A stretch of DNA of 32,879 nucleotides from a virus. How positions within the stretch are numbered: position 1 is the stretch's first letter; each line of letters opens with the position of its first letter. The notes under the pieces are model-generated. The model saw nothing but the letters and a program-made list of their open reading frames with translations. It was not told the DNA's origin and made no database searches. This document shows, in pieces, positions 1 to 32,879 of this stretch. The stretch lies in IMG/VR virus record IMGVR_UViG_3300007280_000068, positions 1-32,879 of that record. The stretch is one strand, 5' to 3'. Both the position numbers and the translations under genes were made by a program.

Positions 1-222
1 CACCCCATAGAAGCGCGTAAAAACAAGCTAGGAGCGCATACCACTGGTAAGGCGGTCGATATACTAGCTAACGGAGAAAAGGCGTTAGAGATCATTAGGG
101 TAGCTCAGAAGCATGGTATTAAGCGCATCGGTATACAGCAGAAAGGTGGCGGCAGATTTATTCACCTAGATGCGTGTACTGAAGAAGATGGATTCCCTAC
201 CCCTGCTATCTGGTCGTATTAG
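1..222 (+). CDS. M15-family peptidase endolysin, C-terminal part
   Basis: This frame is open from the first base and ends at TAG 220-222, giving 73 residues of a gene whose start lies outside the window. Visible residues match the zinc site of M15A D-Ala-D-Ala carboxypeptidase-like endolysins: GAHTTGKAVDI supplies His13 and Asp20, and RFIHLDA supplies His55. The TPAIWSY ending is also typical of the family. The enzyme would cut peptidoglycan cross-bridges at the end of infection. The family is usually about 120-150 residues, so roughly half is missing. A terminator follows 25 bp downstream, making this the last gene of a late operon. The holin at the far right edge of the window is its probable partner. 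Confidence 0.85.
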   Translation, partial: HPIEARKNKLGAHTTGKAVDILANGEKALEIIRVAQKHGIKRIGIQQKGGGRFIHLDACTEEDGFPTPAIWSY

Positions 223-247
223 TTCCACATAGAACATATAACGAATC

Positions 248-274
248 GCCCTGCCTGTCGCGGGGCTTTTTTTT
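248..274 (+). terminator. intrinsic terminator after the endolysin
   Basis: A 7-bp stem (GCCCTGC 248-254 with GCGGGGC 260-266, one T:G wobble) closes a 5-nt loop and is followed directly by eight T residues (267-274). This is a textbook Rho-independent terminator. It separates the late lysis gene from the first early promoter, whose -35 box begins 22 bp further on. Confidence 0.93.
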
Positions 275-283
275 ACATATTAA

Positions 284-348
284 TTAACAAAAGTGTTGAC
301 TCTGCCTTTGAGAGGGTGTACTGTAGCACCTCAATCAATCAAAAAAGG
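284..348 (+). promoter_or_regulatory. early promoter/leader module, copy 1
   Basis: Order: TTAACAAA box (284-291), 4-bp gap, -35 TTGACT (296-301), 17-bp spacer, -10 TACTGT (319-324), then a 24-nt leader containing CCTCAATCAATC and ending in an AAAAAAGG ribosome-binding stretch (to 348). Copies 2 and 3 (1136-1200, 7588-7652) have the same elements at the same offsets over exactly 65 bp. The arrangement matches a sigma70-type promoter. The shared upstream box and leader suggest common phage control. Confidence 0.85.
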
Positions 349-358
349 TAATAAACGT

Positions 359-670
359 ATGACAGACTTTAACTACAGTGAGTATTCAATCGAGGTTCTT
401 GAGAACGCTATTCAGAATGCTAAAGATGCAATCAAAAGAATTGAATCTACCGCGAAGCGTTACAACCGCAATCTTACCTTGCACAACGGCAGGGGCTATT
501 CAAATGAAAAGAAGGCGTATTTTGAAAGCTACATCAAATATGTGCCTACTTTGATCGCAGGCCGTGAAGCTGAGATTGCAGAGTGCAAGGCAGAGATCGC
601 AAGCAGAGTTTTCGACAGAGAAGTAAGTAAGAAATATTTAAAAGAGTTTTTTGAAGCATTAGGCAAATAA
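359..670 (+). CDS. early phage protein of unknown function
   Basis: The product is 103 residues and I do not recognise it. It is rich in Lys, Glu and Ala, with long predicted helices (for example ENAIQNAKDAIKRIES and EAEIAECKAEIASR), so a helical bundle or coiled coil is likely. The ATG at 359 is chosen because it sits 10 nt after the AAGG of the leader. An upstream in-frame GTG at 293 would lie before the promoter -35 box. It is the first gene behind promoter copy 1 and is followed by a GC hairpin and then the gene at 712, probably on one transcript. It is probably expressed immediately after infection, by analogy with other phage first genes. Confidence 0.75.
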   Translation: MTDFNYSEYSIEVLENAIQNAKDAIKRIESTAKRYNRNLTLHNGRGYSNEKKAYFESYIKYVPTLIAGREAEIAECKAEIASRVFDREVSKKYLKEFFEALGK

Positions 671-677
671 TCTAACC

Positions 678-693
678 GCCCCCGCGAGGGGGC
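678..693 (+). other. GC hairpin with GCGA (GNRA) tetraloop, no U-tract
   Basis: GCCCCC (678-683) and GGGGGC (688-693) form a perfect 6-bp stem closed by GCGA, a GNRA tetraloop. The sequence downstream is AACTAAG, so it is not a normal intrinsic terminator. The same hairpin, with the same AACC 5' flank, is found at 1439-1454. A variant lies at 8300-8315. Each follows the first gene behind an early promoter module. Confidence 0.75.
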
Positions 694-711
694 AACTAAG
701 GGGAAATAAAA

Positions 712-1080
712 ATGGCTAAATTAGTAATCAATACTCAGTTGCAAGAAAACTACGGGGCGCACACTTGGTTGGGTGATGGCGAATGTCCGCAATACTGGAA
801 GTTCAAGGGCGGTAATACATACGTTATGGAAAACCTTTCTGACGCTTGCGTTAAAAGAATCCTAGAGAACGGTATTCCTACGCTTGATAAAATCATTACA
901 AAGCGCGATGACTACTGGGCAGAATATATTCTAGATTGGTCAATACAAGATGATGACAAGGTGGTCTGTGAAGAATGGGAGTCGCCTTGTCTTTTAGAGT
1001 TCACCGATGGTAAGTGGATGTTTGAATATACAAACCACTGGGGCAGAACCAGTAAATTCGAACTGGGTACTACCATCTAA
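712..1080 (+). CDS. conserved early phage protein of unknown function
   Basis: The product is 122 residues, acidic and rich in Trp and Tyr. It opens with LVINTQLQENYGAH and continues with ECPQYWKFKGGNTYV. I recall similar small proteins in other aquatic phages but know no function for them. The start is fixed by AAGGGGAAATAAAA just before ATG 712. It is the second gene of the first early unit and is followed after 22 bp by a strong terminator. There is no signal peptide or membrane segment. The high aromatic content suggests a compact beta-rich fold, which is only an impression. Confidence 0.78.
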   Translation: MAKLVINTQLQENYGAHTWLGDGECPQYWKFKGGNTYVMENLSDACVKRILENGIPTLDKIITKRDDYWAEYILDWSIQDDDKVVCEEWESPCLLEFTDGKWMFEYTNHWGRTSKFELGTTI

Positions 1081-1102
1081 CAAATCTCCCCTGCAATCCT
1101 TT

Positions 1103-1126
1103 GCCCCTTAACAGGGGCTTTTTTTT
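1103..1126 (+). terminator. intrinsic terminator ending early unit 1
   Basis: GCCCCT (1103-1108) pairs with AGGGGC (1113-1118) around a TAAC loop, followed by eight T residues (1119-1126). It is a strong Rho-independent terminator placed 22 bp after the previous stop codon and 10 bp before promoter copy 2. Confidence 0.92.
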
Positions 1127-1135
1127 GCCTATTAA

Positions 1136-1200
1136 TAAACAGAAGTGTTGACAATAGGGTTGAGATAGCCTAGTATCTAACTTCAATCAATTAATAAAGG
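1136..1200 (+). promoter_or_regulatory. early promoter/leader module, copy 2
   Basis: Order: TAAACAGA box (1136-1143), 4-bp gap, -35 TTGACA (1148-1153, perfect consensus), 17-bp spacer, -10 TAGTAT (1171-1176), and a 24-nt leader with TTCAATCAATTAATAAAGG ending at 1200. Every element is at the same offset as in copies 1 and 3. Confidence 0.88.
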
Positions 1201-1209
1201 CGAAACAAA

Positions 1210-1431
1210 ATGACAACACTTACCATGAAAGAAGTTAAAGAGTTTTTAGACAACAATCCTACCTTTATGGATATGGATAAAAAAATAAAAATTGTTGAGC
1301 AGTCACAACTTCCTGAACAGGAAAAAAAGCAAGTGTTATTGCGATTAGCGTGGGATCGCGCAGAACGCAGAGATTACTTCAAAGCATACAAAGAGTTGCA
1401 AAAAAGAAATAGAGAAGTTTTTGCCAAGTAA
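1210..1431 (+). CDS. small charged early protein, unknown
   Basis: The product is 73 residues with a very high content of Lys, Glu, Arg and Gln, predicted almost entirely helical. I recognise no family. The start ATG 1210 follows the AAAGG of the leader by 9 nt. As the first gene behind promoter copy 2, it heads the unit that carries the recombination genes. Its 3' end is followed by the second copy of the GNRA hairpin. Small charged first genes like this often modify host proteins in other phages, but nothing in this sequence shows that here. Confidence 0.72.
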   Translation: MTTLTMKEVKEFLDNNPTFMDMDKKIKIVEQSQLPEQEKKQVLLRLAWDRAERRDYFKAYKELQKRNREVFAK

Positions 1432-1438
1432 TTTAACC

Positions 1439-1454
1439 GCCCCCGCGAGGGGGC
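1439..1454 (+). other. GC hairpin with GCGA tetraloop, second copy
   Basis: GCCCCC-GCGA-GGGGGC is identical to 678-693 and shares the AACC 5' flank. It is followed by ATTTGCTGTAGGAGG, so there is no U-tract. It sits between the stop codon at 1431 and the strong ribosome-binding site of the next gene. A role in mRNA end protection or differential expression of the two flanking genes is inferred. Confidence 0.75.
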
Positions 1455-1473
1455 ATTTGCTGTAGGAGGCAAT

Positions 1474-1632
1474 ATGGGAATCAATGATCTAAACGATCTG
1501 GAGCGCGGTGAGTACGACTGCGTTGTAGGTTATCCTGCCCTAGAAGGGCAATCAGATGCTTACTATGTTGGTTATGGTGAGCAGTACGCAAAAGAACAGG
1601 CTATAGGAGGCCGAAACAATGAAGTCAAGTGA
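1474..1632 (+). CDS. 52-residue early protein, unknown
   Basis: A short gene preceded by TAGGAGG, 5 nt before ATG 1474, one of the best ribosome-binding sites in the window. The product is acidic, with the central pattern DAYYVGYGEQYAKEQ, which resembles small phage proteins of unknown function that I have seen elsewhere. Its last 14 bases overlap the start of the Erf gene in another frame, indicating translational coupling with the recombination cassette. No membrane segment or cofactor motif is visible. Confidence 0.7.
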   Translation: MGINDLNDLERGEYDCVVGYPALEGQSDAYYVGYGEQYAKEQAIGGRNNEVK

Positions 1633-2182
1633 TGCAATCAATGAACTGGCAAATGCACTCTGCAATGCCCAATCTCAAATGGGGGGTGCTGTTAAAGACA
1701 GTGCCAACCCTTTCTTTAAATCTAGCTACGCTGATCTAACGTCAGTAATTAAGGCCATCAAGCAACCCTTTGCTGATAATGGTTTAAGCTATACGCAATT
1801 CCCTGTAAGCAATGAAAATGGTGTCGGTGTATCTACCCGCCTGATGCACGTTTCTGGTCAATGGCTAGAAATGGAATACACCCTGCCGACTGTTAAGAAA
1901 GATCCGCAAGCGTCAGGGTCAGCCATAACGTACGCAAGACGGTACGCTTTGCAATCTATCGCAGGAATACCTACGGCAGATGATGATGCTGAATCTGCAA
2001 TGCTACGGGGCGATGATAAGAAGGTAATTACCGCCTATCAGGTAACAGTGATTGATGATTTACTGGCAGAAACTGGAAGCGACAAAGATAAGTTTTGCAA
2101 GTGGCTGAAGGTTAAGTCGGTAGATCAGATTCTAGATGTTCACTATGGTCGCGCTGTTGCGGCACTAGAGGCTAAGAAGTGA
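1619..2182 (+). CDS. erf: Erf-family single-strand annealing protein
   Basis: The 187-residue product matches the Erf superfamily. The N-terminal part has NPFFKSSYADL. The strongest block is GSAITYARRYALQSIAGI followed by the acidic DDDAE, near residues 101-125. Erf proteins form rings that anneal complementary single strands in phage recombination and genome circularisation, as in P22. The start ATG 1619 has ATAGGAGG upstream. The gene overlaps a nuclease gene (GTGA at 2179) that would produce the single strands, followed by an SSB-like gene, so the three form a compact recombination set. The C-terminal third is variable, as usual for the family. Confidence 0.9.
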   Translation: MKSSDAINELANALCNAQSQMGGAVKDSANPFFKSSYADLTSVIKAIKQPFADNGLSYTQFPVSNENGVGVSTRLMHVSGQWLEMEYTLPTVKKDPQASGSAITYARRYALQSIAGIPTADDDAESAMLRGDDKKVITAYQVTVIDDLLAETGSDKDKFCKWLKVKSVDQILDVHYGRAVAALEAKK

Positions 2183-2778
2183 TTATCCTAGACCACGATC
2201 AGGGTTCACCAGAATGGCTTGCCGCACGATTGGGTAAGCCATCTGCCAGTATGTTTAATAAGCTAATTACGCAAACTGGGAAGCCATCGTCATCTGCTGA
2301 TGGGTATATCAATGAGCTAATCGCAGAACGCCTTACGGGTAAATCTGAACCGTTTCACGTCACCGAATGGATGGAGAGAGGCACAGCATTAGAACCAGAA
2401 GCCAGAGAGTCATATGAGTTTATTTCTGGCAATGAGGTTATTGAAACTGGATTCATTCTTGATACTAGCTTCCAGTTTGGCTGTTCTCCAGATGGGTTGA
2501 TACTGGACAAGGGCGGCTTAGAGATAAAATGCCCTGCCCCTAGAACAATGGTCAGCTACCTACGCGATCCGCAAGTAGGCGTTAAGAAATACTGGCAACA
2601 AATCCAAGGTTGTATGTGGATTACCAGACGGGGGTGGTGGGACTTCTTTGCTTACCATCCTGAAATGCCGCACGTTATTGTGCGGGTTGAGCGCGATGAC
2701 AAATATATCGCAAAACTAGCCGCAGAAGTTGACAACGCTGTGGCTCAAATTTTAAACCAAGTGGAGTTACTAAAATGA
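2179..2778 (+). CDS. YqaJ / lambda-exonuclease-like recombination nuclease
   Basis: The 199-residue product has the fold signature of YqaJ-type viral recombinases. The N-terminus has GSPEWLAARLGKPSAS, the middle has ERGTALEPEARE, and the PD-(D/E)xK site is CSPDGLI followed by LEIKCP (near residues 97-114). A downstream YWQQIQGCMW helix completes the family pattern. It would resect double-stranded DNA ends to give 3' tails for Erf. It starts with GTG, overlapping the erf stop as GTGA, so it is translationally coupled. The length is close to the usual 200-230 residues and the key D, E and K are present. Confidence 0.9.
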   Translation: MIILDHDQGSPEWLAARLGKPSASMFNKLITQTGKPSSSADGYINELIAERLTGKSEPFHVTEWMERGTALEPEARESYEFISGNEVIETGFILDTSFQFGCSPDGLILDKGGLEIKCPAPRTMVSYLRDPQVGVKKYWQQIQGCMWITRRGWWDFFAYHPEMPHVIVRVERDDKYIAKLAAEVDNAVAQILNQVELLK

Positions 2779-3074
2779 AAGTAGGAATCGGATTAAACAT
2801 TAATTTAAGCAAGTTGGATAAATCGCGTTTCGTCACGGGTAAAAACGGCACTTATGCTGATCTAACCGTATTCGTTGATGTTCACGAAAAAGACCAGTAC
2901 GGCAACAGTGGCGGCATCAAGATGGCCTTAAAAGAAGGCGAGACAAAAGAAAATACGCAGTTAGATTTTGTTGGCAATTCTAAGGTGTTCTGGATTGATG
3001 ACCAATCTGCAAATGTAGTTGAAAAAGCAGGAATTGGTGTTGACCAGTTAGGTGATGATGACGTTCCTTTCTAG
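2775..3074 (+). CDS. SSB-like single-stranded DNA-binding protein
   Basis: The 99-residue product begins KVGIGLNINLSKLDKSR, contains GTYADLTVFVDV and DQYGN, and ends DDDVPF. That acidic-hydrophobic tip resembles the DDDIPF tail bacterial SSB uses to recruit partners. Similar small proteins sit beside recombination genes in other phages and are often annotated as single-strand binding proteins. The ATG overlaps the nuclease stop (ATGA at 2775), so it completes the Erf-nuclease-SSB unit. The fold assignment rests on context and the C-terminal tip, because I cannot see the OB fold directly. Confidence 0.7.
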   Translation: MKVGIGLNINLSKLDKSRFVTGKNGTYADLTVFVDVHEKDQYGNSGGIKMALKEGETKENTQLDFVGNSKVFWIDDQSANVVEKAGIGVDQLGDDDVPF

Positions 3075-3077
3075 GGT

Positions 3078-3101
3078 AAAAAAGCCCCCCTTTCGGGGGG
3101 C
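3078..3101 (-). terminator. intrinsic terminator oriented for minus-strand transcription
   Basis: GCCCCCC (3084-3090) and GGGGGGC (3095-3101) form a perfect 7-bp stem. On the + strand the run of six A (3078-3083) is upstream and nothing T-rich follows. On the minus strand the order is stem, GAAA (GNRA) loop, stem, then TTTTTT, a canonical terminator. No minus-strand gene is evident, so it may stop antisense transcription from the gap at 3375-3734. Alternatively it may act only as a 3' hairpin for the SSB-like gene. Confidence 0.6.
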
Positions 3102-3116
3102 AAACCATAGGAGGTT

Positions 3117-3135
3117 GTGAGTCGGGGGAACTCAC
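3117..3135 (+). promoter_or_regulatory. inverted repeat upstream of the XRE regulator gene
   Basis: GTGAGT (3117-3122) and ACTCAC (3130-3135) form a 6-bp inverted repeat around CGGGGGA. A competing pairing of CGGG (3123-3126) with downstream CCCG is also possible. It lies 30 bp before the regulator start codon, so it could be an operator or a leader hairpin. The assignment is by position and symmetry only. Confidence 0.35.
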
Positions 3136-3164
3136 CCGATTAATATAGCATAGGATAATAAAAG

Positions 3165-3374
3165 ATGGAAAAGATACACGCAGGAGACTGCCTAAAAACA
3201 GCACAGAAGGCCAAATCTGTAAACAGTAGGCAACTGGCAAAGATTACTGGAACATCGCCTCAACAGGTATTAAGGTGGCGATCCAATGCCAATATGAAGC
3301 TACATACCATGCAATTAATATGCTTGGCTTTGGATATAAGCATTCAGGATTTTATAACATTTAGTTATAAGTAG
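3165..3374 (+). CDS. small XRE-type helix-turn-helix regulator
   Basis: The 69-residue product has a helix-turn-helix of the Cro/C1 type: SRQLAKITGTSPQQVLRW (near residues 21-38) followed by a third helix and the typical LICLALDISIQDFI tail. The size suits a Cro-like protein with no peptidase or oligomerisation domain, so it is not a full lysogeny repressor. ATG 3165 has AGGA about 10 nt upstream. It stands alone between the recombination set and a 360-bp gap carrying repeated TAAACAAA boxes. It is a candidate for binding the similar boxes at the three early promoters (inference). Confidence 0.8.
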   Translation: MEKIHAGDCLKTAQKAKSVNSRQLAKITGTSPQQVLRWRSNANMKLHTMQLICLALDISIQDFITFSYK

Positions 3375-3662
3375 ACTTTTAAGTTTACTTTGTAGGTTTA
3401 ATATTTTAAGGTTTAAAAAGTATTCGGGTGTTTGGATTGGGAATTTGTAACCCAATATCGAGAGTGACCCCTCTATCAGCACCTTTTGTTTAGTTTGACT
3501 GCTGAACAAAAAACAACGATTAATGCGTCTAGGCGCAAGGGCAACGGAACTGCTACTGATTCTAAATACGAATACGATTAAGTCACTAAGTCGCTGTAAG
3601 CCCTTAGATTTGTAAATTATGCTTTGTTAGGTGTAAAGGGTTGGATCATCTTGAAGAAAGTT

Positions 3663-3681
3663 TAAACAAAGTATAAACAAA
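3663..3681 (+). repeat. tandem TAAACAAA boxes
   Basis: TAAACAAA occurs at 3663-3670 and 3674-3681, an 11-bp offset (about one helical turn), with an inverted copy at 3485-3492. Variants TTAACAAA, TAAACAGA and TTAACAAA lie exactly 4 bp before the -35 boxes of the three early promoters. Same-face spacing suits cooperative protein binding. Confidence 0.5.
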
Positions 3682-3700
3682 AATAATTTATTAATTAACT

Positions 3701-3720
3701 TGGTGAGGCTTGCCGAACCA
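3701..3720 (+). promoter_or_regulatory. leader hairpin with tandem G.A pairs and CUUG loop
   Basis: Read as RNA, TGGT pairs with ACCA, then the two strands oppose GA with GA (tandem sheared G.A possible). GG then pairs with CC, closed by CTTG, a known stable tetraloop. The 20-nt element is fully symmetric and ends directly at the TAGGAG ribosome-binding site of the gene at 3735. It could be a protein- or RNA-binding leader element controlling that gene. Confidence 0.45.
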
Positions 3721-3734
3721 TAGGAGTAAAGAGA

Positions 3735-4025
3735 ATGAATATAAGTCATAAGGAGGTTGCTGATCTTGTTGGCATGAATGAACAAGAATTCATCAACTGG
3801 ACTCAACAGTTTAAATCTACATTCATTGAATACGTTGACCATAATGGAAACACGGGTGTTGTATACACTGATGGCGATGATGGTTTTATGCTTTTTGAGA
3901 ATGAGTGCGATATTTTTGAAAGCGAAGGCACTAGGGTAACAATAGGTGGCCGTTACTGTGATATTGATTATTCTTCAATGACAAAAATTATTTCTATATT
4001 GTTAGAACAGGAGGCAGTGCAATGA
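3735..4025 (+). CDS. acidic phage protein of unknown function
   Basis: The product is 96 residues and strongly acidic, with a central YTDGDDGFMLFENECDIFESEG stretch. The N-terminal ISHKEVADLVGMNEQEFINW could form a degenerate helix-turn-helix, but this is weak. The start is set by TAGGAG 8 nt before ATG 3735. It is the first gene of the replication block and overlaps the next gene by 4 bp (ATGA at 4022). Its upstream leader contains the symmetric hairpin at 3701-3720. The acidic surface is compatible with a DNA mimic or a protein-binding role, but no function is assigned. Confidence 0.7.
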   Translation: MNISHKEVADLVGMNEQEFINWTQQFKSTFIEYVDHNGNTGVVYTDGDDGFMLFENECDIFESEGTRVTIGGRYCDIDYSSMTKIISILLEQEAVQ

Positions 4026-4360
4026 AAACTAGACTTGATGAATTAAAAGAACAGGCTGAAAGGTTTCACAATGACCACCCTGAAGTTTGGGAAAAGTTTG
4101 TTTTGTTTACGTTTGACAGAATGAAGAAAGGCTACAAAAATTATTCTGTATACAGCATCATGGAAAGAATCAGGTGGGAAATGGATGGTGGTGGTGATGG
4201 TGTTTTTGAGTTTAAGATCAACAACAACATTACGCCTTTTTACGCTAGGTGGTTTATGGGGATGTACCCTGAACACTCTGGCTTTTTTCGCATTAGAGAG
4301 CAAAAAAGTTTATCTAAACCTGCAACTGGGATGGATGCAACTCCATCAATGGTGAACTAA
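4022..4360 (+). CDS. conserved phage protein of unknown function
   Basis: The product is 112 residues. It contains FHNDHPEVWEKFVLFTFDRMKKG, then ERIRWEMD, then FKINNNITPFYARWFMGMYPEHSGFFRIR. That order of motifs recurs in proteins carried by many tailed phages, for which I know no established function. ATG 4022 overlaps the previous stop and is preceded by CAGGAGG. It ends directly before the next ATG (4361), so it belongs to a tightly coupled replication-region operon. No metal-binding or nucleotide-binding motif is visible. Confidence 0.75.
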   Translation: MKTRLDELKEQAERFHNDHPEVWEKFVLFTFDRMKKGYKNYSVYSIMERIRWEMDGGGDGVFEFKINNNITPFYARWFMGMYPEHSGFFRIREQKSLSKPATGMDATPSMVN

Positions 4361-4732
4361 ATGTTATTGAATACTAAAGAAGATTGGCAACCAGAAGAAA
4401 GTGACATCATTGCATGGCAGAGAGCATACCCTGCTATTAATGTGCATCAGGAACTGGCCGCTATGGAGTCATGGCTAGACGCTAACCCAACTAGGCGCAA
4501 AACTGCCAAGGGTATAAAGCGATTTGTTAATTCATGGTTAGCAAGAGCGCAGGATAAAGGTGGTTCGCCACAAGCTAAGTCAAAGACAAAAAGCAATTCT
4601 ATTCGCAACAAATCCATTGATATGCAACTCACAGATATTTCGTGGCTAGACGGTGATGATTACGAAATGATGAAAAAGTATTATCTGGAGACTCGCGGAT
4701 TCTTTTATGACGGGGGGCTTATCAATGGCTAA
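4361..4732 (+). CDS. probable replication-associated protein
   Basis: The 123-residue product contains WQRAYPAINVHQELAAMESW, then NPTRRKTAKGIKRFVNSWLAR. This pattern (aromatic helix, WL.aNP..RKT..G..RF...WL) occurs in phage replication proteins and primosome partners near their C-termini. Here it is followed by a basic linker and an acidic C-terminus. A helicase loader or replisome organiser role is inferred from that resemblance and from the location before NinB and the phosphoesterase. It has no ATPase motif, so it is not a DnaC-type loader by itself. ATG 4361 immediately follows the previous stop codon. Confidence 0.5.
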   Translation: MLLNTKEDWQPEESDIIAWQRAYPAINVHQELAAMESWLDANPTRRKTAKGIKRFVNSWLARAQDKGGSPQAKSKTKSNSIRNKSIDMQLTDISWLDGDDYEMMKKYYLETRGFFYDGGLING

Positions 4733-5066
4733 CAAATACAGGCCGAATCTAATTCCCTTTAAGGGTGAGCATCCTTACTTCCAAGATGGTGAAGTGTACA
4801 CGTACAGGCAGTACAGCGCGTACACGTACACCAGTTGCCTTGATGGGCGTGGAGTTGGCGCGTCAACCATGAAAGGGCGTTTACAGGGTGAGCAGTTTTG
4901 CACCCCAAGGCATTTACTTTCTATTGCTGACTTTATAGCCACTAGCGAAAAGGTAAAGAAATACAAAGGTTTTTGCAGAGAGAGCCGACTGCGTGTTTTA
5001 AACCAACCAAGGTTAGAAACGAAGTCAGAGAAAATGATGGGTAAGTGGCTAAAAGTTAAATTTTGA
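4725..5066 (+). CDS. phage protein of unknown function, possible DNA-binding
   Basis: The 113-residue product is basic, pI-raising residues dominating the C-terminal half. It has TSCLDGRGVGASTMKGRLQG followed by FCTPRHLLSIADFIA. The STMKGRL segment resembles the recognition helix of small helix-turn-helix proteins, but I cannot name a family. ATG 4725 is chosen over the in-frame start at 4707 because GGGGGG lies 9-14 nt upstream of it. It overlaps the previous gene by 8 bp. Coupled expression with the replication block is likely. Confidence 0.6.
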   Translation: MANKYRPNLIPFKGEHPYFQDGEVYTYRQYSAYTYTSCLDGRGVGASTMKGRLQGEQFCTPRHLLSIADFIATSEKVKKYKGFCRESRLRVLNQPRLETKSEKMMGKWLKVKF

Positions 5067-5080
5067 CGCAGGGGGATTTT

Positions 5081-5509
5081 GTGAAAATTAACAACCAGAA
5101 AGATGGTGAATCTGCATTACCTTTCTTGATGAAACGGATACAAGAGTGGGACTACACTGTGCCGCTCTGCATCAAGTTAGAAAAGTATGATGATGGCCGA
5201 TCACTAAGCCAGAACGCGCTGTTCCATGTTTGGTGTTCTGAGCTATCGAAAGAATTCATAAAAAAAGTACCCACCGCAACCAAAGAAAATATGAAGCTGA
5301 TGCTAAAGCAAAGGTTTCTAGGCACTTATGACGTTAAGGTTGGCAAGACAGTTATCGAAGGGCAAGTAAAATCATCGTCTAAGCTAACGAAAGGCGAAAT
5401 GGTGTACTTTATGGATAACGTGTATCATTGGGCAAGAGATAACGGGGTATTGCTAAAAGTGCCGCATGATTCGGAATACGCGAGGTTACAAAACCAACAG
5501 GAGCAGTAA
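5081..5509 (+). CDS. ninB: NinB-family recombination protein
   Basis: The 142-residue product follows the NinB pattern: an IKLEKYDDGRSLSQNALFHVWCSELS block (near residues 32-57), a central TKENMKLMLKQRF helix, then SSKLTKGEMVYFMDNVYHWARDNGV at the end. In lambda, NinB (Orf) binds single-stranded DNA and helps load annealing proteins in place of RecFOR. Here it would assist Erf. The GTG at 5081 is preferred over TTG 5063 because AGGGGGA precedes it at good spacing. The length agrees with lambda NinB (146 residues). Confidence 0.8.
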   Translation: MKINNQKDGESALPFLMKRIQEWDYTVPLCIKLEKYDDGRSLSQNALFHVWCSELSKEFIKKVPTATKENMKLMLKQRFLGTYDVKVGKTVIEGQVKSSSKLTKGEMVYFMDNVYHWARDNGVLLKVPHDSEYARLQNQQEQ

Positions 5510-6676
5510 ATGGATAAGATTGATCCTAGAGTGCTGAAAGATTTTGCAACTACAGATAGGCATCACGAAGTATTAGATGCGGTCATTAGGGAAGGGTCAG
5601 CAAATAAGGCGGCCAAGTATCTGGGTTGCGGTAGGCGAGTTGTTGACAAGATGCTTGCTAGGTTAGAAAAGAAGGCGGCAAGTCAGGGCGTATCACCGCA
5701 CAGAGATTTGGTTCACCAGACCGCAGAAGGATTTGAAGCCAAGCGAATATCTACCGCATACAAAGATGATGGATCAGTCGCCCTACAGTGGGTTATTCAA
5801 GAGCCAGAAAAGCGCGATATAAGGGCAAAAGTAGAGGCTGTAGTTGATGGCCTTACTGATGAGCTAAAGGGATTAAAAAAGGCTGTAAAAGCCCCTGCAA
5901 AGGTAAATTCTGACTATCTAGCGATGTATATGGTAGGTGACCACCATTTCGGAATGTTGGCTGATTCTGAAACTAAAATGGATGACGATGACTGGGATGT
6001 AAAGATAGCCACCCAAATTCTAATAGATGCAACTGAAAGATTATCCAAGCGAGTAGGCGATGCAGAGATTGGTGTTTTGCTTAACGTAGGCGACTTCTTT
6101 CATGCCGATTCAAGCAAGAACGAAACAACAGCAGGAACTAGGGTTGATGTAGATACCCGTATAGGCAAGACGTTCAAACTGGCGGGTCGGTTATTTCAGA
6201 TTCTTATTGATAAGATGCTAGAGAGCCATAAGGAGGTGGTTGTGATTAACGTGCGCGGCAACCATGACTCTGACATGGCGTGTCATCTATCCAGTTGCAT
6301 TGATCTGCTGTACAGTGATGAAAAGCGGGTAAGCGTACTGCCTAATTACTCCAAGTTTATACATTATCAATGGCACAACAATCTGTTTGTATTCCATCAT
6401 GGTGATAGAATAAAGCCAGAGCAGATTCTGCAAGCGGTCATTAAAAATCTTGATGATGAATGGGCGCAGAGTAAAAACCGCTATTGCCATATGGGGCATA
6501 TTCACCACCATGTCGAGCGCGAATATGGAAGTATGCTATTTTCTGCGTGGGGGTCACTAACTTCTACAGACCAATGGCATTCAGATTCGGGATTTGGATC
6601 AGAGAGATCAATGAGTGCTGTTGTCTACCATAAAGATAGCGGTGAAGATTCACGGGTTAAAATAAAGGTTGGATGA
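5510..6676 (+). CDS. HTH-metallophosphoesterase fusion, SbcD-like
   Basis: The 388-residue product has an N-terminal helix-turn-helix (GSANKAAKYLGCGRRVVDKMLARLE, near residues 28-52) and a calcineurin-like phosphoesterase domain. The metal-site motifs are all in order: GDHH (D144), GDFFHAD (D195), GNHD (N251, H252), HGD (H297) and GHIHHH (H330, H332). Such proteins occur widely in phage replication regions. A nuclease or phosphodiesterase acting on DNA is the usual interpretation, and the exact substrate is unknown. It starts one base after the ninB stop and overlaps the zinc-ribbon gene by 4 bp. Confidence 0.85.
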   Translation: MDKIDPRVLKDFATTDRHHEVLDAVIREGSANKAAKYLGCGRRVVDKMLARLEKKAASQGVSPHRDLVHQTAEGFEAKRISTAYKDDGSVALQWVIQEPEKRDIRAKVEAVVDGLTDELKGLKKAVKAPAKVNSDYLAMYMVGDHHFGMLADSETKMDDDDWDVKIATQILIDATERLSKRVGDAEIGVLLNVGDFFHADSSKNETTAGTRVDVDTRIGKTFKLAGRLFQILIDKMLESHKEVVVINVRGNHDSDMACHLSSCIDLLYSDEKRVSVLPNYSKFIHYQWHNNLFVFHHGDRIKPEQILQAVIKNLDDEWAQSKNRYCHMGHIHHHVEREYGSMLFSAWGSLTSTDQWHSDSGFGSERSMSAVVYHKDSGEDSRVKIKVG

Positions 6677-6855
6677 TGAGCAATGTTGTTAAATTTCCTG
6701 AAAACGGTATCAAACTGGTTCGCTTATATTGTGATGATTGCGGTAGCCCTTTGCAGTATTGGGTTTCTGCTGACGGGGATTCTTATGGCCTATGTCACAC
6801 TTGCGATCTTCATCAACCTGACGAAGTTATTGTCACTAATAAAAAGGTTCATTAA
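6673..6855 (+). CDS. small zinc-ribbon protein
   Basis: The 60-residue product contains two CxxC pairs (C20/C23 and C41/C44) separated by 17 residues, a classic zinc-ribbon arrangement. Two ATG codons, 6673 and 6676, are possible. The first overlaps the upstream stop as ATGATGA. The N-terminal VVKFPENG motif is seen in other small phage proteins. It may bind nucleic acid or a host enzyme. It overlaps the following gene by 1 bp (TAATG), so it is translated as part of the replication operon. Confidence 0.75.
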   Translation: MMSNVVKFPENGIKLVRLYCDDCGSPLQYWVSADGDSYGLCHTCDLHQPDEVIVTNKKVH

Positions 6856-7097
6856 TGGAAATCTACCGGAAACAAGTAGGGGGCGATCACTACGCCAACA
6901 AGAAGATTCAACCGATACAGTACATCATGGCTAACGACTTGCCTTTCTGCGAGGGCAATATTGTTAAGTACATTACCCGATGGCGGGAAAAGGGTGGGGT
7001 TGAAGATTTACGCAAGATTAAAGAGTATTGCGATTTTCTAATTCAAGGAGAGATAAGTGGCAAAGAAGAAGAAATCTACCGTAGCGCAGGAAGTTGA
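6855..7097 (+). CDS. DUF3310 protein
   Basis: The 80-residue product carries the DUF3310 pattern: GGDHYANKKIQPIQYIMAND, then EGNIVKYITRWREKGGVEDLRKIKEYCDFLI. The family is common in phage replication regions. It is sometimes called a nucleotide kinase, but no P-loop is present here and the role is unproven. ATG 6855 overlaps the previous TAA. The last 41 bases overlap the ninG start in another frame, so the two genes are translationally linked. Confidence 0.85.
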   Translation: MEIYRKQVGGDHYANKKIQPIQYIMANDLPFCEGNIVKYITRWREKGGVEDLRKIKEYCDFLIQGEISGKEEEIYRSAGS

Positions 7098-7488
7098 AAA
7101 AGCGGCCAAGCTGTTACAGCGGCTAGTCAGGCTAAAAGCATCAGATGATAACGGGTACTGCCAGTGCGTTACTTGCGAAAAGGTAGACCATTATAAAAAT
7201 ATGCAAGGCGGTCACTTCATCCCTAGAGGGAGAACTATCTTTAAGTTGTTTGAAGAAAATATCCATCCACAATGCCCTAGCTGTAATCTGTGGGGCATGA
7301 AGCAAGCGCACTACGTTTTGAGATACAGGCAGTACATGGTTGATACCTATGGCGAGCGCAGGGTCAAGGCTATGGAACGCTTGGCATGGAGGGCATCGCC
7401 TAAGTTCAACAGAGAAGAAGTAATACAGTTCGCCAGAGACTTAAAAGAGCAAATCAAAGAAGAAGAATGGCGCATAGGTGAGATATAG
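7057..7488 (+). CDS. ninG: NinG-like recombination endonuclease
   Basis: The 143-residue product has the NinG zinc/HNH-like core: CQCVTC (C37, C40), NMQGGHFIPRGR, then NIHPQCPSCN with the second cysteine pair. Lambda NinG (Rap) is a structure-specific nuclease that cuts branched recombination intermediates. Here it would resolve products of the Erf pathway. It is shorter than lambda NinG (about 200 residues) and starts with GTG 7057 behind AAGGAG. The lysine-rich N-terminus (AKKKKS) could aid DNA contact. It is the last gene before a 174-bp AT-rich gap with promoter copy 3. Confidence 0.85.
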   Translation: MAKKKKSTVAQEVEKAAKLLQRLVRLKASDDNGYCQCVTCEKVDHYKNMQGGHFIPRGRTIFKLFEENIHPQCPSCNLWGMKQAHYVLRYRQYMVDTYGERRVKAMERLAWRASPKFNREEVIQFARDLKEQIKEEEWRIGEI

Positions 7489-7507
7489 CGCAGTAAAATG
7501 AAAAAAA

Positions 7508-7528
7508 ATTTTCGTTCCATATACGAAA
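7508..7528. repeat. 7-bp inverted repeat in the early intergenic gap
   Basis: TTTTCGT (7508-7514) and ACGAAAA (7522-7528) are perfect inverted copies around a 7-nt centre, about 60 bp before the upstream box of promoter copy 3. A short AT palindrome, TATATA-ttctag-TATATA, also lies between. No U-tract follows, so this is more likely a protein-binding site or AT-rich unwinding element than a terminator. Confidence 0.4.
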
Positions 7529-7587
7529 AAGTTATAAGCAGAGTCGTTCTTATTCCAAAATAATATATATTCTAGTATATAAAATAG

Positions 7588-7652
7588 TTAACAAAACCGT
7601 TGACTATACTGTGTATTTGGCCTATAGTTACACCTCAATCAATTAATAAAGG
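7588..7652 (+). promoter_or_regulatory. early promoter/leader module, copy 3
   Basis: Order: TTAACAAA box (7588-7595), 4-bp gap, -35 TTGACT (7600-7605), 17-bp spacer, -10 TATAGT (7623-7628), and a 24-nt leader containing CCTCAATCAATTAATAAAGG. The elements and their offsets match copies 1 and 2 exactly. Only the leader and the box are conserved beyond promoter consensus. Confidence 0.9.
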
Positions 7653-7662
7653 AAATACAGAT

Positions 7663-8292
7663 ATGCCAATTAAATCAATAGATCAGCGTATTCAAGAAGT
7701 GCAATCAGCACTGGCGCAGGGGTTCACGTCTAAATCAGGCAAGAAAGATACTATGTACAGCTTGTCTTGCGTTTTTGATAAAGTTAAAGATGTTCTTAAA
7801 AATGCTGTATGGGATGTAGAGCGATCTACAGGGGAGCGCATCGAAGATTCTTTCAACATTATTTGCAAGCAGTTGCACCACTTCAAGGTTGAGCATATTG
7901 AGTTTTTTGCTCAGTACAACAGCCACAACCAAAAAGCGATCAGCGACTTGTACAAGGTTCTTGATCTGCGCGATCAAATCAAATCGGCTGAGATTGGCGT
8001 TAAAGAAAAATCAGCTACTCAGTTGATGCTTGAAGAAGAAATTAAAATGGTCAAGGCTGTGAAAGATAACGGCTTCCGCACTAACAACCATGTATGGACT
8101 CAATTCTGGGATTGTGAGAATGAGTTCGGTACACAGTGGGAACGATGCGATTGGTACTTAGATGGCAGACGCACAGCGTTCAACAAGTGCATGGCCGTGG
8201 TAGGCAAGGATTATAGATTCTGGACTGCCAAAGGTTGCCCAAACATGAAGGGTTGGGATTTTTCAAAAATCGCTGAGTTTTACAACAGCTAA
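7663..8292 (+). CDS. early phage protein of unknown function
   Basis: The 209-residue product has no family I recognise. It has a helical N-terminal half with basic patches and a C-terminal Trp/Cys-rich segment (WTQFWDCENEFGTQWERCDWYLDGRR). ATG 7663 follows the AAAGG of the leader by 10 nt. An in-frame start at 7600 would lie inside the promoter and is rejected. As first gene behind promoter copy 3 and the largest early unknown, it is a good candidate for host takeover, although no motif proves this. The third GC hairpin follows its stop codon. Confidence 0.75.
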   Translation: MPIKSIDQRIQEVQSALAQGFTSKSGKKDTMYSLSCVFDKVKDVLKNAVWDVERSTGERIEDSFNIICKQLHHFKVEHIEFFAQYNSHNQKAISDLYKVLDLRDQIKSAEIGVKEKSATQLMLEEEIKMVKAVKDNGFRTNNHVWTQFWDCENEFGTQWERCDWYLDGRRTAFNKCMAVVGKDYRFWTAKGCPNMKGWDFSKIAEFYNS

Positions 8293-8299
8293 CTTAACC

Positions 8300-8315
8300 G
8301 CCCCCTACGGGGGGC
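8300..8315 (+). other. GC hairpin with TACG (UNCG) tetraloop
   Basis: GCCCCC (8300-8305) and GGGGGC (8310-8315) close TACG, a UNCG-type tetraloop with the favourable C-G closing pair. The 5' flank TTAACC matches the copies at 678 and 1439, where the loop is GCGA. No U-tract follows. The preserved stem with a swap between two stable tetraloop classes suggests that the RNA fold, not the sequence, is selected. Confidence 0.75.
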
Positions 8316-8337
8316 AATTAACCAAGGGGAATTAAAG

Positions 8338-8613
8338 ATGGAAAATGAAAAAGATTTTTGGGATTGCAAAGACCAACTTCAAACTCGATATGATGAGTTA
8401 GCAATTGAGCTTGAAGGGGCAAGAATGTATTTTCACAGCCGTGTCGATCAGCTAGTTGATTGCAAGCACAAGGAGAACATAGAAAGACTGCAAGAAAGCT
8501 GTGAGTTTTGGGCAGGAGACATTGCTCAGTTACGCGCAATGATGTTTGATATAGAAGATCGCATTAGTGAGTTGGAAAAAGTAAACATTAATGTGTCCAG
8601 GGAGGTAGCGTAA
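8338..8613 (+). CDS. small coiled-coil protein, unknown
   Basis: The 91-residue product is highly charged, with heptad-like spacing through QTRYDELAIELEGAR and DIEDRISELEKVN, consistent with a coiled coil. ATG 8338 has AAGGGGAATT upstream. It is the second gene of early unit 3, right after the UNCG hairpin, mirroring the gene at 712 in unit 1. It overlaps the next small membrane gene by 1 bp (TAATG). No function is assigned. Confidence 0.72.
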   Translation: MENEKDFWDCKDQLQTRYDELAIELEGARMYFHSRVDQLVDCKHKENIERLQESCEFWAGDIAQLRAMMFDIEDRISELEKVNINVSREVA

Positions 8614-8777
8614 TGATTAACCATCCTTATAAAGTCGGCCAAGAAGCCGCAAAAATCGAGCGTAAGAAACGCGCAGAAAGCCGCCAAGCAACAGTCGCGG
8701 CAATACTGTTGTTTTTACTGTGGAGTCTAGCTTCACATATTGAATATACTGATTGTGTCAAATACGGGGTTTGCTAA
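8613..8777 (+). CDS. 54-residue single-pass membrane protein
   Basis: The basic N-terminal half (KIERKKRAESR, near residues 14-24) precedes one hydrophobic segment (residues 27-41, AAILLFLLWSLA). A short tail with two cysteines (C48, C54) follows. The positive-inside rule places the tail outside the cytoplasm. GGGAGGTAGCGTA before ATG 8613 is a strong ribosome-binding site and the gene overlaps the upstream stop. The position in early unit 3 argues against a lysis role, so a membrane-acting host-takeover or superinfection function is a possibility only. Confidence 0.65.
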   Translation: MINHPYKVGQEAAKIERKKRAESRQATVAAILLFLLWSLASHIEYTDCVKYGVC

Positions 8778-8778
8778 T

Positions 8779-9159
8779 ATGTCTATGAAAGATGCGGAAA
8801 GTGTAATAAAAGAGTTGGTTCATGGCTTTATTAATGAGTTTGATAATAGGCCAGTAGTAGAGTGGGGTGGTGATATAATTGATCTGTCCGACTACAAAAA
8901 AGATTGCTTATGTTTTGCATTCTTGAAGAATATGCCTAGTTGGTGGGATGACATAGTCCCCCCCGTAATTGCCAACCAACAAGAGTTTATTGAAAAGCTT
9001 TACGTTGGTTCTGATTCCGTTAACTCTGTTACTAACTTAATTCGCAATGATGTTTACTTGTACCTAGAAGATCGACTCAGAGAAATGGTGCAAGAAGCGT
9101 GGGATGTAATTAACAACGTACAGCCTGAACCATTTGAAGGCTACAGTAGAGGGCAGTAA
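8779..9159 (+). CDS. acidic early protein, unknown
   Basis: The 126-residue product is acidic, with WGGDIIDLSDYKKDCLCFAFLKN and a helical C-terminus (LYLEDRLREMVQEAWDVI). I recognise no family. ATG 8779 is chosen because it follows the upstream stop by one base. An alternative in-frame start at 8740 would sit inside the preceding gene. A second ATG at 8785 is also possible. The gene is part of early unit 3 between two single-span membrane protein genes. No function is assigned. Confidence 0.65.
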   Translation: MSMKDAESVIKELVHGFINEFDNRPVVEWGGDIIDLSDYKKDCLCFAFLKNMPSWWDDIVPPVIANQQEFIEKLYVGSDSVNSVTNLIRNDVYLYLEDRLREMVQEAWDVINNVQPEPFEGYSRGQ

Positions 9160-9160
9160 A

Positions 9161-9325
9161 ATGAGCGATATTGAAAAGGCAATCAGGGAAGCGCACAAGC
9201 TTGCCGACAAGTTAATTGATGAGGCGCAGGATGTAAGGGCGTGGCACAAGAAGCCATGTAACATCAGCAACGGCCAAGCAGTGTTAGTTGCAGTGGTCGC
9301 CTTGATAGCGATAATAGTGTTTTGA
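9161..9325 (+). CDS. 54-residue tail-anchored membrane protein
   Basis: The N-terminal 38 residues are charged and helical (DIEKAIREAHKLADKLIDEAQ). The last 15-16 residues are a hydrophobic anchor (AVLVAVVALIAIIVF) that ends the protein. The predicted topology keeps the helix in the cytoplasm. ATG 9161 follows AGAGGGC. The in-frame ATG at 9134 lies within the upstream gene and has a poorer site. It is the last gene of the early block, with a weak terminator-like hairpin 15 bp after its stop. Confidence 0.65.
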   Translation: MSDIEKAIREAHKLADKLIDEAQDVRAWHKKPCNISNGQAVLVAVVALIAIIVF

Positions 9326-9340
9326 TTTCTCCCCTACGCC

Positions 9341-9360
9341 AAGGTTCCCCTTAACCTTTT
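9341..9360 (+). terminator. weak terminator-like hairpin ending the early block
   Basis: AAGGTT (9341-9346) and AACCTT (9353-9358) form a 6-bp AT-leaning stem around CCCCTT, with only TTTT at the end. The preceding TCTCCCCT and the CCCCTTAAC core match the strong terminator region at 1087-1112, so it may be a diverged copy. It is energetically weak. Confidence 0.35.
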
Positions 9361-9458
9361 GACGCAGACTTGCCCACTGACGGAGCGTGTAACGGGCTAT
9401 TACTGATTAGCATAACTTCCATATATTTATAGCATTTCCTGATATATCCATAACTATC

Positions 9459-9464
9459 TATAAT
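9459..9464 (+). promoter_or_regulatory. candidate promoter with perfect -10 TATAAT
   Basis: TATAAT at 9459-9464 is a perfect -10 box 28 bp before a 21-codon peptide gene. The -35 position (TTCCTG, 9436-9441) is poor, so any promoter here would need an activator, as phage late promoters often do. It sits between the early and late gene blocks. Confidence 0.45.
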
Positions 9465-9491
9465 GCCGCCCTAACTAACTAGGAGGCATCA

Positions 9492-9557
9492 GTGCTTTAC
9501 ATCATCATATTCACCCTAATCTCACTAACCGCAGTAGCCGCAGACGATCTGCGATAG
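9492..9557 (+). CDS. 21-residue hydrophobic peptide
   Basis: GTG 9492 follows AGGAGG by 5 nt, as strong a ribosome-binding site as exists in the window. The frame encodes LYIIIFTLISLTAVAADDLR after the initiator. A hydrophobic stretch ends in AVAADD, so it resembles a bare signal peptide or a small membrane peptide. The stop is TAG 9555-9557. It stands alone between two candidate promoters. It may be a true micro-protein or a leader peptide whose translation affects downstream expression. Confidence 0.55.
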   Translation: MLYIIIFTLISLTAVAADDLR

Positions 9558-9587
9558 TTTACATTTAAGTACAAAAGTCAGTACAAT
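9558..9587 (+). promoter_or_regulatory. candidate late promoter upstream of the packaging genes
   Basis: TTTACA (9558-9563), an 18-bp spacer and TACAAT (9582-9587) make a good sigma70-type promoter. It begins one base after the small peptide gene and ends 30 bp before the first packaging-operon gene. It is the best-placed start for the long head-tail transcript. Confidence 0.6.
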
Positions 9588-9588
9588 G

Positions 9589-9611
9589 CCCCAATCCACT
9601 TACTTTTGGGG
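9589..9611 (+). promoter_or_regulatory. leader hairpin that hides the ribosome-binding site
   Basis: CCCCAA (9589-9594) pairs with TTGGGG (9606-9611) around an 11-nt loop. The GGGG strand is also the only purine-rich ribosome-binding stretch before ATG 9618. When folded, the leader would block initiation, suggesting translational control of the first late gene. Confidence 0.45.
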
Positions 9612-9617
9612 TATGTC

Positions 9618-9863
9618 ATGGATACAATCAAAGTCACTCAGTTGATAGATGAATGCTTGTTTTTTGAGCTAGAAGATCATCTGGCGCAGTTCGATGCCAT
9701 CATGGATTCACTTGTGGAAACAGACGTCCAACGCCACACAATACGCGAGGCGTTAGCTGACTGGTCGCAGTCTGTAAATGAAGCTGTAGAAGATTGCATT
9801 GCAGAGCAAGTGCCAGAAGAACCAACGCTTACAGCAGATGAAGTATTTGGGACTGAAGTATGA
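9618..9863 (+). CDS. acidic protein at the head of the packaging operon, unknown
   Basis: The 81-residue product is very acidic and helical (DECLFFELEDHLAQFDAIMD, then REALADWSQSVNEAVEDCIAE). I recognise no family. ATG 9618 is chosen over TTG 9606, which lies in the hairpin stem. It overlaps the small terminase gene as ATGA (9860). A partner of the terminase or a regulator of packaging is inferred from position only. Confidence 0.65.
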   Translation: MDTIKVTQLIDECLFFELEDHLAQFDAIMDSLVETDVQRHTIREALADWSQSVNEAVEDCIAEQVPEEPTLTADEVFGTEV

Positions 9864-10231
9864 CAACAGGCAGACCGAAATGGATACCTGACGAACTGGC
9901 GTGTCGTAAGGCGCGAGAAATGGCCTCTAGGGGGCTTACAGTTAAGCAGATAGCCGATTGTTTAGGCGTGTCTGATGCAACCGTATACGAGCGTCAGAAA
10001 GAGTTTCCTGAGTTTCTTGAGGCTATAAAAAGGGGTCGCAGTGAAGGTATTAATCAAGTAACCAACAAACTGTTTGAAAAGGCAGTTGATGGTGACAACA
10101 CCTGTATGATCTTTTATCTAAAGACTAGAGATAGAGAGTCATGGGGCGATCAATATGTTGAGCCAGTAAAAGAGATTCCACCAATCCAAATAATTGTGGA
10201 TAAAGATGCAATTAACAAAGCCGCAGAGTGA
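9860..10231 (+). CDS. terS: terminase small subunit
   Basis: The 123-residue product has an N-terminal helix-turn-helix (MASRGLTVKQIADCLGVSDATVYERQKEFPEF, near residues 16-47), as is usual for small terminase subunits that recognise the packaging site. A helical middle (INQVTNKLFEKAVDGDNTCMIFYLKTRDRESWG) follows, also a typical TerS pattern. It lies directly upstream of the large subunit and overlaps it by 26 bp, so the two are co-expressed. The packaging site itself is not identified. Confidence 0.82.
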   Translation: MTTGRPKWIPDELACRKAREMASRGLTVKQIADCLGVSDATVYERQKEFPEFLEAIKRGRSEGINQVTNKLFEKAVDGDNTCMIFYLKTRDRESWGDQYVEPVKEIPPIQIIVDKDAINKAAE

Positions 10232-11420
10232 GATATTCACAAGCCCCGCTAGATTCAGATCAGTGGTGGCAGGAAGGCGATTCGGTAAGACGTTCTTATC
10301 TACTGGTGAGATTCTAAGGGCGGCAATCAGCGGCAACAATCGCAACGTCTGGTACTTAGCACCAACATATAACTCTGCAAAAGAGATTTGTTGGAATATG
10401 CTGATCGCAACGATTCCAGAAGAATACATCCAGAAAACCAACGAAACAGCATTAACCATCAAACTGATTAACGGATCAACGATTGCCCTAAAGGGAGCAG
10501 AGAAGCCAAACAATCTGAGGGGCAGGGCGTTAGACTTTGTTGTGTTAGATGAATTTGCTGATATGCGGCCAGAAGCGTGGTTCGAGGTAATACGGCCATC
10601 GCTATCAGACAGGCAGGGATCAGCGTTATTTATTGGTACGCCTAAAGGCCGTAATCACTTCTATGATCTCTGGGCATCTGGGATCAACAGCGCGGGAGAT
10701 TGGGAGTCATTTCAATATACAACGCTAGAGGGCGGCAACGTACCGCAAGCAGAGGTTGATGCGGCAAGACTAGATTTAGACGAGCGCACGTTCAATCAGG
10801 AATACTGCGCTCAGTTCGTTACCTATGCGGGGCTAATATATTATGGTTTTAGCCGCGAACACTCTGTTTGTGACATTGCTGATGATTCTGGTACAATCCT
10901 AGTGGGTATGGATTTTAACCTTGATCCGATGTCAGCCGTGATCTGTGTACGTAGAGGCGGGACGCTGTACGCAGTTGACGAGATTGTCATGTACGGATCA
11001 AATACGGATGAAATGGTGGCAGAGTTAAAGCAACGCTATCCAACACGCAATATAATAGTGTTTCCTGATCCCGCATCAAGACAGCGCAAGACAAGCGCAG
11101 GCGGTCGTACAGATTTGTCGATCTTACAGAACGCAGGGTTTAGCGTTAAGGCGAAAAAGAGTCACGCATTAGTCAGGGATAGAATTAATGCTGTTAATAG
11201 TCGTTTACTGTCAGCAGATGGTGAGCGGCATTTGTACATTAGCCCGAAATGCAGACAAATGATTAAGTCTCTGGAGAGGCAAACGTACAAAGAAGGCACA
11301 AGCGTACCGAATAAAGAAGATGGCTACGATCATATGAACGATGCCCTTGGTTATTTGGTCGAATACTTGTTCCCTGTTCGCACAGAATACGATGCACCCC
11401 AACCTACTAGGTGGACTTGA
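10206..11420 (+). CDS. terL: terminase large subunit
   Basis: The 404-residue motor-nuclease carries Walker A VVAGRRFGKT (residues 20-29) and Walker B FVVLDEF (near residue 113). The coupling motif IGTPKG follows. The RNase H-like nuclease domain shows GMDFNLDPMSAVI, FPDPASRQRKT and DHMNDALGYL with its acidic metal ligands. It pumps and cuts DNA at the portal. ATG 10206 is chosen because the upstream TTG 10194 lacks a site and the family begins close to QLTKPQSEIF. Its stop overlaps the portal start (TGATG). Confidence 0.94.
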   Translation: MQLTKPQSEIFTSPARFRSVVAGRRFGKTFLSTGEILRAAISGNNRNVWYLAPTYNSAKEICWNMLIATIPEEYIQKTNETALTIKLINGSTIALKGAEKPNNLRGRALDFVVLDEFADMRPEAWFEVIRPSLSDRQGSALFIGTPKGRNHFYDLWASGINSAGDWESFQYTTLEGGNVPQAEVDAARLDLDERTFNQEYCAQFVTYAGLIYYGFSREHSVCDIADDSGTILVGMDFNLDPMSAVICVRRGGTLYAVDEIVMYGSNTDEMVAELKQRYPTRNIIVFPDPASRQRKTSAGGRTDLSILQNAGFSVKAKKSHALVRDRINAVNSRLLSADGERHLYISPKCRQMIKSLERQTYKEGTSVPNKEDGYDHMNDALGYLVEYLFPVRTEYDAPQPTRWT

Positions 11421-12805
11421 TGAGATTGAATACAGATACAACGCACCCCGAATATGATTCCAATGAAGCTAAGTGGGAGTTTTATGTTCGCTCTTACATG
11501 GGCGGTCAGGCATATCAAGACGGGCAATACCTAACCCGCTATATTTCTGAAACTAAAGAAGATTATGATCGCAGGATTGATCTGACTCCAATGGACAATC
11601 ACTGTAAAAACATTGTCCACATTTACAGCAGTTTCCTATGGCGAGTACCGCCAACCAGAGCCTATAACAGTCTACAGAATAACGTATCACTTGAGCCGTT
11701 TCTAAAAGATGCTGATCTAGATGGGCGTAGCTTTAATGCGTTTATGCGTGAATGTCAGATTTGGTCTAGCGTTTACGGCCATGTCTGGATAATGATGGAT
11801 AAGCCAAAGTCTAACGTAGGCACTAAGGCAGAAGAATTAGAGCAAGACATTCGCCCTTACGTCACGATGTTCACCCCCGAAAACGTACTTGATTGGAACT
11901 ACGAAAGAACGGCAAGCGGTAGGTTTGAACTTGATTACCTGAAAGTTAGAGAATCAGTGATTCGCGTAGACCAGACAACTACAGAATCGTTTTATCGCGT
12001 CTGGTACAAGGATAGGGTTGAGTTGTGGAAGTCTACTAATGACCTAGACAAGCTGATAGAAACTGACGATAACGTATTAGGCAGAATCCCTGCTGTATTC
12101 CTACCCGCCAATCGTTCAGTAGTTCGCGGCATTGGTATCAGCGATATTGCAGATGCGTCATATATGCAGAGAGCAATCTATCAGGAACTGTCAGAGATTG
12201 AGCAGTTAATCCGTATTAGCAACCATCCGACATTAGTTAAATCATTCGGCACTGACGCTACCGCAGGGGCAGGGTCAATCATCAATATGCCTGATGACAT
12301 GGATGCACAATTAAAGCCGTTTCAGTTGCAACCTAGCGGTCAAAACCTTGACGCTGTACGCGCATCAATACAAGACAAGATACAGTCTATTAACCGCATG
12401 AGCCATATGGGTGCTGTTCGCGGCACTGAGGCTCTAACAATGTCGGGCGTGGCGATGCAAACAGAGTTTCAGATGCTTAATGCCAAGCTATCGGAAAAGG
12501 CTGATCTACTGGAATTAGCAGAAGAACAACTGTGGGGATTGTTTTGTGATTGGCAAGACATAACCAACGATATAGAAATCTATTATCCTGATGCGTTTGA
12601 TCTGCGTGATTACGACAAAGAACTTCAGTTCCTACAGCAGATGCGAGCAACAGGCGTTAAGTCTGCAACCCTGAATATGGAAATCGACAAGAAGATCAGT
12701 GACTTGATTCTTGATGATGAAGAACTTGCAAAGGCTCACGCAGAGATTGAGTCAGCACCGCAACAACTAGGCAATTTTGAAGTATCTGATGTCGAGGGCA
12801 ATTAA
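11420..12805 (+). CDS. portal protein
   Basis: The 461-residue product follows terL directly and has a portal-like layout. An N-terminal domain contains THPEYDSNEAKWEFYVRSYMGG and RRIDLTPMDNHCKNIVHIYSSF. A beta-rich middle and a helical C-terminal region with MSGVAMQTEFQMLNAKLSEKADLLELAEEQ follow. These features are like DUF4055-type portals. Twelve copies would form the packaging ring and connector. ATG 11420 overlaps the terL stop, with AGGTGG upstream. It overlaps the next head gene by one base. Confidence 0.85.
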   Translation: MRLNTDTTHPEYDSNEAKWEFYVRSYMGGQAYQDGQYLTRYISETKEDYDRRIDLTPMDNHCKNIVHIYSSFLWRVPPTRAYNSLQNNVSLEPFLKDADLDGRSFNAFMRECQIWSSVYGHVWIMMDKPKSNVGTKAEELEQDIRPYVTMFTPENVLDWNYERTASGRFELDYLKVRESVIRVDQTTTESFYRVWYKDRVELWKSTNDLDKLIETDDNVLGRIPAVFLPANRSVVRGIGISDIADASYMQRAIYQELSEIEQLIRISNHPTLVKSFGTDATAGAGSIINMPDDMDAQLKPFQLQPSGQNLDAVRASIQDKIQSINRMSHMGAVRGTEALTMSGVAMQTEFQMLNAKLSEKADLLELAEEQLWGLFCDWQDITNDIEIYYPDAFDLRDYDKELQFLQQMRATGVKSATLNMEIDKKISDLILDDEELAKAHAEIESAPQQLGNFEVSDVEGN

Positions 12806-14724
12806 TGCCAACCGATATAGAACACGGCGACAATCTAGCAAGGTTAGCGGCTAGGCATCAGGAGCGTCTGGCAGAGTCCCTTGTTACTCTAGAGAACCGC
12901 ATTGTCGATCTGATGGCTAATGCGCCATTGCAAGATGGCAACCTGTTTGATCTTGAATGGGCTATCAGTGCGCGTAATGAGATCAGGCAGTTAGTTGATG
13001 CTGAGTACCTTTCTCAGATTGATTCTATTCTCAGGGAATACCCCAACGTAGCCGCAGACGCGCAGAGTATGCTAAAAACATACGGCAAGTTCACAGAAAT
13101 TGATCCTAAGATAATTACGCAGTTGCAGACTCTGGAGTTTCAAGGGTTTGCAGATATAGGTGCAGAATACACTGACGCTATAGCCAAAGAAGTCTATCAA
13201 AACACCCTTACAGGCCGATCATTCGCAGACAGCGTAAACACCGTCAAGCAAGTTGCAGGGGGTGAAATGGCGCGGTATGCAAAGCAACAGGTACACGATT
13301 CACTAATGCAGTTTGATGCCGCTATCAACGTATCAATAGGCAAAGAAGCAGGGGCGAAAAAGTGGAAGTATGTGGGTAGCCTGATTGAAACGTCACGCCA
13401 GTTCTGTAAAGACCATGAAGGCGAGGTAATGGATGATGAAAAGATCGAACAGCTATGGAGTACAAGTTGGGCGGGTAAGGCGGCAGGAGATCCCTTCATC
13501 GTTAGAGGCGGTTACAACTGCGGCCATAGATTCAGGCCAGTATTTGATGAAGAAGCTGATACAGAAGAAGAAACTGTTGAGGCGGTAGCAGAGCCAGAAG
13601 CGGCAATACCATCAGGCGCACCGAAGCTGTTAGATAAGAAGGTAGCACTGTCGCAAATATCAACATTTGCATCAAAGGCTAATAAGCGAGTTACTGAAGC
13701 GTCAGATCCAACTGGATACATTTCAGAATCGCCTACAAGATTCCCTGTAAGGTTTCGGCCTTATGGTTACAAGCGAGGCAGTGATGTAGACAAACTAGGC
13801 AATAATCAATTCGGCACAATTACAGATAAGGGAATGTCTAGCGAAACTCTAAGCTTACTGGATAGCGGATTAAAAGAGATCGAAGGATTGAGCAAGCAGT
13901 TTAAAACACCACCAATTAGGGGTGTTGTGCCTGTTGGCGGCAAAAAGACAACAATGGCAATGGGTGACGGTATGCTCTCAGTTAATGGGTCATACTGGAA
14001 TCCAATAGCAAAGCAAGCATATGTGCCTAGAGATAAGCTACTAGAAAATACAAAAGCGTCAAGGCTTGAGCTAAATAAAGCTGATGAATACTACGAAAAG
14101 GTACAAGAAGAATACCAATCAGCACTAGACGCATTTATTCTTAAATTTCCTGATTACAGAAACGATCAGTCATACAGGGGATCACCTGAATGGGGATTGT
14201 TGCAACAAAAGAATATTCAGAGAACAGACGCAAAAGAAGCCGCTGACAAAGCTAGAAAGAAATGGGATAAAGATAGAAAGCTATCAGAAGTACAGCCTCC
14301 AAGCGCGTATGTTAGAGGCGGTGATATTTCAGATAGGCCGTGGTCAGCAAAACAATATCACTCTGATCCTGCTGACAAATTTAGATCCACTTTATTCCAT
14401 GAGTACGGGCATACAGTGCATCAAGAGTATTGGAGACAAGCAAGCGCGATGGGTGACTACGCAACGCCTATAGAAAAGTATTTAAGGCAGTTGTTTTATG
14501 CAAACGGCAAGAAAGGGGCAAAAAGTAAAGATTTGTTTTTCCCTACTAGGTACTCAGAAACTAATCCTGAAGAATGGTGGGCAGAAAACTTTAGCCTATA
14601 CAACATGGGAAGGAAGGATTTAGTTGATACCAAGCTTTTAGCCTTGATGGATGAAATAGTTAAATCAAAGGGCAGGATTAAAGTTTTTGATGGGTGGAAT
14701 TTTGAAACAGGAGACTACGCATGA
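12805..14724 (+). CDS. gp7/Mu F-like head morphogenesis protein fused to an HExxH metallopeptidase-like domain
   Basis: The 639-residue product starts with a helical domain and the SPP1 gp7 / Mu F signature near residues 183-245 (CKDHEGEVM, RGGYNCGHRFRPV). Such proteins are minor head proteins that join portal and capsid. After an acidic linker (about residues 250-275) there is a long region unknown to me and then a zincin motif, HEYGH (H532, E533, H536). NPEEWWAENFSLY with candidate third ligand E594 lies 58 residues later. The fused protease-like domain is the odd part. It could process head proteins or be injected into the host. ATG overlaps the portal stop. Confidence 0.85.
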   Translation: MPTDIEHGDNLARLAARHQERLAESLVTLENRIVDLMANAPLQDGNLFDLEWAISARNEIRQLVDAEYLSQIDSILREYPNVAADAQSMLKTYGKFTEIDPKIITQLQTLEFQGFADIGAEYTDAIAKEVYQNTLTGRSFADSVNTVKQVAGGEMARYAKQQVHDSLMQFDAAINVSIGKEAGAKKWKYVGSLIETSRQFCKDHEGEVMDDEKIEQLWSTSWAGKAAGDPFIVRGGYNCGHRFRPVFDEEADTEEETVEAVAEPEAAIPSGAPKLLDKKVALSQISTFASKANKRVTEASDPTGYISESPTRFPVRFRPYGYKRGSDVDKLGNNQFGTITDKGMSSETLSLLDSGLKEIEGLSKQFKTPPIRGVVPVGGKKTTMAMGDGMLSVNGSYWNPIAKQAYVPRDKLLENTKASRLELNKADEYYEKVQEEYQSALDAFILKFPDYRNDQSYRGSPEWGLLQQKNIQRTDAKEAADKARKKWDKDRKLSEVQPPSAYVRGGDISDRPWSAKQYHSDPADKFRSTLFHEYGHTVHQEYWRQASAMGDYATPIEKYLRQLFYANGKKGAKSKDLFFPTRYSETNPEEWWAENFSLYNMGRKDLVDTKLLALMDEIVKSKGRIKVFDGWNFETGDYA

Positions 14725-14885
14725 CAAAGTTTTTTGAAGATGCAGTGAAGCTGACGCAAAAGAGTCCACTACCTGACGATATAATTGAGCAGTTAGATGG
14801 ATACTATGAGCTAGTTCCAGAAGAAGAAAAGGATGATTTTTTGTGGCTTTATGAAGCTGTTGAACTACAAACTAACTTAATTTGA
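14721..14885 (+). CDS. 54-residue acidic protein, unknown
   Basis: The gene overlaps the head morphogenesis stop as ATGA and ends at TGA 14883-14885. The product is acidic and helical (TKFFEDAVKLTQ, LDGYYELVPEEEKDDFLWLYEAVELQ). Codon pattern, spacing and the following ribosome-binding site support a real gene. Position between the head-morphogenesis and scaffold genes suggests a capsid-assembly helper. I know no family for it. Confidence 0.65.
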   Translation: MTKFFEDAVKLTQKSPLPDDIIEQLDGYYELVPEEEKDDFLWLYEAVELQTNLI

Positions 14886-14895
14886 GGGTTTAATC

Positions 14896-14979
14896 ATGCC
14901 AAGCGGAAAAGGTACATACGGTTCAAAGGTGGGCAGACCACCGAAAAAGAAGAAAAAGAAGAAGATGGTTAAAAAATAA
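14896..14979 (+). CDS. 27-residue lysine-rich basic peptide
   Basis: TTTGAGG lies 9 nt before ATG 14896. The product starts PSGKGTYGSKVGRPPKK and continues as an almost pure lysine run, ending MVKK. Tiny GTYGSKVGRPP-KKK proteins occur beside head genes in many phages and I recall this type clearly, though no function is established. The extreme positive charge suits DNA or RNA neutralisation in the head (inference). It ends 51 bp before the scaffold gene. Confidence 0.75.
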   Translation: MPSGKGTYGSKVGRPPKKKKKKKMVKK

Positions 14980-14986
14980 CCAGTTA

Positions 14987-14995
14987 TGATACAAT
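14987..14995 (+). promoter_or_regulatory. candidate extended -10 promoter before the scaffold gene
   Basis: TGATACAAT (14987-14995) is an extended -10 element (TGnTACAAT). No clear -35 exists at the right spacing, which extended -10 promoters can do without. It would add transcription for scaffold and capsid genes, which are needed in large amounts. Confidence 0.4.
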
Positions 14996-15030
14996 CGTAA
15001 TTCACCAATACTCTTTATGAGGTTCGTAAC

Positions 15031-15690
15031 ATGAGCGAGGAAATCATGGCAACAGAAGCAGAGACTGAAACTGCGGCAGTAGAAACTCAGGTAAGTAAGA
15101 CGTTTACGCAAGAAGAACTTGATCGCATTGTCGCGGATAGAGTTGCAAGAGAGCAACGCAAGTTTGATAAAAAGGTATCAGGAATTGATCTTGATGAAGC
15201 GAAAGAATTGTTGGCGCAGAAAGAAGCGGCAGAACTTGAGCGACAAAAAGAGCGAGGCGAGTTTGATACTATCTTGAAGAAAACAGTCGAAAAGAAAGAT
15301 ATGGAGATACAGAGTTACAAGAGCAAGCTACAGCAGACCCTAGTTGATGGGGCATTGTTGGGAGCGGCATCTAACAATAACGCTGTTAATCCGAATCAGG
15401 TGGCTCAGTTACTAAAAGCCAACACCAGACTAGCCGATAATGGCAATGTCGAGGTGCTAGACGATAATGGTTCCCCGCGATACAATGATAGCGGTGATCT
15501 GTTGTCAGTCAATGAGGCTGTAACAGAGTTCTTGACAGTTAACCCGCATATGGTCAAAGCGTCACAGGGTGGCGTAGGATCGCAGGGCAACACTGGTGGC
15601 TCAACACAGAAGCCTCAATCTGTGGCAGATATGGTTGCTAACTGGGATCAGGGTGGTAAAGAAGCATTTGCCGCCATGAAGAAAAAGTAA
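15031..15690 (+). CDS. capsid scaffolding protein
   Basis: The 219-residue product has the scaffold hallmarks. An acidic, disordered start (EEIMATEAETETAAVETQ) is followed by FTQEELDRIVADRVAREQRKFDKK and a long charged coiled coil (residues 50-105). A C-terminal part ends in GGKEAFAAMKKK. It is directly upstream of the major capsid gene. It would fill the procapsid and leave or be degraded. ATG 15031 has ATGAGG upstream, part of the TGAGG class of ribosome sites shared with four other structural genes. Confidence 0.85.
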   Translation: MSEEIMATEAETETAAVETQVSKTFTQEELDRIVADRVAREQRKFDKKVSGIDLDEAKELLAQKEAAELERQKERGEFDTILKKTVEKKDMEIQSYKSKLQQTLVDGALLGAASNNNAVNPNQVAQLLKANTRLADNGNVEVLDDNGSPRYNDSGDLLSVNEAVTEFLTVNPHMVKASQGGVGSQGNTGGSTQKPQSVADMVANWDQGGKEAFAAMKKK

Positions 15691-15733
15691 CCACTTAACC
15701 ACATTTTAATTTTATATTTTTGAGGATGCTATA

Positions 15734-16567
15734 ATGGCCGCTACAACTTCTACTACTCTTGACGATCTATTTGTCAACATCATCGCACAAGCGCGATTCA
15801 CTGCTGAAGAACAATCCCTAATGATGGGTCTGGTTACTCAGTACAACATTCAGAACCAAGCAGGAAAGACTATCCAGATTCCTAAGTACCCTGCTATCTC
15901 AGCCGCTGACGTTGCTGAAGGTACTGATCTCAGTTCAACTACCGTATCTACTTCTAAAGTTGAAGTAACTATCGGTGAGGTTGGCGCACAAGTATTGCTT
16001 ACTGACATGGCGACTTACGGTGCTGATTCCCCTGCTGAAGCAATGGGTACTCTGCTAGGTAACGCTATTGCTACTAAGATGGACACTGACTTGCTTGCTT
16101 TGTTCTCTGGTTTCTCTGGCGCATTAGGCGCGGCAGGGCAGGAGATTACTGTTGCTGACTTGTTTAAAGCGGCGGCAACTCTGCGTTCTAACAAAGTAAC
16201 CGGAAGCATGGCGGCTGTTGTTCATCCGTTCCAAGCTTACCAGTTGAAGGCTAACCTAACTAACACTTTTGCTAACCCCAACGGTGGCGACTTGCAGAAC
16301 GAAGCAATGCGTAATGGTTATGTTGGTACTATCGCAGGTATCGATATCTATGAGTCAGCCAACTTGTCTGTTGACGGTAACGGCGATGCTGTAGCGGCTG
16401 TATTTGCCCCTGAAGCATTGGCTATTGCCATCAAGCGCGACTTCAACCTTGAAGCAGAGCGCAACGCATCTTTACGAGCGTTCGAGCTTAACGCCACTGC
16501 TGTATATGGTGTTGCTGAGTTGGATGATGATTTTGGTGTCAAGATTACTGCTGACGCTACTATCTAA
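15734..16567 (+). CDS. major capsid protein
   Basis: The 277-residue product has the layout of HK97-fold capsid proteins. It has an N-terminal arm, then KTIQIPKYPAISAADVAEGTDL and a TISIGEVGAQVLLTDMA-like strand pair (here VTIGEVGAQVLLTDMA). MGTLLGNAIATKMDTDLLALF and a VVHPFQAYQLKANLT segment complete it. It ends with a typical GVAELDDDFGVKITADA strand. It follows the scaffold gene and is followed by a terminator-like hairpin. TTTTTGAGG before ATG 15734 with an upstream AT-rich stretch suggests high translation. No cleavable N-terminal delta domain is evident. Confidence 0.9.
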   Translation: MAATTSTTLDDLFVNIIAQARFTAEEQSLMMGLVTQYNIQNQAGKTIQIPKYPAISAADVAEGTDLSSTTVSTSKVEVTIGEVGAQVLLTDMATYGADSPAEAMGTLLGNAIATKMDTDLLALFSGFSGALGAAGQEITVADLFKAAATLRSNKVTGSMAAVVHPFQAYQLKANLTNTFANPNGGDLQNEAMRNGYVGTIAGIDIYESANLSVDGNGDAVAAVFAPEALAIAIKRDFNLEAERNASLRAFELNATAVYGVAELDDDFGVKITADATI

Positions 16568-16574
16568 GTGTATT

Positions 16575-16598
16575 GCCCCCTTTTCGGAGGGGGCTTTT
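16575..16598 (+). terminator. terminator-like hairpin after the capsid gene
   Basis: GCCCCCT (16575-16581) and AGGGGGC (16588-16594) form a 7-bp stem, followed by TTTT (16595-16598) and then ACTTGAGG. The short T run suggests partial termination. That would set a higher level of capsid mRNA than of the tail genes downstream. Confidence 0.65.
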
Positions 16599-16611
16599 AC
16601 TTGAGGTATTT

Positions 16612-16887
16612 ATGGCTATAACTTATCGCGGTGAAAGGTTTGCGGGTTATAACAAGCCCAAGCGTACACCCAAGCATGGAACTAAAAGCCATGCCGTACT
16701 TGCGAAAGAAGGCGAGAAGATCAAGCTAATTAGGTTTGGTCAGAAAGGCGCAGACAACAAGCCCCCGCGCAAAGGTGAAAGCGAAGCGGATAAAGCTAAA
16801 CGCAGAGCATTTAAAGCGCGTCACGCTAAGAATATAGCTAAAGGTAAAATGTCTGGAGCATACTGGGCTGACAAGGTGAAGTGGTAA
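16612..16887 (+). CDS. DUF6321 family phage protein
   Basis: The 91-residue product is very basic and matches the pattern of the DUF6321 family: NKPKRTPKHGTKSHAVLAKEG, then IRFGQKGADN, then RRAFKARHAKNIAKGKMSGAYWADKVKW. The family is widespread in phages, usually near head genes, and has no established function that I know. ATG 16612 follows ACTTGAGG. An upstream in-frame start at 16573 would begin inside the terminator. Its stop overlaps the next gene (TAATG). Confidence 0.88.
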   Translation: MAITYRGERFAGYNKPKRTPKHGTKSHAVLAKEGEKIKLIRFGQKGADNKPPRKGESEADKAKRRAFKARHAKNIAKGKMSGAYWADKVKW

Positions 16888-17297
16888 TGGCGTACAGCAA
16901 CGATTCCGATTTAATGAAGCTAGTCCCTGACATTCTAAGTCTGGGTATAGAGTCATTTGTTCTAGAACACCCAAAGGCCAAGGCTGACATCGAACGTGAG
17001 TTACGCATTAAGTGGTGGCCGCGAAAGGGTCTATCTGGCGAAATGGATGCAAGCAAGCTAACTGGTTCGCAGTTCACTATGGCTTCATCGTACCTAGTGC
17101 TGTGGCGTTATGCGCTACCGCAACTTACCAACTGGGTTGATGGCGATAGATTCAGTAACATGATCGACTTTTATAAAGCCCGATACGGTGAAGAATTAGA
17201 AGCAGTATTGAGCGATGGCATTGAGTACGATGCTGATGGTGATGGCACTGTGACCGATAAAGAAAAGCAACCTGTAGGCCAGTGGCTAGATAGATGA
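16887..17297 (+). CDS. head-tail connector (adaptor) with EF-hand-like loop
   Basis: The 136-residue product has a helical start (DLMKLVPDILSLGIESF), a conserved ITWWP-like segment (ELRIKWWPRKG) and a C-terminal DADGDGTVTDKE (D115-E126). Those 12 residues fit the EF-hand calcium loop at all key positions. Its location after the capsid gene and its size match the gp6-like head-tail adaptor group. ATG 16887 overlaps the previous stop and its own stop overlaps the next ATG. Calcium binding is a prediction from the motif, not shown. Confidence 0.7.
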   Translation: MAYSNDSDLMKLVPDILSLGIESFVLEHPKAKADIERELRIKWWPRKGLSGEMDASKLTGSQFTMASSYLVLWRYALPQLTNWVDGDRFSNMIDFYKARYGEELEAVLSDGIEYDADGDGTVTDKEKQPVGQWLDR

Positions 17298-17716
17298 AGT
17301 TATCTATTACGTCAAACGCTAACAAAATGTCTATGCAGATTAAAAAGCATGGGCAGGAAGTGTCTGGCAGTATTAGAAAGGCGTTATCTATTACAGCGCA
17401 AAGCGGCATTAATATTATTCAGGAAAGAACATCCAAAGGCATGGGCTACAAGGATGGTAAGTTTAAACCTTACACAGAAGAATATGCCGCATACAGAGTC
17501 AAGAAAGGTAGAGGCACGTTGCCTAACCTAGAGTTTGAACGCCAGATGATGTCATCAATTACATCTAAGGCAGATAGCGAGAAGGCAGTCATATTCTTTA
17601 GAGGCGCGGAGAACTCACGTAAGGCGGCTATGAATGAAAAGAAAAGGCCGTTTTTTGGCTTTTCTAGGCAGGAAGAACGAAAGCTTAGTAAGATATTCTT
17701 TAGGGCAGTGAAATGA
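17294..17716 (+). CDS. tail completion / neck protein
   Basis: The 140-residue product is basic. An N-terminal helix precedes QERTSKGMGYKDGKFKPYTEEYAAYRVKKGRGTLPNLEFERQMMSSIT, a pattern shared by phage virion morphogenesis proteins of the gpS / gpG and HK97 gp10 type. A final RQEERKLSKIFFRAVK helix follows. These proteins sit at the neck and help join tail to head. It overlaps its neighbours at both ends (ATGA), so the connector genes are a coupled set. Confidence 0.75.
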   Translation: MKLSITSNANKMSMQIKKHGQEVSGSIRKALSITAQSGINIIQERTSKGMGYKDGKFKPYTEEYAAYRVKKGRGTLPNLEFERQMMSSITSKADSEKAVIFFRGAENSRKAAMNEKKRPFFGFSRQEERKLSKIFFRAVK

Positions 17717-18147
17717 GCGTAAGAGAAAAGATAGCTGATAATATCGTTGATACTTTGCGGGATGTTGTCCCGAACAAAGAAGTCAGCTATGTAACGCGAG
17801 AGCCATTTGATTTTACCAAGTTATCAAATGCCCAATACCCCGCTATACTTGTTCGTAGCGCGGGTGAAGATAGAAACGACAGCACGATTGGCGGTTCTGT
17901 CACGCAAAGGATGGCGACAATTAATTATGATCTTATATGCTATGTTAAAGGGGCTTTGATAGACACAGCCCGAAACAGAATCATAGAGGTCGTTGAAGAA
18001 GCACTTGATGTTGATCGGTATCGCGGTGGTAATGCCCTAGATACTCAGGTTATCAATGTTGAGGTAGATGAAGGTTCTATTGATCCCATTGGTGGGGTCA
18101 TTATTACAATTCGCGTGTTGTATCAGTACACTCGCGGGAATATTTAA
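17713..18147 (+). CDS. tail terminator protein
   Basis: The 144-residue product alternates helix and strand: VREKIADNIVDTLRDV, then a YPAILVRSAGED strand turn, then INYDLICYVKG. A final VINVEVDEGSIDPIGGVIITIRVLYQY closes it. This matches phage tail terminator proteins such as lambda gpU-type folds in length and position. It would cap the tail tube and stop its growth. It lies immediately before the major tail protein, with the coupling ATGA at 17713. Confidence 0.75.
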   Translation: MSVREKIADNIVDTLRDVVPNKEVSYVTREPFDFTKLSNAQYPAILVRSAGEDRNDSTIGGSVTQRMATINYDLICYVKGALIDTARNRIIEVVEEALDVDRYRGGNALDTQVINVEVDEGSIDPIGGVIITIRVLYQYTRGNI

Positions 18148-18168
18148 CTTTAATTTGAGGAATTAATC

Positions 18169-18570
18169 ATGGCGACTAAAACAGGCGCATCTGGAGTAGT
18201 TAAAGTACAAGTCTCAGGCACGACTGTTGCCGTGGTTGGCGAAGTACGTTCTTTCACGTTTGAAGGTTCAGCAGACACTATTGAAGATTCTGTAATCGGA
18301 GATACTGCGCGAACCTACAAGCAGGGTCTTTCAACTAACACCGTTAGCATTGAGTGCTACTGGGATGAAGCAGACGCACAGCAGTTGATCTTAGATGAAC
18401 GTGCTGATGTAGACTTTGAAATCTATCCTACTGGTACTGGTACTGGTGAAACTTATTTCTCAGGTGGCGGTATTGTTACTTCTCGTAACATTTCTGGCGC
18501 ATTTGATGGAATGGTTGAAGCTAGCTTTACCATCCAGTGCAGTGGTGCGATAACCGAAGCGCAAGCGTAA
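18169..18570 (+). CDS. major tail tube protein
   Basis: The 133-residue product is beta-rich and of the small tail-tube type. It has TGASGVVKVQ, then a VGEVRSFTFEGSADTIEDSVIGD strand-turn, and KQGLSTNTVSIECYWDEAD. It ends with DGMVEASFTIQCSGAIT, as is typical for a rolled beta-sandwich tube subunit. It is placed between the tail terminator and the frameshifted assembly chaperone, the standard position. TTTGAGG before ATG 18169 marks it as a highly translated structural gene. Confidence 0.85.
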   Translation: MATKTGASGVVKVQVSGTTVAVVGEVRSFTFEGSADTIEDSVIGDTARTYKQGLSTNTVSIECYWDEADAQQLILDERADVDFEIYPTGTGTGETYFSGGGIVTSRNISGAFDGMVEASFTIQCSGAITEAQA

Positions 18571-18586
18571 TTAGGGGGAATAAACC

Positions 18587-18934
18587 ATGGGATTAGCTAA
18601 AGAGTTACGCAACAGACGAGAAGCAAAAACGCGAGAAGTATTAGTTCCTGCGTGGGGTGACGAATCTGGAGACTTTAAATTGTATTGCAGGGCAATTACC
18701 TGTTACGACTTGGATCAACTCCAGAAGAAGCACCCCAACTTCTTAAACAATACCACTGTTGGCGCAATGGTAGATTTGATTTGCATGAAGGCAGAAGATG
18801 AGGGCGGCAACAAGCTGTTTACATCTGCTGAAGATCGGATGGATTTGATGGGTGAAGAAACAAACATCATTTCTGAAATTGCGAATCAAATGTTTGCAGA
18901 GATTGAATCTGTAGAGTCACAAATGGGAAACTAA
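18587..18934 (+). CDS. tail assembly chaperone, short form (gpG-like)
   Basis: The 115-residue product lies between the tail tube and tape measure genes, the canonical place of lambda gpG. It has VPAWGDESGDFKLYCRAITCYDLDQLQKKHP, the pattern typical of these chaperones. The C-terminus ends at TAA 18932-18934, directly after the GGGAAAC slippery site. It would coat the tape measure during tail assembly and be released. AGGGGGAATAAACC before ATG 18587 is a good start site. Confidence 0.85.
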   Translation: MGLAKELRNRREAKTREVLVPAWGDESGDFKLYCRAITCYDLDQLQKKHPNFLNNTTVGAMVDLICMKAEDEGGNKLFTSAEDRMDLMGEETNIISEIANQMFAEIESVESQMGN

Positions 18935-19074
18935 GAACCGATCAATCAAGGATTAATCTACTTTCTTTGGCTGATCGGCTTCACATCACGATAGAAGAAG
19001 CAGAGCAAATGCCAGTTAGTCATTTTAATGAGTGGCTTGCTTACTTCCAGATAATGAGCGAGAACGATGGCTAA
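18587..19074 (+). CDS. tail assembly chaperone, -1 frameshifted long form (gpGT-like)
   Basis: After a -1 shift at GGGAAAC (18925-18931), translation continues in the new frame from codon 18931-18933 to TAA 19072-19074. This adds 47 residues (SLADRLHITIEEAEQ, then HFNEWLAYFQIM). The added part matches the T domain of gpGT, ending in the usual EWLAYFQ helix. The fusion is about 162 residues. The added frame has a stop at 18904-18906, so it is only reachable by frameshift. In lambda, gpGT binds the tape measure and tube protein in a fixed ratio to gpG. Confidence 0.85.
18925..18931 (+). promoter_or_regulatory. programmed -1 ribosomal frameshift site GGGAAAC
   Basis: GGGAAAC fits X XXY YYZ in the zero frame (G GGA AAC). 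It lies immediately before the short-form stop TAA. Lambda uses GGGAAAG at the equivalent place. No clear downstream stimulatory structure was needed to explain it, though none was modelled. Confidence 0.85.
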
Positions 19075-20902
19075 CAATGTACAGATAGTAATAAAGGCAC
19101 TTGACAAAACTAAGGCAGGATTTGGCTCTGCAACCAAAGGATTGAAAGCTGTTGCGGGTGCTGTTCTAAATGCTAAAACTGCCATTGTTGGCCTTGTCGG
19201 TACGGCAGGGTTTGGCCTTCTTATCTCCCGTAGCTTACAGGCTACAGACGCACTAGCAAAAACCGCAAGCAAGATAGGCACAACCACTGAGGCTCTGGGT
19301 GGGCTAAGGTATGCCGCTGAAATAGCGGGTATTGAAACTCGCACAATGGATATGGCGTTACAGCGTTTCACTAGGCGAACCGCAGAAGCGGCAGTCGGAA
19401 CTGGTGAGGCCAAGGGTGCTATAAAAGAGTTAGGCATTAATGCTCAAGAATTAAACAGGATGCCACTAGATAAGCGCATGGTTGTTCTAGCTAATGCGTT
19501 CGAAAATGTTAAATCTGAATCTGACCGACTACGGTTAGCTTTTAAGCTGTTTGACTCCGAAGGTGCGGCTTTAGTTAACGTACTATCTCAGGGCGGTGAT
19601 GGCCTGAAAGAAATGCTAGGCGAGGCAAAGGCATTAGGTTTAACCATGTCTAGCACTGCCGCAAAAGGCGTAGAAGATACCGTTGATTCGCTTACAAAGT
19701 TATCAGGATTATTTAAAGGTGTTACCGATCAGGTAGTAGCCGCATTCGCCCCCGCACTAGAGGCTATAGTTGTTCGTTTCACAGCGTTTCTACAGCAGTC
19801 GATAAAGGCTAAGGGTGGAGTTGAGAACTTTGCCAGAGCGATAGCTGTTGATCTTCTTGGCGGTGTACAGATTGCATTACAGGCGTTTGAAGATTTAGCC
19901 AACGGGTTTATTAGTGTTTATAACATGGCATTGCGGGGCAAAGATGCTTTGACAAGAATGTTTACTGATGAAGCCGAAATGAACGCTAGGCAGTTGCGTA
20001 CTGAGATTGAAGAAATCACTCAGGCGATGGTAGAGCGTGACAAGAAAATAGAAGATTCAACAGCAAAGGCAAAACGCAGTCACGAATTAGCGCAGGAAAG
20101 CGACAGAAAAAGATTGGTCATGTTGCAAGAATTGCTTGAAAAAGCAGTTGAGGCGGGTGATGAACTAGGCGAAATGAATCGAGTTGATTTTGCCAGTGGC
20201 TTAAACAAGCAAATACAAGATATCGTTAATAGCCTTGGTCAAGTATCAAATGTTATTCCAGATTCTACTATCCCCGCTATAGAGTCAATTAGCGATTTAC
20301 GTTTAGGGTTTAAGTCATGGAGCGACAGCCTACCTTCAATGCAAGAAAATATGCAGAACCTGACTAAGCAAGGTTTAGATGGCCTGACTGATTCACTTGC
20401 CGCAGGGATAACTGGCGCGGCTGATTTCGCTGATGCTATGAAAGCAATGGCAAAGAGCGTAGTGGATAGCCTGATTAAAATGTTGATCCAGAAGTATATT
20501 GTAGATGCGGCATTCGGGCTTATTACAAGTAGTTTTGGAACTGGCGGTACTGGTTCAACTGGTAGCGGTGCTACATCAGGCGGTGGGTTAGGAATGGGTC
20601 AAGGATATTCCAACACTGCCGCGATAGGTGGCCCAGTTTTTCAAGGCGAAAGAACATTAGTCGGTGAGCGTGGCCCAGAGATATTTGTGCCTAACGCAAA
20701 CGGCTCAATTATCCCTAATCACAAATTAGGTGGTGATGGCGTTACGATTAACCAAACAATCAACGTGACAACTGGCGTACAGCAGACAGTCAGGGCTGAA
20801 ATTGCTACACTTATGCCACAGATCGCCAGTGCCGCGAAAGGTGCGGTTGTAGATGCAAGACAGCGTGGCGGTGGGTACTCTAAAGCATTGGTAGGAGCAT
20901 AA
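19067..20902 (+). CDS. tail tape measure protein
   Basis: The 611-residue product begins with helical coil and the TMP-type pattern KALDKTKAGFGSATKGLKAV. A hydrophobic segment (residues 28-55, AVLNAKTAIVGLVGTAGFGLL) and long amphipathic helices follow. It ends with GERGPEIFVPNANGSIIPNH, a hallmark of tape measure C-termini. It sets tail length. At about 0.15 nm per residue, 611 residues predict a tail near 90 nm. ATG 19067 overlaps the frameshifted chaperone stop by 8 bp and has no strong site of its own, so it depends on coupled translation. Confidence 0.92.
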   Translation: MANNVQIVIKALDKTKAGFGSATKGLKAVAGAVLNAKTAIVGLVGTAGFGLLISRSLQATDALAKTASKIGTTTEALGGLRYAAEIAGIETRTMDMALQRFTRRTAEAAVGTGEAKGAIKELGINAQELNRMPLDKRMVVLANAFENVKSESDRLRLAFKLFDSEGAALVNVLSQGGDGLKEMLGEAKALGLTMSSTAAKGVEDTVDSLTKLSGLFKGVTDQVVAAFAPALEAIVVRFTAFLQQSIKAKGGVENFARAIAVDLLGGVQIALQAFEDLANGFISVYNMALRGKDALTRMFTDEAEMNARQLRTEIEEITQAMVERDKKIEDSTAKAKRSHELAQESDRKRLVMLQELLEKAVEAGDELGEMNRVDFASGLNKQIQDIVNSLGQVSNVIPDSTIPAIESISDLRLGFKSWSDSLPSMQENMQNLTKQGLDGLTDSLAAGITGAADFADAMKAMAKSVVDSLIKMLIQKYIVDAAFGLITSSFGTGGTGSTGSGATSGGGLGMGQGYSNTAAIGGPVFQGERTLVGERGPEIFVPNANGSIIPNHKLGGDGVTINQTINVTTGVQQTVRAEIATLMPQIASAAKGAVVDARQRGGGYSKALVGA

Positions 20903-20903
20903 A

Positions 20904-21464
20904 ATGCCATTAGCATTTCCATCAGTAGGTATTCAGAATATTACTATGCGGTTGAAGCGTAGTGTCGCAGTAACTGAATCACCATTTACTTACGATCAGC
21001 AAGTGTTCGATCACAAAGGCGCAATATGGCAATGTGAGGTCACTCTGCCGCCTTTAAGCCATGCAGATGCACGATCAGTTGAGGCATTTATTGTGGGCTT
21101 AAAAGGGCGTTCTGGCACGTTTACGTTCGGCCATCCACTGCATACAAGTACAGCAACAAGTACAACATCAGGCGTATCTGATGCGCGTGATGAAACGCTT
21201 ACTACAACAGCAGGGTCAAGCGCGGTAACAGCGGGAACGTATTTCCAATTAGGCGATTATCTTTACATGGTTACAGAAGATAAATCATCAGGGTCAGGCA
21301 CGTTAAAGTTTCAGCCGCCTTTGCGTGGTCAAATCGCATCAGGCACAGCACTAGATTTTACATTGCCTAAAAGTCTGTGGAGACTAGCCAGTAATGATAT
21401 AGGGTGGTCAACAGATATCGCTTCCATGTATGGCTTTAGCCTTGCATTTGTCGAGGCCATCTAA
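20904..21464 (+). CDS. distal tail / tail-tip protein, gpM-like position
   Basis: The 186-residue product is beta-rich and follows the tape measure directly, at the position of lambda gpM or a distal tail protein. It contains SPFTYDQQVFDHKGAIWQCEVTLPPLSHADARSVEAFIVGLKGRSGTFTFGHP, a pattern recalled from other siphophage tail-tip proteins. It would link the tube end to the tip hub. TAGGAGC is 6 nt upstream of ATG 20904. Confidence 0.65.
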   Translation: MPLAFPSVGIQNITMRLKRSVAVTESPFTYDQQVFDHKGAIWQCEVTLPPLSHADARSVEAFIVGLKGRSGTFTFGHPLHTSTATSTTSGVSDARDETLTTTAGSSAVTAGTYFQLGDYLYMVTEDKSSGSGTLKFQPPLRGQIASGTALDFTLPKSLWRLASNDIGWSTDIASMYGFSLAFVEAI

Positions 21465-22078
21465 TGAGCAGAACATTATCAACAGCAATGCAAGCAGTAG
21501 CGACTGCCGAAATTGTACGCCCGATTTATCTGGTAGATTTAGAGTTTGCATCAGGTAGCATTTATCTATGGTCTGGTCTTGGCGATCTTACCTTTAATTC
21601 TAATACTTACATTGGTGTAGGTGACTTGTTAAGCATAGGTTCAGTGCAGGAGTCTACAGAACTTACAGCAACGGGCGCACAGATTACACTAGGCGGCATT
21701 AAGCAAAGCTTACTAACATTAGCTAGGGATGAACCATATCAGGGTAGGCCGTTAACAATCAGGCTAGGCGCATTTGATGAAAATGGTGACTTGATAGCTT
21801 CCCCTGTAATCGTATTCAGCGGCTTCATGGATGTAATGACTATTAGTGATTCCGGTGAAACGTCAACGATCACTGTTAGCGCGGAAAATAAGCTAATTGC
21901 GTTTCAGAAAACAGCAGTCAGAAGATACACAGCAGAAGATCAAAAGATTGACCATCCAACAGATAAAGGGTTTGAGTTTGTAGCTAAGATTCAAGAAAAA
22001 GAAATAATTTGGGGTCGCCCGTCACCCGCATCTATGAATACGGGAGGCAGGAGTAACCCATTAAGGGACTACAGATAG
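21464..22078 (+). CDS. tail-tip hub protein, gpL-like / DUF2163-like
   Basis: The 204-residue product has VDLEFASGSIYLWSGLGDLTFNSNTYIGVGDLLSIG and EPYQGRPLTIRLGAFDENG. SGFMDVMTISDSGETSTITVSAENKLIAFQ follows. This beta-rich sequence style belongs to hub proteins of the DUF2163 type and their relatives at this gene position. It would sit between the distal tail protein and the J-like tip. It overlaps the previous stop as TAATG. It is placed before a GNAT gene, where lambda has the gpK peptidase. Confidence 0.65.
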   Translation: MSRTLSTAMQAVATAEIVRPIYLVDLEFASGSIYLWSGLGDLTFNSNTYIGVGDLLSIGSVQESTELTATGAQITLGGIKQSLLTLARDEPYQGRPLTIRLGAFDENGDLIASPVIVFSGFMDVMTISDSGETSTITVSAENKLIAFQKTAVRRYTAEDQKIDHPTDKGFEFVAKIQEKEIIWGRPSPASMNTGGRSNPLRDYR

Positions 22079-22534
22079 ATGATAACGATACAGCATGAAA
22101 GTCTGTTAAATGTTAAAGAAGATATAAAGCCGCTACTTGAAGAACATTGGCGGCTTGTTGCGTTAAATCAGGGTAAGATAAAATTAAATCCTGATTGGAA
22201 AGAATATTCTAGGTTATATACGGCAGGGATATTAAAGATATTTACTGCGCGGGATGATGGTGAGTTAGTTGGTTACTTTGTTTTGATAATCAATAAAAGC
22301 ATCCATTATCAAGATCACTACTTTGCAGTTAATGATGTTGTATTTGTTTTGCCTGATAGCAGGGCGGGTGCAACTGGTTACAAATTAATCAAGTATGCAG
22401 AAGATTATTGTCGAGAATCTGGCGTTTCTTTGATGATGATAAATACAAAGGTACACATTCCCTTTGATAAACTTATGGTAGGCATGGGCTTTGATTTAAT
22501 AGAGCGCGTCTATTCCAAATTTTTAGGAAAGTAA
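22079..22534 (+). CDS. GNAT-family N-acetyltransferase in the tail-tip cassette
   Basis: The 151-residue product has the GNAT order. LNPDWKEYSRLYTAG near the N-terminus is followed by a beta hairpin FTARDDGELVGYFVLII. SRAGATGYKLIKYAEDYCRESG is the acetyl-CoA binding loop and helix (R/Q-x-x-G-x-G/A region), and a GMGFDLIERVYSKFL end completes it. Similar enzymes are carried by other phages. It sits between the hub gene and the J-like gene, where lambda-type tails have an NlpC/P60 peptidase, which is absent here. The substrate is unknown. Confidence 0.8.
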   Translation: MITIQHESLLNVKEDIKPLLEEHWRLVALNQGKIKLNPDWKEYSRLYTAGILKIFTARDDGELVGYFVLIINKSIHYQDHYFAVNDVVFVLPDSRAGATGYKLIKYAEDYCRESGVSLMMINTKVHIPFDKLMVGMGFDLIERVYSKFLGK

Positions 22535-22535
22535 A

Positions 22536-25070
22536 ATGGCAGTAGCGGCAATAGCAGGATTGACAGCAGTAGGCGGGGCAATGATAGCCGCGCAAACATT
22601 TGCTATAGGTTTTACGTTAGCCGCAGGAGCGTTTGCATTAGGCGCAGGGTTATCAATGGTATCTCGCGCCTTAATGCCTAAAGTTGATTATGGTCAGCAG
22701 ATGACCGGATTATCTACAACTGTCAGAGAACCTGCATCCAGTAGAAAAATTGTTTACGGCAGAGCGAGAGTCGGTGGATCAATCGTTTATATGGATAGCA
22801 CTGGCACTGATAACGAATACTTTCATATGGTTATTGCCATTGCAGGGCATGAGATAGATGCGTATGAAGAAGTCTATTTTAACGATCAAAAGATATGGGA
22901 TGGCGGCAGTTTCGTAGGCAGTTGGGGAACGTATGTGTATTTAGGTTTGCATGATGGTTCGCAAACAACAGCCGACAGCACCTTAGTTAATGCCTCAACT
23001 CAGTGGACTGCCGCACATAAGCTATTAGATACAGCGTATATGTATGTTCGCTTGAAATATGATGCAGAGCAATTTGCCAACGGATTGCCTAATGTATCCG
23101 CTGTGATTCGCGGCAAGAAAGTCTATAACCCGTCAACATCTACTACTGCGTGGTCGCAAAATCCTGCCCTAATCGTAAGAGATTATTTGCTAGATTCTAA
23201 GTATGGGCTTGCAGAAACATCAGCGAATATTAACGCCACCGCCTTATCAACAGCGCAAACTATTTGCGATCAAACTGTTAGCTTACAGGCAGGGGGTACA
23301 CAGACGCGATTTGTAGCCGATGGGGTACTGGATACTGCCAATTCCATACAGAGCAATATAGAAGCATTGCTGAGTAGTATGGCGGGCAAGCTGATTCACT
23401 CTGGCGGTGAATATTTTATTACAGCGTCAGCTTATGTAACCCCAACAGTTACGATTGATGAATCTGTAATGGTTGCGCCTATACAGGTTAAAACCAAGCA
23501 AAGCAGAAGATCAATTTATAATGGCGTGAAGGGCGTATTTAATAGTGAAGATGATAATTACATTACATCTGACTACCCGCCAGTAATATCTAGCACCTAT
23601 AGCGCGGCTGATGGTGATCCTATTTATCTTGATCTGCCTTTACCCTTTACTACAAATCATGTCAGAGCGCAGAGAATAGCCAAGCGTATTTTATTGCAGT
23701 CAAGACAACAAACTCAGATAACCGTACCTTGTAATCTTTCCGCACTGAAGTTTAAGGCGGGTGACACAATAATGATTAGCAATACTAAGCTTGGGTGGTC
23801 GCAGAAAGTATTTGAGGTTGTAGGGTACAATTTAGATTTTACATCTACTGGAGAAATTATTGTAAATGTTGATGCTTTAGAAACGGCATCGGCTATTTAT
23901 GATTGGACTTCATCAGATGAAGAAGATTATCTGTCAGGCGGTGAGATTGATCTGTATGACGGTCGCACAGTTGCCGCGCCTACATCATTCGCAGGAACTG
24001 CATCAGCCGCAACCAATTTAGACGGAACAACTGTTAGCCAGATAGTATCTACATGGACTGCAAGCGCAGACGCATTTGTTGTTAAGTATGAATATCAGTG
24101 GTCAACAGATAATAGCAACTGGAACAGCATTGACGTTGAGGGTACGCAATTTACGATAAGCCCAACAGTCGGTGCGGCTACTTACTACACAAGGGTTAGG
24201 GCGGTTAATGATATTGGTGTACGCAGTGCATTTGTTACTGCTAACGTAACAGCACTGGGAGATTCAACTGCCCCTGCTGTACCTAGTTCGGTATCAGCAA
24301 CTGGAGGCCAAGGGTCGATTACCTTGTCATGGACTAACCCGACAGATAAAGATTTTTCAAACGTAGAGATACACAGATCAACAAGTTCAGGCGGCACATA
24401 TACAGCAGTAGCCAGTGTTGCGGGTGGTTATGGTTTGCCTTCATCCTTTGTTAACGGATCGCTTAATGATTCGACTGCATACTATTACAAGTTAAAGTCT
24501 GTCGATTACAGCGGGAATAAGTCAGCGTTCACTGGTGTTGTTAATGCAACTACAGATGCCCCTGCATCGCCACCAAGGGCAGATAATGGCTATGTTTACT
24601 ATACGGTTTCAAGTGCAAACGCGCCTAGTACGCCAAGTGCAACATCGTACAATTATAATACCGCATCATTCGGTGGTCTGAGTACAAACTGGCAAAAGAA
24701 TCCACCAACTATCAACGGAGCAGATGGTAAATTCTGGGCAAGTAGTTTCACGATTACAGAAGCTACATTTGGAGGCGCACAGACAATTACGTTTTCTGCC
24801 CCGTTTGCATCTACACAGTTTGACGGATTGGTTACATTTACAAGTTTAAACAATGAACTGGCTGATCCAAACAGTAGCGAAATCACAACTATTAATGGCG
24901 GTCTGTTGAAAACAGGAACCATTGATGTATCTAATGTAAATATATCAGGAACTGCAAGTACGGGGATAAATATTAAATCTGCCGCAAGCGGTTCGAGAAT
25001 GGAAATAGCCTCCGATGTCATCAAGATATATGACGGGTCAACATTGCGCGTCAAACTAGGTAATCTGTAA
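22536..25070 (+). CDS. tail tip attachment protein (J-like) with two fibronectin III domains
   Basis: The 844-residue product has an N-terminal Gly/Ala-rich hydrophobic stretch (residues 1-47, VGGAMIAAQTFAIG) as seen in lambda I/J relatives. A central J-type hub follows (REPASSRKIVYGRARVGG, then NPALIVRDYLLDSKYGL near residues 208-224). Two fibronectin III domains lie at about 481-573 and 579-675, with WSTDNSNWNSI and the NPTDKDFSNVEI-HR pattern. The C-terminus is beta-rich. It forms the tail tip that first touches the host. It has AGGAAAG upstream and is followed with 1-bp overlap by the accessory tip gene. Confidence 0.88.
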   Translation: MAVAAIAGLTAVGGAMIAAQTFAIGFTLAAGAFALGAGLSMVSRALMPKVDYGQQMTGLSTTVREPASSRKIVYGRARVGGSIVYMDSTGTDNEYFHMVIAIAGHEIDAYEEVYFNDQKIWDGGSFVGSWGTYVYLGLHDGSQTTADSTLVNASTQWTAAHKLLDTAYMYVRLKYDAEQFANGLPNVSAVIRGKKVYNPSTSTTAWSQNPALIVRDYLLDSKYGLAETSANINATALSTAQTICDQTVSLQAGGTQTRFVADGVLDTANSIQSNIEALLSSMAGKLIHSGGEYFITASAYVTPTVTIDESVMVAPIQVKTKQSRRSIYNGVKGVFNSEDDNYITSDYPPVISSTYSAADGDPIYLDLPLPFTTNHVRAQRIAKRILLQSRQQTQITVPCNLSALKFKAGDTIMISNTKLGWSQKVFEVVGYNLDFTSTGEIIVNVDALETASAIYDWTSSDEEDYLSGGEIDLYDGRTVAAPTSFAGTASAATNLDGTTVSQIVSTWTASADAFVVKYEYQWSTDNSNWNSIDVEGTQFTISPTVGAATYYTRVRAVNDIGVRSAFVTANVTALGDSTAPAVPSSVSATGGQGSITLSWTNPTDKDFSNVEIHRSTSSGGTYTAVASVAGGYGLPSSFVNGSLNDSTAYYYKLKSVDYSGNKSAFTGVVNATTDAPASPPRADNGYVYYTVSSANAPSTPSATSYNYNTASFGGLSTNWQKNPPTINGADGKFWASSFTITEATFGGAQTITFSAPFASTQFDGLVTFTSLNNELADPNSSEITTINGGLLKTGTIDVSNVNISGTASTGINIKSAASGSRMEIASDVIKIYDGSTLRVKLGNL

Positions 25071-25351
25071 TGGCTTATGGTCTGAAAGTATATGACGCAA
25101 GCGGTAATGTCAGGCTAGACACAACTGACAGAGAGTTTCGTTATGTAGCTGACTATTCTGGTAATTTAGCGGCAGGAACTACAACTAACATAACAGTCAC
25201 AGGGTTAAGCAACGATGGAACGTGGGGCGTTAACGAACAAGGCAATTTTTCATGGCATCTTGACATATCTATAAGCACGAACACGCTAACTGTCGAAAGT
25301 ACAGCTTCTTCTGGCAGTACGCCTTACTACATACAGGTATTCAGAATATGA
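25070..25351 (+). CDS. small tip-associated protein, DUF6453-like
   Basis: The 93-residue product opens AYGLKVYDASGNVRLDTTDR and is beta-rich, with a repeated Thr/Ser/Gly end. This resembles the DUF6453-like proteins that follow J in many phages. It shares the YGLKVY.sxG opening with the N- and C-terminal halves of the next gene, suggesting duplication. The tip decoration role is inferred from position. Confidence 0.65.
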   Translation: MAYGLKVYDASGNVRLDTTDREFRYVADYSGNLAAGTTTNITVTGLSNDGTWGVNEQGNFSWHLDISISTNTLTVESTASSGSTPYYIQVFRI

Positions 25352-26040
25352 GTTATGGATTTCTGGCTGTAAATCAAAGTGGGTTTACGCAGATAGATGG
25401 CACATACGACAATTTGGCTGTATTTGCTAGTGGTACTGGAACTACAAGCTACGCATCCACTGGAACAGGAACATATAATAAAGTGACGTTTCCTGCTAAT
25501 TTGCCATCAACGTGGGCGTTATTCGCCAAGCCAAGTTTAGAAACAGAATCAGGAGGGTTTAATGCTTATTGGCTATTAGCAGATACAACTGGTTTTTATA
25601 TAATGACTCCATTAAATACTAATGCCACTAGATCGTTTGATTATAAATTCGCTGTGCGTTCGTTTGAAATGCCATCATCACCTAACACTGGGTACGGATT
25701 AAAGGTTTACAAGTCTAACGGCGACGAAGCGTTTAGTAGTAACAATCAAAATTACAAATGCTTGTTTGTTGCATCAGATAATACAGCCGCAGGGTCGCAA
25801 GCAGTGTATTCGCCTAGTTCAATATCTGGTTGCTTTAGGCTTATGAATGGAGCTATGAGAATAGGTTATCACCCATATGCCGGTTTTGCAGGTTTAGTTA
25901 TTACATCTGCCTATATGCATACGTTTGATTATGTGACTGATGAAATTAAATCTGTTGTGACATACGCTACAGTTCAAGGTGGTGGTGGGTTTGCAAGTGC
26001 CGATCAAGTTAAAACTAATTTAGTTGGGAAATTTGTATGA
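25348..26040 (+). CDS. two-domain tip-associated protein, DUF6453-like duplicate
   Basis: The 230-residue product contains two copies of the same domain. The N-terminal copy starts SYGFLAVNQSGFTQIDG and the second starts at residue 116 (YGLKVYKSNGDEAFSSNN). With the preceding gene this makes three copies in tandem, suggesting repeated duplication of one tip module. It overlaps neighbours by 4 bp on both sides. The function is probably a tip or fibre collar and is not shown. Confidence 0.6.
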   Translation: MSYGFLAVNQSGFTQIDGTYDNLAVFASGTGTTSYASTGTGTYNKVTFPANLPSTWALFAKPSLETESGGFNAYWLLADTTGFYIMTPLNTNATRSFDYKFAVRSFEMPSSPNTGYGLKVYKSNGDEAFSSNNQNYKCLFVASDNTAAGSQAVYSPSSISGCFRLMNGAMRIGYHPYAGFAGLVITSAYMHTFDYVTDEIKSVVTYATVQGGGGFASADQVKTNLVGKFV

Positions 26041-26477
26041 TAAAAGTTGCAATGGTTGCGCAGAACGGAGAGGTGGCATATACAATCAGCCCCGCTGTTG
26101 ATGATATGTATGTTGATGGTCAGGTTTATAATGAACATACGGCTAGACACATAAGCCATGAGTCTGTTGACCGCGAGGTTGTTGAAACGTGGTACTGGAA
26201 CGATGGGTGGCAAACTAGAGAACCTAAACCTTCTGTTTTTTATGATTGGATTGATGAATCATGGCAGTTAAACTCAGAGCGATTATGGCTAGAAATACGA
26301 ACGCAAAGGTTTTATAAGCTATCTGAATGCGATTGGACTCAAGTGCCAGATAATCAACTAACAGATTCTAAAAAAGCAGAGTGGGCAACCTACCGGCAAG
26401 CATTGCGGAACGTACCTGCTAATAATTCGGATGCAACCGATCTCAGTGATATAATATGGCCGACTAAGCCGGAGTAA
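26037..26477 (+). CDS. tail fibre assembly / phage tail assembly chaperone protein
   Basis: The 146-residue product ends with IRTQRFYKLSECDWTQVPDNQLTDSKKAEWATYRQALRNVP, then WPTKPE. This is the C-terminal pattern of phage tail assembly chaperones (R...L...DWTq.pD..L...k...W..YRqALR...WP.kP). The N-terminal part resembles receptor-proximal fibre chaperone domains, with aromatic YWNDGWQ-type motifs. It would fold or attach fibre proteins from the neighbouring genes. Its ATG overlaps the previous stop. Confidence 0.8.
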   Translation: MIKVAMVAQNGEVAYTISPAVDDMYVDGQVYNEHTARHISHESVDREVVETWYWNDGWQTREPKPSVFYDWIDESWQLNSERLWLEIRTQRFYKLSECDWTQVPDNQLTDSKKAEWATYRQALRNVPANNSDATDLSDIIWPTKPE

Positions 26478-26480
26478 AAA

Positions 26481-26810
26481 ATGATTTATCAATTAGTGAA
26501 AGATGATACAGGTGTATCAATACAAGCAACCCTAACTAGGGCGAATGATGGCAGTGCCATTAACTGCGAGAACGGTACTGTGCGCCTGAAGGTGCGGCAG
26601 AAAGGATCAACGACTACCCTTTTTACTGTTACGGCAGGAAACTCAGGCACTAACCTACAGAATGGGATAGCGATATTCCAGTTTGAGGCAGGGCAGTTAG
26701 ATTTAACAGAAGGTTACTACGAAGGCGAAATAGAAATCACCTTCAGTGATAACACTGTGGAAACTGTATTCGAAACTTTAGAATTTTACGTTCGCGCTGA
26801 TTTTGCATGA
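26481..26810 (+). CDS. beta-rich baseplate/fibre domain protein, BppU-N-like
   Basis: The 109-residue product starts IYQLVKDDTGVSIQATLTRANDGSAINCENGTVRLKVRQKG and continues as a beta sandwich (YYEGEIEITFSDNTVETVFETLEFYV). The opening and strand pattern resembles the N-terminal domain of lactococcal phage BppU-type baseplate proteins. It overlaps the repeat-fibre gene as ATGA. It probably anchors that fibre to the tail tip (inference). Confidence 0.6.
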   Translation: MIYQLVKDDTGVSIQATLTRANDGSAINCENGTVRLKVRQKGSTTTLFTVTAGNSGTNLQNGIAIFQFEAGQLDLTEGYYEGEIEITFSDNTVETVFETLEFYVRADFA

Positions 26811-27946
26811 TTAAATTATCTGCGTTTTTAAACAGGGCTTTAGCGAAGGTTGCCGAAAGAAGGGCAAAGGCTGAGATCGAGTTTAATAATGCTATAGCTG
26901 ATATTAAAGAGCGCAGAGCCAAGGCAGAGATAAGTCACAATCGCGCTGTATTTGAAGCTATATTTATTTCTATCAGGATACTTTCTAAAGAGTTTGCTGA
27001 TGCAACAGGTGTCGCTGATGCTCTTGCAAAGGTTATTGGCAAGGCACTGCAAGACAGCGCAACTATATCGGATGATTCGACTCACGCCATCGGCAAAACA
27101 AATTTAGAAAATGTTTCATTAAGTGAACAAACACCAAAGAATGTAAACAAGCCGAAACAAGATAGCGCGGCAGTTGCTGAAGCGAACGTAAAAGCGTACG
27201 GAAAAAACAGTCAAGAAGCTATATCGCTTATCGATACGCAAACTAATGCAGTTGGCAAAGGGTTTAGTGAACTACCGCAGATTACAGATGCGCTTGCATT
27301 ACAGGCATTAAAGTCACTAGCTGAACAGGCCATAGTTACAGATAGTGAAAGCAAGGGTATAGCAAAGGCATTTAGTGATAGTGCAGGGTTTACAGATTCT
27401 GTAGTGATAGCTAGGTTGTTTCAAAGGGCATTTACGGAATCGCCTTCTGTATCTGATGTTGCTACCTTCATTGTTAACCTGACCAAATCAGACCAAGCTG
27501 ACCTATCAGAGCAAATCAGTTTAGCTTACGCAAAGGTAAAAGCTGACAGCGCAGAAATAGGCGATGAAATAGATATTGCAGTATCTAAAGGATTAACGGA
27601 TGCCGCAGGGGTATCTGAAAGTATAGATATTTTACGGCAGAAGGTTTTAAGCGATTCTGCAACGTGGTCAGACGATCACAACATGGATTTCCATAAATTC
27701 ATTACTGAAGGGTTATTTGCTACGGATGACTTGGATGGTGAAGCGACAGCGCAAGACGATCAGGAAATGTCATTTGTAAAAGTGCGTACTGATCTGGCGG
27801 TATTGTCAGACAATCTTGTGAGTACACAAGGCAAGGCAAATAGTGATACAATCGGGTCAACTGATTCTGGTTCTCTGCGCGGCCAAGGTTATGCGGAGTT
27901 TAGTTATTTTTTAGAAGATTATGTCGGCTATAGCCGAACTTTTTAG
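26807..27946 (+). CDS. 18-residue-repeat tail fibre protein
   Basis: The 379-residue product has a helical N-terminus with two ERRAKAEI copies (residues 17-24 and 35-42, also 18 apart). About fifteen units follow from residue 61 (for example KEFADATGVADALAKVIG, then KALQDSATISDDSTHAIG). Consensus: K-x-x-x-(D/E)-x-A-x-(V/I/L)-(S/T)-(D/E). Periodic 18-residue units suggest an extended fibre shaft, possibly trimeric. Two units are 19 residues and one is about 28. The end (EFSYFLEDYVGYSRTF) is non-repeat. It lies between the adaptor-like gene and a conserved fibre-region gene. Confidence 0.75.
   Translation: MIKLSAFLNRALAKVAERRAKAEIEFNNAIADIKERRAKAEISHNRAVFEAIFISIRILSKEFADATGVADALAKVIGKALQDSATISDDSTHAIGKTNLENVSLSEQTPKNVNKPKQDSAAVAEANVKAYGKNSQEAISLIDTQTNAVGKGFSELPQITDALALQALKSLAEQAIVTDSESKGIAKAFSDSAGFTDSVVIARLFQRAFTESPSVSDVATFIVNLTKSDQADLSEQISLAYAKVKADSAEIGDEIDIAVSKGLTDAAGVSESIDILRQKVLSDSATWSDDHNMDFHKFITEGLFATDDLDGEATAQDDQEMSFVKVRTDLAVLSDNLVSTQGKANSDTIGSTDSGSLRGQGYAEFSYFLEDYVGYSRTF
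26987..27883 (+). repeat. 54-bp periodic repeat array in the fibre gene
   Basis: About fifteen 54-bp units, recognised by the encoded 18-residue pattern (residues 61-359). Nucleotide identity between units is low, indicating old expansion followed by divergence. Insertions give units of 57 bp and one of 84 bp. Confidence 0.7.
27924..27944 (+). terminator. palindrome with T-run at the end of the repeat-fibre gene
   Basis: A perfect 14-bp palindrome (TCGGCTATAGCCGA, 27924-27937) can fold as a 5-bp stem with a TATA loop and is followed by AC and five T (27940-27944). It lies within the last codons and stop region. It may be a weak terminator or attenuator inside the tail operon, or chance. Confidence 0.4.
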
Positions 27947-27955
27947 AGGTGCAAA

Positions 27956-28405
27956 ATGTTAAACGAAAACTTAAAACTGCGCGGTGATGTTGCCCTTGTC
28001 TTGAAAGACAAAAATGGTAACGTAAAAGAGAAGCGCGAAATCAACAATCTGATTGTGTCGGCAGGGCTGACATTTATCTGTTCACGCATGGCGGGTGCAT
28101 CTGCTAACGTAATGTCGCATATGGCATTGGGTTCAGGCACTACTGCCGCCGCCGCAGGGCAGACTGATCTAGTATCTATTCTAGGCTCTAGAGAGGCATT
28201 AGACAGCTCAACTGCATCAAGCAACACCATTACCTATGTTTCGTCTTTTGAGGCGGGAGAAGGCACTGGTGCGGTTACAGAAGCGGGTATCTTTAATGCC
28301 GCATCTAGTGGCGATATGCTTTGCCGAACAGTGTTCTCAGTGGTGAACAAGGAAGCTGATGACACTATGTCAGTGACTTGGACTATTACTTTAACTGCAT
28401 CCTAA
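27956..28405 (+). CDS. conserved fibre-associated protein
   Basis: The 149-residue product has a highly recognisable sequence: LIVSAGLTFICSRMAGASANVMSHMALGSGTTAAAAGQTDL. FEAGEGTGAVTEAGIFNAASSGDMLCRTVF and a final KEADDTMSVTWTITL follow. Such proteins are common in tail fibre regions of phages from marine and freshwater viromes and are thought to be structural. I recognise the pattern but no experimentally tested function. AGAGGTG precedes ATG 27956. Confidence 0.75.
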   Translation: MLNENLKLRGDVALVLKDKNGNVKEKREINNLIVSAGLTFICSRMAGASANVMSHMALGSGTTAAAAGQTDLVSILGSREALDSSTASSNTITYVSSFEAGEGTGAVTEAGIFNAASSGDMLCRTVFSVVNKEADDTMSVTWTITLTAS

Positions 28406-28422
28406 TTTAGAAGGGGCTACCA

Positions 28423-30849
28423 ATGTCTACGATTACTACAAGATCGGGCAAAGGATCGCCCCTGACAAATAATGAGGTTGATGCTAACTTCACCAACCTG
28501 AATACGGACAAGCTAGAGTCTGCTGATCTTGCGGGTTATGCTGAATTAACCGGTGCTACCTTCACAGGTGAAGTAGAGGCTACTGGATTTAATGGTGATC
28601 TTACTGGCGCGATTCTGTTTAAGGGTCAGGCGGGCGAGGCATTAACTAAAGGCGATCCAGTATATATCTCAGGTATCAGCGGCAATAAAACCGTAGTCAG
28701 TAAGGCCGATGCCAACGATGCAAATAAAATGCCTTGCTTTGGTATTGTTGATGCTACTGTGTCGGCTAATGCGGATTGCTCTGTCGTTACATTTGGAACA
28801 TTGCAGGGGCTAGATACATCGTCATTTAGCGAAGGCGATGAACTATTTATCAGCGATACCGGAACACTGACCACAACTGCGCCTACTGGCGAATCGTCAC
28901 AAATCCAAAAGATCGGTAAGGTTACGCGCTCTCACGCTTCAGCGGGTAGCATAAAGGTTATGGGTGCGGGTCGAACCAATGCTGTACCTAATCTTAATGA
29001 CGGGCAATTCTTTTTAGGCAACGGATCAAACCAAGCAGTCAGCACTGACTTTACTACTTCTGTACTGGGCGAAATCAGCGCAGGAACTGGTATCGGTATT
29101 TCTGGCAGTGGCGTTATATCCAACAGCGCACCTGACCAGACCGTATCATTAACGGGCGCAGGAACTACCACTGTATCCGGTACATATCCTAACTTTACAA
29201 TTACAGGCTCCGGTACAACCTATACAGCAGGAACTGGTATCACCCTAACAGGTACAGAGTTTAGCCTGACAGATACTAACGCAAAGCTAAACCTTACTGG
29301 CGGCACTCTCTCTGGAAATCTTACAGTCTCGTACACAGGCAACAGCACTAATGATGCAGGTGTTTACGTCAATAATGATGCCTCTGATTGGGGTATCAAA
29401 GTTGCAAAAGCTAGTGGTGCTGATTACGGACTAGTAATTGATACGAACGGAGACAACGCTATTGTTGTAAGAAATACATCAGGTGCAAATGGTTTTCAAG
29501 TTAAATCAAATGGCACTGTGTATTTAGGCGGTAGCGAGATAACGAGTTCAAGTGCCGCGCTCCAAGTTAATGGCTTCCAACGTACTGGTACAATTTATCT
29601 GCATGAAGGCACAAGTGCAGTTGCAGGGAATAACTGGCCTTTGGAAACAACGTCTGGTGGCGAGTTGCGATGGAATACAAATAAGCTGTGGCACGCAGGA
29701 AACGATGGCTCAGGCTCTGGTTTAGATGCAGATACTGTTGACGGGCTTCATGCCTCTAGTTTCGGTAGGTTTTACAACAATGCAGTGTTAAACACGTCGA
29801 CTACTACCGCAAATCTTATTTCGGAACTTCAAAATGATTACGGTGCATTTAACAATAATTATGTGACACTGAAATGTTCTTGGAGTTATGCAAGTAATAG
29901 TAATCTCGTAACAGGTCACTCAACAATCGGCACTATTGAACTTGCAGGGTGTCTTGTTGAGGCATGGGGCGGCACTTACAAGCACATACGCATAACAAGA
30001 CCGACAACAGGAACAGGCGGTTCTACGATTTGTGTATACAACGATCAAGGCTCTAGCTACAGCCCTGCTTGGAGAGAAATCTGGACAAGCGAAACTGACG
30101 GATCTGGATCTGGTTTAGATGCTGACTTGTTAGACGGTTTACAACCAAAAAGCAGTAGCGGTTCTACTGGCGCGAACCAAATACTAAGAAGCCATAGCAA
30201 CAATTATTTTTATCATAACTCTTGGATAAACATTGGCGGTGCAGGGCTTTTTTCAAGCACTACCAATGGCGCACACTTTCAACCAAACACGACAACAACC
30301 TACGGGACATGGAGGTCAGCAGGCTCTAGAGGCGGGTATGACGGAATACTGTTTGATAGCGGTGGCGATGTTGCAATCATGTATGACAGTTCAGGCAACG
30401 GTGGCCTGTACCGTCAAGCTAATGGCCGTTGGCACATATATCATCATGTAGGCAACAACTGTCTTGCTATCGGAAGCTCTGGCACATCAAGTACGTATGA
30501 AGCATACGTTCATGGAGACTTGTATGCTACTGGCAATATTACTGCTTACTCTGATGCGCGAATTAAAGAGAATGTTGTAACCATTGATTCTGCACTAGAA
30601 AAAGTGAAGTCAATGCGAGGCGTTTACTACAACAAGATAGATGATCCAGATAAAACAAAAGAAGTGGGTTTTATCGCTCAAGAAGTTAATGAAGTTATAC
30701 CCGAAGCAGTCACCTACGCTGAAGATGTAGATCAGTATGGTGTTAAGTACGCAAACATAACAGCCTTGTTAGTTGAGTCGGTAAAGGAGTTATCACAACA
30801 AGTTAAAGACTTACAGGCTGAAGTTAAGGAGCTAAAAGAGAATGGCTAA
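28423..30849 (+). CDS. tail spike/fibre with S74 intramolecular chaperone
   Basis: The 808-residue product has an N-terminal fibre-start motif (TRSGKGSPLTNNEVDANFTNLN), then Gly/Thr/Ser-rich beta segments. Two copies of the fibre motif GSGSGLDAD-x-x-DGL occur (near residues 431 and 563). The C-terminus is a peptidase S74 chaperone: AYSDARIKENV, YYNKIDDPDKTKEVGFIAQEV, and a coiled coil (SQQVKDLQAEVKELKEN). The self-cleavage serine is S710 of SDARIKE, giving a mature spike of about 709 residues. This is the likely host-range determinant. It overlaps the next small gene by 8 bp. Confidence 0.9.
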   Translation: MSTITTRSGKGSPLTNNEVDANFTNLNTDKLESADLAGYAELTGATFTGEVEATGFNGDLTGAILFKGQAGEALTKGDPVYISGISGNKTVVSKADANDANKMPCFGIVDATVSANADCSVVTFGTLQGLDTSSFSEGDELFISDTGTLTTTAPTGESSQIQKIGKVTRSHASAGSIKVMGAGRTNAVPNLNDGQFFLGNGSNQAVSTDFTTSVLGEISAGTGIGISGSGVISNSAPDQTVSLTGAGTTTVSGTYPNFTITGSGTTYTAGTGITLTGTEFSLTDTNAKLNLTGGTLSGNLTVSYTGNSTNDAGVYVNNDASDWGIKVAKASGADYGLVIDTNGDNAIVVRNTSGANGFQVKSNGTVYLGGSEITSSSAALQVNGFQRTGTIYLHEGTSAVAGNNWPLETTSGGELRWNTNKLWHAGNDGSGSGLDADTVDGLHASSFGRFYNNAVLNTSTTTANLISELQNDYGAFNNNYVTLKCSWSYASNSNLVTGHSTIGTIELAGCLVEAWGGTYKHIRITRPTTGTGGSTICVYNDQGSSYSPAWREIWTSETDGSGSGLDADLLDGLQPKSSSGSTGANQILRSHSNNYFYHNSWINIGGAGLFSSTTNGAHFQPNTTTTYGTWRSAGSRGGYDGILFDSGGDVAIMYDSSGNGGLYRQANGRWHIYHHVGNNCLAIGSSGTSSTYEAYVHGDLYATGNITAYSDARIKENVVTIDSALEKVKSMRGVYYNKIDDPDKTKEVGFIAQEVNEVIPEAVTYAEDVDQYGVKYANITALLVESVKELSQQVKDLQAEVKELKENG

Positions 30850-31015
30850 TGTAATCAATATAACGTGGCATCCTGATAGAACTGAGCCAACAGAAGCTAA
30901 CGCATCCATGCAAGTAGATATGTCTGACGGCACACAACTGCTAGTTGTAGCTGATACTGACGTTTCCGAAATGCCTGAGTTGGTACAGTCCCTTAAACCA
31001 ATACTATTTTCCTGA
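30842..31015 (+). CDS. 57-residue protein after the spike gene, unknown
   Basis: The product starts MANVINITWHPDRTEPTEAN and continues VDMSDGTQLLVVADTD. ATG 30842 overlaps the spike stop by 8 bp and the frame ends at TGA 31013-31015. It is likely translationally coupled. No family is recognised. The size and place suit a fibre chaperone or accessory protein. Confidence 0.6.
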   Translation: MANVINITWHPDRTEPTEANASMQVDMSDGTQLLVVADTDVSEMPELVQSLKPILFS

Positions 31016-31024
31016 GTTTAAGTA

Positions 31025-31591
31025 ATGGCTCTATTAACATCAGGCTACATTTCTTTAGGCGGTAATGTCGCAGGGCGAAGCGTGGCGAAAGAACTTAATG
31101 ATGGTGCGCCTAACTTCACAAGTACAATAAGCCTTAACGATAGTAACGTCAGGTCACTTGCTCAGAGAACTGGAAGCGTCAGTATTTCCATGAGCCATCT
31201 GCGAGGTAAAAGCAATGCACTGGACACGCAGACGGTAACTGTTGGTTTGTATCAGGTTACTTTTTATGGTCAGACCACAAGTATCTATGGTTATTATTTT
31301 AATGGAGTTAGAGGTAGTATTTCTGACGGTACATGTAATTTTAAAAGTGGTAACACTTACAAAAATCTATACTGGACGACTACTGGCGGCGGAAGGACAG
31401 TTCTCACAATAAACCAAGGAAATGCAGGAAATAGCGGCTTCACTACAATGTCTGTTAATGGAACAAATTTTAGTAGAACATCAGCCTCATTTACTCAAAA
31501 TTCAAGTCAAACTCAATGGCTTTGGACATCCCCAACTACTAACGGGTTTGGGACAACTGTCGGAGCAACTAAATCGGTGGTCTTTACATGA
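31025..31591 (+). CDS. phage structural / adhesin-like protein
   Basis: The 188-residue product opens with SGYISLGGNVAGRSVAKELNDG and continues ISLNDSNVRSLAQRTGSVSISMSHLRGKS. This opening is found in other phage tail structural proteins. It continues with a beta-rich, Thr/Asn-rich C-terminus (TTTGGGRTVLTINQGNAGNSGFTTM) that could be a receptor-facing domain. It overlaps the next small gene as ATGA. Receptor contact is inferred from style and position only. Confidence 0.7.
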   Translation: MALLTSGYISLGGNVAGRSVAKELNDGAPNFTSTISLNDSNVRSLAQRTGSVSISMSHLRGKSNALDTQTVTVGLYQVTFYGQTTSIYGYYFNGVRGSISDGTCNFKSGNTYKNLYWTTTGGGRTVLTINQGNAGNSGFTTMSVNGTNFSRTSASFTQNSSQTQWLWTSPTTNGFGTTVGATKSVVFT

Positions 31592-31761
31592 TTACATACA
31601 CGACTAAAGAAGATGAAGGCGTGACAATGGCGGTGTTTACTTCAGATGATATTAATTTTGAAGTGCCGCTTACTGACATAGCAGAAGATGACATTCAGGC
31701 GCATCTACAGGCACAAGTTGATATCGTTGTTGAAATGCAAGAGATGATGAGTCAAGGTTAA
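31588..31761 (+). CDS. 57-residue acidic protein, unknown
   Basis: ATG 31588 overlaps the previous stop and the frame ends at TAA 31759-31761. The product is acidic with TSDDINFEVPLTDIAEDDIQAHLQAQVD and a methionine-rich end (VEMQEMMSQG). No family is recognised. It resembles, in size and place, the gene at 30842, suggesting each adhesin gene carries its own small accessory gene. Confidence 0.6.
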   Translation: MITYTTKEDEGVTMAVFTSDDINFEVPLTDIAEDDIQAHLQAQVDIVVEMQEMMSQG

Positions 31762-31771
31762 TAGGTGAAAA

Positions 31772-32257
31772 ATGATTGATCCAGTAACAGCATTATCAGT
31801 TGCCGCAAACGCTTTTGGTACAGTTAAAAGAATGGTGGCCGCAGGGCGAGAAATAGAAGATACGCTTACACAAGTGGGCAGATTCTATGGTGCTGTTTCT
31901 GATCTAGCCGAACACAAGCGTCAGGCAGAAAATCCACCGCTATTTAAAAAGATCATTGCCAGTAAATCGGTTAATGAAGAAGCGATGGAGATATACGCCC
32001 GCCAAAAGAAAACTCAGCAAATGGAACGTGAATTGAGGGAGTTGCTTATGTTCCAGTTTGGAGAGAACGGCTACCAAGAACTTGTGGAGTTAAGGCGGTC
32101 TGTACAGGCGCAAAGAGAGAAAACAATTTACCTACAGGAGCGCAAGCGCAAAGCGTTGTTCTGGAATACAGTGCAAATATCAGGGATACTTGTATTAGGT
32201 TTTGCTATATACAAAGTATTTTCACTTATTCTAGGAGCGTCAGATGGCAACAGTTAA
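31772..32257 (+). CDS. membrane protein at the head of the lysis module, unknown
   Basis: The 161-residue product starts MIDPVTALSVAANAFGTVKRMV, an opening I have seen in proteins of other phages near the lysis genes. It has a long charged helix (residues 60-125) and one membrane segment near the C-terminus (residues 130-153). A coiled-coil plus C-terminal anchor suits a spanin- or holin-accessory role, but neither is shown. AATAGGTG precedes ATG 31772. It overlaps the next gene by 14 bp. Confidence 0.7.
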   Translation: MIDPVTALSVAANAFGTVKRMVAAGREIEDTLTQVGRFYGAVSDLAEHKRQAENPPLFKKIIASKSVNEEAMEIYARQKKTQQMERELRELLMFQFGENGYQELVELRRSVQAQREKTIYLQERKRKALFWNTVQISGILVLGFAIYKVFSLILGASDGNS

Positions 32258-32450
32258 GGAAGCCCTTTTAAAACTAGAGGCGCATGAGCGTGAATGTGCT
32301 GTAAGAATGCAAGTAATTGATGAACGATGCCAAGGCATAGAGAAGCGTCTGGATCAAGGCAGTGAGCGTTTCAAGAAAACCGAAATTATGCTATGGGGTA
32401 TATACCCGCTGATTATTGGATTATTTCTATTAGAGAAAGGTGTCATATGA
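32244..32450 (+). CDS. small membrane-anchored protein, XhlA-like
   Basis: The 68-residue product has a charged helix (EALLKLEAHERECAVRMQVIDERCQGIEKRLDQGSERF) and a C-terminal membrane segment (residues 48-63). This layout is like haemolysin XhlA, a holin helper in Bacillus phages, but the sequence match is weak. CTAGGAGCGTCAG precedes ATG 32244. It overlaps the holin gene as ATGA. Confidence 0.65.
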   Translation: MATVKEALLKLEAHERECAVRMQVIDERCQGIEKRLDQGSERFKKTEIMLWGIYPLIIGLFLLEKGVI

Positions 32451-32851
32451 GTTTACTGGCTACACTCGCGCAACCTGTCGCGGGGCTTTTAGATAAATTT
32501 ATTGAAGATAAAGACCAAAAGAATGCTTTGGCGCATGAAATTGCTACCCTAGCAGAAAAACAAGCGCATGAAAGTGTCATGGGTCAACTAGAAGTAAATA
32601 AAGTTGAAGCGGCACATAAGAGTTTATTCGTGGCAGGATGGCGTCCCGCTATCGGTTGGGTATGTGTCTTAGGCATGGCAGGAAACTTTATTACAATACC
32701 TATTACCAATATGATCCTAGAGTTAGCAGGATCAGACGTTACCGTTCCACTAATCCCAACAGGCGAAATGATGCCCGTTCTAATGGGTATGCTTGGACTT
32801 GGGGCAATGCGTAGCGTAGAAAAGGTTAAAGGCGTACAGAGAGAAAACTAA
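32447..32851 (+). CDS. 3TM-type phage holin
   Basis: The 134-residue product has a helical amphipathic start (residues 8-55). SLFVAGWRPAIGWVCVLGMAGNFITIPITNMIL follows, the membrane core of the 3TM_Phage_holin family (GWRPAIGW is its signature), with two or three hydrophobic segments between about residues 60 and 120. It would form the membrane lesion that lets the M15 endolysin reach the wall. ATG 32447 overlaps the previous stop (ATGA), and its TAA overlaps the next ATG (TAATG). Confidence 0.82.
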   Translation: MSLLATLAQPVAGLLDKFIEDKDQKNALAHEIATLAEKQAHESVMGQLEVNKVEAAHKSLFVAGWRPAIGWVCVLGMAGNFITIPITNMILELAGSDVTVPLIPTGEMMPVLMGMLGLGAMRSVEKVKGVQREN

Positions 32852-32879
32852 TGGCTAAATCACCTAAGAAAGATGAACC
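32851..32879 (+). CDS. start of the next gene, cut by the window end
   Basis: ATG 32851 overlaps the holin stop (TAATG). Nine full codons, MAKSPKKDE, remain before the sequence ends. The overlap style matches the rest of the operon, so this is a real gene start. It may be the M15 endolysin whose end opens the window, or a separate small gene. The exact ends do not join in frame. Confidence 0.6.

Follow-up and report, generated by a model that had tools for sequence, protein, structure and literature searches.

The stretch of DNA analysed here (the window) covers an IMG/VR virus record in full, 32,879 bp. Its head, tail and lysis genes include those for the small and large terminase, portal, major head protein, tape measure, a central-tail-fibre-like protein and holin, and Erf-, NinB- and NinG-like recombination proteins are also encoded. 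The portal is 48-52% identical to those of the pelagiphages HTVC026P, 111P, 112P and 202P, and megablast against 50,697 phage records gave no match to known phage DNA. The source phage has a small siphovirus-type genome and belongs to a lineage other than T4; the carrier of the module described below is an uncultivated marine tailed phage family. No phage RNA polymerase, sigma factor or Alt-like ADP-ribosyltransferase was recognised among the window proteins scanned. A tRNA/tmRNA scan of the window found none, and an Rfam search of it, leader included, matched no curated RNA family. A GNAT-type acetyltransferase gene (Pfam Acetyltransf_1) lies among the tail genes at 22079-22534, and an acyltransferase gene of pelagiphages is found at a similar place.

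Three predicted promoter modules and the units they head

An earlier note on this DNA had claimed three ungapped 65-bp promoter copies, at 284, 1136 and 7588. By direct alignment their positions and register proved exact, and the sub-elements are those described: a T(T/A)AACA(A/G)A box, a 4-bp gap, TTGAC(T/A), a 17-bp spacer, a -10 box and a 24-nt leader with C(C/T)TCAATCAAT. The modules and the features around them, the terminators being taken from a terminator scan, are as follows.

248-274 (+): intrinsic terminator, with the scan hit at 248-266, adjoining copy 1 on its upstream side
284-348 (+): module copy 1, with box at 284-291, -35 TTGACT at 296-301 and -10 TACTGT at 319-324
331-339 (+): leader TCAATCAAT of copy 1, followed by SD-like AAAGG to 348
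359-670 (+): first gene behind copy 1, 103 aa, no family match
678-693 (+): hairpin GCCCCC-GCGA-GGGGGC, placed between the first gene of unit 1, which it closes, and the RBS of gene 712-1080
712-1080 (+): second gene of unit 1, 122 aa, no family match
1103-1126 (+): intrinsic terminator, with the scan hit at 1103-1118, closing unit 1 and adjoining copy 2 upstream
1136-1200 (+): module copy 2, with box at 1136-1143, -35 TTGACA at 1148-1153 and -10 TAGTAT at 1171-1176
1183-1191 (+): leader TCAATCAAT of copy 2, followed by an SD-like sequence to 1200
1210-1431 (+): first gene behind copy 2, 73 aa, no convincing family match
1439-1454 (+): hairpin GCCCCC-GCGA-GGGGGC, closing the first gene of unit 2
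7588-7652 (+): module copy 3, with box at 7588-7595, -35 TTGACT at 7600-7605 and -10 TATAGT at 7623-7628
7635-7643 (+): leader TCAATCAAT of copy 3, followed by an SD-like sequence to 7652
7663-8292 (+): first gene behind copy 3, 209 aa, PHROG 8776 (unknown function)
8300-8315 (+): hairpin GCCCCC-TACG-GGGGGC, closing the first gene of unit 3

The three modules are the top direct-repeat family of the window, with 38 of 65 columns invariant and pairwise identities of 45-46/65. When a profile was built with one copy left out and run over both strands of the window, the held-out copy scored 44-46 bits and the best other site 14-17, and chance similarity of the three copies was rejected on these scores. 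The GC hairpins found after each first gene (GCCCCC-GCGA/TACG-GGGGGC) form another direct-repeat family of the window, D2; upstream of copy 3 the terminator scan found no intrinsic terminator. The D2 hairpins and the upstream terminators make the repeated unit larger than the earlier note described: it consists of (terminator), promoter with leader, small gene, hairpin and next RBS.

Relatives were first gathered through the metallophosphoesterase gene at 5510-6676, which gave 80 viral loci, and this set was enlarged by two pattern scans to 256 related IMG/VR loci. In the 80 metallophosphoesterase-anchored loci TCAATCAAT stands at a fixed place after a promoter, and an iterated 65-column profile found 107 sites there, with none above 10 bits in reversed sequence. 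A profile search of relatives, as the earlier note had proposed, yielded 238 copies in the 256 loci; the contigs compared are related and not independent, and the 238 sites make up 150 distinct contexts, 147 of them with an ORF of at least 30 aa. Only one to three modules were seen per locus. They lie in two regions, slots 1 and 2 being upstream of erf and slot 3 downstream of ninG; a few have other locations, and an inverted erf block places modules on the opposite strand. Such an inversion of the erf-exonuclease-HTH block relative to the metallophosphoesterase gene was seen in L046, L051, L052, L055 and L056, which have modules on both strands.

The family consensus is TWAACAAAANGGTTTACWTT, a variable spacer, a TATAAT-like hexamer, TNNACC and TCAATCAATNAANAAAGG. 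Position -33 is T in 70 of 77 non-redundant copies and G in 7; the window copies, with GTTGAC, carry the minority form. Most copies, those of the window included, have the box TWAACAAAA at -47 to -39, and it is weak (at most 5/9 matches) in 30 of 147. Random sequence in place of box or leader was looked for in the relatives, and neither the leader nor the -35 region proved random.

Among five isolates with an approximately 50% identical portal (HTVC026P, 111P, 112P, 202P and DSL-LC06) the module was not found. The core pattern matched 46 times in the genomes of 84,980 bacterial and archaeal species, against about 30 expected by chance (an estimate from its information content). These matches were scattered over phyla, none resembled the full module, and all but one scored below 9 bits (best, 19.0); at chance level, scattered and low-scoring as they are, they led us to reject a host-derived promoter. 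Present in related viral contigs and at chance level in prokaryotes, the conserved parts do, as had been claimed, go beyond a generic sigma-70 consensus and belong to the phage lineage. Judged by this distribution, the module is a lineage-wide element.

The leader and a fourth predicted promoter without it

The leader has the form CCTCAATCAAT...AAAGG, with CCTCAATCAAT NAANAAAGG about 8-9 nt before the ATG. Because leader-based pattern scans are biased towards the leader, its geometry was analysed in the loci found through the protein: where linked to a promoter it begins, with few exceptions, 6 nt behind the -10 hexamer, and the distance to the SD sequence varies. From the leader to 15 nt past the start codon the median MFE is 0.0 kcal/mol, compared with -5.0 for random segments. 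The leader is unstructured and locked to the promoter and, as far as tested, appears to be specific to this lineage. In L092, L104, L105, L127, L174 and L196, TCAATCAAT and AAAGG also occur about 6 nt after a -10-like box, with different upstream sequence that in several cases holds an inverted repeat (TTGTAC...GTACAA-like); in view of these copies, the leader may range wider than the family.

A scan with the promoter part alone gave 91 strong sites (at least 20 bits), 80 of which have the leader. The leaderless ones are mostly in one other place, before a conserved noncoding stretch, and so is one site of the window:

3372-3412 (+): fourth promoter, alike in type (TAGACTTTTAA-GTTTAC-N18-TAAGGT) but with no TCAATCAAT leader, before a conserved structured RNA

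This promoter scored 16.7 bits (columns 1-41), while the best reversed-control site over all loci reached 14.0. The RNA that follows it, at about 3413-3640 of the window, lies right after the HTH gene (3165-3374) and at the start of the operon beginning at 3735. A 5' motif of it is present in 83 of the 97 loci having the HTH gene and enough downstream sequence. The RNA has at least three 5' architectures (types A, B and C); L135, L048, L061, L039 and others are of type A, and the window RNA is a type C variant with the outer helix kept (GTATTCG 3420-3426/CGAATAC 3569-3575). In an alignment of 17 type-A relatives (two slightly divergent; type C left out), 98.3% of the cells in 39 pairs are standard pairs and two-sided changes occur in 23 of the 39, the structure having been predicted from the same alignment, which favours the former figure and less so the latter. 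None of 500 shuffles reached this number of two-sided changes, and slid controls were 34-40% paired. The RNA has no match in Rfam. It may be a cis-acting leader of the 3735 operon or a separate RNA; no clear terminator was seen between it and the operon. Immediately ahead of the RBS of ORF 3735-4025, window positions 3711-3734 read GGTGAGGCTTGCCGAACC, where relatives have GGCGAGGCTTGCCGAGCC; this conserved sequence may fold into a hairpin that has a CUUG loop and in which one pair covaries (U-A/C-G). As to the inversion described above, the structured RNA seems to remain on the metallophosphoesterase side, at least in L056 and L060.

Since a promoter of the same type precedes the structured RNA and lacks the leader, the latter would go with short-leader protein-coding transcripts, and it probably serves mRNAs. 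We favour a role in translation or in the quality of the mRNA 5' end. A variant of the explanation given below, differing from it only in leader function, would have the leader act at transcription initiation, in start-site choice or promoter escape, rather than in translation, as likened to phage promoters with conserved downstream regions. Its phase-locking to the -10 box and its overlap with the expected start site are consistent with such a role, which we regard as possible but somewhat doubtful, as the leaderless promoter of the structured RNA argues against it, and so does the recurrence of CAATCAA, with no promoter there, before second genes behind the slot-3 hairpin (5/35; chance, 14/2940). 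The RBS of these second genes (e.g. in L018, L039, L102, L119 and L242) often carries a promoterless leader-like sequence, CAATCAATCAAGGGG; its window counterpart is CAATTAACCAAGGGG.

Likeness to T4-type early promoters and the question of an operator

The promoter half of the module is made up of an A-rich box at -44 to -39, GTTTAC/GTTGAC at -36 to -31, the 17-bp spacer, a sigma-70 -10 box and a C-rich -2/-1. T4-type early promoters have GTTTAC at -36 to -31, an A-rich stretch at -40 to -44 and C at -3 to -1, with G at -33 in those of RB49, RB43 and Aeh1 (PMC1524935); such promoters are described as being of UP/-35/TGn/-10 design and as very good competitors for host polymerase (PMC2988021). 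GTTTAC/GTTGAC, the A-rich -44 to -40 element and the sigma-70 -10 box are common to the module and to the T4-type phages (T4, RB49, RB43, Aeh1, RB69 and 44RR), as are the C-rich sequence just before +1 and the repetition before small early genes of unknown function (PMC1524935). Unlike the T4 early promoters, the module has no conserved TGn (columns 33-35 gave no consensus for such an extended -10) and has the added TCAATCAAT leader. The family also differs from T4-type phages in its small siphovirus-type genome, in having shown no more than one to three copies per locus and in that no Alt-like protein is among the window proteins scanned.

When columns 1-47 of the family profile were run over the first 50 kb of T4, sites of 25.4, 23.7 and 18.2 bits were found, against 12.1 for the best reversed control, and the top matches were mostly GTTTAC sites that share the strand of the early genes. 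At every T4 site listed the leader columns give a negative score, which argues that the leader is not part of the T4 design. BLAST with the module of a relative matched mainly T4-type Vibrio, Aeromonas and Escherichia phages, at unannotated sites and with E values of 0.02-3; these matches are weak singly and telling only in their concentration. Around two of them a stem-loop is followed by GAACAAAAAGGTTTACA or CACAAAAAGGTTTACA and then ATG, and the match in PE37, which carries CACAAAAAGGTTTAC, lies just upstream of motA, the middle-promoter regulator gene. The elements matched in T4 are short and partly generic to sigma-70 promoters and TGn is absent from the consensus; because of the latter, what we propose is that the module works like a T4-type early promoter, not that it is strictly a member of that class.

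The earlier note read the box as a sign of dedicated control, for example by the following protein.

3165-3374 (+): HTH protein, 69 aa, Cro/C1-type, product of a family core gene, the only candidate regulator identified near the modules

This reading fared less well. The box is absent or weak in about one fifth of the copies, there is little palindromic signal, and its position and sequence are instead those of the T4-type A-rich -44 to -40 element read by the host polymerase. Because of this agreement in both position and sequence, a T4-type UP-like element for the host RNA polymerase is the most likely identity of the box, rather than an operator. It seems unlikely to us that box and -35 form an operator through which the 3165 product or another phage factor times the modules, with the leader under the same control. 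In favour of an operator, the HTH gene is kept in nearly all relatives, TWAAC-N6-GTTKA makes an imperfect inverted repeat around the -35, and the GTTTAC-N6-GTAAAC palindrome over the -35 and spacer is better in copies whose box is poor (Mann-Whitney p 0.007, uncorrected for relatedness). On the other hand, complementarity between the arms barely exceeds that of shuffled pairings (2.94 vs 2.83; 2.81 vs 2.71), the box is weak in the 30 of 147 copies mentioned, it is explained by T4-type promoters, which do not rely on the 3165 protein, and no regulator-like motif fits the leader. With so weak an inverted-repeat signal around the -35, a palindromic operator was rejected. The poor-box modules with GTTTAC-N6-GTAAAC (L009:7021, L023:2972, L039:9987, L101 and similar) are possibly a second subtype.

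Proposed expression slots with replaceable first genes

The first genes behind the modules belong to 56 families, of which 8 occur in both slot groups, slots 1 and 2 being counted together as the upstream-of-erf group; the DYNGWTNRNTW family (Pfam DUF7249) is an example. Genes between leader and hairpin have been replaced. In 85 pairs that differ in gene family but have modules at least 59/65 identical, the upstream flank is 0.62-0.72 identical, the module about 0.95 and the sequence past the start codon 0.26-0.30; how high the module plateau stands, and some of the drop, are built into this selection. At the hairpin 27 of these pairs could be aligned: from about 0.33 ahead of it, identity climbs to 0.93 and then falls to about 0.5 on the far side. 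What is informative in these statistics is that the upstream flank is homologous and that identity returns at the hairpin. Copy 2 and L192 are an example of such replacement: their modules are 62/65 identical, the genes between are unrelated, and from the hairpin at 1439-1454 on identity is 94%. Hairpins were found behind 81 of 145 first genes, compared with 49 of 735 random positions. The homologue of gene 712-1080, the second of unit 1 in the window, is the first gene behind a module in L041 (84% nucleotide identity), and in L222 a family member of gene 359-670 stands behind a different promoter.

Pairs sharing the same gene in different slots are 0.47 identical in their promoter columns, with a baseline of 0.42. 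This near-baseline value lends little support to a promoter travelling with its gene, and it points to a gene that changes behind a resident promoter, unlike a moron. Judged from these comparisons, the first gene is exchangeable while the promoter side stays. A promoter, gene and terminator moving as one unit, as in a moron, were not found, since promoter sharing is near baseline. Lambdoid morons (PMC1524935) resemble the units described here in having a small gene between promoter and stem-loop; they differ in that the promoter of the module is a shared family element in fixed slots, which does not arrive with the gene, and in that the hairpins behind module genes have no U tracts.

A second system to be compared is that of the PeSL (promoter early stem-loop) cassettes of T4-like phages, reportedly treated by Arbiol 2010 and Comeau 2014. 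These cassettes are reported to mediate shuffling in T4-like phages (PMC4503421). As far as that source describes them, they share with copies 1 and 2 a terminator stem-loop and early promoter between variable genes, as well as shuffling of the adjacent genes; UP87 and PE37 have a PeSL-like order and a box and -35 near-identical to those of the module. Compared with the cassettes as described there, an upstream terminator was detected at a minority of the slot-assigned copies, though far above chance (22/125, with 17/56 in the upstream slots and 5/69 in slot 3; chance, 7/735), and in the module the promoter stays in its slot, the gene changes and a second conserved hairpin often lies behind the gene. 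T4 early promoters and PeSL cassettes were already known; the family-specific part is the leader.

We consider it probable that the modules are T4-type strong early promoters with a family-specific leader, marking slots of replaceable first genes. On infection, host RNA polymerase would read the A-rich UP-like box, GTT(T/G)AC, 17-bp spacer and sigma-70 -10 box, and the fused unstructured leader would most likely give the mRNA an open, well-initiated 5' end. Promoter activity, UP-element function and the part of the leader in translation are in this proposal predicted from sequence, and early timing is suggested by the gene content and the likeness to T4. The modules would mark expression slots that are fixed in place: two lie upstream of the erf-like gene, and the third is downstream of the ninG-like gene. 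Over evolutionary time each slot would exchange its first small gene but keep the promoter side and, if there is one, the GC hairpin behind the gene. Recombination may use the conserved edges formed by leader and hairpin.

The last point could be taken further, the module being then chiefly a DNA exchange site whose leader and hairpin are kept as short recombination homologies, with the promoter a passenger. The swapping of genes between these two elements, the Erf-, NinB- and NinG-like recombination proteins of the phage, the shuffling reported for PeSL cassettes (PMC4503421, as far as described there) and the finding that L004 and L005, behind different promoters, have a related gene with an identical post-leader string would all agree with this. 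We nevertheless find it quite improbable, as conservation follows transcription geometry, fixed to the -10 box and variable to the SD sequence, which a homology arm does not need; promoters do not travel with the genes, as seen in the same-gene pairs; and the same promoter type heads an RNA gene with no known exchange role. That these are ordinary sigma-70 promoters, alike by chance or recent duplication, is barely credible: their -35 and -10 boxes are close to consensus and a simple promoter scan shows no excess in the region, but the leave-one-out scores (44-46 against at most 17 bits) and the box, leader and geometry kept across diverged relatives speak against it.

Under the reading that we prefer, that of strong early promoters marking slots, a T4-style early promoter design, with gene shuffling behind it, would be present in a marine phage lineage that is unrelated and uncultivated. 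By way of the fourth promoter a structured RNA with strong covariation and no counterpart in Rfam was found, and the short tag GTTKAC-N-TCAATCAAT points to the 56 families of small, mostly unknown early genes. In archaeal viruses, conserved early regulatory sequences precede anti-defence genes, and a comparable approach through regulatory sequences yielded such genes (PMC11065993). There, as here, a conserved promoter stands before varying small early genes; the promoters of that system differ in being archaeal, and any anti-defence role of the module genes is putative. We would suggest, tentatively, that module and hairpin are true expression slots in an abundant marine family, into which the recombination system swaps small genes for host takeover or anti-defence. 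If so, the module sequence would be a bait with which host-takeover and anti-defence genes may be read out directly from metagenomes.
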